Assembly: GCA_009711825.1 (NCBI GenBank)
Contig: VEMY01000011.1
Location: 1-53,661 of the forward strand
Origin: Bacillota bacterium
Lineage (GTDB): Bacteria; Bacillota; Proteinivoracia; UBA4975; VEMY01
Direction: 5' to 3'
Length of the DNA: 53,661 bases
Made by a program: the position numbers and the translations under genes. Shown one piece after another: positions 1 through 53,661 of the stretch. Within the stretch, counting starts at the first letter, position 1. Each line of letters opens with the position of its first letter. The notes beneath the pieces were generated by a model, which was not told the DNA's origin, did not search any database, and saw nothing but the letters and a program-made list of their open reading frames with translations.

Positions 1-105
1 CAGCTAATCCTTGACTCATGGGGCATAAACGCCAATCTAAAACTGCCAACGGTTAGCGAACTTAGACAACTCAAATACAGCTTCGATAAAGCAACGGTTA
101 TATGA
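1..105 (+). CDS. C-terminal end of an unidentified protein, cut by window start
   Basis: Reading frame 1 is open from the first base to a TGA at 103-105 and encodes the last 34 residues of a protein, ending KYSFDKATVI. A plausible intrinsic terminator follows at 139-171, which supports a real gene end on this strand. The fragment is too short to assign a family, and no motif is recognisable. The stretch 106-138 holds nothing else that I can see. Confidence 0.45.
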   Translation, partial: QLILDSWGINANLKLPTVSELRQLKYSFDKATVI

Positions 106-138
106 CCATAATTTAGTTCTTTTGTCCCAGATTGAAAA

Positions 139-171
139 TCCCAGTGATTTCAGGCTTCGCTGGGGTTTTTG
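139..171 (+). terminator. Intrinsic terminator after the partial gene
   Basis: CCCAGTG (140-146) pairs with CGCTGGG (158-164) with one G-T wobble, and a run of five T follows. It sits 35 bases after the stop of the partial plus-strand gene. Confidence 0.6.
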
Positions 172-205
172 TAATCATTGAACTGTAAAACTCGGGTGAT
201 AGCAT

Positions 206-228
206 AAAAAAAACAGCGGTTAAACCGC
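206..228 (-). terminator. Intrinsic terminator overlapping the stop of a small membrane peptide gene
   Basis: On the minus strand GCGGT (228-224) pairs with ACCGC (220-216) around a three-base loop, and eight T follow at 213-206. The stop codon of the small gene (222-220) lies in the loop and descending arm. The stem is short but GC-rich. Confidence 0.55.
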
Positions 229-321
229 CAAGAATAAACGCACAAATTTAAATATCCCAAAAAGCATCGCTACCAGGAAAACAATCCGTAAAAGTGCATT
301 TCGCATAACTACGGATGACAT
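220..321 (-). CDS. 33-residue single-span membrane peptide
   Basis: The frame starts ATG at 321-319 and encodes 33 residues. It begins MSSVVMRNALLRI and continues with a hydrophobic stretch (about residues 11-33) broken by one Lys and one Arg, which suggests one membrane span. The start has an excellent ribosome binding site, AGGAGGG, five bases upstream. A terminator overlaps the stop, and a candidate promoter lies at 361-387, so the gene has all the parts of an independent transcription unit. It lies just beyond the rpoZ terminator. I do not recognise the family. The coding call rests on these signals, not on homology. Confidence 0.6.
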   Translation of the reverse strand: MSSVVMRNALLRIVFLVAMLFGIFKFVRLFLAV

Positions 322-360
322 ATAATCCCTCCTGACATCTCAGATTAATTGTCACTCTTT

Positions 361-387
361 ATTATACTTATATCAGATTTTCGTCAA
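361..387 (-). promoter_or_regulatory. Candidate sigma-A promoter for the 33-residue peptide gene
   Basis: On the minus strand a TTGACG -35 box (387-382) and a TATAAT -10 box (366-361) are separated by 15 bases, shorter than the preferred 17. The boxes are 40 bases before the AGGAGGG and ATG of the small gene. Confidence 0.35.
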
Positions 388-423
388 CAGTTGCTTTATT
401 CCTTCAACGTGAAAAAATAAACT

Positions 424-455
424 TAATAAAAAATAAGCGCCACAGACGCTTATTT
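424..455 (-). terminator. Intrinsic terminator after rpoZ
   Basis: On the minus strand AAATAAGCG (455-447) pairs perfectly with CGCTTATTT (439-431), and the descending arm runs into a T-rich tract. The stem overlaps the rpoZ stop codon, so it closes the yicC-remA-rpoZ transcript. Confidence 0.8.
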
Positions 456-659
456 CAAAGTCCCTTCTTTTATACGCTGGTACTGAACCTGCCCGGCCAA
501 AATCTCCTCCAGGGCAATGGTAACCGACTTCTTTGATTTGCTTTTCACAAGCTGTGCAGCACCTTGTTGCAGCAATCTAGCCCGCCGGGCACTGGAAACA
601 ACCAAAGTGTACTTGCTTTCAACTTTTGTCAATAGTTTATCAATGGATGGATAAATCAT
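450..659 (-). CDS. rpoZ: DNA-directed RNA polymerase omega subunit
   Basis: This 69-residue protein is the omega subunit, which helps assemble and stabilise RNA polymerase by binding the beta-prime subunit. The N-terminal [20 protein letters not shown] matches the usual omega start. It continues with the helix [12 protein letters not shown] and the conserved [10 protein letters not shown] near the C-terminus. A GAGGAGG site lies seven bases before the ATG. The ATG overlaps the remA TGA in an ATGA junction, so the two are translationally coupled. In most Firmicutes gmk lies between remA and rpoZ; here it does not. Length is normal for the family. Confidence 0.93.
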
Positions 660-919
660 TTAAGTGCCTCCTCAAATTGTTCACTTTTCGATGCCAAGCG
701 ATGGGCAAAAGTTTCCGGCTGAACCGATGAGAGAATTACATGCTGGCTGTCCATGATTAAAACCGCCCTGGTTTTCCGGCCATATGTTGCATCAATAAGG
801 TAACCCCGCTCCCGGGCTTCCTGGATTAAACGTTTTACAGGAGCGCTTTCCGGGCTAATCACGCCGACGATCCGACTTGAAGCAACTATGTTGCCAAATC
901 CAATATTGACCATTTGCAT
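656..919 (-). CDS. remA: RemA/DUF370 family matrix regulator
   Basis: This protein of about 87 residues belongs to the RemA (DUF370) family, whose Bacillus subtilis member is a DNA-binding activator of biofilm matrix and osmoprotection genes. Family signatures are VNIGFGN near the start, [11 protein letters not shown] and [12 protein letters not shown] in the middle, and [12 protein letters not shown] near the end. I prefer the ATG at 919, which has AGGGGTG nine bases upstream. A GTG at 931 would add four residues. It lies between yicC and rpoZ, the standard location, and is coupled to rpoZ by a four-base overlap. Its target genes cannot be inferred from this window. Confidence 0.92.
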
Positions 920-933
920 CTCAAAAAACACCC

Positions 934-1791
934 CTATTCTATATTCTGAACCTGTTCGCGAATTTTCTCCAGTTCAGATTTGATATTTACTGCTAGATTT
1001 GAAATTGGATATAATGCGCTTTTTGAAGCAATGGTATTGACCTCTCTCAGCATTTCTTGCCCCAAAAATTCCAGCTTGCGCCCCTTCGGTTCGTTTGTCT
1101 GCTGAACTGCGCCAAACTCTCTGATATGTTCGCGCAGCCGCACTAACTCCTCGTTTATATCAGACTTATCAATCAAAAGCGCAATCTCTGTTAACACGCG
1201 GACATCATCGATTTGCTCGTCAAGGCGGACTATACGCTCGCGAAAACGCTGTGCGACAGTATCCTTTTGAACAGAGGCCAAATTTGCTAATTCCCCCGTC
1301 ATAGTTTCGATATTGGCAAGGGTATTAAGTAGATCCTGCCACAAATATTCACCTTCGCGCAACCGGTCTGCGACCAAGCTCTGCACCAATACTTCCACAC
1401 CCTGGCAAAACTGGTCGGCGTCGGCCTCGCGCTGAGCACCAGCGCCAATCATATCCGGTAAGGTCAACAGGCGAACGGGATCAAAACTTTCCAATTTGCG
1501 CTCCGCCATTATTGTATCCAAAATTGTCATATAATCCTGATACACATCCTGATTGAGGCGAATATTTCCCTTTCCCTCCAGCCGTTCCGGCTGCACGCGT
1601 ATGTCGACCCGGCCCCGTTTCAGATGCTTTTTTATAAGATTACGAACTGGCATCTCCAAGTGAAACAAATTTTCCGGCATTCGGCAATGAATGTCCAGAA
1701 AACGATGATTGAGAGTTCGAATATCGACAAGGTAAAGACTATCTCCTGCTTTAACGGTTCCAGATTTAAAACCAGTCATACTGGCAATCAC
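934..1791 (-). CDS. yicC: YicC/YloC family endoribonuclease
   Basis: The 285-residue product is a YicC/YloC protein, a family whose E. coli member is a stress-related endoribonuclease. It begins with the family signature SMTGF. It also has the NHRFLDI box near residue 30, and it ends with the conserved C-terminal domain containing [16 protein letters not shown] and [16 protein letters not shown] chose the GTG at 1791 because GGGAGG lies eight bases before it. The ATG six bases upstream is only two bases from that site. remA follows 14 bases downstream, so they probably form one unit. Length matches the family. Confidence 0.92.
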
Positions 1792-1848
1792 ACGCATCGC
1801 CTCCCGTCACGCAACTATTTTACCGAAGATGGTAATAGATTACAAGCA

Positions 1849-4491
1849 TTATCTACTCGGAAGCAACAACCTCCGCATCCGTCCGAGGATGAGCGGAATT
1901 ACAGATGCTCCGCCAATTAACAGCCAGTCAGACGGACATAAAGCAACTGTGTCAAAAACCTTTTGCAACACAGGATTATACACCGCCAACCCCAAGAGGG
2001 CGAACGAAAAGATTATCGCACCCACAAACCACATATTCGCACTTAGAGGCGCCGCCCTGCCACTGTCATCAGCCCGACAGGCAAGCGAGTAAATGAGCTG
2101 CACGCATATAAGTGTAGAAAGGGCCATCGTTCTAGCATGTTCCAGAGTTAAACCCCGGGCCAATCCGATGGCAAAAACCATTAACGTAAGCACACCGATA
2201 CTGAGACCGGTAAAAAGGATTCCCGCCCCCATGCCTCTTGCGAGAATTCCCTCATCAACCGGTCGGGGCGGACGCTTCATTATGCCAGGACTTCCGGGTT
2301 CCATACCCAAAGCAAGCGCGGGCAGACCGTCTGTTACCAGGTTAACCCACAGAATCTGAATCGCCCGTAATGGCAACGGAAATCCGAGCAACATCGCAAA
2401 AAACATTGTACAGATTTCACCGGCGTTACATGAGAGCAAAAAGCGGATAAACTTACGTATATTATCGTAAATAATTCTGCCCTCTTCCACGGCAGCAACG
2501 ATTGTGGCAAAGTTATCGTCGGCCAATACCAGGCTGGCCGCTTCTTTGGTGACCTCAGTGCCTGTCACTCCCATTGCGATTCCTATATTCGCCTCTTTTA
2601 CAGCCGGAGCATCGTTTACCCCGTCCCCGGTCATTGCCACCACATGCCCCCGTTGCTTGAGAGCTCGGACTAAGCGCATCTTATGTTCCGGATAGACCCG
2701 GGCACACACCGACAACCTGTCAACCCGACGCAGCAAAGCTTTGTCAGATAGCGCTTCTATTTCAGCGCCGGTAATTACGCTGTCCTGGGAATAGGGAAGG
2801 TTTATCCGTCTGGCAATCGCAAGGGCAGTCGCCTTATGGTCGCCGGTTATCATCACCGGTCTGATTCCACCGCGCAGACATGCTAGAACCGCGCTGGCCA
2901 CTTCCGGACGCGGAGGATCATCCAGCGCCGCAAAGCCAACAAACACCAGATCTGTATCAGCCTGTTCACGTTGCCGGGGGCAAGCTGCTGAAGCCTTATA
3001 GGCCAAGGCAATTACCCGATAAGCCTGATTGGCCCACTTTTCATTAACTTGTTTAATTTCCGCCACCGTCGCCGGCCCCAGGGGGGCGACTCCCCGTTGG
3101 GTAAAATAGGTGCTGCAGCGAGATAAAATCACATCGGGAGCCCCTTTAGCCAGGACAAGATAATGTCCTCGGGCAGCATGACGAACCACAGTGCTCATCA
3201 TTTTTTTACTGGAGTCAAAGGGAAATTCCTCAACCGCCTCATATTTCGTTGACAGAAATCCCCTGGAAACCCCAAATTTTCGAGCCAGAACCAGCAAAGC
3301 GCCGTCAGTTGGGTCACCGATAATTGTATAACCCCGCTGCTTATCCCCCTGTAAATGAGAATTATTACAGAGGGCGCTTATCTCTGCATAGATTTCCCGG
3401 GCCTCCCCGCGCACCCTGTTAAGGCCCAGAACCTCACCCACCGGCGCATAGCCCTTGCCGGTGACAGAGAGCTGTTCACCGGCAAGATAGACCTTATCTA
3501 CAGTCATTTGATTCTGGGTCAGCGTCCCGGTTTTATCAGAACAGATCACAGTCGCACAGCCCAAAGTTTCTACTGCCGGCAATTTCCGGACAATCGCTTT
3601 TCGCCTTAGCATCCGTTGTAGGCCAATGGCCAGGCATAAGGTTACCACTGCAGGCAACCCTTCCGGAATTGCGGCCACAGCCAAACTGACTCCGGCCATA
3701 AACATCTTGTATATTGCTTCACCCCGCAGCATACCCGCGACTGCCACAAAAACGCTAATCAATACACAGACTGTAACCAGCACCCTCCCTAAACGGTTAA
3801 GACGCATTTGCAGTGGAGTAGGGTCAGTCTGGGCATGCTGCATCATGCCGGCAATTTGTCCCATCTTGGTTTTCATACCGGTGGCAACAACTATGCCGCT
3901 GCTGCGCCCCCTGGTCACCAGGCACCCCATATATGCCATTACCTGTGAATCTTCTCCCTTTTCAGATTTGGCAACCGGCACAGTCTCTCCGGTCAATGGG
4001 GATTCTTCAACTTCCAAACTAATGGAATCGAAGATTCGGATATCGGCCGGCACTTTATCGCCTGCCCTGAGGAAAACAATATCGCCCGGCACCAAAGATT
4101 CCGCCGGCACCTGGGTGATTTCGCCATTACATAATACACGTGCATTGGGAGCGGTCAGATTCTGTAACGCTTCCAGCGAGCGTTCAGCCTTGTATTCTTG
4201 AGCAAAGCCCAGTATTGCGTTGAGGATTATAATTATAAGGATTGTGAGCGCATCGTGAAACTCGCCCAGAAAAGCAGAAACCAAAGTCGCTGCCAGCAGA
4301 ATTAGGACCATAATATCGCCAAATTGGCTTAACAGCATTAATAGGGCAGACTTATTTGACTCTGTATCCAATTTGTTTGCGCCGTGTTTAGCCAATAGTT
4401 CTTGACGTCTCTTACCGCTCAAACCCTTGCCAGGGTCTGTATCCAGACTCAGAAACAACTGCTCCAGATTTCCAAGGTCAGAAATTTTCAC
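1849..4491 (-). CDS. Calcium-transporting P-type ATPase (type IIA, SERCA-like)
   Basis: This 880-residue protein is a P-type cation pump of the SERCA-like group, which exports Ca2+ from the cytoplasm using ATP. The N-terminal cation-ATPase domain comes first. The actuator motif TGET is near residues 167-170, PEGLP in helix M4 near 276-280, and the phosphorylated Asp in DKTGT at about 319. The hinge GDGVNDAPA comes later. Calcium-coordinating residues expected in M5 (NAGE) and M6 (NLVTDG) are present, so two-site Ca2+ binding is plausible. The start is GTG with GGAGGGGG just upstream. It points away from rqcH, which is divergent. Specificity for Ca2+ rather than another divalent ion is inferred from the helix motifs. 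Confidence 0.9.
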
Positions 4492-4545
4492 AGCTCCCCC
4501 TCCCCATTTTTTATAAATATGCCGGAGGGGGCGCCAGTATTAGAG

Positions 4546-4574
4546 TTGTTTTTACAAGGGCTCTATTCTATACT
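4546..4574 (+). promoter_or_regulatory. Candidate promoter for rqcH
   Basis: A good -10 box TATACT (4569-4574) is preceded, 17 bases upstream, by a weak -35 box TTGTTT (4546-4551). It lies 21 bases before the rqcH start, in the divergent gap with the calcium ATPase gene. Confidence 0.4.
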
Positions 4575-4595
4575 TTAGATTCAGGGGGGATTGCA

Positions 4596-6335
4596 ATGAA
4601 TCTAGACGGCTTCTTTTTTACCGCCTTAATAAAAGAATTAGAAACCGAATTAACCGGCAGTCGCGTTGAGGAAGTGTACACGGATTCTGATAACAAACTG
4701 TATCTTCAGCTTCGGGCGCCTGGTCGCACTCAAAAACTTATGATATCCGTGATTTCGCCGCCATTTACTTTTTTCTTGGCAGAAACTGTCGGGAGTAAAA
4801 ACCGAACCGGGTTTACGCAAGTTCTGCGCAATGCCCTGGCCGGCAAATTCCTGACCAAAATCACCAATTCCGCATTTGATCGCTGGGCTAGTTTCTACTT
4901 TGCCGACACACCGGACGCTTCACCCGCCTATACCCTGGAACTGGAGCTTATGGGACGCCAAAACGATTTAACCCTTACTGATAACACGAAAATCATCGCT
5001 ACCTCCCGGATTGGCGACTCAGAACAGCGCACACTCCAGCCCGGGCATAGATTTACGCCACCACCAACTTCAAACAAGCTTAAACCTCAAGATCTCTCTG
5101 CTGATTATTTGGAACAACTCCTGGCTCAACGCCCCGCGGAAAAAATCGCCCAAAGTCTAGTTAGGCTGGTTTTTGGCGTCAGTGTTGTATTGGCAACTGA
5201 AATTTGTCACCGCGCCAAAATTGACCCCAGGCAACCGGCGAATATCGATGATATCCCTCACCTGATTCAAGTCATAAACGTACTGACAATGAATTGCCTG
5301 GAAAACAATGTCCGTCCGGTTGCATACTTTAATGGCAACGAATTACACAGCATTTACTGGACCGAGCTCACCCATCTCCATGAACTCAGGGAAGAACGTC
5401 TTGCATCACTGAGCCAGGCATTGGCACTGCAATTCAGCGCTTGGCGCAATCAGCAACTAATCAAAGATAAACAAAACATTGCCAAACATATTCACGCCCG
5501 ACTGAAACGAACGGAAAAAAAACTCGGCAAGCAGTTAAAGGAATTAGAGACTGCCAAAAACCATCAGCAATTCAGAGAAATTGGCGACACATTGCTTGCG
5601 GGCTTATATCAAATTGGTAAAGGTCAATCAACTGTAGAACTGATCAATCCGCATAATGCAAAGTCAATGGAGATTCGGTTAAATCCGGAGCTGTCGGCCT
5701 CAGAAAACGCTCAAAGTTATTATCGCAAAGCCCGTAAATACAAAGATGCAGCAAAAATTGTTCAGCAGCAAATTAACAAAAGCCGCCAACTGATAAATTA
5801 CTTAGAATCCCTGCACTATAGCCTCGAACAATGTAAAAACTCTGCAGAGCTGGAAGAAATCATCACCGAAATGCGTGAGCAGGGCCTGTTTAAAAAGCGG
5901 CAGAAAAAGTCTGCTAAGGGAGAAGCCAAACTCCGCTCGGAATTTATTCGTCAACAGACACCCTTAGGTGAGAACGTGTTGATTGGCAAAAACAATCGCC
6001 AAAATGATTTGTTGACTTTACATGTTGCAAACAAAAACCATATCTGGCTGCATGTCAGGGATTACCCCGGCAGTCATGTGATTCTCGAGACACCCGACCC
6101 GGACCAAAATTCGCTTGAATATGCGGCTTCACTGGCCGCATGGCATTCCAAGGCCCGCGGCGCCGCCAAGGTTGAAGTAGTGTATACTTCGGTCCGCAAT
6201 GTAAAAAAAATCCCCGGCGGAAAACCGGGAATGGTTAATTATTACAATTACCGCTCACTTGTTATCGACCCCCGTGCTCATATGCAAACAACTCCCGCAA
6301 CCGCTGGCGGAACTCCTCGGGAGGACCGACAGTAA
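4596..6335 (+). CDS. rqcH: RqcH, ribosome quality control NEMF-family protein
   Basis: The 579-residue protein is the bacterial Rqc2/NEMF homologue RqcH. In B. subtilis it binds obstructed 50S subunits and directs C-terminal alanine tailing of the stalled chain. It has an NFACT-N domain starting MNLDGFFFTALI, two central helix-rich segments (about residues 260-420), and the C-terminal NFACT-R domain with GENVLIGKNNRQND and IWLHVRDYPGSHV. The Asp-Arg pair needed for tRNA-Ala use in B. subtilis is present as D95-R96 (FDRW). AGGGGGG precedes the ATG. The final 74 bases overlap the 3-prime end of rluD on the other strand, so the last 25 residues, after VIDPRAHM, are probably not conserved. Confidence 0.92.
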   Translation: MNLDGFFFTALIKELETELTGSRVEEVYTDSDNKLYLQLRAPGRTQKLMISVISPPFTFFLAETVGSKNRTGFTQVLRNALAGKFLTKITNSAFDRWASFYFADTPDASPAYTLELELMGRQNDLTLTDNTKIIATSRIGDSEQRTLQPGHRFTPPPTSNKLKPQDLSADYLEQLLAQRPAEKIAQSLVRLVFGVSVVLATEICHRAKIDPRQPANIDDIPHLIQVINVLTMNCLENNVRPVAYFNGNELHSIYWTELTHLHELREERLASLSQALALQFSAWRNQQLIKDKQNIAKHIHARLKRTEKKLGKQLKELETAKNHQQFREIGDTLLAGLYQIGKGQSTVELINPHNAKSMEIRLNPELSASENAQSYYRKARKYKDAAKIVQQQINKSRQLINYLESLHYSLEQCKNSAELEEIITEMREQGLFKKRQKKSAKGEAKLRSEFIRQQTPLGENVLIGKNNRQNDLLTLHVANKNHIWLHVRDYPGSHVILETPDPDQNSLEYAASLAAWHSKARGAAKVEVVYTSVRNVKKIPGGKPGMVNYYNYRSLVIDPRAHMQTTPATAGGTPREDRQ

Positions 6336-7176
6336 CACTGACTGGCATGCTGGTAATAGGATGTTGAAATTCTAGAGTTCTCGCATGAAGCAGATGCCCT
6401 GCAAGCTGGGGGTCGCTATGACCATAGGTTGTGTCCCCGACTACCGGAAATCCCATGCGCGAAAAGTGTACTCTGATTTGGTGGGTACGACCGGTTTCCA
6501 GTTTAACCGCCAGCAAGGTATGGCGCTGGAACCGCCTGAGAACGTTAAAGTGGGTGATTGCCTCCTTGCCGTTTTCGACTATCGCCATTTTCGTCCTGTT
6601 CTTTGGATGTCTGCCAATCGGTCCCTCAATTCGTCCCTTGTCATGGGAAACAATGCCATGAACCAAAGCCAGGTAGGTCCGCGAGATCTGCCTGGCTTTT
6701 AACATCTCTGAAAGGCGCCATTGGCACTGATTGGTTTTTGCCACCAGCAGGAGCCCGGATGTATCTTTATCCAGCCGATGAACAATTCCCGGCCGATGCG
6801 CCTCTGTTTCTGATAAGCCGACGCCAGTCCCCAGGAGCGCGTTGACAAGGGTGCCTGAATGATGCCCTGGTGCTGGATGCACCACCATTCCTACCGGCTT
6901 GTTCACAATTAGCAGCCATTCATCCTGATAGCGAATGTCCAAGCGAATATCCTCATGGCAAACTGTGTCCGGTTCGGGTAGCTGTGTCAAGATGATTGTG
7001 TCCCCCGTACCCAGAACATGACGCTTCTTTGTTATCACTTGACCATTGACAGTCACCATTCCCCTGTTTATATGGTTCTGCACGCTGCTGCGGCTTAAAT
7101 GAGTATTGGTCAGCGCCAGATATTTATCCAGTCGAGTGCCTGCGCTTTCAGCGTCGACAACAAATCTATGTTCCAT
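6262..7176 (-). CDS. rluD: RluD-like 23S rRNA pseudouridine synthase (RluA family)
   Basis: This 304-residue enzyme converts uridines in rRNA to pseudouridine. An N-terminal S4 RNA-binding domain (about residues 14-75) is followed by the RluA catalytic domain. The active-site Asp is in HRLDKDTSG near residue 136, and the later ETGRTHQIRVH motif is conserved. The start at 7176 has GGAG five bases upstream and fits family length. The frame extends 20 residues further upstream but that part lies within lspA. It overlaps lspA by 11 bases, the common lspA-rluD pair. The exact uridine targets cannot be read from the sequence. Confidence 0.92.
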   Translation of the reverse strand: MEHRFVVDAESAGTRLDKYLALTNTHLSRSSVQNHINRGMVTVNGQVITKKRHVLGTGDTIILTQLPEPDTVCHEDIRLDIRYQDEWLLIVNKPVGMVVHPAPGHHSGTLVNALLGTGVGLSETEAHRPGIVHRLDKDTSGLLLVAKTNQCQWRLSEMLKARQISRTYLALVHGIVSHDKGRIEGPIGRHPKNRTKMAIVENGKEAITHFNVLRRFQRHTLLAVKLETGRTHQIRVHFSRMGFPVVGDTTYGHSDPQLAGHLLHARTLEFQHPITSMPVSVTVGPPEEFRQRLRELFAYEHGGR

Positions 7177-7624
7177 GTTTACTCCGCTCCCCCCGCCAGT
7201 CAACAAACAGGTCCAGGGCAAACAGCCCGACTCCAATAACTATCGCCGAATCAGCTATATTAAACACCGGCCAAAACCTAAAATCCAGAAAGTCAACAAC
7301 CGGTCCGTGAAACAGCCGATCAATCAAATTGCCTGCGGCGCCTCCTAATTGCAGGCCAAAGGCAATCTGCAGCAATGCATGATGCTTCATCTGTCGTGCA
7401 TAGACAATCAGCACTGTAATCACAGCCAAGGTAACAAGTATAAAAAAGAGCCGTTGATTGGGCAAAATGCCAAAAGCAGCACCCGGATTGCGTATGTAAG
7501 TAATATGGAATATATCAGGGATAATCGGCACTGTTTGCCCCACATTTAAAGAAGCTGTAACCAGGTACTTACTGACCTGGTCAATGACGATGACTAAGAG
7601 TGCCAATGAAAAAAACTTCTTCAT
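7166..7624 (-). CDS. lspA: Lipoprotein signal peptidase (signal peptidase II)
   Basis: The 152-residue membrane protease removes the signal peptide of diacylglyceryl-modified prolipoproteins. It has four hydrophobic segments and the catalytic aspartates in GPVVDFLDF (D111) and FNIADS (D125), with the conserved RNPGAAFG and AGNLIDR motifs. The start at 7624 is fixed by AGGAGG six bases upstream. A longer in-frame reading from 7849 would overlap the upstream DksA-like gene and has no support. Its partner lgt is also in this window at 34718-35473. At least two genes here encode lipoproteins that would be substrates (33323-33772 and 46483-46899). Confidence 0.94.
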   Translation of the reverse strand: MKKFFSLALLVIVIDQVSKYLVTASLNVGQTVPIIPDIFHITYIRNPGAAFGILPNQRLFFILVTLAVITVLIVYARQMKHHALLQIAFGLQLGGAAGNLIDRLFHGPVVDFLDFRFWPVFNIADSAIVIGVGLFALDLFVDWRGERSKHGT

Positions 7625-7625
7625 T

Positions 7626-8084
7626 TCATTCCTCCTGACGGGGCTGTTCCTGCACTGAATCACTGGTCCCGTATGTTTCGAACTTCGGCCAGGTAAAGCC
7701 GGTACTATATGCAGGTTCAGAAACGGGTTTGCCGCTGCCACCCAATTCATTATCGCTGCAGCGCAGGCAGGTGCTGGCATACGGCAGCGCTTGCAACCTT
7801 TCGGCATCAATTGGCCGATGACAACTGGAACAGGTAAAATACTCCCCACTTTCTATACGTTCAAGCGCCAGCCGGATTTGGCCTGCCACATGCTCATTGT
7901 TTGCCGAAAAGGCAGCATCCATATTCCGGGTATAATTATCTGTGGCCACATCAGCTGGATGGTTGTCAAACACCGTCAGCTCATGGCTGTAATCCCGTAA
8001 ATTTTCGCTGCCGTCTTCGTTCGTTACAGCTTCAACCTCTGCCAACATTTTTAAAAGCCGTTGTTTTTGGATTTGGAGGTTCAT
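7626..8084 (-). CDS. DksA/TraR C4-type zinc finger protein (YteA-like)
   Basis: The 152-residue protein resembles the YteA branch of the DksA/TraR family found in spore formers. The N-terminal half is helical with a conserved acidic and polar segment (FDNHPADVATDNYTR). A four-cysteine zinc finger follows: CSSCHRP and CLRC, about residues 84-108. A proline-rich acidic tail ends the protein. It sits one base upstream of lspA and downstream of a DUF5665 gene, a common arrangement in Clostridia. DksA proteins bind RNA polymerase through the secondary channel. The role of this branch is not established, so I do not assign one. Confidence 0.85.
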   Translation of the reverse strand: MNLQIQKQRLLKMLAEVEAVTNEDGSENLRDYSHELTVFDNHPADVATDNYTRNMDAAFSANNEHVAGQIRLALERIESGEYFTCSSCHRPIDAERLQALPYASTCLRCSDNELGGSGKPVSEPAYSTGFTWPKFETYGTSDSVQEQPRQEE

Positions 8085-8098
8085 TACTGTCTTCCCTT

Positions 8099-8395
8099 CT
8101 AAGGATTCAAATGTTGTTGTACAATCACAATTAAATCAGCAATAAAATCGCCAATCAGCGGCAGGTTCAACACCACAAGCCGTTGCAGGATGTAAATGGT
8201 GAACGCACCCAACAACGTCATGCCGATGGCGATACCAAAACCCCGGGACAAACCACCGATGAAATTTACCATTAAATAGCGACGAGGATTGTTGAGCATT
8301 TCCAGATAATCAGCGATATTGAACTTTTCCATATTAGCCGACGCCCGTTGCAACTCTTTGTATAACTTATCTGGAATTCTAGTCTCGTCGTCCAC
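8099..8395 (-). CDS. DUF5665 family membrane protein
   Basis: This 98-residue protein has a helical N-terminal half (LYKELQRASANMEKFNIADYLEML). A glycine-containing hydrophobic segment follows at about residues 44-72, and a second near 78-95, suggesting two membrane spans. The pattern NPRRYLMVNFIGGLSRGFG is typical of DUF5665 proteins, of unknown function, which are often found near divIVA, dksA-like and lspA genes in Clostridia. The start is GTG, with GAGGGG nine bases upstream. It lies 14 bases before the DksA-like gene and is probably co-transcribed with it. Confidence 0.8.
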   Translation of the reverse strand: MDDETRIPDKLYKELQRASANMEKFNIADYLEMLNNPRRYLMVNFIGGLSRGFGIAIGMTLLGAFTIYILQRLVVLNLPLIGDFIADLIVIVQQHLNP

Positions 8396-8412
8396 AGTTC
8401 GCCACCCCTCTT

Positions 8413-9078
8413 TTACCTTTCCCCGGCAACAGCCATTTCAACCAACTTCCGGGCCAATAGTTCCCCGGGATCGATAATTTCCACCCCTTCCAGCAGTAAC
8501 GGTAGCTCTGTGCAGGCAGCGATAACTGTCTCGGCTCCCCGGGTTTTAAGATGCCGGTAGACTTCTTTGGCCTGTTGCCTGCTCAATTCCACTTCCCCGG
8601 CTTTAAATCCATAAATTGCAGTCATCAAGAGCTTCTGGGCCTCGGCGTCGGGATAAAGGAATGGCACATGTTTTCTGCGATAGAGACCGGCAGCCAGAGT
8701 CCCATCGGTGGCCAAAACCCCAACCTGTCTGCAATCGGACACAGCGTCCAGGGTTACAGAGATCATATTGACGAATTCTATGGATAGATTACGTTCAACC
8801 ACAGGCAAAAAATAATGGGCGGTGTTGCAAGCGACAGCCAGTAGATGGGCACCTTGATTAATTAACCCTTGGGCCATTTGCGTAAGTTGTGAAACGACAG
8901 GTTCCGGCTCATTATGTAAGATTGCCAAAGTCCGGTCGGGAACAGCAGGATTGCTGTCGACAAGGACACGCAGATGCTCCTGTTCATTCTCTACCGGTAG
9001 CGCTTGATAGAGTTTGGTCATGAAATCTACTGTCGCCATTGGTCCCATACCGCCTAGGATACCGATTGTCTTCATCAT
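8413..9078 (-). CDS. Aspartate/glutamate racemase family protein
   Basis: The 221-residue product belongs to the Asp/Glu racemase superfamily, which inverts amino acids by a two-cysteine mechanism. Both catalytic cysteines are present, in ACNTAHY (about residue 85) and ACTEL (about 187), after the N-terminal GGMGPMAT motif. The sequence is closer to aspartate racemase than to MurI. It may supply D-aspartate or another D-amino acid for the cell wall, but this is inference. I chose the ATG at 9078, 11 bases after AGGAGG; the next codon is also ATG. It ends 17 bases before the DUF5665 gene. Confidence 0.85.
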   Translation of the reverse strand: MMKTIGILGGMGPMATVDFMTKLYQALPVENEQEHLRVLVDSNPAVPDRTLAILHNEPEPVVSQLTQMAQGLINQGAHLLAVACNTAHYFLPVVERNLSIEFVNMISVTLDAVSDCRQVGVLATDGTLAAGLYRRKHVPFLYPDAEAQKLLMTAIYGFKAGEVELSRQQAKEVYRHLKTRGAETVIAACTELPLLLEGVEIIDPGELLARKLVEMAVAGER

Positions 9079-9150
9079 TATACTTGTGGCCTCCTTCACA
9101 CTAGTTGTAGCTGCCACAGGCCCGTCAAAAATTAATTATACTGCATCCCC

Positions 9151-10467
9151 TTAAGCCAGGCAAACATTTCCGGTAGCCAGCAAAGATAACTGCCGGCCAA
9201 ATCCCGGGTACGATACATCCAACCAGCGAACCGGCCCAATCCGGGACTGGCCATCGGCACGGCTGGCCAACAACGCCGCAGCCATCAGCAGGCGATGATC
9301 CTCCGAGTAGAAATTAGCTGGCCGAAAGCGACGCCCCCCCCAGATCACAAGCCCATCTTCCACTTGCTCACAATCCACTCCAAACCTCTTCATCAGCGTG
9401 AGGATGCCTGCGAGACGATCGGATTCTTTAAACCGCAGCTCCCTTGCCCCCCGGACCACAGTTCGGCCGCGGGCACAGGCGGCCAGAGCGGCCAGTATCG
9501 GTAATTCGTCGATGCAAAATGGAATCACTTCCGGGGGCACATCGATGCCCCGCAGCTCAGATTCTCCGATTATCAAGTCTGCAACTGGTTCGCCATGCAA
9601 ACAACGAGCATTGGAGTATTGAATTGTTGCGCCCATTGCTTCTAGAAGCTTTAAGATGCCCGTTCGGGTCGGATTAATGCCAACACCAGTGAGTGTTATT
9701 TGTCCTCCCGCTGCTGCACATGCCAACCAGAAAGCCGCTGCCGATATATCGCCCGGAACGGTGTACTTAGCGGGGAAATTTAAGTTTCTGCGCCCCTGCA
9801 GGGTGATGGAGGGCTCTCTTGTCTTCAGATCAGCTCCCATCAGCTTCAGCAACCGCTCGGTATGATCACGGGTTTGCTCCTTTTGAATAATCTCAGTTTC
9901 GCCGTCAACAGCTAAACCTGCCAGCAATATCGCGCTCTTTACCTGGGCACTGGGCACTGTCAGCTTGTGAGTTGCCGGCTGTGGCTGGCCTGGGGCAATG
10001 ACCAGTGGCAACTGGCCGTAATTGTTTAAGTAATTTACATGCATCCCCATTGTCTGCAGATAGTCGCCTACCCTGGCCATTGGGCGCTGGCTCAATGATT
10101 TATCACCAATAATGTGCAGGGAGCCGTTGGTGAAGTGAGCGCCTAGTCCCATCATTAAACGTGCTGTGGTCCCAGAATTTCCAGCATAAATCTGACATTT
10201 GCGCTTTTGCCAGCCAGTTCTAGGGCTGCTGGTCAAGAGCTCCGCCCCCTGCCAGGAATAGTTCCCTCCCAGGGCATGTAAAGCAAGCAGAGTATGCAGG
10301 CAATCCCGTCCGGTATTGAGATTACTTACCAAGCTTTGCTTGCCGGTCAGAAAACTAAAAATCAACGCCCGATGGCTGATAGACTTGTCTCCGGGAACAA
10401 AGGGCTGGCCACAGATGTTGACAGGGCCGTCTACGATAATTTCCTTTGCCGCATGTTTCGCCAGCAA
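9151..10467 (-). CDS. aroA: 3-phosphoshikimate 1-carboxyvinyltransferase (EPSP synthase)
   Basis: The 438-residue enzyme joins phosphoenolpyruvate to shikimate 3-phosphate in the chorismate pathway. The N-terminal substrate loop PGDKSISHRALI, the phosphoenolpyruvate-binding NSGTTARLMMG and PSAQVKSAILLAG are all present, and FKESDRL lies near the end. The start is TTG at 10467, with AAAGGAG eight bases upstream, inside the last 37 bases of aroB. The overlap and gene order aroC-aroB-aroA indicate an operon. Length is normal. The motif set resembles other Gram-positive EPSP synthases; I cannot predict glyphosate sensitivity from it. Confidence 0.93.
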   Translation of the reverse strand: MLAKHAAKEIIVDGPVNICGQPFVPGDKSISHRALIFSFLTGKQSLVSNLNTGRDCLHTLLALHALGGNYSWQGAELLTSSPRTGWQKRKCQIYAGNSGTTARLMMGLGAHFTNGSLHIIGDKSLSQRPMARVGDYLQTMGMHVNYLNNYGQLPLVIAPGQPQPATHKLTVPSAQVKSAILLAGLAVDGETEIIQKEQTRDHTERLLKLMGADLKTREPSITLQGRRNLNFPAKYTVPGDISAAAFWLACAAAGGQITLTGVGINPTRTGILKLLEAMGATIQYSNARCLHGEPVADLIIGESELRGIDVPPEVIPFCIDELPILAALAACARGRTVVRGARELRFKESDRLAGILTLMKRFGVDCEQVEDGLVIWGGRRFRPANFYSEDHRLLMAAALLASRADGQSRIGPVRWLDVSYPGFGRQLSLLATGNVCLA

Positions 10468-11468
10468 TCACGCAACTCCTTTCCTTCAAACTCAACCTGA
10501 GCCACTCCCCCGCCTTTACGAGGCAGAATTATTGTTACCAAATCAGAGCGATTCTTTTTGTCCCGTTTCATCAGCGCCAGCAATGTATCGCCGGAGATAT
10601 CCGGCAATGGCGGCCGCGGGGTCATGCGCAAACGGACCAAAAGCTTTTCAGCATAATCAGCGGCCAGCAGCGCTTTGGAGACAGCCAGATGAATACTGAA
10701 TTCAAGACCCCAAAGTACTGCTTCTCCATGCCATAATCCAGAACCCGCCGCCTCCAGGGCGTGGGCTAAAGTATGTCCCAAGTTCAAGACCTGCCGACAC
10801 TCCCTTTTGTCCAACGGGTCGGACGCCACAATCTGATTCTTGTAGCTAAGGCACCTGGCGATCATAGCTGGAGCTGGAAGTTCCGGCCGGAAAGATGGTA
10901 ATTCGCCCCATAACAACTGGTATTTACAGACCTCACCCCAGCCCGAAAATAACTGACGCGGCGGCAACGTATGGAGAAACTCAGATGCCGCCCACACAAG
11001 CTCCGGAAACCAAAAGGCACCAAGCAAATTTTTCGCTCCGAGAAAGTTTATCCCGCATTTGCCGCCAACAGAAACATCCACCTGTGCGAGCAAAGTTGTG
11101 GGAACCAGAATTGTCCTGATACCCCGTTTCCATACAGACGCGGCGAACCCGCCCAAATCGCACAGAGCACCGCCACCAAGGATAATTAAATAGGAATTCC
11201 GAGTTACATTATGAGCATTAAACCAGTGCAAGATCCTGTTTAGATAGCTGGGAGATTTGAGACCATCGCCCAAGGAAGGCAAAACCAATTGAGCATCAGG
11301 CTTTATCCCTTCAGTTGCCAATTTATCGCCGTGTAAAGCGATTACAATTTTCTCGGAGAGCAGCAGCACTTGTGCCTGGGGTTTGAAAGCCGCCGCCATT
11401 TCCTCCAGCTGCCTGCCAATAAATATCCTGCACTGGCCGTGGGGATGATAACCCTCTAAGATTTGCAT
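10431..11468 (-). CDS. aroB: 3-dehydroquinate synthase
   Basis: The 345-residue protein is a 3-dehydroquinate synthase, converting DAHP to 3-dehydroquinate with NAD and a divalent metal. It has the NAD-binding glycine-rich segment LGGGALCDLGGF and the PTTLLAQVDVSVGGKCGIN core. Metal ligands are expected in GEVCKYQ, NLGHTLAHA and WHGEAV. I prefer the ATG at 11468, seven bases after AGAGGA. The ATG at 11489 lacks such a site. It overlaps aroC by 13 bases upstream and aroA by 37 bases downstream, so translation is probably coupled. The N-terminal 90 residues are more divergent than the core. Confidence 0.92.
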   Translation of the reverse strand: MQILEGYHPHGQCRIFIGRQLEEMAAAFKPQAQVLLLSEKIVIALHGDKLATEGIKPDAQLVLPSLGDGLKSPSYLNRILHWFNAHNVTRNSYLIILGGGALCDLGGFAASVWKRGIRTILVPTTLLAQVDVSVGGKCGINFLGAKNLLGAFWFPELVWAASEFLHTLPPRQLFSGWGEVCKYQLLWGELPSFRPELPAPAMIARCLSYKNQIVASDPLDKRECRQVLNLGHTLAHALEAAGSGLWHGEAVLWGLEFSIHLAVSKALLAADYAEKLLVRLRMTPRPPLPDISGDTLLALMKRDKKNRSDLVTIILPRKGGGVAQVEFEGKELRDCWRNMRQRKLS

Positions 11469-12502
11469 GCCTGAGTCCTCTGCAGCCATTTATTCTGCAA
11501 GCTTTGATAAGCGGCGTTCAATTCAGAAAGGGTGTCGCCTCCCAGTTGCTTTACTAGGCTTGCCGCCAACTCCCAGGCACATACAGCTTCCGCAATGGGC
11601 GCCACCGCGCCAACGGCGGTAACATCATGCCTGAGAACCGGTGCCGGCGCCGGTCTACCGCTGACCGTATCAAAGCTGGACAGGGGTTGATCCAGGGTCG
11701 GTATTGGCTTTACCGCCAGTTCCAGGATAATCTGTTCTCCGTTGCTCATCCCACCCTCAATGCCTCCGGCGTTGTTAGTTTCCCGTCGGAAGTGCCCGTC
11801 TATCGGGGTAAAGGCATCGTGGTATTGGGAACCGGGGGCGTTTGTCAACGCAAAAGCCTGCCCAAATTCCACCCCTTTCACCCCAGGGATACCAAACATT
11901 GCTCCGCCTAAAAGCACATCCAGTCGCCGGTCCCAGTGGGCAAAAGTGCCTACACCACCACAAAGCCCGGTCACAGTAAGTTCGACCACACCTCCTAGGG
12001 TGTCCCCCGTTTCCCGTGCCTGATCCAAGATTCGGTCATACTCAGTTCTACCGGCGATGGTTTTGATTCGACTTTTTATCTCAATTCCTAGGGGCCGAAG
12101 CAATTGCAGAGCTAAACCGCCCACAACTGTACGCACAACCGTCTCCCGGGCGCTGGCCCTCTCGGCCACATCATGGATGTCAGCCAGCTCATATTTTACT
12201 AAACCGGGCAAATCGGCATGTCCGGGCCGGGGAACAGTCACGGGGTTTTGCGGACGATCCCTTACCTGGTTGGGAACAAGCACCATTATCGGCGTGCCCA
12301 GAGTACGGCCCTGGGCAACACCTGATACGATTTGAAACTTATCCTGCTCGGTTTTCATCCGCGGCCCGCGCCCCGGCGCCATGCGGCGGCGTTCCAGCAA
12401 CTCGGCCAGCGTGGCCTCGTTCACCGGAACCTGGGCAGGAAAACCTTCAATAATTGCCCCTACCTGGTTGCCATGGGACTCACCGGCTGTAAGAAATCGC
12501 AT
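11456..12502 (-). CDS. aroC: Chorismate synthase
   Basis: This 348-residue flavin-dependent lyase makes chorismate from EPSP, the last step of the common aromatic pathway. Signatures are the start MRFLTAGESHG, RRRMAPGRGPRM near residue 50, the RPGHADLPG block, RASARETVVR, and GGIEGGMSNG in the second half. The ATG at 12502 has AAGGAG nine bases upstream and gives the family start. The frame is open 11 codons further up without support. It is first of the aroCBA set and follows the divIVA terminator by about 30 bases, so its own promoter should lie in that gap. Confidence 0.95.
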   Translation of the reverse strand: MRFLTAGESHGNQVGAIIEGFPAQVPVNEATLAELLERRRMAPGRGPRMKTEQDKFQIVSGVAQGRTLGTPIMVLVPNQVRDRPQNPVTVPRPGHADLPGLVKYELADIHDVAERASARETVVRTVVGGLALQLLRPLGIEIKSRIKTIAGRTEYDRILDQARETGDTLGGVVELTVTGLCGGVGTFAHWDRRLDVLLGGAMFGIPGVKGVEFGQAFALTNAPGSQYHDAFTPIDGHFRRETNNAGGIEGGMSNGEQIILELAVKPIPTLDQPLSSFDTVSGRPAPAPVLRHDVTAVGAVAPIAEAVCAWELAASLVKQLGGDTLSELNAAYQSLQNKWLQRTQACKS

Positions 12503-12532
12503 CCGTTCACGCTCCTTTGCTAATAGTATGAA

Positions 12533-12556
12533 CAAAAATGGGCGCTGAAGCGCCCG
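12533..12556 (-). terminator. Intrinsic terminator between divIVA and aroC
   Basis: On the minus strand GGGCGC (12555-12550) pairs with GCGCCC (12545-12540) around TTCA, followed by ATTTTTG. It begins directly after the divIVA stop and separates the division genes from aroCBA. Confidence 0.8.
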
Positions 12557-12558
12557 TC

Positions 12559-13050
12559 TTACTCAATTTCACTGGCATTTAAAGATCCAAACCGTTCAAT
12601 CTCACTCCAATCGTCGCTGTTAACTATCTCCAACTGCGCTTCCAGAAGACTGCGGAAACGGCTGCGGAAAACATGGGCCTGCTTGACCAGCTCTTCAACT
12701 TCACGCTGAATTTTCTTGGCCCGAACCTGGGATTCTTCAATACCCCGGCGGGACTCTCGCTCAGCTTCCTTACGAATCAGCTCCGCTTCGCTCATCGCAG
12801 TTTCCTTGACTTCTTTGGCAGTCTGTTGAGCGACAACTATCGCATTATGCAGGGTTTCCTCAATCTTTGTATAATGCTCGAGCTTGTCTTTATATTCCTC
12901 GATTTTCTGCTTCATTGCCATATTTTCTTTGACGATTGCCTCATAGTCTTTAACAATCCGATCGAGAAACTCATTTACTTCATCTTCATCATATCCACGA
13001 AAACCCTTGCTAAATTCTTTGTTGTGAATATCCAATGGCGTTAATGGCAT
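12559..13050 (-). CDS. divIVA: DivIVA septum and pole targeting protein
   Basis: The 163-residue protein is a DivIVA homologue, which binds curved membrane at septa and poles and recruits division or sporulation factors. The N-terminal lipid-binding domain starts MPLTPLDIHNKEF and continues SKGFRGYDEDEVNEFLD. A long coiled coil follows (about residues 30-140). The start at 13050 gives the classic N-terminus and has GGGGTG six bases upstream; 12 further in-frame codons upstream are unlikely to be translated. It is last in the hlyD-yggS-yggT-ylmH-divIVA group and is followed by a terminator. Confidence 0.93.
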   Translation of the reverse strand: MPLTPLDIHNKEFSKGFRGYDEDEVNEFLDRIVKDYEAIVKENMAMKQKIEEYKDKLEHYTKIEETLHNAIVVAQQTAKEVKETAMSEAELIRKEAERESRRGIEESQVRAKKIQREVEELVKQAHVFRSRFRSLLEAQLEIVNSDDWSEIERFGSLNASEIE

Positions 13051-13119
13051 ATTCTTCACCCCCATCCTGATTTTGCGCTGATACACTAGAATTCGACAAT
13101 TTCCGAATTTATCCTTCAG

Positions 13120-13899
13120 CTACATATACTTTTTTACGATTATTTTCAGGCGGCCCTTTCTCGTCTCAGGCCCCAGTTCGGCCAACTCAACCCGGCCCTT
13201 GCCACGAACAGAGATCACATCGCCGGCATTCAGTTGGAAAGAGGGTTGGCTGATCTGACGCCAATTAACCTTGACTTTTTCGGATTTAATTAAATCTACA
13301 ACTCGGTTACGGCTAGTTCCCAGTCCGGCGCCTAATACCGAGTCAAGTCTGGCGGAAGCGACAGTGGTCGATACAGTTCGTACCGGCTCTTGATTATATT
13401 TTACTGTGTACGGCGGCACTTCCACCGCAGTGGCCTTCAGGCGGTTAATCTGATCAATTGACAGTAAAGTTGCGCTGATTTCCTCAGCCGCAAAGACCTG
13501 TGCGCCACCATCAAATGTTAAGATATCGCCAACCATATTGCGCTTGATCCCCAATCCCAAAAGTGCACCTAGATAATCCCGGTGCGATAAATGCCGGGTG
13601 TGGTCTGAGAGTGAGATTTCCAGGAGATTTATCGGAAATTCGATATCATCGGGACGTAAATAATCGGGGTAAATGGCAAGTCTTTGATATTCTGCGTCAG
13701 GATAGCCCCCTGACTCTGAAAATCTAACGCCAAAATAATTTCCGACCAATGGGCGAACAAAGTCCCGGTGAAAAGGGTCGAGAAAATCTGTAAACTTCGT
13801 CTGCTGGCGTTCACTGACAATATCACAACAATCAAGCACTCTTGCGATTAGAATTTTTTCTACACCCTGGGGCAGTCCATCCAAAAATTTTCGATTCAC
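13120..13899 (-). CDS. ylmH: YlmH family S4-domain RNA-binding protein
   Basis: This 259-residue protein matches YlmH. An N-terminal YlmH-specific region includes DFLDPFHRDFVRP, and a central domain includes SHRDYLGALLGLGIKRNMVGD. A C-terminal S4 RNA-binding domain runs from about 181 to 245 (RLDSVLGAGLGTSRNRV). In B. subtilis YlmH binds ribosomes and can act in ribosome-associated quality control beside RqcH. RqcH is also encoded in this window, at 4596. The start is GTG, eight or nine bases after GGGGAG, and it abuts the yggT stop. It lies in the usual ylm cluster position before divIVA. Confidence 0.92.
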   Translation of the reverse strand: MNRKFLDGLPQGVEKILIARVLDCCDIVSERQQTKFTDFLDPFHRDFVRPLVGNYFGVRFSESGGYPDAEYQRLAIYPDYLRPDDIEFPINLLEISLSDHTRHLSHRDYLGALLGLGIKRNMVGDILTFDGGAQVFAAEEISATLLSIDQINRLKATAVEVPPYTVKYNQEPVRTVSTTVASARLDSVLGAGLGTSRNRVVDLIKSEKVKVNWRQISQPSFQLNAGDVISVRGKGRVELAELGPETRKGRLKIIVKKYM

Positions 13900-14157
13900 T
13901 TACAACGCTCCCCGGAGAAAGCTTAGTAAGATCAGCAAAATTATCGGCGCCAGATCAAGGTAACCATGTCCCATTTGGATTGGTGGAATAACTTTCCGCA
14001 GCGGCGCTAGCACAGGTTCAGTGATTGCATGTAAGACAGCGAACGCTTCACCAAGCAACCCACCGGGGCGGGCGGGAAACCACGAAAGGATAATTCTAGC
14101 CCAGAGCAAATATGTGAAAAAAACAACCAGCCTGCTTAAGAAATAGTTTATTGGCAT
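13900..14157 (-). CDS. yggT: YggT/YlmG family membrane protein
   Basis: The 85-residue protein has two hydrophobic segments (about residues 4-27 and 60-83) with the YggT signature ILSWFPARPGG between them and ITEPVLAPLRKVIPP after. The family is linked to division and envelope function in bacteria and plastids, but its biochemical role is unknown. The ATG at 14157 has AAGGAG eight bases upstream. The expected neighbour sepF, usually between yggS and yggT in Firmicutes, is missing: only 12 bases separate yggT from yggS. Confidence 0.9.
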   Translation of the reverse strand: MPINYFLSRLVVFFTYLLWARIILSWFPARPGGLLGEAFAVLHAITEPVLAPLRKVIPPIQMGHGYLDLAPIILLILLSFLRGAL

Positions 14158-14169
14158 CCTAGTCACTCC

Positions 14170-14853
14170 TTAATTAGAAAAAATTGCACTGCCGACCCGG
14201 ACCATGTTAGCCCCAGCTGCCACAGCCAGTTCAAAGTCATCGGACATACCCATGGAAAGCCAGCGCATCTTAACATTGCCCGGCAATTTGCCGGCGCCTG
14301 TTTCAGCGAATTGATTGGCAAGGTTAGCATACCACGAGCGTGTTTGCTGACTATCGGCTTCCAGGGCGGGAATAGTCATCAATCCCTGGATTTCGAGATT
14401 GTTCAACTCCGATAGAGATGTGATGAAATCCGGAAGTTCGCCAGGCAAAATTCCTGCCTTATTGGGATCCCGGGCAATATTCACCTGAACCAAACAGCGG
14501 AAGCGCAGATCTTTTTTTAAAGCGTATTCATTTAGCGCCACAGCAAGCGGCCAGCGGTCCAGTGAATGAATCAAAGAAAACTGTGGTAAATACTTAATTT
14601 TGTTAGTTTGGATACGGCCAATCATATGCCAACGAACCTCCGCTTCCACCGCCTGTAGCTTTTTCAATCCTGCCGGCAATCGGTTTTCGCCAAAATCGCA
14701 ATGTCCGGCAGCAATTAAAGTTTGAATTGCATCTACAGACGCAGCTTTACTGACCGCAATCAGGCGAATATCACAGGGGTCTCTCCCTGCCGACTGGGCA
14801 GCCCGCTCTATTCGCCTGCGAATCTCGATTAAGTTGGTTTGTAAACTATCCAT
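14170..14853 (-). CDS. yggS: YggS/YlmE family pyridoxal phosphate homeostasis protein
   Basis: This 227-residue protein belongs to the PLP-binding YggS (PLPBP) family, single-domain TIM barrels that buffer pyridoxal phosphate and lack known catalytic activity. The cofactor lysine is in AVSKAAS (about residue 36). Other signatures are FGENR, WHMIGRIQTNK, and the closing LSMGMSDDFELAVAAGANMVRVGS. It overlaps the HlyD-like gene by eight bases. Length matches the family. Confidence 0.93.
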   Translation of the reverse strand: MDSLQTNLIEIRRRIERAAQSAGRDPCDIRLIAVSKAASVDAIQTLIAAGHCDFGENRLPAGLKKLQAVEAEVRWHMIGRIQTNKIKYLPQFSLIHSLDRWPLAVALNEYALKKDLRFRCLVQVNIARDPNKAGILPGELPDFITSLSELNNLEIQGLMTIPALEADSQQTRSWYANLANQFAETGAGKLPGNVKMRWLSMGMSDDFELAVAAGANMVRVGSAIFSN

Positions 14854-15802
14854 TCCTTAGCCACCACCGTTTCAAGAATGAAGCCCATCTCGGCGGAACA
14901 AGAACTTGCTGGCCCTCACGGAGACAGGACACATATACAGATTCACCATCAGCATAGTATTCTTCAATTGCAGCATATACCGGCGTGTTGCCTCTAAGCA
15001 CAAAAACCCCCGTCTGATCGCCGTCGGAATAAAGCGCCTCCTTAGGCAATTCTGCCCTGAAAATATTATCTTCAACCACAGAGACAGAAAGTTGACGTTC
15101 CAAGACAAACCGATCTGGCAATTCGGGGACAGACCAGAGCACCCAAAATCTATCATTCTTTAAAAGTACATCCCGGACAATGCCCCGTGCCCGCACTGTG
15201 CTGCCTGTCGATGAAGAAATAAGCAAAGTGCGCGCCGAATACTCAGGATAACCAGCCAAAGGGGTCAACAATTGAAAAGAAATGTTCTCAATAATTGTTG
15301 CAAGAGCCTGTCCCTTGTCAACACCGAAGCTAGATTGGGTCTCGACGCCATGCTCAATAACTGCCTCAGCAGCGATAATGGTATCCGGGCTCAATTGCGT
15401 TTGCAGCCCTAGTTTTTGTTCATGCCCATCGGGATGATAATTTACTAAGCCCGCCATCGGTGTTGTAACGGCCAACCCAGCCTGTTCGTTGAACACAGCA
15501 ATTGTCTGACCGACCCTAGTCCTGCTCCCATTATCAATACTTGGCTCATATGTGCCCGTAACAGGCGCCGCCACTATATGTTCGTTCCGCAGTACCACCG
15601 AACCGGTCTCGGTGACAACCTCATGGTTGGTATAGCGAACTACAACTTTCTGCACCAAACTTACCTGCAAGCGGTCGAGGAGCTGAAAGCCTAATAACAG
15701 CATAACGAAACAGACGGTAATAATTAATAAATTCCGTCGGAGATTTAATCTTCGTTTGGCTGTTTTGCCGCCTTTTACCACTGTGAACTGGCGTTTTCTC
15801 AT
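14846..15802 (-). CDS. HlyD-like membrane-anchored protein in the ylm cluster
   Basis: The 318-residue protein has a basic N-terminus (KTAKRRLNLRR), one membrane span at about 26-45 and a beta-rich exterior part with HlyD-like lipoyl/biotinyl hairpin features. VLRNEHIVAAPVTGTYEP and GQTIAVFNEQA resemble the half-motifs of such adaptors. There is no long coiled coil and no exporter gene next to it, so a classic efflux role is doubtful. Homologues occur at this position, between the sigma genes and yggS, in many Clostridia, which suggests a division or sporulation role; that is inference. AGAGGTGG precedes the ATG. Confidence 0.75.
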   Translation of the reverse strand: MRKRQFTVVKGGKTAKRRLNLRRNLLIITVCFVMLLLGFQLLDRLQVSLVQKVVVRYTNHEVVTETGSVVLRNEHIVAAPVTGTYEPSIDNGSRTRVGQTIAVFNEQAGLAVTTPMAGLVNYHPDGHEQKLGLQTQLSPDTIIAAEAVIEHGVETQSSFGVDKGQALATIIENISFQLLTPLAGYPEYSARTLLISSSTGSTVRARGIVRDVLLKNDRFWVLWSVPELPDRFVLERQLSVSVVEDNIFRAELPKEALYSDGDQTGVFVLRGNTPVYAAIEEYYADGESVYVSCLREGQQVLVPPRWASFLKRWWLRNG

Positions 15803-15858
15803 TCTCTTCCACCTCTGCCCCAGTAATTATAACATAGAACAGAGTGCAAATTAAGCTT

Positions 15859-16110
15859 TCATTCTTTAAGCGGCCAGGACTGGGCGACCTCGACTAAAAT
15901 AACATCCTTGCCCAATTTCCTAATTTTCTCCCACGGCACCTCCAATTCCTTTTCGGTGGAGGAAAATAAACGCCACTTGCCCTCTCCCGGGAGTATCATT
16001 GCCTTCACAGTTCCTTCATTGACGTCCAGAACTAAATCATGAATTCGGCCCAATACCTTACCGTTTTCCAAATTTACAACCCGTAAACTTTTTAAATCTG
16101 ATATTTTCAT
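15859..16110 (-). CDS. ylmC: YlmC/YmxH family PRC-barrel protein
   Basis: The 83-residue protein is a single PRC-barrel domain of the YlmC/YmxH sporulation family. It starts MKISDLKSLRVVNLENGKVLG and contains VKAMILPGEGKW and the closing GKDVILVE. Proteins of this family are common in spore formers near sigG, but their function is not known. GGGAGGGAG lies before the ATG. The sigG terminator lies between it and sigG, so it should have its own promoter in the 16111-16155 gap, although I could not identify one with confidence. Confidence 0.88.
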   Translation of the reverse strand: MKISDLKSLRVVNLENGKVLGRIHDLVLDVNEGTVKAMILPGEGKWRLFSSTEKELEVPWEKIRKLGKDVILVEVAQSWPLKE

Positions 16111-16155
16111 AGCACTCCCTCCCAGTACATGATATGACTAGAGCCTCATCAGATA

Positions 16156-16180
16156 AAACAAAAAGGTCCGCCGGGACCTT
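16156..16180 (-). terminator. Intrinsic terminator after sigG
   Basis: On the minus strand AAGGTCC (16180-16174) pairs with GGACCTT (16169-16163), followed by TTTGTTTT. The stem begins at the sigG stop codon. Confidence 0.85.
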
Positions 16181-16961
16181 AATTATCTTCTTTAATATAC
16201 TTCCGTAGATTTTTTAACGCCGCCTTTTCAAGACGTGAAACCTGGGCTTGGGAGATGCCAATTTCATCGGCAACCTCCATCTGCGTTTTACCTTCGAAAA
16301 AACGCAGGTTTAAAATAGATTTCTCACGTACGTTCAGCCGATGCAGCGCCTCTTTGAGGGCGATTTCTTCCAACCAGATCTTATCGCTCTGTTTGGCATC
16401 GCCGATTTGGTCCATGACAAAAATCGGATCGCCGCCGTCGTGATAAATTGGCTCAAAAAGTGAGACGGGCTCCTGAATAGCATCTAGGGCAAACACTACC
16501 TCTTCCCGCTTTACCTGCAGCGCCTCTGCAATTTCGGCCACTGTTGGTTCTCTGGCATTTTTATTAACCAACTCATCCCGGACTTGCAGCGCTTTATATG
16601 CAACATCCCGCAATGAACGACTGACTCGAATTGGATTATTATCCCGTAAATATCTGCGGATTTCACCGATAATCATCGGAACCGCATAGGTGGAGAACTT
16701 TACATTCTGACTGAGATCAAAATTGTCAATTGCCTTCATCAGACCGATACAACCGACTTGAAACAAATCATCAACACATTCACCGCGGTTGTTAAACCGT
16801 TGAATCACACTGAGAACCAAGCGCAGATTTCCATTGATCAACTGCTGTCGGGCAGAATAATCACCCTTTTGCAGAGAAACAAATAGACTGCGCATTTGTG
16901 CATTTTTAAGGACCGGGAGCTTCGCTGTATTGACCCCGCATATCTCAACTTTGTTAATCAC
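16179..16961 (-). CDS. sigG: Forespore-specific RNA polymerase sigma-G
   Basis: The 260-residue sigma factor directs late forespore transcription during sporulation. The N-terminal VINKVEICGVNTAKLPVL is the sigma-G signature that follows the start. Region 2 has DLFQVGCIGLMKAIDNFD and YAVPMIIGEIRRYLRD, and region 4 ends with the helix-turn-helix MEVADEIGISQAQVSRLEK. The start is GTG at 16961, eight bases after GGGAGG. A further 60 in-frame codons upstream contain no family sequence. It follows sigE after 85 bases, the conserved spoIIGA-sigE-sigG order, and ends at a terminator. Confidence 0.95.
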   Translation of the reverse strand: MINKVEICGVNTAKLPVLKNAQMRSLFVSLQKGDYSARQQLINGNLRLVLSVIQRFNNRGECVDDLFQVGCIGLMKAIDNFDLSQNVKFSTYAVPMIIGEIRRYLRDNNPIRVSRSLRDVAYKALQVRDELVNKNAREPTVAEIAEALQVKREEVVFALDAIQEPVSLFEPIYHDGGDPIFVMDQIGDAKQSDKIWLEEIALKEALHRLNVREKSILNLRFFEGKTQMEVADEIGISQAQVSRLEKAALKNLRKYIKEDN

Positions 16962-16997
16962 AGATGTTGCCTCCCTGTATGGTATGCCAGTACAGCA

Positions 16998-17028
16998 TAA
17001 AGTATCTCCCGGGCGGCTTAAAATATGC
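16998..17028 (-). promoter_or_regulatory. Tentative sigma-F/G-type promoter of sigG
   Basis: On the minus strand GCATA (17028-17024) resembles the sigma-F/G -35 box. It is followed 17 bases later by GATACTTTA (17006-16998), which differs from the ideal -10 at the first base. In B. subtilis sigG has such a promoter in the sigE-sigG gap. The match is partial. Confidence 0.3.
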
Positions 17029-17046
17029 GGGGGGAACATCCCCATC

Positions 17047-17775
17047 TTATCCCAGTCTGGCCATCTCTTTCTTAAGACGCACAATAATTTTTTTCTCAAG
17101 CCGAGATATATAAGATTGCGAGATTCCCAGATATTCGGCAACCTGTTTCTGCGTCCGTTCCATGCCGTCGCCTAAACCAAATCTAAGCTCCATTATTTTT
17201 CGCTCCCGGGCAGAAAGTTTATCCAGAGCGCCCAAGAGCAATTTCTTGTTAACCTGGTATTCAAGATTTTTGTGGATCACATCTGGCTCTGTTCCCAGTA
17301 CATCTGACAACAGCAATTCATTGCCGTCCCAATCTACGTTAAGCGGTTCGTCAAAAGACACCTCCGCCCGAAGCTTATTATTGCGCCTCAGGTACATAAG
17401 TATTTCATTTTCTATACATTTGGAGGCATAGGTAGCCAGCTTGATTTTCTTTTCCGGGTCAAAGGTATTGACTGCCTTAATCAATCCAATCGTACCTATA
17501 GAGGCGAGATCTTCCAACCCTATCCCCGTGTTTTCAAACTTTCGGGCAATATAGACCACAAGCCGTAAATTGCGTTCAATCAAGACCCGTTTGACAGTTT
17601 CCTCGCCATCACTGAGTTTTTGAATTAAATAAGATTCCTCATCCACGGAAAGGGGGGGCGGCAATGCTTCATTACTACCGACAAAGTCAAAATCTGCTTC
17701 CGGCATAATCCAGGCCGTAAGCTTGTAGAACCACAACTTTACCGACCAATAAATCCTAATCCACATCTTTCTCAC
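17047..17775 (-). CDS. sigE: Mother-cell RNA polymerase sigma-E (pro-form)
   Basis: The 242-residue protein is pro-sigma-E, the early mother-cell sigma factor. Its N-terminal hydrophobic pro-sequence (about residues 1-27, including [14 protein letters not shown]) tethers it to membrane until it is cut by SpoIIGA. Region 2 includes [19 protein letters not shown] and [16 protein letters not shown], and region 4 includes [19 protein letters not shown]. The start is GTG, overlapping the spoIIGA stop by four bases, so the protease and its substrate are translated together. Confidence 0.95.
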
Positions 17776-18635
17776 TTAATATCACCTTCTTCCAAAGAAT
17801 GAATAGGAAACGCAATCACTGGGTATGAGAGCGATTTTTCGGCTTTACTGCGGATTGCCACAAACACCTGGGTCAACATAATCCGCTGCCCTGCGGCGGC
17901 AATTGTAATAGAATCAGGGCGAAAACCTGGTAACATACCAGTTCCGCCCACGGATTTGTAAGGAAAGAGCGCGACCCGGGTGGCCACCGGCGGGGGCGGC
18001 GGACGGGTAAAATCCTCCGCCCAAACGGCCAGATCCTTAGCCAATTGGGCAATGACATTTTGCTCGCAGAGTATAACTGGCCATCCGTTCACGGGATGGC
18101 GGAGCGTGTTTCCTGAATCCAGTAATGCCTTTGCCTCAACCCTTCGCCCATCTAATGCGATACTGACCACACCCAGGTAGGATACTTGCTTTTTAAAGCG
18201 CTGGGCAACAGCGCTAATCAATCCAGCGGAACATAATATAACTATCGAGCCAGCCAAAACCCAGAATACAGATACATTGTCCAATTTGGCGTTACCCAAA
18301 ACAGTGCCTGATACAGAAAAAATAAAGCTGTAAATCACTCCCCCTGTGAGCTGCCCCACTATCAGCAAGGTCAGGCTGCGGGCAAACAAGCTTTTTAAAC
18401 GGGGAGCATAGGCAATCCAGGCCATCGCCACAACGCCACCGAGCCGACAAATCCATTCTATAAATATGTATTGGCTGTACACAAAAAATATGAAATAGAT
18501 TCCTGTACCGGCCAGGGCCGCCAACAGATACCGCTTCCACCGAGGCGGTTGCAGCAGAATCCAGCCGCCGACAAATATTAGCAGCAAGTTTATCAAAAAA
18601 TTTATTGTCAACAAGATATCTAAATAAACAATCAC
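17772..18635 (-). CDS. spoIIGA: SpoIIGA pro-sigma-E processing aspartic protease
   Basis: This 287-residue protein is the membrane protease that cleaves pro-sigma-E after a signal from the forespore. The N-terminal half holds about five membrane spans, starting [19 protein letters not shown]. The C-terminal half contains the aspartic-protease-like motif [12 protein letters not shown] with its catalytic Asp, and the late GFRPDSI segment. The start is GTG at 18635, seven bases after a GGGGGGAAGG-type site. The frame is open 33 codons further up, through the ftsZ terminator, and that part is rejected. It overlaps sigE by four bases. Confidence 0.92.
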
Positions 18636-18687
18636 CGGGCAACACCTTCCCCCCTCAGAATAGCAAAAAAAATATGCGAAAAATGTC

Positions 18688-18727
18688 AAAAAAACCGGAC
18701 AGAACTTAATCTGTCCGGTTTTTTTTT
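18688..18727 (-). terminator. Bidirectional terminator overlapping the ftsZ stop
   Basis: CCGGACAG (18695-18702) pairs perfectly with CTGTCCGG (18711-18718). Seven T follow on the minus strand, and nine T follow on the plus strand. The ftsZ stop codon lies in the loop. It separates the dcw transcript from spoIIGA-sigE-sigG. Confidence 0.88.
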
Positions 18728-19761
18728 CGCACATAGGCCGGGATTTCGATTTGATTCTCCCTTTCTTCCAGGGGCTTCCAATTTTCCGTTGTCTTTTGTT
18801 GTCTTTTGCCCTCGATGCCGGTGGCGATAACAGTGACGCAAACTTCGTCCTTTAATTCCTGATTTATCACCAATCCATAGATTAGATTAACGTTTTTATC
18901 GGCGTGCTCCTTAATTATTCTCGCAGCTTCCTTTGCCTCAGTGATACTGAGGTTTTCACCGCCAGTGACGTTAAGGATGACACCTTTGGCCCCTTCAATC
19001 GAGGTTTCCAGCAAAGGACTATTGATGGCTACTTTCGCCGCCTCAATCGAACGGTTCTCACCTTTGGCCCGTCCGATTCCCATCAGCGCGGCGCCGGTTT
19101 CCTCCATAATTGTGCGCACATCGGCAAAATCCAGGTTAATCAGACCAGGATTGGTGATTAAATCCGACAGCCCCTGGACGCCCTGGCGGAGCACATCATC
19201 GGCGATGCGAAAGGCTTCGACAATCGGTGTGCTTTCTTCCACCACCTCATACAACCTGTCGTTGGGAATAACAATCAGGGTATCCACAGCTGCGCGCAAA
19301 GCTTCTATACCCTTTTCGGCATATAACTCCCGGCGACGCCCCTCAAAGGAAAATGGCTTGGTGACCACTCCGACGGTGAGCGCGCCCGAAGCTTTAGTCA
19401 GTTCAGCGATTACCGGTGCAGCACCTGTACCAGTGCCGCCCCCCATGCCGGCAGTGACAAATACCATGTCCGCACCAGCGACATGTTTTTGCAGCTGCTC
19501 AATGCTTTCTTCAGCAGCTTTACGGCCCACTTCCGGGTTGGCGCCTGCCCCCAATCCCCGGGTCAATTTGGCGCCAATCTGGATGCGGATATCAGCCCGA
19601 GACATATGCAATGCCTGGGCATCAGTGTTAACAGCGATAAACTCTACCCCTTTGACGCCAGCATTAATCATCCGGTTTACGGCATTATTGCCGCCACCGC
19701 CAACGCCAATGACTTTTATATGCGCATATTGCTCCATATCAATCTCTAAAAACTCAACCAT
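18706..19761 (-). CDS. ftsZ: Cell division GTPase FtsZ
   Basis: The 351-residue tubulin homologue polymerises into the division ring. The nucleotide-binding [13 protein letters not shown], the tubulin signature GGGTGTG at 107-113 and the T7 loop NLDFADV at 209-215 (catalytic Asp) are all intact. The C-terminal linker is short, and the end IPAYVRKK fits the conserved peptide that binds FtsA or SepF. AGGGAGG precedes the ATG by about seven bases. It follows ftsA by 12 bases. The transcript ends at a hairpin that includes its stop codon. Confidence 0.96.
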
Positions 19762-19773
19762 TACCGTCCCTCC

Positions 19774-20994
19774 CTATCCGAACAATTCTGAGAACAATGA
19801 TTTGATTTTGTTAAATACAGGCCGGCTGTTTCCCTTGCGGGCAGGTTTCTTCTGTGGGACAACCGGGCTCACACCGGCAACATAATGCAGCAAGGATGTA
19901 CTGGCAGTAAATGAAGGATCTGCCACACCGACCTGACCGGGACGGTAAAGACGGACATTCGTTGTCAGCTTGCTTTCAGCTATTTCCAGCAGCCCGGGGA
20001 GCTGACAAGCACCTCCGGTGAGAACTACACCGCCGGTGGGTGGTTGCTGAAAGCCAGCCCTAATCAATTCTGTCCGGATATAGTCAAAAATCTCTTCCAC
20101 CCGCGGCTGAATATAGTAGACTAACTCAGCAGCCGGAACATCAACGGGTCGAGATGCACCGACACTCTCAATGCTGATTGAACCGTCACCAGCATGTTCC
20201 GGACTGGCAGCTCCGTAAACAATTTTTATCTGTTCAGCTTGTGCATAGGGAACCTTTAAACCGTGAGCCAAATCGTAGGTAACTAAATCGCCGCCCTGGG
20301 GAATGGACACAAAGTGCCGGAGAACATCATTTTCAAAGATTGATATCTCTGTCACCCCGCCGCCAATGTCAATCAGGGCACACCCCAACTCCCGTTCATC
20401 CGGATTCATGGCCAACATACCAGAGGACAACCCCTTTAAGACAATGCCGCCCACCTCTAAATCGGCCCGTTCCACACAACGTTTGATATTTTGCACATAG
20501 GTGGCTTTGCCGGTTACAATCAGTGCTTCCATTTCAAGGCGGACACCAATCATCCCCTTAGGATCTATAATCCCATCATAACCGTCGACAACGTATGTAA
20601 TCGGCCGGATATTGATTATTTCCCGCTCCGGTGGAATTGCCAACACCTGAGCTGCCTGCATTACCCGCTCAATATCCTGATCGGTAATTTCCCGGTCTTC
20701 ATTTTGAACGGCTACTACACCCCGATTGCGCAATAAGCTGGTCTGGGGTCCGCCAATTCCAACATAAACCTGGTCAATTTCTTCACCAATCATACGCTCT
20801 GCCTGCTCTACGGCTTCCGAAATTCCCTTGACGGTAGCATCAATATCAATAATTGTGCCCCTTTTCAGGCCGCTGGAGCGACTCTGGCCGATACCGACAA
20901 CATTAATCTGGCCATCGCGGTCGAATTCGCCAACTATTGCGCGGGTATTTGTAGTCCCAATATCTAAACTGCATAAAAACTGGTTTTTTGACAT
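19774..20994 (-). CDS. ftsA: Cell division protein FtsA
   Basis: The 406-residue actin-like ATPase tethers FtsZ to the membrane. The phosphate-binding LDIGTTNTRAIVGE is at the N-terminus, a second phosphate loop IDIGGGVTEISIF lies near 215, and TGGACQLPGL near 330 forms the adenosine motif. The last residues FNKIKSLFSELFG form the amphipathic membrane-targeting helix. GGGGGGA precedes the ATG. FtsA may be the main FtsZ anchor here, because sepF is absent from its normal slot. Confidence 0.95.
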   Translation of the reverse strand: MSKNQFLCSLDIGTTNTRAIVGEFDRDGQINVVGIGQSRSSGLKRGTIIDIDATVKGISEAVEQAERMIGEEIDQVYVGIGGPQTSLLRNRGVVAVQNEDREITDQDIERVMQAAQVLAIPPEREIINIRPITYVVDGYDGIIDPKGMIGVRLEMEALIVTGKATYVQNIKRCVERADLEVGGIVLKGLSSGMLAMNPDERELGCALIDIGGGVTEISIFENDVLRHFVSIPQGGDLVTYDLAHGLKVPYAQAEQIKIVYGAASPEHAGDGSISIESVGASRPVDVPAAELVYYIQPRVEEIFDYIRTELIRAGFQQPPTGGVVLTGGACQLPGLLEIAESKLTTNVRLYRPGQVGVADPSFTASTSLLHYVAGVSPVVPQKKPARKGNSRPVFNKIKSLFSELFG

Positions 20995-21060
20995 CTCTAT
21001 CCCCCCGCATCGTTCTAAATAATGTATTCAACACATGTTGTATTTTCCCTTTCTATTCGC

Positions 21061-21906
21061 TTAAAAATTATCATTATCCGCATCTGGCTCTGGAATTTGC
21101 TCAGATTCCGACTCTGGGTCAGGTAAAGAATCATCCGGCTCCGTTGTTTCGTATGGGGTAAAACTAACTACACCTTGTTTGCCCCGTAAATCGATCGTTC
21201 CCCTGAGTGCTTGTCTCCGCAGTTGAGCCAACATAGCCAGGAGATCATTTACCCTGTCATCTAATTGGTGAGGGCTGGCCAGGATTCGGTAGCCGTCGGT
21301 GGTAAATAATTGTAAATTCACCGGATAATGTTCTATATTTACTTCTGAAAGCTCGGTTTCTATCAGCAATAAACTCTCAATCGACCTGAGGGCAGCCGTC
21401 ACCGAGTCGTGGAGAGACAGGTCAACGCCTGCATCTACACGGATCTCGTGGCCGGTTATGTAGGGCAATGAAAAGCCGCTATTTTCCGAAAGAATTAATC
21501 CTGTCTTACTGACTATGTATTCGGAACTAGATTCACTATCGGCAATTAAAGCCAGCGGACGCTGCTCCGTCACTTCAATCAAGATTGAATTGGGAAACTG
21601 CCTTTTAATTTGGACCGATTGCAACCAATAATTGCTGAGCAGATCTTTTCGGGCTTGTCCCAGATTGATGCGCCAAAAATGTTCGCCCTCCCGAATCGAG
21701 GATTGCATAATCAGCGATTCAGCTTCCAGATTATCAGTGCCTATAACCGTCACATCCGCAATTAAGGCCAGTGGTGATGCCAGGTACAAGGCGCCCAGAC
21801 CCAGTACAACAAACAAGGTAAAAAGGAGCCAGAACCCATTTCTGGCTCCCCGTCGCTTCTTTTTTACTTTCGCTCTGTGCGGATACATAACAATATTGTC
21901 TCTCAA
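21061..21906 (-). CDS. ftsQ: FtsQ/DivIB cell division protein
   Basis: The product (about 281 residues) is a bitopic division protein that joins FtsL and FtsB/DivIC at the septum. A basic cytoplasmic tail (HRAKVKKKRRGARN) precedes one span at about 26-48. A POTRA domain follows (VTVIGTDNLEAESLI) and then the FtsQ beta domain with VTEQRPLALI. The acidic C-terminal tail is low-complexity. I prefer the TTG at 21906, which overlaps the murA stop (TTGA) with AGGTGGGG upstream. The ATG at 21888 is an alternative. Confidence 0.88.
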   Translation of the reverse strand: MRDNIVMYPHRAKVKKKRRGARNGFWLLFTLFVVLGLGALYLASPLALIADVTVIGTDNLEAESLIMQSSIREGEHFWRINLGQARKDLLSNYWLQSVQIKRQFPNSILIEVTEQRPLALIADSESSSEYIVSKTGLILSENSGFSLPYITGHEIRVDAGVDLSLHDSVTAALRSIESLLLIETELSEVNIEHYPVNLQLFTTDGYRILASPHQLDDRVNDLLAMLAQLRRQALRGTIDLRGKQGVVSFTPYETTEPDDSLPDPESESEQIPEPDADNDNF

Positions 21907-23171
21907 GAGCAAACCCCACCTTCTGTCCTCCGGATATCTGCGCCCAATGAACGTAATTGCTCCTCCAGTGAAACATAACCCCGATCGACATGCTCAATGC
22001 AGTCGATTATTGTAGTTCCTTGGGCGATTAACCCCGCTACGGTCAGGGCCGCCCCGGCCCGCAGGTCGGTTGCTTCAACTAGCGCCCCGGTCAATTCGGG
22101 GACACCCCTGATAATTGCAGCCCGGTTATCAATGCTAATATTCGCCCCCATACGTCTCAGCTCATCCACATGTTTAAAGCGACCGTCAAACACCATTTCA
22201 GTAACAATACTGACCCCGTCTGCCACCGCCAATGCCGCCATAAAAAAGGGCTGCATATCGGTGGGGAAACCGGGATGGGGCGCTGTGGTGATTTTGTCTA
22301 CCGGCCCCAGACGTTCGGGTCCGGTGACAGTTATCCAGTTTTCTCCTGTTTCTATCCAAGCGCCCATCTCCACCAGTTTTCCGGTGGCCAAAGTCAGATG
22401 CTCGGGAATAACTTTTTGGAGTGTTATTGTCCCACCTGTTGCTGCCGCAGCCACCAACAATGTCCCGGCAACAATCCTGTCCGGAATAATATCATATGTG
22501 GCGCTGCCCAGTTCCTCAACTCCATCTACTCTGATTTGATCTGTGCCGGCTCCGGCAATTTTCGCGCCTAGCCGGTTAAGAAAGTTTTGTAAATCGACAA
22601 TCTCCGGCTCCCGGGCTGCGTTGCTGATAATGGTGGTGCCTTTCGCTGTGACCGCTGCCATCATTATGTTTTCTGTAGCGCCCACACTTGGATAGTCAAG
22701 GTAGATATTTGCCCCCTGAAGCTGTTTTGCAACAAATTCTATTGAGCCATAGCTTTCCCTGACTGTAACCCCCAGGCGTGCCAACCCCTTCAGATGCAAA
22801 TCAATGGCCCGGGTTCCAATTGCACACCCACCCGGATAAGTTACCTTTACTCTGCCCAATCTTGCCAGCAGCGGTCCCACAACAATAAAGGACGAGCGCA
22901 TCTTTCGCATCAGTGGCTCAGGTATTTCGCCGTCGGCAAGACAACTGCTATCTATGCGCAGCACACCTTCTGCATATGAGGCCTTAGCTCCTGAACATTC
23001 AAGAATCTCTGCCATAATTTCAACATCTGACAAAGCAGGCACATTGCCAATAGTACAAACACCTTGGCTAAGCAAACAAGCAGCCATTATCGGCAAAGCT
23101 GAGTTTTTGGCGCCATGCACATCCATCAAACCGCGTAAAGGTTTTCCACCATTGATTATATATCGTCCCAC
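21903..23171 (-). CDS. murA: UDP-N-acetylglucosamine 1-carboxyvinyltransferase
   Basis: The 422-residue enzyme adds enolpyruvyl to UDP-GlcNAc, the first committed step of peptidoglycan synthesis. The catalytic Cys is present in TYPGGCAIGT (about residue 116), the residue targeted by fosfomycin. HGAKNSALP near 20 and the C-terminal ATDLRAGAAL motif are also conserved. The start is GTG at 23171, seven bases after AAGGGG, and gives the typical length. A 40-codon upstream extension is not supported. It follows ftsW by 71 bases and overlaps the proposed ftsQ start. Confidence 0.94.
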   Translation of the reverse strand: MGRYIINGGKPLRGLMDVHGAKNSALPIMAACLLSQGVCTIGNVPALSDVEIMAEILECSGAKASYAEGVLRIDSSCLADGEIPEPLMRKMRSSFIVVGPLLARLGRVKVTYPGGCAIGTRAIDLHLKGLARLGVTVRESYGSIEFVAKQLQGANIYLDYPSVGATENIMMAAVTAKGTTIISNAAREPEIVDLQNFLNRLGAKIAGAGTDQIRVDGVEELGSATYDIIPDRIVAGTLLVAAAATGGTITLQKVIPEHLTLATGKLVEMGAWIETGENWITVTGPERLGPVDKITTAPHPGFPTDMQPFFMAALAVADGVSIVTEMVFDGRFKHVDELRRMGANISIDNRAAIIRGVPELTGALVEATDLRAGAALTVAGLIAQGTTIIDCIEHVDRGYVSLEEQLRSLGADIRRTEGGVCS

Positions 23172-23242
23172 AGTTCTTCCCCTTTCCCATGCAGCTCTAT
23201 TCTGAATCATTGTATGCACATGGAAAGTGGGCTGTGTGTTAT

Positions 23243-24343
23243 TTACCCATTCATTGAATACCGGGATATGTTTAATAAAATCCCAATGCAACCGAGGGTA
23301 ATTAACAATGAAGACCCCCCGTAGCTAATTAGTGGCAAGTTTATTCCTGTCACTGGCAGCGAGCCGGTGACCACGCCGATATTGATACTGGCTTGAACGG
23401 CGATTATCGCTGTTAGTCCCAAGGCCAGGAACTGGCCAAAGGAATCGGGCGCGTTCATCGCTATCCGGAATCCCCGCCATATTAAAATCAAAAACAATAA
23501 AATTACAGTGGCACCGCCAATAAATCCCATTTCTTCGCAAATAATCGCAAAGATAAAGTCATTCCATGGTTCCGGTAAATATAGGTATTTTTGCCTACTA
23601 GCGCCCAATCCCACACCGGCAAAGCCGCCGGAGCCGATTGCCAGCAGTGATTGGATAATCTGCCAACCGTGCTGGGTCGGATCCCGCCAGGGATCAGTAA
23701 AGATTAACAAGCGCATCAATCTATACGGCGCAATCCAAATCAACGCCACGATGCCGGGAATTGCAGCCGCAGCCAGGCCAATCAGGTGCCAGACATTAAC
23801 ACCGGCGCCAAAGAGCATGACCACGATACTGCCGACAATTGCCAATCCGGTCCCCAAATCGGGCTGGAGCATAATCAAACCAAAGTTAAGACCGGTGATT
23901 AGTAATACGGGCAGCAAGCCACGTCTAAATTGCTGAATCATCTCCCGTTTTACAACCAGGTAATTGGCGGTAAACAAAACAAGGGCAAATTTTGTGAAAT
24001 CAGAAGGCTGAAAACGCATGAACCCTAAATCAATCCACCGCTGGGCATCTGTTCTTGCTACGCCAATCCCGGGGATAAGCACTAATCCCAGAAGGATAAA
24101 ATTTATAAAGAAGAACAACTTTACGAATCGACGCCACTGCCAATAGTTAAAATTCATGCAGACAAACATCGCTGCTAACCCGAGAACCACAAAGATAAAC
24201 TGGCGCCGAAGATAGTAATAACTGATTCCATATAAATACAATGAGTTAACCGAGCTGGAACTGTAGACCATCACCAGCCCAATAGCCAGCAAAACAAAAG
24301 TGGCTAAAATCAACAGGGAGTCCGGCGCCCCTTTCCGTTTCAT
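23243..24343 (-). CDS. ftsW: FtsW/SpoVE SEDS-family glycan polymerase
   Basis: The 366-residue SEDS protein polymerises lipid II into glycan strands with its class B PBP partner. It has about ten membrane spans. The SEDS signatures are RFQPSDFTKFAL with the functionally important Asp-containing loop region, PDLGTGLAI, LGLGASRQKYLYLPEPWNDFIFAIICEEMG and the closing LPLISYGGSSL. It could serve vegetative division or, as SpoVE, spore cortex synthesis. The PBP at 28158 is the likely partner. murG, normally next to it, is not present. GGGGGG precedes the ATG. Confidence 0.93.
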   Translation of the reverse strand: MKRKGAPDSLLILATFVLLAIGLVMVYSSSSVNSLYLYGISYYYLRRQFIFVVLGLAAMFVCMNFNYWQWRRFVKLFFFINFILLGLVLIPGIGVARTDAQRWIDLGFMRFQPSDFTKFALVLFTANYLVVKREMIQQFRRGLLPVLLITGLNFGLIMLQPDLGTGLAIVGSIVVMLFGAGVNVWHLIGLAAAAIPGIVALIWIAPYRLMRLLIFTDPWRDPTQHGWQIIQSLLAIGSGGFAGVGLGASRQKYLYLPEPWNDFIFAIICEEMGFIGGATVILLFLILIWRGFRIAMNAPDSFGQFLALGLTAIIAVQASINIGVVTGSLPVTGINLPLISYGGSSLLITLGCIGILLNISRYSMNG

Positions 24344-24345
24344 GC

Positions 24346-25701
24346 TTACCCCCCCAATTTGGATACCAGCTCTTTAAACAGCAATCCCCGTTCTTCAAAG
24401 CTGCTAAAAGCATCCCAGCTGGCGCAGGCCGGGGACAAAAGAACACAGTCGCCTTCCCGGGCGTTTTCAGCGGCAATTGCAAATGCATCTGAAAGATCAT
24501 CTGCCTGCTTGCATGCAGCAAATCCTGCGGCCTTCGCCTGTTGGCATAACTTGTAACCGGTGTCCCCAAATGTAACCATCAGTTTTACTTTATTCGCAAA
24601 CTGGGCGGTCAATGCGTCAAAATCTGCTCCCTTGTCAAAACCGCCAGCCAATAGAATCACTTTGTCTTCAAAAGATCGAAGCGCAGTTATGGTCGAATCG
24701 GGATTGGTTGCCTTTGAATCGTTATAATACAAAACCCCTCCCACTTCCGCTACAAATTCCAACCGATGCTCGACGCCCCGAAAATCCTGCAAACCCTGAC
24801 GGATCTGCTGAATAGTAACGCCACTTACCTTTGCCGCGGCAATGGCAGCCAAAGCATTGGCCTGATTATGAACTCCGGGCAAGTGTAGAGCGTTCAGAGG
24901 GGCAATCGGTTCCACCGCTCCCCGTTCCTCCCAACAGAACCAGCCCTCGCTAATATAAGCGTGAGCGCCGCGAGCAGAACTTAAACTGTAGCCAATGACC
25001 CGGCTGGCGCCAGTGGGCAGTGCGGAAAGAAATGGGTCATCAAGATTAAGCACTACATAATCTTCGCTGGTTTGGTTGCGCAACAGACGGGCCTTGGCCG
25101 CGATATAACTTTCCATGGTGCCATGCCGGTCCAAATGATCCGGTGTGATATTCGTATAAACAGCCACCCGGGGATGGAATTGATAACAATCTTCCAATTG
25201 AAAACTAGACGCCTCTACAGCAAGCAGCCAATCTTTTGACTTGCCCTGACTGATTTTGGTCAAAGGTAAACCGATGTTACCGCCCACAGCAACCGGCCGT
25301 CGGCCGTAGCCCAACAAGGTGCCGATGAGAGCAGTGGTGGTGGTTTTACCATTGGTCCCGGTAACGGCAACAACTTCTGCCTCTGTGAGCAGATAGGCCA
25401 GCTCTAATTCGCTAATAATCTCAATCCCCTGCCGACGTGCAGCATCCAGCAACGGAATACCGGGTGGAATGCCGGGATTTTTGACAATTAAATCAACCCC
25501 GTCCAACAAGGACAAAGGATGACTTCCCAATACAAGCCGAAGCTTGAGGTGTTTAAGCGCCCGTTGATCATCAACGGGCATTTTCTCCAGCGGCGCAATA
25601 TCAGTAAGGGTCACCTGTGCTCCCTGTTGGAGCAACACTTCGGCCGCCGCAATTCCACTGCGGGCGGCCCCGACAACCAAGACTTGCCTCCCAATAAACA
25701 T
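24346..25701 (-). CDS. murD: UDP-N-acetylmuramoylalanine--D-glutamate ligase
   Basis: The 451-residue Mur ligase adds D-glutamate to UDP-MurNAc-L-Ala. The N-terminal Rossmann-like domain has VVGAARSGIAAA. The central ATPase domain has the P-loop VTGTNGKTTTTALIG near residue 111 and NITPDHLDRHG. The C-terminal domain has NDSKATNPDST with the ligand-binding residues typical of MurD. AGGAGGCGG precedes the ATG. It follows mraY by 12 bases and precedes ftsW by two bases. Confidence 0.95.
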   Translation of the reverse strand: MFIGRQVLVVGAARSGIAAAEVLLQQGAQVTLTDIAPLEKMPVDDQRALKHLKLRLVLGSHPLSLLDGVDLIVKNPGIPPGIPLLDAARRQGIEIISELELAYLLTEAEVVAVTGTNGKTTTTALIGTLLGYGRRPVAVGGNIGLPLTKISQGKSKDWLLAVEASSFQLEDCYQFHPRVAVYTNITPDHLDRHGTMESYIAAKARLLRNQTSEDYVVLNLDDPFLSALPTGASRVIGYSLSSARGAHAYISEGWFCWEERGAVEPIAPLNALHLPGVHNQANALAAIAAAKVSGVTIQQIRQGLQDFRGVEHRLEFVAEVGGVLYYNDSKATNPDSTITALRSFEDKVILLAGGFDKGADFDALTAQFANKVKLMVTFGDTGYKLCQQAKAAGFAACKQADDLSDAFAIAAENAREGDCVLLSPACASWDAFSSFEERGLLFKELVSKLGG

Positions 25702-25713
25702 AGCCGCCTCCTG

Positions 25714-26667
25714 TCAGGTAATAAACCAGATTAATATAGCTAAGCCAGCGAATACCAGCTGAAACGACCAGAAGACCAGACAAATTTTCCACTCACTCCA
25801 GCCCAGAAGTTCAAAATGATGATGAAGCGGGCTCATCAAGAAAACCCTACGCCCAGTGAGCTTAAAGCTTGCTACCTGTATGATTACCGATAAGGTCACC
25901 AGCACGAAGACTCCGCCTAAAAGCACTAATAACAATTCGGTGCCGGTGAGAACAGCAATCGCGGCGATGGCGCCACCTATACCCAAGGCTCCGGTATCTC
26001 CCATAATCACACGGGCGGGATGCAGATTAAACACCAAATACCCTAAAATGCTGCCGGCCAGAAGCAGGGCAAATATACTTACATCGGTCTGCCCCTGGAG
26101 CGCGGCCAGCAACGCCTGGGCGGAGAGGACAATCACAGCGGTGCCACCGGCAAGACCATCCACGCCATCGGTAAGATTAACTGCATTCGATGTCCCGACA
26201 AAAACGACTGTAATAAAGAGGGGGTAAAAAAGACCCAACTCCAGAGCGCCCACTCCAGGTATGTTCACCACATGTTCAACACCCAGATTGCGCAGCGCCA
26301 GATAAACGAAGGCGACCACCAAGAATTGTCCACCGAGCTTAAATCTGGCCTTTAGCCCAAGCGACTGTTTGAGCACCACCTTTAAATAGTCATCGGCAAA
26401 CCCAACGGCGGCAAAGCCTAGGGTTGCAAATAAAGCCACAAAACCTGCAGGTTCACGAGGCAAAAAAACGAAACCCAAAATTAATGCGACAAGCGCAAAA
26501 ATTAGTCCGCCCATGGTTGGTGTTCCTGCCTTGGACAGGTGGGTGCGCGGTCCAACATCCCGAATAGTCTGGCCGATCTTCAAACGCCGCAAAAGTGGTA
26601 TTATCAACCAACCCAAAAGTAAAGAAGCGACAAATGCAGAAATCAGTAATGTCAATTCAAGTGTCAT
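25714..26667 (-). CDS. mraY: Phospho-N-acetylmuramoyl-pentapeptide transferase
   Basis: The 317-residue integral membrane enzyme transfers the MurNAc-pentapeptide phosphate to undecaprenyl phosphate, giving lipid I. About ten spans are seen. Conserved motifs are GTPTMGGLIF near residue 50, the Asp-rich FADDYLKV near 90, NAVNLTDGVDGLA near 160, MGDTGALGIGG near 220 and the MSPLHHHFE histidine motif near 285. Its ATG overlaps the murF stop in ATGA, and GGAGG lies just upstream. Confidence 0.95.
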   Translation of the reverse strand: MTLELTLLISAFVASLLLGWLIIPLLRRLKIGQTIRDVGPRTHLSKAGTPTMGGLIFALVALILGFVFLPREPAGFVALFATLGFAAVGFADDYLKVVLKQSLGLKARFKLGGQFLVVAFVYLALRNLGVEHVVNIPGVGALELGLFYPLFITVVFVGTSNAVNLTDGVDGLAGGTAVIVLSAQALLAALQGQTDVSIFALLLAGSILGYLVFNLHPARVIMGDTGALGIGGAIAAIAVLTGTELLLVLLGGVFVLVTLSVIIQVASFKLTGRRVFLMSPLHHHFELLGWSEWKICLVFWSFQLVFAGLAILIWFIT

Positions 26668-28043
26668 TTTTGTCCTCCATTTTCCAGCAGAGCGACAAGG
26701 GTTTCCATTTGAATGCCGCGGGACCCCTTAAAAAGCACTACATCATCTGGCTTCAACATAGCCAACGCCGCGCTAGCGGCCCTGCTGTCGGTATATGTTT
26801 GAATCTGTCCGGCATCCAATCCTGCTGCCAGCGCACCGGTGGCCACAGTCTCGGACCAGTCGCCAACGGCAACAAGTAAATCTATGCCCAGATTTGCAGC
26901 AATTTGCCCCATTTGATAATGGCTGGTTTCTGTGGACGAGCCCAGCTCCAACATATCGCCGACAAAAGCTACATGACGCTTGCCTGGCTGCCGGAGTAAA
27001 ACTTTAAACGCGGCCCGCACTGAATCAGGATTGGAATTATATGAGTCGTCAATTACTGTAAGTTCTCCCACATGTTTGATGTTCAGCCGACCGGCGGCGT
27101 TCCGGGCAGTTTCCAACCCCCGAACAATTGTCGCCGGCTCCATACCTAACTGAATGCCTACTGTAAATGCCGCCAGTGCGTTGAGGACATTGTGATCACC
27201 CGGCATGGGGACAGAGACGTCAATACACTTATCGTCCCAGAAAACAGTAAAATCGACCCCACGCGGGCCTTCCTTAACTTCTCCGGCCCGAAAGTTATTG
27301 CCGCGTCCAAATCCATAGGTCAAGGCTGTCCAATCTGAAGCCGTATCCAAGGCATAATCGCGTAGGAAAGGATCATCGCCATTGACGATTAAAATCTTTG
27401 GCTCGGTAAGATTGTGGGCCAGTTCCATCTTTGCCAGACGAATATTTTCCCGGGAGCCCAGCTTTTCCAGATGGGAGTCGCCAATATTTGTTATGACCCC
27501 GATTCCCGGCTGGCTGATCTCGCATAATCTGGCAATCTGGCCACGGGCATCCATACCCATTTCTAAAACAGCCACCTGATGCTTCTCGTCGAGATCTAAC
27601 ATACGCAAAGGCAAGCCGATTTCATTATTGTGATTTCCCAAAGTCTTTATGGTAGTAAATCCAGCCTCGACAACGGCTGCTATGAGTTCTTTGGTTGTAG
27701 TTTTGCCGCTGCTACCGGTGACCCCTATTGCCTGGAGCGCAAAGCGACGCCGCCACCAAGCGGCCAGCTCTTGCAGAGCAATCAATGTATTTTGTACATG
27801 AATAACTGCCAACCCTTCGGGGGCTTCGACTGCTTTTTCGACCAATGCCGCTACGGCGCCCCGGCCCAGGCAATCTTCCAGATAAAGGTGCCCATCAGTA
27901 TTTTCTCCTTTAAAGGCGACAAACAAACTGCCGGGCGCCACTTTTCTACTGTCGATACATGCGCTGGTAACAGCAGCCAGGGGATCGCCGCCCATCAAGC
28001 GACCATTAACGACAGCAGCCAAAGTTGAAACCTGAATATTCAC
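26664..28043 (-). CDS. murF: UDP-N-acetylmuramoyl-tripeptide--D-alanyl-D-alanine ligase
   Basis: The 459-residue Mur ligase adds D-Ala-D-Ala to the UDP-MurNAc tripeptide. The central ATPase motif GVTGSSGKTTTKELI is near residue 105. GNHNNEIGLPL and the C-terminal VIDDSYNSNPDS and GDMLELG segments identify MurF rather than MurE. The start GTG at 28043 is nine bases after GAGG; other in-frame GTGs lie nearby, so the start is uncertain by a few codons. A possible internal promoter lies in the 114-base gap before it. murE is not in this window. Confidence 0.92.
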   Translation of the reverse strand: MNIQVSTLAAVVNGRLMGGDPLAAVTSACIDSRKVAPGSLFVAFKGENTDGHLYLEDCLGRGAVAALVEKAVEAPEGLAVIHVQNTLIALQELAAWWRRRFALQAIGVTGSSGKTTTKELIAAVVEAGFTTIKTLGNHNNEIGLPLRMLDLDEKHQVAVLEMGMDARGQIARLCEISQPGIGVITNIGDSHLEKLGSRENIRLAKMELAHNLTEPKILIVNGDDPFLRDYALDTASDWTALTYGFGRGNNFRAGEVKEGPRGVDFTVFWDDKCIDVSVPMPGDHNVLNALAAFTVGIQLGMEPATIVRGLETARNAAGRLNIKHVGELTVIDDSYNSNPDSVRAAFKVLLRQPGKRHVAFVGDMLELGSSTETSHYQMGQIAANLGIDLLVAVGDWSETVATGALAAGLDAGQIQTYTDSRAASAALAMLKPDDVVLFKGSRGIQMETLVALLENGGQK

Positions 28044-28094
28044 TATGCTCACCCTCACAACGTTTACTAACAAACATTAAAGCACCTGTTCATT

Positions 28095-28123
28095 ATAATA
28101 CATTTAGCCTCAGGCTGCATCAA
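28095..28123 (-). promoter_or_regulatory. Candidate promoter between the PBP gene and murF
   Basis: On the minus strand TTGATG (28123-28118) and TATTAT (28100-28095) are separated by 17 bases. An overlapping TATAAT is at 28097-28092. The spacer contains the perfect inverted repeat AGCCT-G-AGGCT (28116-28106), which could be an operator. It lies inside the dcw cluster, 52 bases before murF. Confidence 0.4.
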
Positions 28124-28157
28124 TGTTTATCCCGCATTGTTCCCGATTACAGTCCAG

Positions 28158-30254
28158 TTAATCAGGGTGGGCAAACTTCACCTGAATTTTTTCACCACTC
28201 TTTACCCGGGCCCCGGGCTGGGGAGATTGCTCCACAGCAATACCGCTGCCCAAAGCTTCCATTCGCAGGCTCAGCAACGCAAAGAGCTCGCCAGCTTCCC
28301 GCATGGACAGGCCCAGCACACTGGGCACAGTCACTTCATCTTCAGCCAGATCGCCGGCCCCACCGGTATAAATAACAATCGTCGTTTCAATGGGCACGGT
28401 TGCTCCCGGCTTTGGCGTCTGGGCAATTATCAATTCGCCATCGCCCTCAATGCGCAGATTGAACCCTTCCACCTCTAAACGTTCCTGTGCCTCTGGAATT
28501 GTCAAATTAACCAGATTGGGCACAACTGCCTGACTGGGGATTTCCGGACGCGGCAATTCAGTGTCGGGCGGTATATTCCAATAGCGCATCACTTCGGAGA
28601 CAATATCCCTAAACACCGGCCCTGCCGTCTGACCGCCCCATTGGGGCCCCCGTGTCGGTTCATCAATCATAACGTATAATGCAATTTGCGGGTCTTCTGC
28701 CGGGGCGAAACCAACATAAGACATCATGTAACGACCGGCAAGGTAACCACCGTCGGGAGAGATCTTCTGGGCAGTGCCAGTTTTACCTGCCACCCGATAA
28801 CCCTCCACAGCGGCAAAGCGACCTGAACCAACCCCCACACCGTCGGCAAGCACCGTCGTAACCTCGTACGCAGTGTCGGAAGAGATCACTTGCCTGATAA
28901 CCTCCGGTTCTGTAGTTTGAACGACGTTTCCATCCTCATCCCGAAATTCTTTGGCCAGATACGGCCGCATAAGCTTACCGCCGTTGGCAACCGCCGCGGC
29001 AGCCATCACCTGCTGAATTGGCGTTACGGCGTTGCCCTGGCCAAATGCTGTTACGCCCAGATCCACATTGCTCATTGTATTTACATTAAACAAAATTCCC
29101 GTTGCTTCTCCATACAGATCAATGCCTGTTCGGGAACCAAATCCGAAACCGTGGATATAATTAAACAGCCGTTCCTTTCCCAATCGGAGGCCAAAGGACA
29201 CAAAGCCCGGGTTACAGGAATTCCACACCACTTCCGGAATGGACTGGGACCCATGGCCGCTATGCCAGCAATGGAGCGTTGTTCCGGATACTGTTATACC
29301 GCCACTACAGAAATAACCATCATGTAAACTCACTTCATTTTCTTCCAGGGCGGCAGACATTGTGACAATTTTAAATGTGGAGCCGGGCTCAAAAGCATCG
29401 GCAATTAGCGGATTTCGCCAGCTGGAAGCGGGAAAGTCCCCGTAACGTTCAGGGTAAAAATCAGGCCGTGCCGCAAGGGCAAGCACTTCGCCTGTTTGAG
29501 GATTCACAGCCAAGACACCGGCCGCTTTGGGCGCAAACTCCTCCATGGCCTTATCCAATTCCCGCTCGGCAATATGCTGAATAACCTCATCGATTGTCAA
29601 CACCAGGTCATATCCGTTTATGGGGTCCAGATATGCTTGAACACTGTCGGGTAGTTCACGGCCACGGGCATCTGACTCGAAAATTATATAACCGGGTTTG
29701 CCCTTCAGTTCCTCTTCATAATAAACCTCTATTCCTTCAAGCCCCTCGTCAACACCGGCGAATCCCAGGACATGACTGGCCAAATTGCCACGGGGGTAAA
29801 AACGTTTACTTTCAATCGTGGTTCTTATACCCGGTAACCGTAATTCCTTTACGGCCTGGGCAACTTCATCTTCTACCTTTCGCTTTAAAAAAACCTCAAA
29901 CATATTCATTTCCATCCGGGAAATTAAAGACTCCTCGCTCATCTCCAAAATTGGCGCCAACAGACGCGCAGTTTCTTCAATGTCTCCCAAATCCGCAGGA
30001 ATAGCCACAATTGACTCCGCTGTGGCGCTCCCGGCCAACAAATTGCCGTTGCGGTCAAAAATTCTTCCCCGTTGGGGCTGCACAGTAAGCCGCCTATTCC
30101 ATTGCTCCACCGCCAACCCCTGCAATTCCGGCCCGCGAACAAATTGCAGCCAGCCCACGCGGCCTACCATCGACGTGAGAAAAAAAGCAAAGACTGCAAA
30201 GGAAACCAGCAGTCTTTTTCGGACCATTACATATGAGACCCTGTTCCCCACCAT
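28158..30254 (-). CDS. Class B penicillin-binding protein with two PASTA domains (FtsI/SpoVD type)
   Basis: The 698-residue transpeptidase cross-links peptidoglycan at the septum or spore cortex. A single N-terminal span (about 12-32) is followed by the PBP dimerisation domain (QRGRIFDRNG near 61). The transpeptidase domain has Ser292 in EPGSTFK, SCN at 346-348 and KTGTAQ at 491. Two PASTA domains, about 565-630 and 635-698, end the protein. Only one such gene is in the cluster, although many Clostridia have both ftsI and spoVD here. It may serve both division and sporulation, which is inference. GAGGG lies before the ATG. Confidence 0.92.
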   Translation of the reverse strand: MVGNRVSYVMVRKRLLVSFAVFAFFLTSMVGRVGWLQFVRGPELQGLAVEQWNRRLTVQPQRGRIFDRNGNLLAGSATAESIVAIPADLGDIEETARLLAPILEMSEESLISRMEMNMFEVFLKRKVEDEVAQAVKELRLPGIRTTIESKRFYPRGNLASHVLGFAGVDEGLEGIEVYYEEELKGKPGYIIFESDARGRELPDSVQAYLDPINGYDLVLTIDEVIQHIAERELDKAMEEFAPKAAGVLAVNPQTGEVLALAARPDFYPERYGDFPASSWRNPLIADAFEPGSTFKIVTMSAALEENEVSLHDGYFCSGGITVSGTTLHCWHSGHGSQSIPEVVWNSCNPGFVSFGLRLGKERLFNYIHGFGFGSRTGIDLYGEATGILFNVNTMSNVDLGVTAFGQGNAVTPIQQVMAAAAVANGGKLMRPYLAKEFRDEDGNVVQTTEPEVIRQVISSDTAYEVTTVLADGVGVGSGRFAAVEGYRVAGKTGTAQKISPDGGYLAGRYMMSYVGFAPAEDPQIALYVMIDEPTRGPQWGGQTAGPVFRDIVSEVMRYWNIPPDTELPRPEIPSQAVVPNLVNLTIPEAQERLEVEGFNLRIEGDGELIIAQTPKPGATVPIETTIVIYTGGAGDLAEDEVTVPSVLGLSMREAGELFALLSLRMEALGSGIAVEQSPQPGARVKSGEKIQVKFAHPD

Positions 30255-30266
30255 AAATCCCTCACT

Positions 30267-30626
30267 TTACTGATCCAAAAATTTGATTTGCTCCGGGCGC
30301 GGGTCATTTAATCCCATCTCGCTTCTGGCAATAGACTCGAGACGCTCTAAACTGGTCAATTGAGCAATTCGTATCTCCAAATGGTGCTGTTCATCAACCA
30401 GAGTGGATCGTATTTGCCGTAATTGACGAATTTCAAAATTGTTTTGTGTGATAACTCCGTATCGGTATACCACAAGTAATGCGAGGCCAACAATTATCAA
30501 GCTGGTAATTACTTTATACAGCAATTGTACATCCAGCTTATTTTTGGGCCGCACATGCCTTCGGGGCTGAGGTTGATGTCTTGGAAACTGTGGAACGTTT
30601 ACATGTGCCCGTTTTGCTACTACCAT
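30267..30626 (-). CDS. ftsL: FtsL-like division protein
   Basis: The 119-residue protein has a basic N-terminus, one membrane span (about 38-57) and a short coiled-coil segment (NFEIRQLRQIRSTLVDEQ). It ends with the DivIC/FtsL-like ESIARSEMGLNDPRPEQI. Position between rsmH and the PBP gene is the standard ftsL slot. FtsL joins FtsQ/DivIB and activates FtsW-FtsI. The start at 30626 has GGGGGTG six bases upstream; the rsmH stop is inside that site. Sequence conservation in this family is low, so the call depends partly on context. Confidence 0.85.
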   Translation of the reverse strand: MVVAKRAHVNVPQFPRHQPQPRRHVRPKNKLDVQLLYKVITSLIIVGLALLVVYRYGVITQNNFEIRQLRQIRSTLVDEQHHLEIRIAQLTSLERLESIARSEMGLNDPRPEQIKFLDQ

Positions 30627-30631
30627 GCTAT

Positions 30632-31585
30632 TCACCCCCGATTTTCTTTAGAACTGAGCTTTTCGGCAACCCGCAGTTTGGCGCTTCTGGCCCGGGGATT
30701 TAACTCAATCTCCTGGGACTCTGGAACAACTGGTTTGCGATTTACAACCCGTACCACCGGCAAAGTTCCACAAACGCATACAGGTATCTCTTTGGGACAG
30801 CGGCAGGGCTCGGCCTGCTCCCGAAACAACCGTTTGACAATCCTGTCCTCTAAAGAATGGTAAGAAATCACGATAATTCTTCCACCCGGCGCCAGCAAAT
30901 CTATTGCCGCCTCTAAACCGGCCGCTAAACTATCCAGCTCCCCATTAACTGCGATTCGCAAGGCCTGAAACACTCGCCGTCCAGGATGCCCACCTTTCCT
31001 GCGGGCTGCGGCAGGGATTGCCGCCTTAATTATTTCAACTAAATCGGCTGTGGTTACAATCTCCCGATTATTGCGCCTTTCCACAATAAATTGTGCGATT
31101 CGAGATGCCCAACGTTCCTCGCCAAATTCTCGAAAAATCCTGGTCAGCTCCTGTTGAGACCAATTATTGACTATTTCCCGGGCAGTTAAAGCAGAGTCTT
31201 GGTCCATGCGCATGTCCAGAGGAGCGCTATGCTGATAACTAAAACCCCGCTGGGCGCTGTCTAATTGCCAAGACGAAACACCAAGGTCAAACAAAAATGC
31301 ATCAATTGGAGCTTGATAATCTGCCAACACCTGCCTCAAATCACCAAAATTACTTTTTACAAACTCAATATTATCAAATTGCTTGAGCCGGGCCTGGGCC
31401 GCTGCCAGGGCCTCGGAATCCTGATCAATTCCAATCACCCTTTCCGCGCTGGCAGCTTCCAAAATTGACAAGGTGTGACCGCCGCCGCCAAGGGTGCAGT
31501 CCACAACAGTTCGCATCGGCGTTTGTTTGATAAAAGAAATAACCTCGTCCTGCAGTACCGGTAAGTGGGAAAAATCAGCAGCCAT
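30632..31585 (-). CDS. rsmH: 16S rRNA m4C1402 methyltransferase
   Basis: The 317-residue SAM-dependent enzyme (MraW) methylates N4 of cytidine 1402 in 16S rRNA. Motifs are HLPVLQDEVI at the start, the SAM-binding DCTLGGGGHT near residue 28, FDLGVSSWQLD near 98, RRKGGHPGRRVFQALRI and ISYHSLEDRIVK. Its ATG overlaps the mraZ stop (TAATG), with GGAGGG upstream. Length matches the family. Confidence 0.96.
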   Translation of the reverse strand: MAADFSHLPVLQDEVISFIKQTPMRTVVDCTLGGGGHTLSILEAASAERVIGIDQDSEALAAAQARLKQFDNIEFVKSNFGDLRQVLADYQAPIDAFLFDLGVSSWQLDSAQRGFSYQHSAPLDMRMDQDSALTAREIVNNWSQQELTRIFREFGEERWASRIAQFIVERRNNREIVTTADLVEIIKAAIPAAARRKGGHPGRRVFQALRIAVNGELDSLAAGLEAAIDLLAPGGRIIVISYHSLEDRIVKRLFREQAEPCRCPKEIPVCVCGTLPVVRVVNRKPVVPESQEIELNPRARSAKLRVAEKLSSKENRG

Positions 31586-32010
31586 TAAAAACCCTCCAGT
31601 TTTTCGGCCAATTCTTCAAATTTGTCCCCGGCATCAGAATTAAATTCCTCCCAACGTTCATGGGCCCAGATTTCTATACGGGTGGACACCCCTATGGTAA
31701 CCACTTCCCGGTCTATTTTTGCATACTCGCGTAGAGAACAGGGTATTGAAACCCTGCCCTGTTTGTCACATTCACATTCAACCGCACCGGAAAACAGCAT
31801 CCGACTGAAAGTTCGGGCATCTTTCTTGGCCAAAGGCAAGTCCCGCACTTCTTGTGCCAGTTTGGACCATTCTGACTGTTCGTACACGAACAAACAGCCG
31901 TCAAGGCCACGGGTGATAATAAATTTCTCACCCAGTTGTTCACGGAAACGGGCAGGCATAATTAAACGACCTTTGTCATCAATGCTATGTTGATATTCAC
32001 CTAAAAACAT
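31585..32010 (-). CDS. mraZ: Transcriptional regulator MraZ
   Basis: The 141-residue protein has two SpoVT/AbrB-like MraZ domains, seen as the repeated D-KGR pattern: SIDDKGRLIMPARFRE near residue 10 and CDKQGRVSIPCSLRE near 84. MraZ binds direct repeats before its own gene and controls the dcw operon. Three such repeats lie immediately upstream at 32019-32048. The ATG at 32010 gives the usual MFLGEYQHS start; the frame upstream is within the repeat region. It is the first gene of the cluster. Confidence 0.94.
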   Translation of the reverse strand: MFLGEYQHSIDDKGRLIMPARFREQLGEKFIITRGLDGCLFVYEQSEWSKLAQEVRDLPLAKKDARTFSRMLFSGAVECECDKQGRVSIPCSLREYAKIDREVVTIGVSTRIEIWAHERWEEFNSDAGDKFEELAEKLEGF

Positions 32011-32018
32011 GTGCCCAC

Positions 32019-32048
32019 CCCCCACTGTCCACCACTTTCCACCACTTT
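32019..32048 (-). promoter_or_regulatory. MraZ box array: three tandem 10-base repeats
   Basis: On the minus strand AAAGTGGTGG (32048-32039) and AAAGTGGTGG (32038-32029) are identical, and ACAGTGGGGG (32028-32019) is a third, degenerate copy. They are spaced exactly ten bases apart. MraZ operators in other bacteria are direct repeats of an AAAGTG or GTGGG type with the same period. The third copy touches the ribosome binding site of mraZ, which starts eight bases further on. Confidence 0.8.
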
Positions 32049-32091
32049 ACCTTTACTATTCTCCCCCCGCCTCCAAAATCCTGCTAACAAC

Positions 32092-32120
32092 AAAAAAAAA
32101 ACGACTTTTTAAGCCGTTTT
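32092..32120 (-). terminator. Intrinsic terminator after the zinc ribbon gene
   Basis: On the minus strand ACGGCTT (32117-32111) pairs with AAGTCGT (32107-32101) with one G-T pair, extended by A-T pairs, and nine T follow. It separates the envelope block from the mraZ promoter region. Confidence 0.75.
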
Positions 32121-32154
32121 AAGCTAAATATGAAAACTAAAATGATCGTATTGT

Positions 32155-32352
32155 TTACAGAACAACTTCCTCGGGCTGTGGTCTGGATAATGTCAGTAAT
32201 TTTTCATCGCATTTGGGACATTGCTCAACCGCCGTCGTCGCTGTGTGTAGTCCTTGCAAACCACAATTCAAACATAAAAACTCCACCAGCTCTGGTTTCT
32301 GCACCGGAAACAGCCCCTTTCCGTTCGGTAAGTTGTAATTAGTTTTCTCCAA
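32155..32352 (-). CDS. Small zinc ribbon protein
   Basis: The 65-residue protein has two CxxC knuckles, CLNC (about residue 27-30) and CPKC (about 45-48), expected to bind one zinc. The rest has no other motif. The start is TTG at 32352, eight bases after AGAGGA. It lies 18 bases downstream of the 290-residue membrane-anchored protein gene and before a terminator, so it is the last gene of that unit. Function is unknown; it could be a small nucleic-acid- or protein-binding adaptor. Confidence 0.7.
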   Translation of the reverse strand: MEKTNYNLPNGKGLFPVQKPELVEFLCLNCGLQGLHTATTAVEQCPKCDEKLLTLSRPQPEEVVL

Positions 32353-32370
32353 AAGTTCAATCCTCTATTA

Positions 32371-33243
32371 TTAATTATTATTGAGGATGTCAATTTGCTC
32401 CTTTAAACTCAGGTCTTCTGAATCAATCAGACGGACTGTGACCTGGCCCGAGGCCAGTTGTTCCCGTTGGAAAGCCAATACCTGAGTGGTAGAACCTGTA
32501 TTCATATACAGGCGCAGGGTGTTTTGCTGACGCTGGGCAATTGAAACTGTTCCACCTTGGACCCAAAGCACCAAATAGTCGTCATTCAGATACGGTTGGA
32601 CAGCAGCATACTGCAAATCGCTACCGGTTGCAGCTTCCAAAGCGCCAGCATCAATAACTTCCATAAACACTGTCTTTACCGCCTTCTCCTCTTGCTGCAG
32701 CACAACATACTCGACCGGTACAGAATAGATGTATTCTTCTTCATAAGCCAGCGGAACACCCTTTTCGTCAACAAACACCACCTGCAAATCGCCTTCTGTG
32801 AAATGTTTCTTTGATATTGTTGCCATCTGATAGCCCGCATCGGCTTGGTTAATGTAAATATTTAGACGTTGGTCGCTATAACTAACCCGCTCAATTCGTC
32901 CATGCAAGACATGGATCCCCAAGTCATTAAAGTAATCGACCGGCACCAGGGTCTCCCGGGCAAGTCCCCACCCTTCAACTAGAATTTCCTCATCATAACT
33001 TATTCCGCCGGCAACGAAAAACTGAGGCAATGACTGATCTTCAACCTGGCTTTTCCATGTCGGATCTTGATAGACTACGGTAAATGGCAAATCTGCTTCC
33101 TGGCCCATGGTGGCGACCAAAAAGTTCGTGAACGAAACTAAGAGCCAAACGGCAAGAACAATACCCAGCAAAACAGCAAGTGTCCATAGCAAGCGCCTGT
33201 TTTTACTGAGGAACAACACCAGAAAAAAGTATTTCCCAGACAT
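32371..33243 (-). CDS. Membrane-anchored protein of unknown function
   Basis: The 290-residue protein has a short basic start and one strong membrane span (about 17-43), then about 245 exterior residues rich in beta-type segments and acidic residues. There is no catalytic motif that I recognise. The repeated pattern of short segments such as VVYQDP, VDYFND and NIYINQADAGY suggests one or two beta-sandwich domains. GGAGGG lies before the ATG. It follows the thioredoxin-like lipoprotein gene but a terminator lies between, so it may have its own promoter. It pairs with the small zinc ribbon gene downstream. Confidence 0.7.
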   Translation of the reverse strand: MSGKYFFLVLFLSKNRRLLWTLAVLLGIVLAVWLLVSFTNFLVATMGQEADLPFTVVYQDPTWKSQVEDQSLPQFFVAGGISYDEEILVEGWGLARETLVPVDYFNDLGIHVLHGRIERVSYSDQRLNIYINQADAGYQMATISKKHFTEGDLQVVFVDEKGVPLAYEEEYIYSVPVEYVVLQQEEKAVKTVFMEVIDAGALEAATGSDLQYAAVQPYLNDDYLVLWVQGGTVSIAQRQQNTLRLYMNTGSTTQVLAFQREQLASGQVTVRLIDSEDLSLKEQIDILNNN

Positions 33244-33294
33244 GTCTATTCCCTCCCCAGTGCAATTTTATTGCCCAGGAGTTTAAATTAGAAC

Positions 33295-33320
33295 AAACAA
33301 AAGACAGGCCGCACGGCCTG
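33295..33320 (-). terminator. Intrinsic terminator after the thioredoxin-like lipoprotein gene
   Basis: On the minus strand CAGGCC (33320-33315) pairs with GGCCTG (33310-33305) around GTGC, followed by TCTTTTGTTTG. It begins just after the stop at 33323. Confidence 0.75.
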
Positions 33321-33322
33321 CC

Positions 33323-33772
33323 CTAACTAATCAAATCGAGAATCTCGCTATTTTCAATTGGCCCGACATGCTGATGGTATTCGGCACCATCTGCATCTAA
33401 AAAGACATATGTCGGTGTATAGCGTATCTGATAGGCTTGAAAAATATCATTGCCATTTCTGTATACTGTGAGGTGCTCATATCCGGCCAGTACGCGCTCC
33501 ATCCTGGACTGGGAATCGCGGTTGTTAACCAAGAGCAACTTAACGTCTTCCGGCAGTTGGGTAACCAGTTCATTCAACTCCGGCAATTTATCTACACAGG
33601 GGGGACAAGATGCCTGCCAGAAATAAAGGATATGCTTGCCGTTAAGATTTCGAAGGTCCAAGTCTGCAGAATCAATGAATTCAGGTAAGTCGCCGGTATT
33701 ATCTGAAGTAGCGGCACATCCGGCGCTTACCGCCAAAGACATAAGCACAAATAGCAAAATAGCTTTCCGCAT
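33323..33772 (-). CDS. Thioredoxin-like (TlpA/ResA-type) lipoprotein
   Basis: The 149-residue protein starts with a lipoprotein signal peptide ending in a lipobox (VSAGC, Cys19). The mature part is a thioredoxin fold with the redox motif SCPPC near residue 56-60 and the cis-proline in YTPTYVF near 123. It should be an extracytoplasmic thiol reductase or oxidase. Directly upstream is ccdA, the membrane protein that passes reducing power to such proteins, so the two likely form one redox relay. GGAGGTGGGG precedes the ATG. The shared promoter carries a CsoR-type palindrome. lgt and lspA in this window would process it. Confidence 0.9.
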   Translation of the reverse strand: MRKAILLFVLMSLAVSAGCAATSDNTGDLPEFIDSADLDLRNLNGKHILYFWQASCPPCVDKLPELNELVTQLPEDVKLLLVNNRDSQSRMERVLAGYEHLTVYRNGNDIFQAYQIRYTPTYVFLDADGAEYHQHVGPIENSEILDLIS

Positions 33773-33789
33773 AAAGCCCCACCTCCTGT

Positions 33790-34449
33790 TTAGATAAACA
33801 AACCCTGGATAACCTGCCAGAGGTTAAAAAACAACAGTACGCCCATGATTAGCAAAACGACGCCAGCGATACGCTGAATCCAAAATGCCGCACGGCGTGA
33901 TTTCACGCCAAACCCGTCAGTCCCAAAGACGAGACCGATTGCATAAAACGGTACTGCAAATCCCAAAGAGAAAACGAATAAAAGCAGCATGCCCTGATAA
34001 ACTGTTTCCTGACTGCCGGCCAACATCAGTATCGAAGCAAGCATTATGCCGATACATGGAGTCCACCCCAAGGCCAGGGTAACACCGAACAGAAAGTAAC
34101 CAATTTTACTCCGAGCAGGTCGGATATTTATTCCCAGGTGGTGGCTTAAGGCTTTAAACTGTAAAAAGCCCAACATTTGCAAGCCAAAAATAACCAGAAC
34201 AATACCCGCCACCCTGATAAGGATTGGCTGAATATCAAATAACAACCTGCCGACAGCTGTGGCTCCTGCTCCCAGAGCCGTAAACACAAGCGAAAAACCC
34301 AAGGTGAAAAACAAAATGTTTATCGCCAATTGCTTTCGGGATTGGTTGCCTCCCCCACCCAAAAACGCCAGATACACCGGCAACAACGGCAACACACAAG
34401 GGGACAAAAACGCGATAATCCCAGCCAAAAAGGCCGCCGGTATGCTCAT
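33790..34449 (-). CDS. ccdA: CcdA/DsbD-type membrane thiol-disulfide transporter
   Basis: The 219-residue protein has six membrane spans and two redox cysteines, in FLSPCVLP near residue 18 and GWTPCIGI near 128. These are the signature pair of CcdA, which carries electrons from cytoplasmic thioredoxin to exported thiol proteins. It serves cytochrome c maturation or spore proteins in Bacillus. The lipoprotein gene 17 bases downstream is its probable partner. AGGAG precedes the ATG by about ten bases. A promoter and a CsoR-type palindrome lie in the 65-base gap upstream. Confidence 0.93.
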   Translation of the reverse strand: MSIPAAFLAGIIAFLSPCVLPLLPVYLAFLGGGGNQSRKQLAINILFFTLGFSLVFTALGAGATAVGRLLFDIQPILIRVAGIVLVIFGLQMLGFLQFKALSHHLGINIRPARSKIGYFLFGVTLALGWTPCIGIMLASILMLAGSQETVYQGMLLLFVFSLGFAVPFYAIGLVFGTDGFGVKSRRAAFWIQRIAGVVLLIMGVLLFFNLWQVIQGLFI

Positions 34450-34463
34450 AAAGTATCATCTCC

Positions 34464-34482
34464 TATACCCCTAGTGGGTATA
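34464..34482 (-). promoter_or_regulatory. CsoR-type palindrome at the ccdA promoter
   Basis: TATACCC-CTAGT-GGGTATA is a perfect seven-base inverted repeat with five bases between arms. This form matches operators of the CsoR/RcnR/CstR family, which sense copper, other metals or persulfide. It starts immediately after the -10 box of the ccdA promoter and would cover the transcription start. No csoR-type gene is in the window. Confidence 0.7.
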
Positions 34483-34511
34483 GTGTATCACTAAAGCTTA
34501 GACAGCGTCAA
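34482..34511 (-). promoter_or_regulatory. Sigma-A-type promoter for ccdA
   Basis: On the minus strand TTGACG (34511-34506) and TACACT (34487-34482) are 18 bases apart. The -35 box is just after the copZ stop. Its position directly before the CsoR-type palindrome supports a repressible promoter. Confidence 0.6.
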
Positions 34512-34514
34512 GAC

Positions 34515-34718
34515 TTATTTGACGGAGTATCCCGCTTCAGTCACGGTTTGCTTAATTTCTTCTATCCGGCTGTCATCGTCAATCCTAATCTGGGCAGTAT
34601 TGGCGGTCAAATCAATTTCCACCGATTCGACGCCATCCAATTGACCAATCGCGGTCTCCAAAGCCTGTTTGCAATGATTGCAGCTCATGCCCTCAATGTT
34701 TAAAGTAATTTCTTTCAT
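34515..34718 (-). CDS. copZ: CopZ-type heavy-metal-associated domain protein
   Basis: The 67-residue protein is a single HMA domain with the metal-binding GMSCNHC motif near residues 10-16 and the usual beta-alpha-beta-beta-alpha-beta pattern. Such proteins carry Cu(I) to copper ATPases or buffer it. Its ATG overlaps the lgt stop (TAATG) and GGAGGG is upstream. The next gene downstream, ccdA, has a CsoR-like palindrome, which fits a copper link. A copper ATPase is not in this window. Confidence 0.9.
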   Translation of the reverse strand: MKEITLNIEGMSCNHCKQALETAIGQLDGVESVEIDLTANTAQIRIDDDSRIEEIKQTVTEAGYSVK

Positions 34719-35473
34719 TAGACTTCCCTCCGTCTTTTTGTGTAAACAAAATAGCCGATACCAATCAAAATAAAGGCAATACTAATTACCTGGGCAATCC
34801 TCAACGGCCCAAGCATCAGACTGTCTGTGCGCAATCCCTCAATAAAAAAACGGCCAATTGAGTAACCAATAAGATACATGGCAAAGACCCGGCCGGGCTG
34901 GGGCTGCTTGCGCAGATACCAGACCAGTATACCAAAAATCAGCAGATTCCACAGTGACTCATAGAGAAAGGTTGGATGCCTGTATTCTCCGGCAATATAC
35001 ATGGCCCAGGGAAGATCCGTTGGCGTTCCATATGCCTCCTGATTTACATAATTTGCCCACCGGCCGATTGCCTGACCTAAAATCAATGGTCCCGCTGCAA
35101 TATCGACAAAGCGGAAGAAATCCATGTTTCGGCGGCGGCAAAACCAAAGGGCGACCAGTATGGCTGCCAGCACTGCTCCATGGATGGCGAGCCCGCCTTC
35201 CCATACGGCGATAATTCTTGCAGGGTCTGCCGCATAGGGCGCCCAGTTGAAGGCAACATAGTATAATCTGGCACCGATTAAAGCGACAGGCAAAACGTAA
35301 ATTAGAAAATCCTCAAAAATCCCAGCAGGGTAGTCAAAGCGTTTGCCCAGTCGCCGCGCAACAAGCAAGCCAATGGCCACCGCGACAGCGATTATGATGC
35401 CGTACCAATGCACCCGCAATGGCCCCAGCTCAAAAGCAATCGGGTTAATTAGAATCGCCTCCAATGATTTCAT
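34718..35473 (-). CDS. lgt: Phosphatidylglycerol--prolipoprotein diacylglyceryl transferase
   Basis: The 251-residue membrane enzyme attaches diacylglycerol to the lipobox cysteine of prolipoproteins. Key motifs are FELGPLRVHWYG at the start, IGARLYYV near residue 68, GRWANYVNQEAYG near 135, HPTFLYES near 167 and the late EGLRTDSL. About seven spans are seen. The ATG at 35473 has no ribosome binding site and lies inside osmC. A GGAGG lies eight bases before an ATT at 35449, so the true start may be a rare ATT codon. lspA, the next enzyme in this pathway, is at 7166. Confidence 0.92.
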   Translation of the reverse strand: MKSLEAILINPIAFELGPLRVHWYGIIIAVAVAIGLLVARRLGKRFDYPAGIFEDFLIYVLPVALIGARLYYVAFNWAPYAADPARIIAVWEGGLAIHGAVLAAILVALWFCRRRNMDFFRFVDIAAGPLILGQAIGRWANYVNQEAYGTPTDLPWAMYIAGEYRHPTFLYESLWNLLIFGILVWYLRKQPQPGRVFAMYLIGYSIGRFFIEGLRTDSLMLGPLRIAQVISIAFILIGIGYFVYTKRRREV

Positions 35474-35852
35474 ATTTATAGCTTACTTTTGCTTTGGGTT
35501 CAATCATGTTAGATACTGAGCAATATTTGTCCAGGGATAATTCTATCGCCCGTTGAACCTTTGCGCTTTCCAGATCTCCGGAAAGCTTGTAGGTCACTTG
35601 CACCTCAGTAAAGTATCTTGGATGCTCATCCCGCCTGGTCCCTGCCACAGAAATCTTCAGACCTGAGATTGGCTGGCGCATTTTTTTTAAAGTAGAGAGC
35701 ACATCGATGCCTGAACAGCCGCCAACGGCCATCAGCAACACTTCCATTGGCGAAGGACCGGACTCAATACCCGCGCCCAGGTCGATAGTAATACCCCGCT
35801 CATTAGTGGCTTCAAAAATATTGTCATTCTTTAGGGTCAAATTTACTTTCAT
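35445..35852 (-). CDS. OsmC/Ohr family protein
   Basis: The 135-residue protein belongs to the OsmC superfamily, small dimeric thiol peroxidases and related proteins. The first family cysteine is in AVGGCSGIDVL near residue 47, and the second is in DKYCSVSNM near 111. It is closer to the YhfA/OsmC-like branch than to Ohr. It could detoxify organic or lipid hydroperoxides. AAGGAGG precedes the ATG. It overlaps the longest lgt reading by 29 bases, so translation may be coupled with lgt. Confidence 0.9.
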   Translation of the reverse strand: MKVNLTLKNDNIFEATNERGITIDLGAGIESGPSPMEVLLMAVGGCSGIDVLSTLKKMRQPISGLKISVAGTRRDEHPRYFTEVQVTYKLSGDLESAKVQRAIELSLDKYCSVSNMIEPKAKVSYKYEIIGGDSN

Positions 35853-35936
35853 TTACAATTCCTCCTTATTAAAACTATAAAATATTCCCGCTGCAAAAGG
35901 CCAATACTAACAACAGTTTATTTAAGGGGTGGTAAT

Positions 35937-36380
35937 ATGCTGGGCTTTCTTGTACCGCTATTGGTGGCTGCCGCCAGTGGTATGGCGATGACTTTTCAGG
36001 GGACCATCAATTCCGCGCTTTCAAAACGAATAGGTGTTGGACCGATGTCGCTGATAGTACATGTGGTCGGCACAATCCTCAGTTTATTTGTAGTCATTGC
36101 AGTCACCGGGTTTCCCAGATTGGAGGAGTTTAAAAACGTTCCCCTCTGGGCATATGCAGGTGGGATTCTCAACGTCGCTATTATCGGCGGTGTCGCCTAT
36201 GCGATTGCCAGGACCGGCGCCACATTGGGAATCAGTGCAATTCTTATCGGTCAATTGACAACAGCGGTGGTCTTAGACCATCTGGGGATTTTTACATTGG
36301 AAAGAATCCCCATATCATGGGTTCGATTGGTGGGAGTTGCCTTAATGTTAATCGGCGCCCGGCTTACGATTAATAAATAA
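35937..36380 (+). CDS. DMT family YdcZ-like (DUF606) membrane protein
   Basis: The 147-residue protein has about five hydrophobic segments and matches the YdcZ/DUF606 branch of the drug/metabolite transporter superfamily. Signatures are MTFQGTINSALSKRIG near residue 18 and the central GGILNVAIIGGVAYAIARTG. Such half-size proteins usually form dimers or pair with a second copy. Only one copy is here. GGGGTGG lies before the ATG. It is divergent from osmC and precedes tRNA-Arg on the same strand. The substrate is unknown. Confidence 0.88.
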   Translation: MLGFLVPLLVAAASGMAMTFQGTINSALSKRIGVGPMSLIVHVVGTILSLFVVIAVTGFPRLEEFKNVPLWAYAGGILNVAIIGGVAYAIARTGATLGISAILIGQLTTAVVLDHLGIFTLERIPISWVRLVGVALMLIGARLTINK

Positions 36381-36387
36381 TTGGTTC

Positions 36388-36416
36388 TTGCTTTTGCTGC
36401 TTGCTATTGTTATAAT
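36388..36416 (+). promoter_or_regulatory. Promoter of tRNA-Arg
   Basis: TTGCTT (36388-36393) and TATAAT (36411-36416) are exactly 17 bases apart, with TGT before the -10 giving an extended -10. The tRNA begins 28 bases downstream. Confidence 0.75.
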
Positions 36417-36443
36417 AAGTGATGTCGCTTACGACTGTCAAAT

Positions 36444-36518
36444 GCGCCTATAGCTCAGAGGATAGAGCACCGGCCTCCGGAGCCGGGAGCCCAGGTTCGA
36501 GTCCTGGTAGGCGCACCA
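36444..36518 (+). tRNA. tRNA-Arg (anticodon CCG)
   Basis: The sequence folds into a full cloverleaf. The acceptor arms GCGCCTA and TAGGCGC pair, followed by an encoded ACCA end. The anticodon stem CCGGC/GCCGG encloses the loop CTCCGGA, giving anticodon CCG, which reads CGG codons. The T arm contains GGTTCGAGTCC. The CCA end is encoded. Confidence 0.96.
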
Positions 36519-36519
36519 T

Positions 36520-37239
36520 CTAGTTTTTTTCAACGCCAGTCGGCGTTTTTTTTGTTTCTCCCTTTTTGTAAACGTATAATTTGCCGTTGGTGTCGAGGAC
36601 GGCATAGATAGTTTCATTAATTGTGCAATTTGCCTCTTTTATTAAACCCTGTTCCAGCCACTGCACGGTTTTGTCAGCCCTGGCCAAGTTTTCGGTCTGC
36701 AGTTCGCCATCAACAACTAAAGGCATCGGCAACCCCTCATAGCCGGGGTTGAGCCCTATATCCCGGGGCGTTACGGGTCGACGATCAGACTTAAGAATCA
36801 CGCTCAATTTCCCATTTGTCTCCAATATTGCATATTCAACATCCTCAAGATTATGAATGCCCTGTTGTCGCAGCTGAGATATTAAATCATCAACAGCGTA
36901 CCTGAGTCGCCGCATTTCCGCTTCGATGATCCGGCCTCGTTCGACAATAATACTGGGCGTGCCTTCAATAATCGCCTGTGCACGACGGCTTTTTAAGGTT
37001 ATAAACGACAGGGTTATCTCCATCAGCACCAAAGTAGCAATTGGTAGCAAGCCATTAATTAACGGCTTGCTTGTGTCTTCCATGGGAATCGCCGCCAATT
37101 CGGCAATCATAATCGCCACAACCAAATCAAAGAGGGACAGCTGGCCTACTTCCCTTTTCCCCATTAGACGCATCATGAATAACACCGAAGAGTAGAGGAC
37201 AACTGTCCGGAAAAACATAATTAAAATTTCTCTGCTCAC
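36520..37239 (-). CDS. YetF/DUF421 family membrane protein
   Basis: The 239-residue protein has three membrane spans in the first 85 residues, including LSLFDLVVAIMIAELAAIPMED, followed by a cytoplasmic two-part YetF domain. DUF421 hallmarks are the early MRLMGKREVGQLSLFD and the later RRLRYAVDDLISQLRQQGI and DVEYAILETNGKLSV. A second such motif, IYAVLDTNGKLYVYKKG, ends the protein. Similar proteins occur in spore formers and one branch (SpoVA-associated) supports spores, but the function is unclear. The start is GTG. Its last codons lie under the tRNA-Arg terminator on the other strand. Confidence 0.9.
   Translation of the reverse strand: MSREILIMFFRTVVLYSSVLFMMRLMGKREVGQLSLFDLVVAIMIAELAAIPMEDTSKPLINGLLPIATLVLMEITLSFITLKSRRAQAIIEGTPSIIVERGRIIEAEMRRLRYAVDDLISQLRQQGIHNLEDVEYAILETNGKLSVILKSDRRPVTPRDIGLNPGYEGLPMPLVVDGELQTENLARADKTVQWLEQGLIKEANCTINETIYAVLDTNGKLYVYKKGETKKTPTGVEKN
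36532..36553 (+). terminator. Intrinsic terminator of tRNA-Arg
   Basis: AACGCC (36532-36537) pairs with GGCGTT (36542-36547) around AGTC, and eight T follow. It is 13 bases after the tRNA end and lies within the coding 3-prime end of the opposite-strand yetF-like gene. Confidence 0.85.
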
Positions 37240-37357
37240 AACATCACCGCCGCAGACATTTTAGTCTAAGTGTACCCACGCCGGCAGAAAAATAACCTAA
37301 GTCATAGGATTGGCGATTATGCACATACTAAGTCCAAACCCATAAGGAGGGCTGTGT

Positions 37358-37531
37358 ATGTATAAGAGTAAATATGCCCGTTATCGTCCCCGTAAGGACA
37401 TTGGTTTACGGTACAGTGATGAAGAATTCGCTGAAGAATTTGTCGAACCAATTCGTAAGGCAGAGTCAAAACGAAGTCCTTCCCGGCACACAAAACTAAG
37501 CCATGACATGGAGTTTTTCCCTGGAGAGTAG
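37358..37531 (+). CDS. 57-residue basic protein of unknown function
   Basis: The frame starts ATG at 37358, seven bases after AAGGAGG, and encodes 57 residues ending in TAG at 37529-37531. It begins MYKSKYARYRPRKDIGLRY, has an acidic middle (SDEEFAEEFVEP), a basic Ser-rich segment (KAESKRSPSRHTK) and ends MEFFPGE. There is no membrane segment or cysteine. A terminator follows at once. The layout suggests a real, separately expressed gene. I recognise no family. It faces the PHP-tldDE operon, with which it shares the terminator region. Confidence 0.65.
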   Translation: MYKSKYARYRPRKDIGLRYSDEEFAEEFVEPIRKAESKRSPSRHTKLSHDMEFFPGE

Positions 37532-37555
37532 GCCCAACGCCTGCTCTTTTAATTT
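37524..37555 (+). terminator. Intrinsic terminator after the 57-residue gene
   Basis: GAGTAGGC (37525-37532) pairs with GCCTGCTC (37538-37545), with one T-G wobble, and TTTTAATTT follows. The stem starts within the final codons. Confidence 0.65.
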
Positions 37556-38576
37556 AATCGAGATAAATCGGATTCGTGTACACCCAGGGCCTTTCGGAAT
37601 GTCCTATAAACGCCTCAACCCGGTATACTCCGGGACCGAGAGCGCAATAGTTTAACTCAGTTCCACGGCAACTAAGTATGCGCTCGCCATTGCGCAATAA
37701 ATCCAACCTCGCTGGGGCAGGACTTTGAACCTGTAACTCCGCGCCAGCGGAGTTGAGTTTGTCGCCCATGGTGACTATGCGCTTACTGTTTGTGGCCCAA
37801 AAACGAAACCCTGACCCTGGAGCGAGATAGTCTGCCGCTATGTAAACACGGCCCCTGCGCAAAGCATTCAATAATAGCTCAGCGTCAGCTTGCGCCTCAC
37901 CTGTCATTTGTTTTTCCGTCAACACATAATTATTCACCAGCTTCAAGAGCATTTTGTAGCCCAGGACCTCAATCGAAAACAGTCCTCGCCCAAGCCGGGG
38001 GCCATGAAGGTCACTGCCGGCAACAGCGGTTACGTGTCGCTTGCGGCACAACTGGTCCCAGCGCTCAAGCGCCAAGGGGCACGGGCCACTGGCGAAGGGT
38101 TGGTTGCGATTAAAGAGGTACATCCCTAAAGCCTGCGTCCAACCTTTAATAGCATCCCGCCACTGCGATGTGCAGTTCCAAATCTCCACTGCAACAGCCT
38201 CGATATCCCAATTCCGCCACGGGTAGTGACGGCCGCCGCTGACCAAAGGCGATCCTTTCTCAAACGGGTGGGCAATAATTCCCAGGCCACCCTGAGTAGC
38301 TACATGGTCAACAACTTCCTTGGCAGCCAACTGTTTACCATCTAAGGGCAAGGGGGCGCCATAGGCAAGGTAATGATTATGGGTGTCATTAAACTCCGTC
38401 CCCATTAAAACTAAAACCCGGCCAAAATATTTGTCGCAGTCATAAAACACGTGATGATCATTCAATCCCACAAAATCCAAATTTAACTTATCTGCAAGTT
38501 CAGCTATATTTTCCACAGCCAAACTACCATCTGATTGGCTGCTGTGAACATGCAAATTTCCCCTGTACTCAAACAT
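37554..38576 (-). CDS. PHP domain phosphoesterase-like protein
   Basis: The 340-residue protein has an N-terminal PHP (polymerase and histidinol phosphatase) domain with metal-binding motifs LHVHSSQSDG (residues 8-17), LNDHHVF near 38, MGTEFN near 58, IIAHP near 100 and AGSDLHG near 185. The last 100 residues are a beta-rich domain (FRFWATNSKRIVTMGD). The set is that of a metal-dependent phosphoesterase or hydrolase, but the substrate is unknown. It starts four bases after the pmbA (tldE) stop and is the last gene of the tldDE operon. The second ligand motif, DHH rather than DHD, may affect metal binding. Confidence 0.85.
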   Translation of the reverse strand: MFEYRGNLHVHSSQSDGSLAVENIAELADKLNLDFVGLNDHHVFYDCDKYFGRVLVLMGTEFNDTHNHYLAYGAPLPLDGKQLAAKEVVDHVATQGGLGIIAHPFEKGSPLVSGGRHYPWRNWDIEAVAVEIWNCTSQWRDAIKGWTQALGMYLFNRNQPFASGPCPLALERWDQLCRKRHVTAVAGSDLHGPRLGRGLFSIEVLGYKMLLKLVNNYVLTEKQMTGEAQADAELLLNALRRGRVYIAADYLAPGSGFRFWATNSKRIVTMGDKLNSAGAELQVQSPAPARLDLLRNGERILSCRGTELNYCALGPGVYRVEAFIGHSERPWVYTNPIYLD

Positions 38577-38580
38577 ACTG

Positions 38581-39933
38581 TTACTTCCCCGCGATGGCCA
38601 ATCCGTTTATCAACAGGGACGGAGACCCGATCATACTACCGCCGGGCAATCCAAAATCCAAATCGTTGCCAACGGCCTCCACATTATGAAACATTTCCAG
38701 GAAATTACCGGCAACAGTAATTTGGTCCACAGGGGAAACAATCTCTCCTTTGTTGACCAGATAGCCATTTGCCGCCAGGGAGAAGTCTCCGGACACCGGG
38801 TTTGTTCCAGCATGTGTTCCCTGAAGTTCGGTAATAATCAATCCAGAGTCCAGGGTCTGAACCAATTGATCGAAACCTGCTCCGCCGTTTTGAAAAAACA
38901 GGTTGGTTGGCGCCACCGAGACCTCTGATTTGTACGAATGCTTGACTGCGTTGCCCGTCGACTCCACCTTGTCTCGTGCAGCAGATTTCAGGTTGTGTAA
39001 ATAGGTCTCTAGGGTGCCGTCATTGACGATGGCTTTCCTTCGGGCTGCAACACCTTCTGCGTCAAAAGGCGTTGAGTACAGTCCGTCCGGCAATAACGGA
39101 TCGTCAATAATCGTTATTTGAGAATTGGCTATTTGCCGGCCAAGCTTGCCCTTCAAAAGCGAAAAATTTTTGTGGACATTTTCGGCTGAAAAAATACCGG
39201 CAAAGGCGGCTAGAAGACTGGCTGCCGCTTGGTTACGTAGAATCACCGGATATGCGCCTGAAGCCACGGAGTTGGCCCCCAACTGACCGATTGCTTCTCC
39301 AACAGCTTCCTCCGCCAATGCATTGGCGTCCAGCGCAGCAAAATCCCGCTCCGATTTGAATTTAAACGCACTGCGGGTTTCACCCTGATCAACTACCACC
39401 ACCGACAGCCAACAATAACAACCGTTTCCCTTTTGACTCAACTCTAGTCTCCGGCTGTTCACTAAACCTGTCTTGCTTTCCCCGTAGACGAAAGCACAAT
39501 TGCTCACTGTCTTGACACGCTTATCGGCGGCCAGCGCCTTTGCTTCCAGCTCCCGGGTAAAATCAATTTGATCTTCTGTTGATACTGCGGCCAATTCCGG
39601 CGAATAACCGTCATACTGTGGATACTTTTCAGACCCGCCAAAGATCGGAGATTGTTCAGTTTCATCGATGATTAGCGCATTCGCCTTGGCGTCCTCCACA
39701 ACCATGGACACAGCTTCTCCATCCAGAATCTCAGTAAATGCATAGCCCATCCGACCATTGAACAAACCCCGAAAAGAGTAGCCACCTGTATCAGCACGGG
39801 CAAAATCATCCACCTGACCTTGAAAAACTTTAATTTGAACTTGATTGGCGCTTTGATTATATAATTCCACTGCATCAAAGCCCTTATCTTTTGCCATTGC
39901 AAATGTCTTGTTTTTGAATTCGTCAAGCTTCAT
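38581..39933 (-). CDS. pmbA: TldE/PmbA subunit of the TldD-TldE metalloprotease
   Basis: The 450-residue protein is TldE (PmbA), the non-catalytic partner of TldD. The pair forms a heterodimeric zinc protease that degrades unfolded peptides and cleaves leader peptides of some ribosomally made peptides. Family features are RADTGGYSFRGLFNGRMGYAF near residue 50 and the C-terminal GTHAGTNPVSGDFSLAANGYL and GNFLEMFHNVEAVGNDLDF. It lacks the HExxxH zinc motif, as expected. The ATG at 39933 gives the usual MKLDEF start, and AAGGGGA is upstream. It overlaps tldD by 11 bases. Confidence 0.93.
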   Translation of the reverse strand: MKLDEFKNKTFAMAKDKGFDAVELYNQSANQVQIKVFQGQVDDFARADTGGYSFRGLFNGRMGYAFTEILDGEAVSMVVEDAKANALIIDETEQSPIFGGSEKYPQYDGYSPELAAVSTEDQIDFTRELEAKALAADKRVKTVSNCAFVYGESKTGLVNSRRLELSQKGNGCYCWLSVVVVDQGETRSAFKFKSERDFAALDANALAEEAVGEAIGQLGANSVASGAYPVILRNQAAASLLAAFAGIFSAENVHKNFSLLKGKLGRQIANSQITIIDDPLLPDGLYSTPFDAEGVAARRKAIVNDGTLETYLHNLKSAARDKVESTGNAVKHSYKSEVSVAPTNLFFQNGGAGFDQLVQTLDSGLIITELQGTHAGTNPVSGDFSLAANGYLVNKGEIVSPVDQITVAGNFLEMFHNVEAVGNDLDFGLPGGSMIGSPSLLINGLAIAGK

Positions 39934-41329
39934 GCCGATCCCCTTTTCCCTTTCTGCCGCCAACCGTCATCTCTGAGACGCGCAGCATAGGTTGACCCAC
40001 ATTGGCTGGGATTGAACCGCTGGCAGCGCCGCACATTCCCTGACCCAGCGCAAGATTGTTTCCTACCATATCGATCTGCTTCAAAACCTCAGCACCGCGG
40101 CCGATTAAAGTAGCGCCCCGTACCGGTTCGGCGATTTTGCCATTTCGCACCATATATCCTTCATTTACAGCAAAATTAAATTCGCCGGTTGCCGGATTTA
40201 CAGAACCGCCTCCCATGTAACGAGCATAGAGTCCATATTCAGTGTTGGCAATAATTTGCTCGGGCGTGGATTCACCAGCATCGATAAAAGTGTTGGACAT
40301 GCGTGAGGTGGGGGCAAACTTGTAAGATTGGCGACGGCCGGAGCCTGTGGAATGCATGTTCATCCGTCTGCCATTGAGTTTGTCGACCATATATCCCCGC
40401 AAAATGCCTTTGTCAATTAATAATGTTCGCTGGGTTGGAGTGCCCTCATCGTCAACATTTTGCGACCCCCAGGCGTTGACAATTGTCCCGTCATCCCAGG
40501 CGGTTACCAGGGGCGATGCAATCTGTTCCCCCAGCTTGTCAGCAAATACTGAGGTTTTCTTGGCCACCGAACTGGCTTCAAGACCATGGCCACAAGCTTC
40601 ATGAAATATAACACCGCCGAACTCATTGTCGATAATCACTGGGAACCGTCCGCTGGGGCACTGATCAGCCTGAATCATTGTCACGGCAATTCTAGCTGCC
40701 TCCCGAGCGTAATCACTGATATCAATCCTATCATAGAACTCCAAGCCCATATGGGCGCCCGGGCCGTAAAAGCCGGATTGCTTTTCCGATCCCTTTGCGG
40801 CAATCGCCTCAATTGCCATCCGTGTTCGTACCCTTCTGTCTTCCACAAAATCGCCGTCGGTGTTGGCAATCAGCACCTTCTGATCCTCGTCCATAAACCG
40901 TATACGAACCTGTTCAATCAGTTCGTTATAGGTCTTGGCTTCGTGATAGGCCGTGCGCATTAACTCAACCCGATAGCGTTGATCTTTGCTCTCTGGGTAG
41001 ATTCTGATTGGATGCTGATTCTCAAACTCTCCGTGGCGAAACCTCACCGTGTCCGATGAATTCTGATTGTTTAAGGCCTGAGCTGCGTCCCTGGCAACCG
41101 TTAGCAGGTTCTCGCGCGTGACTTGGTTGGTGTAGGCGTAGACCGAGTTATAACCGGCAAATACCCGGATGCCGACGCCATACTCCCGTCCGGAAATGCC
41201 GGTTTCTACCTTTCCACCAACCAAACCCAATCTGGTACTGTACCGATCTTCCAAAAAAAATTCTCCATAATCGCCGCCGAAGCGCAGTGTTTCCGCCAAT
41301 ACATCGCCAACAAGATTCCTGTCCAGCAA
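39923..41329 (-). CDS. tldD: TldD, zinc-binding subunit of the TldD-TldE protease
   Basis: The 468-residue protein holds the zinc-binding motif HEACGHGLEA (HExxxH form) near residue 240, plus the late TSRMSNTFIDAG, GGGSVNPATGEFNFAV and IDMVGNNLALGQGMCG segments typical of TldD. It acts with TldE encoded next. The start is TTG, seven bases after GGAGG. It lies 11 bases downstream of the YczE-like gene, so it is part of the nrdR-crp-yczE run. No obvious peptide precursor gene is beside it, except possibly the 57-residue gene at 37358. Confidence 0.95.
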   Translation of the reverse strand: MLDRNLVGDVLAETLRFGGDYGEFFLEDRYSTRLGLVGGKVETGISGREYGVGIRVFAGYNSVYAYTNQVTRENLLTVARDAAQALNNQNSSDTVRFRHGEFENQHPIRIYPESKDQRYRVELMRTAYHEAKTYNELIEQVRIRFMDEDQKVLIANTDGDFVEDRRVRTRMAIEAIAAKGSEKQSGFYGPGAHMGLEFYDRIDISDYAREAARIAVTMIQADQCPSGRFPVIIDNEFGGVIFHEACGHGLEASSVAKKTSVFADKLGEQIASPLVTAWDDGTIVNAWGSQNVDDEGTPTQRTLLIDKGILRGYMVDKLNGRRMNMHSTGSGRRQSYKFAPTSRMSNTFIDAGESTPEQIIANTEYGLYARYMGGGSVNPATGEFNFAVNEGYMVRNGKIAEPVRGATLIGRGAEVLKQIDMVGNNLALGQGMCGAASGSIPANVGQPMLRVSEMTVGGRKGKGDRHEA

Positions 41330-41340
41330 ATCACGACCTC

Positions 41341-41952
41341 CTATCCAGACTTTACATTGCTTCTGCGCTCAAAAACATCCAACAACCAGCCCGTTACTGG
41401 TCCCACTGAAAAGGCAGTTATTAGTGTACCCAAACGCAACGGAGTGCCCAAAAAAAGTCCGCCCACAACAAACATACAGTCCTGAAGCACCTTTGCCCGC
41501 CCCACAGGTAATTTGAGCCGTTTGCTAAGCACAAACATCATTGCCTCAACCGGCCCTTCCCCCAAGCCAGCGCGTACATAAGTGACAATCCCTGTGGAAA
41601 AAATTAAAATTCCGGACGCCAACACCAATATTTGCACCGGCAAACTGGCTGGTTCCGGCGCAATGCCTCGCGCCAAAAACAGGTCCAGGAACCAGCCCAC
41701 CAGCAACATGCTCATAACTGTGGCCAGACCCGGCATTCTCCGCCCCCAAACGACATTCAGAATGATCAGACCCAAGCCTCCAATTTGGGCGACAACCCCC
41801 AGGGTCAGGGGCAGAAAACGTTGCAATCCCAACAAAAACACGCCCCATGGGTCAGGGCCCTCGGCTGCAATCAGCATAGCGAGTCCCAGCGCCAGCAGGG
41901 CTAACCCGAAAACTGCCTGCATCAATCTCCAAATATACTTAATTGTCTGCAT
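41341..41952 (-). CDS. YczE/YyaS/YitT-type membrane protein
   Basis: The 203-residue protein has five or six membrane spans and resembles the YczE/YyaS family. ALGLAMLIAAEGPDPWGVF near residue 20, GLGEGPVEAMMF near 130 and the late LGTLITAFSVGPVTGWLLD are the features I rely on. Its function is unknown; a B. subtilis homologue is linked to lipopeptide expression. It overlaps the Crp-type regulator by 14 bases, so its translation is probably coupled to the regulator. No good ribosome binding site precedes its ATG. Confidence 0.85.
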   Translation of the reverse strand: MQTIKYIWRLMQAVFGLALLALGLAMLIAAEGPDPWGVFLLGLQRFLPLTLGVVAQIGGLGLIILNVVWGRRMPGLATVMSMLLVGWFLDLFLARGIAPEPASLPVQILVLASGILIFSTGIVTYVRAGLGEGPVEAMMFVLSKRLKLPVGRAKVLQDCMFVVGGLFLGTPLRLGTLITAFSVGPVTGWLLDVFERRSNVKSG

Positions 41953-42625
41953 AGCGCTCGAGTCTCTCTACATCAGTTATGGTAATCTTTCTGCTCTCAC
42001 TGACAATTAAACCCTCAGTCCGTAAACCACTGATAACTCTGCTCACTGTTTCCCGGGTAAATCCCAATAGGGCTGCGAGACGGCCATGGGTTAACTCGGT
42101 GTCTATTATTATACCCTCGGGGACCGGTTTACCATGCTTAACCGCAAGTTCCAGCAGCAAACGGGCGACACGCTCATTAGCGCCGGCGAAAGCCCAGGCC
42201 TTTAATTTCTCCTGGGCCGAACGCAGACGTTCACTGAGGACCTGGATTATGTAGAGCGCCAGCGACGGCTGTTCTAAAATCAGATCCGTTACCCCCGCCA
42301 CGCTTATAAAATAAACTTCCGTTGATTCCAAGGCCTCAGCGGTGGCTGGATAAGGAGCATCAGAAAAAAGAACAGCCTCGGCCAACACTTCGCCGCGGCC
42401 AAATATCTGTAATATATGGTGTTTGCCTTCAATACTGGTTTTACTCATCTGTACGCTACCCCGGAGAATATAGAACAACCCCCGAGCGGGTTCCCCTTCG
42501 ATAAATAGCAATTCGCCTTTTTTGTAAGTCTTGGGCTCCACCAACGCTGCAAGCTGTTTCACCTGCTCCAGGGGTATGTTGGAAAAGAGCTTTATATTCT
42601 TTAATTCGGATAAAATTTCAATCAC
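41939..42625 (-). CDS. Crp/Fnr family transcriptional regulator
   Basis: The 228-residue protein has an N-terminal cyclic-nucleotide-binding-like domain ([13 protein letters not shown], then [12 protein letters not shown] and [15 protein letters not shown]). A dimerisation helix follows, then a C-terminal winged helix with [24 protein letters not shown] near residue 180. There are no N-terminal cysteines, so it is not an FNR-type iron-sulphur oxygen sensor. The effector is unknown. I chose the GTG at 42625, overlapping the nrdR stop; 39 upstream codons lie inside nrdR and lack support. The ribosome binding site is weak, suggesting coupling to nrdR. Confidence 0.88.
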
Positions 42626-43100
42626 TCCCGTTGGTATTTCCTGTTCCCTGCTTATTAACCAATGATTCCAACTCCCGCAAAAAATTGCCGACATCGCTAA
42701 ATTGTCGGTACACAGAAGCAAATCGGACGTAGGCGACCTCATCTATCGTTCGGAGCCTGTCCATCACAAGTTCACCAATTTGCTGGCTGGTTACTTCCCG
42801 TTCCAGCTGATTACGTATTTCTTTTTCTACATTGTCAACCAAGTGTTCCAGGGTCTCAACAGATACCGGTCTTTTTTCACAGGCTTTGATGAGGCCGCGC
42901 AGTAATTTGCCGCCGTCAAAAATCTCCCTGGCCCCATTCTTCTTCACAACTATGATGGGCATCTTTTCTACCCGTTCGTAAGTAGTAAAGCGATTTTGGC
43001 AGTGCAGACACTCCCGACGTCTGCGAATCTCAGCGTCATCTTCAGTGCGCCGGGAGTCCACCACCTTGCTTTCTAGAAAATTGCAATACGGACAACGCAA
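42618..43100 (-). CDS. nrdR: Ribonucleotide reductase regulator NrdR
   Basis: The 160-residue repressor senses ATP and dATP and controls ribonucleotide reductase genes. The N-terminal zinc ribbon has CPYC near residue 3 and CLHC near 31. The ATP-cone domain contains [32 protein letters not shown] and [13 protein letters not shown]. The start is TTG at 43100, five bases after GGGGGAG. It is followed by a Crp/Fnr gene with an eight-base overlap. No nrd genes are in this window. Confidence 0.95.
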
Positions 43101-43112
43101 TTTAACTCCCCC

Positions 43113-43532
43113 TTATCTCCACAACCAAAGCCCTGTATCGCGGTCATGTTGACGCACCAAACTGCCACCGGCAAGAACGGTAATCCTCGTTTCTGCCACA
43201 AGAATTTTAGTTCCCGGCAGAACATGCCCGCCGCGGAGTTCGCCCTTTTCGTCACCTAGCACTATATGCAAATGGGCAAAGGGTTTACCGTCTTTAATGC
43301 TGATATTACCCACCGCTGAAATAATTTCCAGCTCGCCAGCGAGCTTTTTCTCGATATATTCCTGGCTCTTTGAATCATAGTACCCGAAAGTCGCCCCGTC
43401 GGCGAACCCGATTAACTGCACATCAGCAGCTTCGATATTTTCCCGGACCGCCAAGCTCTCCAATTCTGACAAGAGATCGCCTCCCGCCGGCAACAGTCCG
43501 ACCAAAACCCTTTCAATATTAAAACTATACAT
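43113..43532 (-). CDS. PPC/DUF296 domain protein
   Basis: The 139-residue protein is a single PPC (DUF296) domain, the fold also found in plant AT-hook proteins. The conserved central segment PFAHLHIVLGDEKGELRGGHVLPG (metal-binding His in HLH and GGH) is present, preceded by FADGATFGYYD. In bacteria the domain forms trimers, and its role is not known. GGAGGT precedes the ATG. It lies 12 bases before nrdR and is probably the first gene of the operon that ends in the PHP gene. Confidence 0.85.
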   Translation of the reverse strand: MYSFNIERVLVGLLPAGGDLLSELESLAVRENIEAADVQLIGFADGATFGYYDSKSQEYIEKKLAGELEIISAVGNISIKDGKPFAHLHIVLGDEKGELRGGHVLPGTKILVAETRITVLAGGSLVRQHDRDTGLWLWR

Positions 43533-43568
43533 AGCTTTACCTCCGAGTTTATTAAATTTTTTACTGAA

Positions 43569-44345
43569 TTATATTAATTGTTTCCACCACTTGCGTCTTA
43601 AATCCGCCGGTCGAGCAGTTTTGGAGTGCAAGGACAAAATACCTGTCAATACCTCCAACCGTTCCTTCCAATTGGCCGGCAGTTCCCCAGTTGCACAATA
43701 CCCTTGGAGGAAGTATTCCCAGAAAAAAAGTTCTTCTAAACCAATACTTCCGGGGTTAAGCCGCGCCAAGTCCCATAGGGGATCAAAGATCATCGCTCGG
43801 GAAAAATCCATGAAAAATAAAGCGCCGTCAGCCAAATTAACTTGCGGCCATTGACGAAAATTGAGCACCAAAGCACCACCGCTTTCAGTCCACAAACTAC
43901 TGATAATCTCACTCACTTCGCGCTTGCGTCCGCCGTTCATACTCATATTATTTAGGTGATGTAACATTGCAGCCACAGATGGTTTAGTGTTGCTGCCCAA
44001 CAGGCCAATCCGTTCTTCACGAATTGAATGACCCATCCCAATTGCAGCCCCCAGGCGGCGAATCAACTGAATTTTTTCCGCCCGCGACCCTTCGAGCAGA
44101 CGGGGTTGATAGGGCTGCAGTCGCATGTGATTTGCCATCAAAACATTGAAACCACGTAGGCGAAACTCTTTACAGATGCTGGGCGCGATGCCCAAATGAC
44201 CAACTTTTGCCAAGGCTGCCCGCTGTCTAGAGATTGTCGGAACATGTGGGGAAACAAAGTATGTATGCAGCGGTTTCTCGAATATTGTCATGGTGGCGGT
44301 ACGAATTTCCGCCTTGTTCCTCCGTAAAATCAATGGCAGCTTCAC
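43569..44345 (-). CDS. Divergent aminoglycoside-phosphotransferase-like protein, probable pseudokinase
   Basis: The 258-residue protein resembles APH-fold kinases weakly. There is a Glu/Arg-rich helix with LGIAPSICKEFRLRG and NVLMANHM (hinge-like), then a GMGHS helix. A late LVLNFRQWPQVNLADGALFFMDFS segment matches the catalytic and metal loops. Where kinases have HxD-4-N, this protein has F-R-Q-4-N, so the catalytic Asp is missing while the Asn and the later metal Asp are kept. The end (PLWDLARL) fits the family. It may bind nucleotide or ligand without phosphorylating. The start is GTG at 44345, seven bases after GGAGGT. The family call is tentative. Confidence 0.55.
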   Translation of the reverse strand: MKLPLILRRNKAEIRTATMTIFEKPLHTYFVSPHVPTISRQRAALAKVGHLGIAPSICKEFRLRGFNVLMANHMRLQPYQPRLLEGSRAEKIQLIRRLGAAIGMGHSIREERIGLLGSNTKPSVAAMLHHLNNMSMNGGRKREVSEIISSLWTESGGALVLNFRQWPQVNLADGALFFMDFSRAMIFDPLWDLARLNPGSIGLEELFFWEYFLQGYCATGELPANWKERLEVLTGILSLHSKTARPADLRRKWWKQLI

Positions 44346-44473
44346 TGTCGTTACCTCCAAACACACAAGCTCAGTTAGTATATATTCGCTTTTCGGAAAA
44401 CCTTTCCCTCCCCGAAGCAGGAATTATTTACTCCTGAGCTACCAATACTAGGGTTGCAAAGGAGCTGATGAAA

Positions 44474-44941
44474 ATGTCAGATATCCAGACTGCTCTGGAT
44501 CGAATCCCCTGCCCCGTGGGAGTTGTGCTGCAGCCACCAGAAGTCATCACAGTATCCTGGTTTACTCAAATTTCACGCACCCCGCCGTTAATTGCTCTAA
44601 GTATTGCTCCCCAAACATCGGTCACACCGTCTTTAGCCGCCAAAAAAAAGTTCACCTTGGCCATATTAAGGGGTGACCAAGAAACTGTGGCGAGAACTTG
44701 CGGACATCATCAAACCCGGGAACCTGATAAAATCAAGGCCGCCGGGTTGGAAATAGTAAATAGTGAAGCATTGACAACACCTTGGATAAAAAATGCCTTG
44801 CTCAACTTGGAATGCAAAGTTATCGAAGAGAATCTACATGGCGACCATGTGCTATACGTGGCGGAAGTGACTGGGGCAGTAGCTTCCGAACAAAAGCACA
44901 GACCACTGGTCTTTGTGGACCGAGACTTAATATCCCTATAA
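44474..44941 (+). CDS. Flavin reductase-like FMN-binding protein
   Basis: The 155-residue protein is a split-barrel FMN-binding protein of the flavin reductase group. VITVSWFTQISRTPPLIALSIAP near residue 25 and the ending HRPLVFVDRDL are typical. Such proteins reduce or bind flavin for oxygenases or detoxification. The ATG at 44474 is nine bases after GGAG; the ATG at 44468 is only three bases after it. It converges on the Mrp-type ATPase gene and is divergent from the APH-like gene. Confidence 0.85.
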   Translation: MSDIQTALDRIPCPVGVVLQPPEVITVSWFTQISRTPPLIALSIAPQTSVTPSLAAKKKFTLAILRGDQETVARTCGHHQTREPDKIKAAGLEIVNSEALTTPWIKNALLNLECKVIEENLHGDHVLYVAEVTGAVASEQKHRPLVFVDRDLISL

Positions 44942-44953
44942 AGTCGCACATTT

Positions 44954-44977
44954 AAGACCCTGCTCACGCAGGGTCTT
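44954..44977. terminator. Hairpin between convergent genes
   Basis: AAGACCCTGC pairs perfectly with GCAGGGTCTT around TCAC. Neither strand has a clear T run after it. It lies between the convergent flavin reductase-like and Mrp genes and may end both transcripts. Confidence 0.45.
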
Positions 44978-45006
44978 AGTGCTTCCATTGCTGCCCCTAA
45001 CAACGT

Positions 45007-45735
45007 CTACATATTTAATTTAGTTTTGATTCTGTCAAATACCTCCGAGAACTCAGATCTGAGCTGTAACTGGCCGACATCGGCTTCTTGCCGGAGGTCA
45101 GGTCGCAACGGCAATTGACCCAGGACTTCGGTATTTAAATCTTTGGCCATCTTCGCTCCCCCTCCGGCCCCGAACAGTTCATGCCGATGTCCGCAGTCCT
45201 CGCATTCAAACCAGGACATGTTTTCTACAACACCCAATACACTGGCATTCATCTTCTCAGCCATCACCGCGACCCGGGCAGCAACTTCCGCCGCGGCCGG
45301 TTGCGGAGTTGTTACAACCAGGATATGTGTTTTAGGAAAACGTTGCAAAACATTGAGGGGCATATCACCGGTGCCCGGAGGCAGATCCAGCAATAACAAA
45401 TCCACATCGCCCCAGGTAAAATCATTAACAAATTGGTTCAGAGCTTGACTGTACAAGGGTGAACGCCAGATCACCGGATTATCTTCAACAAAATACCCCA
45501 TGGAGACAATCTTTACCCCGCCTGCTTCCCCGGGAAACAGATTCTCATTTTCATCATAATATGGTTGCGTATCGGCGCCCATAATTTGAGGAATACTGTA
45601 GCCGTGCAAATCAGCATCAATAATGCCGGCACTGTGTCCGGCTGCTACAGCTGCCAAGCCGAGACTGGCAGTAACTGTGCTTTTGCCTACCCCGCCTTTG
45701 CCGCTGGCAATTGCTAACATGTGTTTGAAACTCAT
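45007..45735 (-). CDS. Mrp/ApbC/NBP35 family iron-sulphur carrier ATPase
   Basis: The 242-residue P-loop ATPase belongs to the Mrp/ApbC group, which carries or assembles iron-sulphur clusters. The deviant Walker A is ASGKGGVGKST near residue 10, and the later DLPPGTGDMPL and ENMSWFECEDCG (CxxC near 177-180) match the family. The CxxC is where a cluster would bridge the dimer. It is a short form without the N-terminal DUF59 domain. GGAGGT precedes the ATG. Confidence 0.92.
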   Translation of the reverse strand: MSFKHMLAIASGKGGVGKSTVTASLGLAAVAAGHSAGIIDADLHGYSIPQIMGADTQPYYDENENLFPGEAGGVKIVSMGYFVEDNPVIWRSPLYSQALNQFVNDFTWGDVDLLLLDLPPGTGDMPLNVLQRFPKTHILVVTTPQPAAAEVAARVAVMAEKMNASVLGVVENMSWFECEDCGHRHELFGAGGGAKMAKDLNTEVLGQLPLRPDLRQEADVGQLQLRSEFSEVFDRIKTKLNM

Positions 45736-45781
45736 GTTCTCAACCTCCTGTCATCATCTGTATATAGCATGTGACAATTGC

Positions 45782-46456
45782 TTAATTTTCACCCTTTTTT
45801 TTGTACAGGGCATAACAAGCAAGTGTGGAAGCCAATAAGACACCAAAATGAATCGCAAGTATCTTCACAGCGGACTCAAAGAAAAACACTTCCGGCAGCA
45901 TGCGGATCATCAGCGATGACCACGGTAACAGCCACAAATCATTGTCAAAGAGCAGCAAATGAAACCAAGTAAAAGCTTGGTTAAAATCTATAAACATCAA
46001 TGCCAGAAGCACCAACAACAAACCAGCATTGATTAAAAAGGCCGTGAGCACTCCCTTAAAAATCCTTCTCTCGCGGTGTCGCCCGGCAAATAACCAGATG
46101 GAAAGCGGCAGGAGCGCAAGCACACTGAAATTTCGCACCTGACGCCCGGCGTTAAACAAATCCTTTACGTCTACCATATGCAGTTGTTCACGTTCTCCGT
46201 AAACATAGCGCAGTTCACCATCAACAACTGCCTGGGGATTAAGGACATCCTGACGGTTCCGCAGATAGTTAATAATCTCCCGTGTAACATGCTCGAGATT
46301 TTCCATATCCATTCCGGTGGCTTCAACCACCTGGTGCCGCTCATAGGCGCTCAAATAATGATTGATGTTAAAAGCCACCAATTCCACCGCAGTTAACAGC
46401 ACTGTCAGCGACAAAAAGATTGCAAATAATAAAAGACCAATTTTGGTTTTTAACAT
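45782..46456 (-). CDS. TIGR01906-like integral membrane protein
   Basis: The 224-residue protein has four membrane spans (about 5-28, 110-128, 135-157, 185-215). The exterior or cytoplasmic loop between spans 1 and 2 contains VTREIINYLRNRQDVL. It resembles TIGR01906 (DUF1461) proteins, a Clostridia-type family of unknown function. GGAGGAG lies before the ATG. A lipoprotein gene lies 26 bases upstream of it and may be co-transcribed. Confidence 0.8.
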   Translation of the reverse strand: MLKTKIGLLLFAIFLSLTVLLTAVELVAFNINHYLSAYERHQVVEATGMDMENLEHVTREIINYLRNRQDVLNPQAVVDGELRYVYGEREQLHMVDVKDLFNAGRQVRNFSVLALLPLSIWLFAGRHRERRIFKGVLTAFLINAGLLLVLLALMFIDFNQAFTWFHLLLFDNDLWLLPWSSLMIRMLPEVFFFESAVKILAIHFGVLLASTLACYALYKKKGEN

Positions 46457-46482
46457 ACCTTGTTTCTCCTCCCCGCATCATG

Positions 46483-46899
46483 TCACTGGACATCCAAGTC
46501 GTCTAGCACCAAAAACAGTTCCTGGCGTACTGCGCGCAGGTCTTTTAGATGTTTAGCGCCAAGGGTACTGTCAAAGTCAGTATTAAGTCCAGCAAGCCAG
46601 CTGTCAAGCGCTTCTATCTGTGTAAACAAGGCAGCATGGGCAGAACGCAAATTAGAATCCACGTCTTCAGGGAGTTCGATTGTCAACGCCTCTTCGATAT
46701 AATGCCGGGCAATTTCAGCATAACTCAAGGCGTCGTCGATGGAATCTGCTTTGACAGCTAAATCCAGATATGATTCAGTCTGCACGCATGTTTCCAACAA
46801 TCCGGTTCGATATCGTTCCAAAGAGTCCAGGGGCGAACAAGCGGCCACCAATATAAGCAAAATACTCAAAATCATTGCGGGGAACACCCTGCGCAGCAT
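46483..46899 (-). CDS. Putative lipoprotein
   Basis: The 138-residue product starts with a signal peptide (MLRRVFPAMILSILLILV) ending in a lipobox, LVAAC, so the mature protein is anchored by Cys21. The rest is mostly helical and acidic, with no recognised motif. I chose the ATG at 46899, six bases after GAGGTG. In-frame ATGs slightly upstream are too close to that site. It may be co-transcribed with the membrane protein gene at 45782. Function is unknown. Confidence 0.75.
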   Translation of the reverse strand: MLRRVFPAMILSILLILVAACSPLDSLERYRTGLLETCVQTESYLDLAVKADSIDDALSYAEIARHYIEEALTIELPEDVDSNLRSAHAALFTQIEALDSWLAGLNTDFDSTLGAKHLKDLRAVRQELFLVLDDLDVQ

Positions 46900-46937
46900 A
46901 TTCATCACCTCGTCTGATAGTTTCGGCATGAGCAGGA

Positions 46938-46965
46938 GCTATACCTGCCACTAAAATGGTATAGC
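46938..46965. repeat. Eight-base inverted repeat in a divergent gap
   Basis: GCTATACC (46938-46945) and GGTATAGC (46958-46965) are perfect inverted copies separated by 12 bases. They lie in the 145-base gap between the lipoprotein and manganese catalase genes, which are divergent. A shared operator is possible, but no known motif was matched. Confidence 0.35.
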
Positions 46966-47044
46966 ATTGGTTTCCAAAAGACAACAGTATTTCCTCACAT
47001 ATTACATAAAAAATTTTGGAAGTTTAAGTGCAGGAGGTGATATT

Positions 47045-47737
47045 TTGTTCAAGCATGAAAAACAATTATTGGAGAATGTTCAAGTAGAGGCGCCAAACCC
47101 CAACTATGCTGCAATGCTGCAAGAGCAACTGGGCGGACCTCAAGGTGAACTAAAAGCGGCTATGCAGTATCTGGCCCAAAGTTTTCGAATTAAAGATCCG
47201 GAGATAAAAGATATATTTCTGGATATAGCAGCCGAGGAACTAAGTCACATGGAAATGGTGGCCACAGCAATCAACTTGCTAAACGGACATGACCCCCAAG
47301 CGGTCAATGCGACAGTGGGCAATATTGAAGCCCATGTTCTCACTGGGCTCAACCCGATGCTGAACAATGCGTCCGGACAATTATGGACAGCCGGTTATAT
47401 CAATGTTACCGGTGATTTACCCGCTGATCTCTTGTCCAACATCGCGGCTGAACAGAGGGCGAAGGTCGTTTATGAATTGCTTTACAGGCAAATCAATGAC
47501 AAACATGTCCGCAATATGATTGACTTTTTGCTCAACCGCGAAGAAGCCCATAATACTATGTTCAGAGAATGCTTTCAAAAAGTCCAAGACACTGGCTCGA
47601 CCCGGGATTGGGGGGTGGACGAGGATGCACGTCTCTACTTCGATTTGTCCACACCAGGAAACTATGTGGGCAAAAAACTGGAAAATCCTCAGTCCCCATC
47701 ATTTAACAGTCCGCAGCGACCTCCCGGACAACATTAG
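47045..47737 (+). CDS. Manganese catalase family protein (CotJC-like)
   Basis: The 230-residue four-helix-bundle protein matches manganese catalases of the CotJC spore-coat type. Dimanganese ligands are expected at the Glu in QGELKAAMQ near residue 38, EELSHMEM near 67-74, EQRAKVVYE near 140 and REEAHNTMF near 175. It degrades hydrogen peroxide, and homologues are packed in spore coats. The start is TTG at 47045, seven bases after AGGAGG; the in-frame sequence before it has no family similarity. CotJA and CotJB partners are absent. Confidence 0.9.
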   Translation: MFKHEKQLLENVQVEAPNPNYAAMLQEQLGGPQGELKAAMQYLAQSFRIKDPEIKDIFLDIAAEELSHMEMVATAINLLNGHDPQAVNATVGNIEAHVLTGLNPMLNNASGQLWTAGYINVTGDLPADLLSNIAAEQRAKVVYELLYRQINDKHVRNMIDFLLNREEAHNTMFRECFQKVQDTGSTRDWGVDEDARLYFDLSTPGNYVGKKLENPQSPSFNSPQRPPGQH

Positions 47738-47743
47738 CACAAC

Positions 47744-47772
47744 AACAGCCGCTCACAAAAAGAGCGGCTGTT
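47744..47772. terminator. Strong hairpin between convergent catalase and HAD genes
   Basis: AACAGCCGCTC (47744-47754) pairs perfectly with GAGCGGCTGTT (47762-47772). It lies seven bases after the catalase stop and 15 bases from the opposite HAD stop. There is no long T run, so it may end both transcripts weakly. Confidence 0.65.
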
Positions 47773-47786
47773 ATAATTCCTGGAGT

Positions 47787-48611
47787 TTAGGACAATAGAT
47801 GCTTCTGAATCGCCAGAGCCAGTCCGTCCTGGTCATTGGTGCTTGTTACATCATCTGCGATTGCTTTTACTGCATCAGTGGCATTGCCCATGGCGATGCC
47901 AAGACCTGCCCAGCTCAACATGCTCATATCGTTCTGTTGGTCCCCGATTGTCATCACCTGGTCGCTTGTGAGACCTAGCTTTGTTGCCAGTATTTCAACC
48001 GACCGTCCTTTATCTGCTCCTGCGCCACAAATGTCCAACAGGGTATGGTCTGTAAAAACAGGAGCTACTCCCTCAATTGACGAAAAATCTTCCGCAAGTC
48101 CGGCCAGAAATTGTGGCGTTTGCGAATATACCACCAACTTATAGACCGTCACATCGGAATTGATCACGGTATACGGGTCATCTGTGGTCAATATGTCCAC
48201 CCGTTCATCCGGAGCAAGGGTAGAATTCCATTGTTCCACTGCCGGTAGGCGGGGATTATCCGGTGCAGAGACGATGAAATCATTGCCACAAGTTACAATC
48301 CAATGGGCATTAGCTTGTTGGCAGCTGTCCAGTATCTTTCTGTACGCCGGTTTAGGCAAGGGGTTTTCAAAAATTATCTCACCGCTGTGCATATCGCGAA
48401 CCAGGGCGCCATTACTGGATATCAACGGCAAATCAATTTTCAAATCCCTGGCCAAAGACCAAATACTCTTGTCCATTCGACCGGTGGCAATCGCCACCAT
48501 AATCCCCCGCTCATGGAGAGCGGAGATTGCCCGGCGATTGGCCACTGACACCCGTTTTTCGCTGTTAAGACAGGTGCCGTCCAAATCTGTAACCACTAAT
48601 TTGATTGTCAT
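47787..48611 (-). CDS. Cof-type HAD-family phosphatase
   Basis: The 274-residue protein is a Cof-type haloacid dehalogenase phosphatase. The nucleophile motif VTDLDGTCLN is at residues 6-15, motif II is in IATGRMDKS near 42, and motif IV is in TIGDQQNDMSM near 220. The long C2-type cap between them is typical. Such enzymes dephosphorylate sugar phosphates or flavin precursors; the substrate is not predictable here. I chose the ATG at 48611, which has GGAG upstream and gives the usual start. Confidence 0.92.
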   Translation of the reverse strand: MTIKLVVTDLDGTCLNSEKRVSVANRRAISALHERGIMVAIATGRMDKSIWSLARDLKIDLPLISSNGALVRDMHSGEIIFENPLPKPAYRKILDSCQQANAHWIVTCGNDFIVSAPDNPRLPAVEQWNSTLAPDERVDILTTDDPYTVINSDVTVYKLVVYSQTPQFLAGLAEDFSSIEGVAPVFTDHTLLDICGAGADKGRSVEILATKLGLTSDQVMTIGDQQNDMSMLSWAGLGIAMGNATDAVKAIADDVTSTNDQDGLALAIQKHLLS

Positions 48612-48674
48612 GCATTTTCCACTCCCGAGAAATTCTAAAACCATCATAACATATTCTTGGCCCGATGAGCAGAC

Positions 48675-50840
48675 CTAAACCGACAATAGAGCCAAGGTCA
48701 ACAACAGGGTGCGTTGGAGCAACTCGCCCCGATGCACACATTCATCAGGAGTGAACAAGTCCCTGCTGGCAGGCCCAAAGCCGCAAACAACAGGCACTTC
48801 CGGCGGGATCACTCCTGCTGCCGACGGGAGCAGCCCGGATTCTGTTCCAAAGGGCAGCTTCCATTCGAAACTGATTCTTTTGAGCAGTGACAGCAAATCC
48901 TGATTGACAAGTGAACGGTTAAGGGCTGGGCGCTCTTCAAGTTTTTCCACATAGCAGACAGTTTCTGAAAGTTCATCTGCCGGTGAAGTGAAAAGGCGAC
49001 GAATCTCAGCTTCCGCCGCGTCCGCCAGCTCGGAGCAGAGGTATGTTATATACACTGTTGTCCGTATTCTATGGGGAAGCAAAACGCTATAGCGTTCAGA
49101 TTGTACGTCCTGAACAGCTAAACTCAATTGCTGATTGGGCTGGCTTAGTGTTCCAAGCTCTGTGGCCCGTTTCAAAAACCAGCTCATAATATCCTCCGCC
49201 CCTCGGCGGTAGCCAATGCGGCGGGAGGCGCCTTCAACCAGGATGCTGAATTTCCGCAGCCCCCGGCGCTGGTCAACAATTTTTCCCCCTTGAAAACCCG
49301 GTTGAAACACAATCACCCTTGCTGCCTGGCAAGCGGCTTGCTGTAGCAACGAACTGGAGTAGCGCATGCCCCGGCCTTCATCTGTATAAACAAATACCCC
49401 AACCGGTTTCTCATGCAAAGAGTCTGTCGACAGTAATGTCTTCAGTGCGAACAGAACACCAGTCAAACCTGCCCGGCTGGAGGCCACACCCTCGCCATAC
49501 AACCATTCAGGTTCCCGGCGGAAAGGCACTTGCAAGCTATTTATCTCCCGTGGGACATCAATACACAGCACCAACAGCGTTCCCCCCGCTAAACCGGAGC
49601 GGGTCTGCCAGGTCCACGCCGATTGACGATTGGTAAACTGGGCGTTGGACTCCATATCCAATAATTTCATTTCAGCTTCAAATTTTCTTAACACCGTTCC
49701 TAATCCAGTGGGATCCCCGGTTCTGCTTTGAAGATTTGTCCAAACCTTCAATTCTTCCTCTAGATAATCCCGATTTTGCACCAGATATGTAAAAGCGGAC
49801 TGTCGCACATCTGATACCTGGTCCAGCTTCCCAGCCTCCGGTATCAAAGGACCAAAATATCGTTGGCTGGCAATCTCAATTAATCGGTTCGTCAGCGCCG
49901 TATAATCCAAACCTTTTTGGGCCGCGGCCATAACATATGACCCGCCAGGTCCCAAGCTGGCCATGGAGTTGATCTCCAAAATGTAAGGGTTTCCTGCCCG
50001 GTCCAAGCGGAAATCGACCCGAGCGCTGTCAAAACAGCCCAGAGCTTTAAAAGCTTGAACAGCCAACTTTTGGACTTGTGCAATTTGGTCGGGACTGAGG
50101 TCCGCAGGACACACCTTCTTTATCCTGTCGGTACTTTGCCCAACCTTATCCTCATGGGTAAAGATTGCCTCCCCGCGCTCAAAAATTACCTCTACCGGCG
50201 GCAACGCTTCCACCGGTGAATTGCCAAGCAAGCCAACATTAATTTCCCGACCTTCGATGTATTCCTCGACAAGCGTAACGGCGCCCATGGTCTCATAGAT
50301 TGTGCGCACTCCTTCTCTCAGTTCATCGGCATTGCGCACAATCCTCAATCCCATGGAGACCGCCTCATCCTTGGGTTTTACGATTAACGGAAATTTCAGT
50401 CCTTCAGGCAGTGGAAACTGAAAATCCGGCGTTTCTAAAACGGCGAATTTGGGGGTGGGCAACCCTTTCTGCAGCATAACCATCTTCGTCAGTACTTTGT
50501 CCAGTGCGATTGCATGGGTCTCGGGTCCGGAGCCGACATAGGGGATGCCCAGCATCTCCAAAATACCCGGTATATGAGTATAGCGGGCTCGCCCCTGGAT
50601 GCCGTAGCTGAGATTGAAAACCAGTCCCGGCCGCTCGCCGGAAATTACAGCCGGCATAAAATCCTCTAATGCATGGATGATGTTTTTATCCCCTTCAAAT
50701 GCCTGAACCTGATGACCGCCAGCCTCAAGCGCAGATTTTATGCGGTCAATCGTTTCCAAACCGTACTTCTCCCGGTTGGGAACGCCAAACAAATTAATAA
50801 TCGCCTGACTGTCGTGATTATAGACAATTGCAATCTTCAC
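48675..50840 (-). CDS. Fusion of D-Ala-D-Ala-ligase-like ATP-grasp domain and inactive M20-peptidase-like domain
   Basis: The 721-residue protein has two parts. Residues 1-335 form a Ddl-like ATP-grasp ligase with LIVKPKDEAVSMGL (ATP lysines), VEEYIEGREI near 192, ARVDFRLD near 274, and the Mg ligands in EIN (289-291). The Ddl substrate motif PGMT..S after EIN is replaced by SMASLGPGGS, so another substrate is likely. Residues 360-721 align by pattern with M20 peptidases (LYGEGVASSRAGL, FVYTDEGRGM and the closing FTPDECV). The expected metal ligands are changed: HxD is C426-I-D, the second Asp is S454, DEE is DEG (487-489), and the late His is Phe. It is probably a pseudo-peptidase that binds a peptide-like substrate. 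The start is GTG with GGGGGT eight bases upstream. Confidence 0.8.
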   Translation of the reverse strand: MKIAIVYNHDSQAIINLFGVPNREKYGLETIDRIKSALEAGGHQVQAFEGDKNIIHALEDFMPAVISGERPGLVFNLSYGIQGRARYTHIPGILEMLGIPYVGSGPETHAIALDKVLTKMVMLQKGLPTPKFAVLETPDFQFPLPEGLKFPLIVKPKDEAVSMGLRIVRNADELREGVRTIYETMGAVTLVEEYIEGREINVGLLGNSPVEALPPVEVIFERGEAIFTHEDKVGQSTDRIKKVCPADLSPDQIAQVQKLAVQAFKALGCFDSARVDFRLDRAGNPYILEINSMASLGPGGSYVMAAAQKGLDYTALTNRLIEIASQRYFGPLIPEAGKLDQVSDVRQSAFTYLVQNRDYLEEELKVWTNLQSRTGDPTGLGTVLRKFEAEMKLLDMESNAQFTNRQSAWTWQTRSGLAGGTLLVLCIDVPREINSLQVPFRREPEWLYGEGVASSRAGLTGVLFALKTLLSTDSLHEKPVGVFVYTDEGRGMRYSSSLLQQAACQAARVIVFQPGFQGGKIVDQRRGLRKFSILVEGASRRIGYRRGAEDIMSWFLKRATELGTLSQPNQQLSLAVQDVQSERYSVLLPHRIRTTVYITYLCSELADAAEAEIRRLFTSPADELSETVCYVEKLEERPALNRSLVNQDLLSLLKRISFEWKLPFGTESGLLPSAAGVIPPEVPVVCGFGPASRDLFTPDECVHRGELLQRTLLLTLALLSV

Positions 50841-50884
50841 CGGTGATTACCCCCTTCATTCCTGAACTGCCTGGATTAATATTG

Positions 50885-50913
50885 ATTATATTCGGTTTGC
50901 CAAAATTTATCTA
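50885..50913 (-). promoter_or_regulatory. Promoter of the ATP-grasp/M20-like fusion gene
   Basis: On the minus strand TAGATA (50913-50908, four of six matches to the -35 consensus) and a perfect TATAAT (50890-50885) are 17 bases apart. They lie 45 bases before the GTG start. It is divergent from the tRNA-Val promoter. Confidence 0.55.
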
Positions 50914-50922
50914 CACATCCCT

Positions 50923-50951
50923 TTGCATATACAATACCTACTTGCTATAAT
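50923..50951 (+). promoter_or_regulatory. Promoter of tRNA-Val
   Basis: TTGCAT (50923-50928) and TATAAT (50946-50951) are 17 bases apart, with TTGC before the -10 giving an extended -10. The tRNA starts nine bases after the -10 box, so the primary transcript has little or no leader. Confidence 0.8.
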
Positions 50952-50959
50952 AATGTTAT

Positions 50960-51034
50960 GGGGCTGTAGCTCAGTGGGAGAGCGCTTGACTCACATTCAA
51001 GAGGCCGCAGGTTCGAAACCCGCCAGCCCCACCA
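50960..51034 (+). tRNA. tRNA-Val (anticodon CAC)
   Basis: A complete cloverleaf is seen. GGGGCTG pairs with CAGCCCC, and ACCA is encoded after it. The anticodon stem CTTGA/TCAAG encloses CTCACAT, giving anticodon CAC for GUG codons. The T loop contains GGTTCGAAACC. A promoter and a terminator flank the gene. Confidence 0.96.
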
Positions 51035-51047
51035 CCTTTCATGCATA

Positions 51048-51072
51048 ACAGGGCGAAAAGCCCTGTTTTTTT
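51048..51072 (+). terminator. Intrinsic terminator of tRNA-Val
   Basis: ACAGGGC (51048-51054) pairs with GCCCTGT (51060-51066) around GAAAA (overlapping bases), followed by seven T in all. It separates the tRNA from cysE. Confidence 0.88.
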
Positions 51073-51087
51073 ATCCCCTTAGTAATA

Positions 51088-51116
51088 TTGACACCCCGAG
51101 CTGATGCTGGTATACT
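51088..51116 (+). promoter_or_regulatory. Promoter of cysE-cysK
   Basis: A perfect TTGACA -35 (51088-51093) and a TATACT -10 (51111-51116) are exactly 17 bases apart. The predicted transcription start near 51123 leaves a leader of about 40 bases before cysE, too short for a T-box or S-box. Confidence 0.85.
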
Positions 51117-51162
51117 CACAGCAAAAAAACAGAGCATTTTACTAGGAATTGAGGCAAAGATA

Positions 51163-51762
51163 ATGTTTACTTTTTTCCTTATGCAAATCAAGACAATTCG
51201 TTTACATGACCCGGCTGTCCGCTCGGTATTAGAAGTACTTTTTTGCTACCCCGGTCTTCATGCCCTGATGCTGCATTATCCCGCCAACTGGCTGTGGCGA
51301 CTGGGATTCTGTTTGTTGGCAAGAGTAATCAGCAATCTAAACCGCTTTATCACAGGAATTGAAATTCATCCCGGTGCACAGGTTCACCCCAGTTGCTTCA
51401 TCGACCATGGAATGGGTATCGTAATCGGGGAAACGGCAGAAATTGGAGAGAATGTACGCATCTATCACGGTGTCACCCTCGGCGGAACCGGCAAGGATAA
51501 GGGCAAGCGGCATCCCACTGTGGCCGCAAATGTCCTGATTGGCGCTGGCGCCACAGTACTGGGGCCAATTCATGTCGGTGAAAACTCCCGAATCGGCGCC
51601 GGGGCGGTAGTGATGCATGATGTGGCGCCGGGAACGACAATGGTTGGGGTTCCTGCGGTCCCGGTTCAACGCGGCAGACGTATTCACCGTTGTGAACTCT
51701 CCGAACTCCGTTCCCGAGTTGAAAACCTGGAAAAACTGCTGGAGGCAAAACATGAAAACTAA
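51163..51762 (+). CDS. cysE: Serine O-acetyltransferase
   Basis: The 199-residue enzyme acetylates serine with acetyl-CoA, the first step of cysteine synthesis. The left-handed beta-helix (hexapeptide repeats) has IEIHPGAQVHPSCFIDHGMG, IGETAEIGENVRIYHGVTLGG and the KRHPTVAANVLIGAGA block. The C-terminal tail carries a short coiled coil (LSELRSRVENLEKLLEA). The N-terminal helical domain is short, as in Gram-positive CysE. The start at 51163 has GAGG eight bases upstream. An upstream in-frame TTG lies inside the -35 box and is excluded. It overlaps cysK by 11 bases. Confidence 0.94.
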   Translation: MFTFFLMQIKTIRLHDPAVRSVLEVLFCYPGLHALMLHYPANWLWRLGFCLLARVISNLNRFITGIEIHPGAQVHPSCFIDHGMGIVIGETAEIGENVRIYHGVTLGGTGKDKGKRHPTVAANVLIGAGATVLGPIHVGENSRIGAGAVVMHDVAPGTTMVGVPAVPVQRGRRIHRCELSELRSRVENLEKLLEAKHEN

Positions 51763-52660
51763 GATTACTGATTTAATCGGCAACACTCCCATCCTCAAAT
51801 ATTGTGAAAACTCGGAGGCGGCAGCGATTTGGGTAAAATTGGAGAACGCCAATCCCGGCGGTAGTGTTAAAGATCGAATCGCCGCCGCGATGCTGCAAGC
51901 GGGAAAAGCCAAGGGTCTCATTACTGAAGCAACTATCGTTATTGAAGCTACCAGTGGCAATACCGGCATTGGCCTGGCAATGGCGGCGGCGGCCCAGAAC
52001 CTACCCTTAACTCTGGTGATGCCGGATACCATGAGTATTGAACGCCGCCAGCTATTAGCTGCCTATGGCGCCCGCCTGGAGCTAACTCCCGGAAGCAAAG
52101 GCATGAAGGGAGCGCTTGAGCGCGTCAGCGAACTTGTGGCTGAGAATAAAAATTACTGGCATGTAGATCAATTTTCCAATCCAGCCAACCCTGCTATCCA
52201 TTACTCCCAAACCGGCCCCGAACTATATCAGCAATTAGCGGGAAAAATCGACGCGCTAGTTTTAGGGGTCGGCACCGGCGGCAGCTTGACAGGCATTGGC
52301 CGCTACCTCAGAGAACGAATCCCTGAATTGAAAATTTTCGCTGTGGAGCCTTCCCTTTCTCCCGTGCTCGCCGGCGGGCAAGGGGGGCCCCATCCTATTC
52401 AGGGCATCGGCGCTGGCTTTATTCCAGCGGTGCTAGACACCAGCCTGATTGATCAAGTCATTGCGGTTGAAGCCGAAAATGCCTTTGCAACAGCCCGAAA
52501 AATGGCCAGAAAGCTAGGGGTGTTGGCAGGCATTTCATCCGGTGCTGCCATCTGGGCAGCCACCGAAGTTGCAAATACTCTGGGCTCGGACAAAAATGTC
52601 GTCACCCTGGCCCCGGATACCGGAGAACGTTATTTATCAACTGAGTTATTTTCACAATAG
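51752..52660 (+). CDS. cysK: Cysteine synthase A (O-acetylserine sulfhydrylase)
   Basis: The 302-residue PLP enzyme makes cysteine from O-acetylserine and sulfide. It starts MKTKITDLIGNTPIL. The cofactor lysine is in NPGGSVKDRIA near residue 41, substrate-loop TSGNTGIGLAM near 67, the PLP-phosphate site GVGTGGSLTGIG near 173, and SSGAA near 260. GGAGG lies six bases before the ATG, inside the end of cysE. The two genes form a short cysteine synthesis operon ended by a terminator. Confidence 0.96.
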   Translation: MKTKITDLIGNTPILKYCENSEAAAIWVKLENANPGGSVKDRIAAAMLQAGKAKGLITEATIVIEATSGNTGIGLAMAAAAQNLPLTLVMPDTMSIERRQLLAAYGARLELTPGSKGMKGALERVSELVAENKNYWHVDQFSNPANPAIHYSQTGPELYQQLAGKIDALVLGVGTGGSLTGIGRYLRERIPELKIFAVEPSLSPVLAGGQGGPHPIQGIGAGFIPAVLDTSLIDQVIAVEAENAFATARKMARKLGVLAGISSGAAIWAATEVANTLGSDKNVVTLAPDTGERYLSTELFSQ

Positions 52661-52668
52661 AATGTGCA

Positions 52669-52710
52669 AAAACGGGCCATGACCGAAGCATAATCGGGTC
52701 GGCCCGTTTT
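52669..52710 (+). terminator. Intrinsic terminator of cysE-cysK
   Basis: AAAACGGGCC (52669-52678) pairs perfectly with GGCCCGTTTT (52701-52710), and an inner GACC/GGTC pairing extends the stem. The end of the arm is the T run. It starts nine bases after the cysK stop. Confidence 0.85.
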
Positions 52711-52769
52711 ATGTTATACTCCGTGCCCCCCCTGCGTATGTATAGTTATACTCGACGGGAGGGGATCAA

Positions 52770-53661
52770 ATGAAACAAATAATGCTCATTGGCGACCTGG
52801 CACGATGGCAGCCGGAAGCTGAGTTTATCCATGATATGCTCAGCTTTACCGGTGTGCGGGTAATCACGGTGAATTTAGGCAATGAAAGTTGTAATGCGGA
52901 TCTGAATCGTGCTGATGTGCAATATTTGTTTGACAATTCGGAGCTGGCCGTGGCAATAGAAAAAATGACTAAGAAATTTTATGCCCAGGGCATAGTCGAT
53001 GGAGTCCTCTTTCTCAGCTCCGGCCTCAAAAGCGATACATCCTTACACGATGCCGTCTTTTCCGGCTTTCCATTTGGGATTCCGAAATTTTTGGTGGGTG
53101 ACCCCGGCATCACACCACTAGGCGGACGTGATATCGTTAAAATTCCGATTCCGGGTTCTTCCGGGAACTTCAATTCAGTCCGGAAGATTACGCTCTCCAA
53201 TGCTGTATTTGCCCTCAGCGGCATGACCCTGAACAATATCTGCAATTACGGTTCCGCACAACCGTTGGTAGGAGTGATAACTTCTTGCAATCAGAATGAA
53301 ATCAACCGCAAACTACAGGCAAAAGGTCTGAATTACATTGGTTTTGATGTTTCAGATCCATTGCTTCCGCAACTCATTAAAGATGGATTTATCCACGGTA
53401 TCTTGATTATTAAAGACACCTTGCCCCCCATCCTGATTGAGGTGGTTAAAGCAGGGGGTATCCGCGAAATCCCTTTGGTGATTGGGTGTAAAGACCCGTT
53501 TACAATCTGTGAGAATCTCCCCGATATTGGAGCAATAAAAATTCTCCACACTTCAGGCAAATCGCCCGTAACCTGCAAGCAAATCAGTTTTCACCCTATA
53601 AACTGTGTGTACGCCAATGAAAAATTCTTTTCAGCTGCGATTCACTTGCTCCGCAAATCAT
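52770..53661 (+). CDS. Tm-1-like (UPF0261) protein, cut by the window end
   Basis: The frame is open from the ATG at 52770 to the end of the window (297 residues, no stop), so only the N-terminal part is seen. It follows GGGAGGGG by seven bases. The features match the Tm-1-like ATP-binding family: GDLARWQPEAEFIHDML at the start, GVLFLSSGLKSDTSLHDAVF near 90, GIPKFLVGDPG near 115 and the RDIVKIPIPG block. In classic members the corresponding parts read GTLDTKG-E and G-GGS-GT; both are changed here, so it is a divergent member. Function of the family is poorly known. Two TATACT boxes (52715-52720 and 52747-52752) precede it as possible -10 elements. Confidence 0.7.
   Translation, partial: MKQIMLIGDLARWQPEAEFIHDMLSFTGVRVITVNLGNESCNADLNRADVQYLFDNSELAVAIEKMTKKFYAQGIVDGVLFLSSGLKSDTSLHDAVFSGFPFGIPKFLVGDPGITPLGGRDIVKIPIPGSSGNFNSVRKITLSNAVFALSGMTLNNICNYGSAQPLVGVITSCNQNEINRKLQAKGLNYIGFDVSDPLLPQLIKDGFIHGILIIKDTLPPILIEVVKAGGIREIPLVIGCKDPFTICENLPDIGAIKILHTSGKSPVTCKQISFHPINCVYANEKFFSAAIHLLRKS

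Follow-up and report, generated by a model that had tools for sequence, protein, structure and literature searches.

In LysW-mediated lysine biosynthesis, an ATP-grasp ligase (LysX) and an M20 deacylase (LysK) are known to work as a pair, and a carrier protein is needed. The gene described here, which encodes a Ddl-like ATP-grasp ligase fused to an M20-like domain, resembles that system in this functional pairing, but LysK is catalytically active and stands alone, and the pathway depends on its carrier protein; neither of these was seen with the fusion. A second comparison is offered by the operon for the osmoprotectant NAGGN, which encodes an asparagine synthase, the GNAT/ligase Ngg and a glutamyl aminopeptidase (PMC8070244). 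The likeness lies in a small operon, a non-ribosomal dipeptide, a peptidase-type enzyme and an osmotic context (PMC8070244), whereas the loci of the fusion have partners of the gamma-glutamyltransferase (GGT) and N-formylglutamate-amidohydrolase (FGase) types, and here the peptidase-like part is inactive and joined to the ligase; asparagine synthase and acetyltransferase (GNAT) genes do not recur beside the fusion in 89 loci.

The open-access literature yielded nothing on the fusion or on the cassette formed with these partners (a survey from 2009 by Iyer and co-workers, on the gene neighbourhoods of ATP-grasp amidoligases, lies outside that scope), and the available part of a review of pseudometallopeptidases mentions no fusion of a ligase with an M20 pseudopeptidase (PMC11266112). 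None of the NCBIfam models tested covers the fusion family or the cassette. By these searches both seem to be undescribed, whereas their component parts are of known kinds.

The Fusion Gene and Its Locus

The window, i.e., the whole 53,661-nt stretch of DNA that was analysed, contains the gene as one uninterrupted open reading frame (Table 1). An earlier note on this DNA had described a single 721-residue frame without giving its strand, and all of the motifs quoted there, including EIN at 289–291, are present as quoted. The same note had credited the gene with a good start and promoter. The start stands, with a GTG codon and the ribosome-binding site AAGGGGG, but the promoter is an ordinary one and suggestive only, since the same scan returned six sites of the TAGATA-17-TATAAT kind against a chance expectation of 3.5.

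Table 1. Positions of the fusion gene, its functional parts and flanking features in the window.
Feature	Position	Strand	Basis
ATP-grasp ligase + pseudo-M20 fusion gene, 721 aa	48675-50840	-	Uninterrupted ORF, GTG start, stop included
Ligase half (ATP-grasp, Ddl-like), residues 1-333, catalytic set complete	49842-50840	-	Pfam PF07478, 1.6e-37; conservation
E289-I290-N291, metal/phosphate-binding motif of the ATP-grasp site	49968-49976	-	Sequence; E289 and N291 invariant in 93
Linker, residues 334-342	49815-49841	-	pLDDT < 50 in AlphaFold model
Pseudo-M20 domain, residues 343-721, CPG2-like fold including lid domain	48678-49814	-	Pfam, phmmer, AlphaFold, Foldseek
C426-I-D428, replacing H-x-D (CPG2 H112)	49557-49565	-	Alignment to CPG2
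S455, replacing bridging Asp (CPG2 D141)	49476-49478	-	Ser in 86/93, Asp in 0/93
D487-E488-G489, replacing D-E-E; general-base Glu present, metal Glu gone	49374-49382	-	E488 in 89/93, G489 in 87/93
Q513, replacing third acidic metal ligand (CPG2 E200)	49302-49304	-	Alignment; Arg in non-Bacillota clade
F696, replacing late metal His (CPG2 H385)	48753-48755	-	Alignment to intact M20 relatives
Ribosome-binding site AAGGGGG, 9 nt 5' of GTG start	50850-50856	-	Sequence
Promoter-like TAGATA-17-TATAAT, suggestive only	50885-50913	-	Promoter scan
Cof-type HAD phosphatase, 27 nt downstream of fusion	47787-48647	-	Identity read by eye
tRNA-Val (cac), just upstream of fusion	50960-51034	+	

The fusion gene is probably co-transcribed with the HAD gene. 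Neighbour clustering of 89 non-duplicate fusion loci revealed no conserved association with the HAD, CysE or CysK genes. The joining of the two halves is not a chance event, since full-length counterparts of about 45–69% identity occur in many other genomes. In three genomes, a gene for a ferritin-like protein resembling manganese catalase lies at a distance of two to three genes from the fusion (window positions 46967-47734; L069:6151-6720; L139), possibly by chance.

The ATP-Grasp Ligase Half

Pfam analysis matched residues 124–322 to Dala_Dala_lig_C (PF07478; 1.6e-37), and the ATP-grasp catalytic residues align with those of Ddl structures. Lys155, Glu192, Lys232, Arg274, Asp276, Glu289 and Asn291, which the fusion has in common with Ddl enzymes together with the ATP-grasp fold, are identical in 93/93 fusions, as are E199, R278 and S292. 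The differences from Ddl are an additional domain of 380 residues, a changed D-Ala pocket and sub-cut-off NCBIfam scores. Based on the alignment to Y. pestis DdlB (in E. coli numbering), S150, Y216 and S281-L282, which we take to be D-Ala pocket residues of E. coli DdlB, are replaced by V161, V233 and G300-S301, and the N-terminal GG-S-E motif of Ddl reads NLFGVPNREKYG, in agreement with the earlier proposal that the Ddl substrate motif is replaced. To judge from its sequence, this half is a carboxylate-amine ligase with a full catalytic set and an altered D-Ala pocket, and it looks active.

Since Ddl and VanA are the best PDB sequence matches of this half, the possibility that the fusion is a D-Ala-D-Ala (or D-Ala-D-Lac/Ser) ligase serving the cell wall or glycopeptide resistance was weighed. 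It is hardly credible. In addition to the pocket replacements, the fusion falls below the cut-off of every NCBIfam Ddl/Van model listed (best score, 177.2 vs. 243 bits), no van-type partner recurs beside it, and the window genome encodes a separate Ddl of 366 residues with canonical motifs that passes its NCBIfam cut-off (443.7 vs. 262 bits). A housekeeping or Van-type ligase was rejected on the NCBIfam scores, the pocket and the separate genomic Ddl, and the earlier view that this is not the housekeeping Ddl is supported.

Several other ligases were observed. The locus L110:7994-8983 (G349:C1) encodes a free-standing 330-aa ligase half, with no M20 domain after it, that scores 538 bits to the first half of the fusion and provides a naturally occurring comparison for the contribution of the dead domain. 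Distant stand-alone Ddl-like ligases at L074:6292-8517 and L080:4458-6600 lie beside a KamA-family radical SAM aminomutase, the best NCBIfam match of which is glutamate 2,3-aminomutase, so a beta-amino-acid ligase is hinted at there. Further Ddl-like ligases (L072:7537-11587 and L079:4876-10741) are found beside octopine-dehydrogenase-type and B12-binding proteins.

The M20-Like Half

The second half was assigned to Peptidase_M20 (PF01546) by Pfam over residues 436–716 (5.2e-6; 27.0 bits against a cut-off of 24.6). An AlphaFold2 model of the whole fusion, built from an 81-row alignment, has a mean pLDDT of 90.4, with a linker of low confidence at residues 334–342, and a pTM of 0.61, which leaves the position of one half with respect to the other uncertain. 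In a Foldseek search of the PDB with the whole model, carboxypeptidase G2 (CPG2) was the best match (E 2e-26; TM 0.74–0.75 by target length), ahead of the Ddl enzymes (E 1e-25). The match spans about 390 columns on the 389-residue CPG2 chain, so the second half has the M20 fold in its entirety, which settles in the affirmative the question, raised in advance, of whether a structural model of the C-terminal half would be M20-like. The likeness to CPG2 and other M20 enzymes (PF01546; PDB 1cg2) comprises the whole fold, the lid domain, the order of motifs, the general-base Glu and the Arg of the R-P-P motif, whereas the window protein is devoid of any dinuclear metal ligand and sits fused behind a ligase.

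Alignment to CPG2 by phmmer placed H112, D141, E175, E176 and E200 opposite C426, S455, E488, G489 and Q513; the motif pairs (HMD/CID, ADDKG/ASSRA, DEE/DEG and FEP/FQP) cover the first four metal positions. The numbering and roles of the CPG2 residues, H385 included, are presumed here. The late His falls on F696 when the protein is aligned with two intact M20 relatives that stand alone, and these relatives, aligned by the same method as a positive control, have all five ligands. The five metal positions of the window protein thus read C426, S455, G489 (within D-E-G), Q513 and F696, just as had been reported from the sequence.

The loss extends over the family. The fusion set consisted of 93 proteins, a few of them from duplicate contigs; removal of odd frames and of sequences more than 92% identical to another left 81. 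Among the 93, the bridging Asp (D141) is never present and Ser stands in its place in 86; the second metal Glu (E176) is likewise never present, with Gly in 87; and at the position of the third acid (E200), 77 have Gln or Arg and none has an acidic residue, so that the two zinc sites are not restored by the alignment. The late-His (H385) position holds Tyr in 59, Phe in 10 and His in eight. The first His (H112) is kept in 31/93, mainly outside the Bacillota and together with Arg at the E200 position, and the position of C426 is mostly Pro in Bacillota. The metal ligands are gone in both deep clades, and the main clade has largely the same replacements. D428, D487 and R637 are invariant among the fusions, the last being the Arg of the R-P-P motif that is also present in intact M20 relatives, and the general base E488 is found in 89/93. 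As read from these alignments, the retained residues are those of the pocket and the general base, not the metal ligands; D428, D487 and E488 may form a different, mononuclear site.

The frequency of E488, the invariance of both supporting Asp residues and the first His of 31 fusions are what would be expected if this half were still a peptidase, working with an unusual metal set or by a metal-free mechanism. We consider this very improbable, as the bridging Asp, the metal Glu and the third acid are missing throughout, including in the deep clade of L064, L108 and L109. The M20 fold combined with a family-wide loss of metal ligands upholds the earlier description of the C-terminal half as a pseudo-peptidase.

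For close pairs with usable dS, omega was 0.034–0.25 in the M20 half and 0.022–0.13 in the ATP-grasp half, and these low values indicate that the dead domain is maintained rather than decaying. Recent decay of the M20 half is ruled out by the low omega together with the ligand loss in both deep clades. Both marks of a pseudoenzyme, catalytic loss common across the family and purifying selection on the domain, were found.

M20 lid domains dimerise, and the M20-like half could be a mere structural or oligomerisation scaffold that binds no ligand. Its sequence is less well conserved than that of the more slowly diverging ligase half (mean pairwise identity, 0.42 vs. 0.65), as a scaffold might be, and pseudometallopeptidases often work through protein–protein contacts, according to the available part of the review (PMC11266112). 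Conservation, as judged from motifs rather than coordinates, clusters at the former active-site motifs (D428, S455, R456, D487, E488, G489, R637, E700 and R704) and not at surfaces, which makes a pure scaffold unlikely.

Distribution and Host Habitat

Full-length orthologues were found in nine other genomes of the phylum, with 44–61% identity over the M20 half, along with three distant ones. A scan of named genomes with a protein alignment returned 211 relatives, the best 80 of which were kept; a scan with the single protein gave no match. The best 80 of the 211 come from soda-lake Syntrophomonadaceae and other Clostridia, Alkaliphilus, Anaerotalea and Heliorestis; from Evansella, Salipaludibacillus, Alkalicoccus, Alkalihalobacterium and Litchfieldia alkalitelluris; from Planctomycetota (including Scalindua), Desulfonema, Desulfobulbaceae, Zixibacteria and Latescibacterota; and from Nitrospirota, Nitrospinota, Gammaproteobacteria and Acidimicrobiaceae. 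Based on these 80 and the tree, in which the window protein clusters with Syntrophomonadaceae, Eubacteriaceae and related sequences, the fusion spans about ten bacterial phyla, for the most part in lineages that favour salt or alkali. The earlier note had asked whether the fusion and its loss occur elsewhere, and both are conserved in Clostridia and well beyond. All 19 of the named cultures with the fusion among the best 80 of the 211 are organisms that we take to be alkaliphilic, halophilic or marine.

The GGT and FGase Partner Genes

In the 89 non-duplicate loci, a gene for a divergent GGT-type Ntn hydrolase adjoins the fusion in 64, as does an FGase-like gene in 50; the next commonest neighbour family, a generic ABC ATPase, is found in 16. 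The intergenic gaps of the cassette, which occurs in about ten phyla, are mostly within 30 nt or overlapping. GGT is located upstream in most Bacillota and downstream elsewhere, and the existence of two gene orders indicates that the linkage outlived rearrangement.

Among the 15 genomes with the ligase, one of which (G349) has the ligase half alone, GGT and FGase are both present in five and both absent in ten (Fisher p 3e-4). Across 398 genomes of the phylum, the cassette-type GGT is found in 5/15 ligase genomes and 2/383 others (p 7e-7) and FGase in 5/15 and 4/383 (p 4e-6); all of these p-values ignore shared ancestry. Both genes have been lost within one genus (G058 vs. G096 and G161), and in some ligase genomes FGase is present yet unlinked to the fusion. 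GGT and FGase come and go together and are usually encoded with the fusion. The window genome contains no FGase, and the one GGT that it encodes belongs to a different type (YwrD-like by eye; 35% identical to the cassette enzyme), so the genome is ligase-only, which is why the partners were out of view in the earlier note.

Ligase-only genomes, together with G042 and G011, which have no ligase, indicate that the three genes are not an obligate unit. G042 encodes a cassette-type GGT (L233:6978-8663; 48% identical) and neither FGase nor ligase. G011 has a GGT–FGase pair without a ligase (L219:6949-11243) and a transposase-like ORF directly upstream, and the ligase may have been lost there. In two loci of soda-lake Clostridia (L130:4075-10166 and L155:7995-12838) the order is ligase–GGT–ligase with two different fusions, followed by FGase in L130; the two copies in L130 are 69% identical, which suggests two related products or a hetero-oligomer.

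The GGT partner is altered. It resembles GGT (PF01019) in keeping the nucleophile/autoprocessing Thr, but the gamma-glutamyl donor site is changed, Arg114 and Asp433 of the E. coli enzyme being replaced by Ser and Ala, respectively. In E. coli GGT these two residues bind the gamma-glutamyl donor, and mutants at the Asp433 position lose transfer while keeping hydrolysis or gaining acylase activity; thus, B. subtilis GGT D445A has no transfer and 40% of its hydrolysis (PMC8062742). B. licheniformis GGT tolerates Ser at the Arg114 position, and GGTs of extremophiles have it naturally (PMC8062742). The cassette GGT also differs from GGT in that no signal peptide was seen by eye in the sampled N termini, and for this reason all three cassette enzymes are probably cytoplasmic. 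The cassette FGase keeps the family motifs of N-formylglutamate amidohydrolase (PF05013), but with 67 bits it comes nowhere near the 279-bit cut-off of the HutG equivalog model.

With two of the three linked enzymes being amide hydrolases by family, the cassette might be catabolic, scavenging or detoxifying N-acyl or gamma-linked amino-acid conjugates, with the ligase activating or tagging the substrate for cleavage by GGT and FGase. However, it is the ligase alone that is retained when GGT and FGase are both absent, the opposite of what a degradative module would be expected to keep, and no transporter or regulator recurs beside the fusion in the 89 loci. A catabolic role is therefore unlikely.

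Proposed Function and Significance

The explanation that we favour as the probable one, taken as a whole, is a non-Ddl peptide or amide ligase joined to a dead, ligand-binding M20 module, with GGT and FGase as an accessory arm. By analogy with Ddl, the ligase would join two small amino-acid-like substrates by an amide bond through an acyl phosphate. The M20 domain would have lost hydrolysis and kept its pocket for a peptide or carboxylate, and we infer a role in substrate presentation or regulation: it would either dock the acceptor substrate for the ligase or sense the product. GGT and FGase would deacylate or turn over the ligase product, and the existence of ligase-only genomes points to the ligase as the core and to the other two as a recycling or processing arm.

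Host habitat and the analogy with the NAGGN operon lead to a more tentative suggestion, for which the chances are modest: that the ligase, GGT-type and FGase-type cassette is an undescribed pathway by which haloalkaliphilic and marine bacteria of about ten phyla make and turn over a compatible solute, namely a small amide-linked dipeptide. The amide would be N-acyl or gamma/beta-linked, and the M20 domain would serve as a built-in sensor of substrate or product.

The sequence suggests the name of a Ddl or of an M20 peptidase, and neither fits the fusion family. A pseudo-peptidase and an active-looking ligase in one chain, found in many phyla, represent a clean example of a hydrolase pocket that has apparently been put to new use in a non-catalytic role. 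Through the conserved three-gene cassette there is a directly testable route to a metabolite of possible importance to organisms living in salt and soda.
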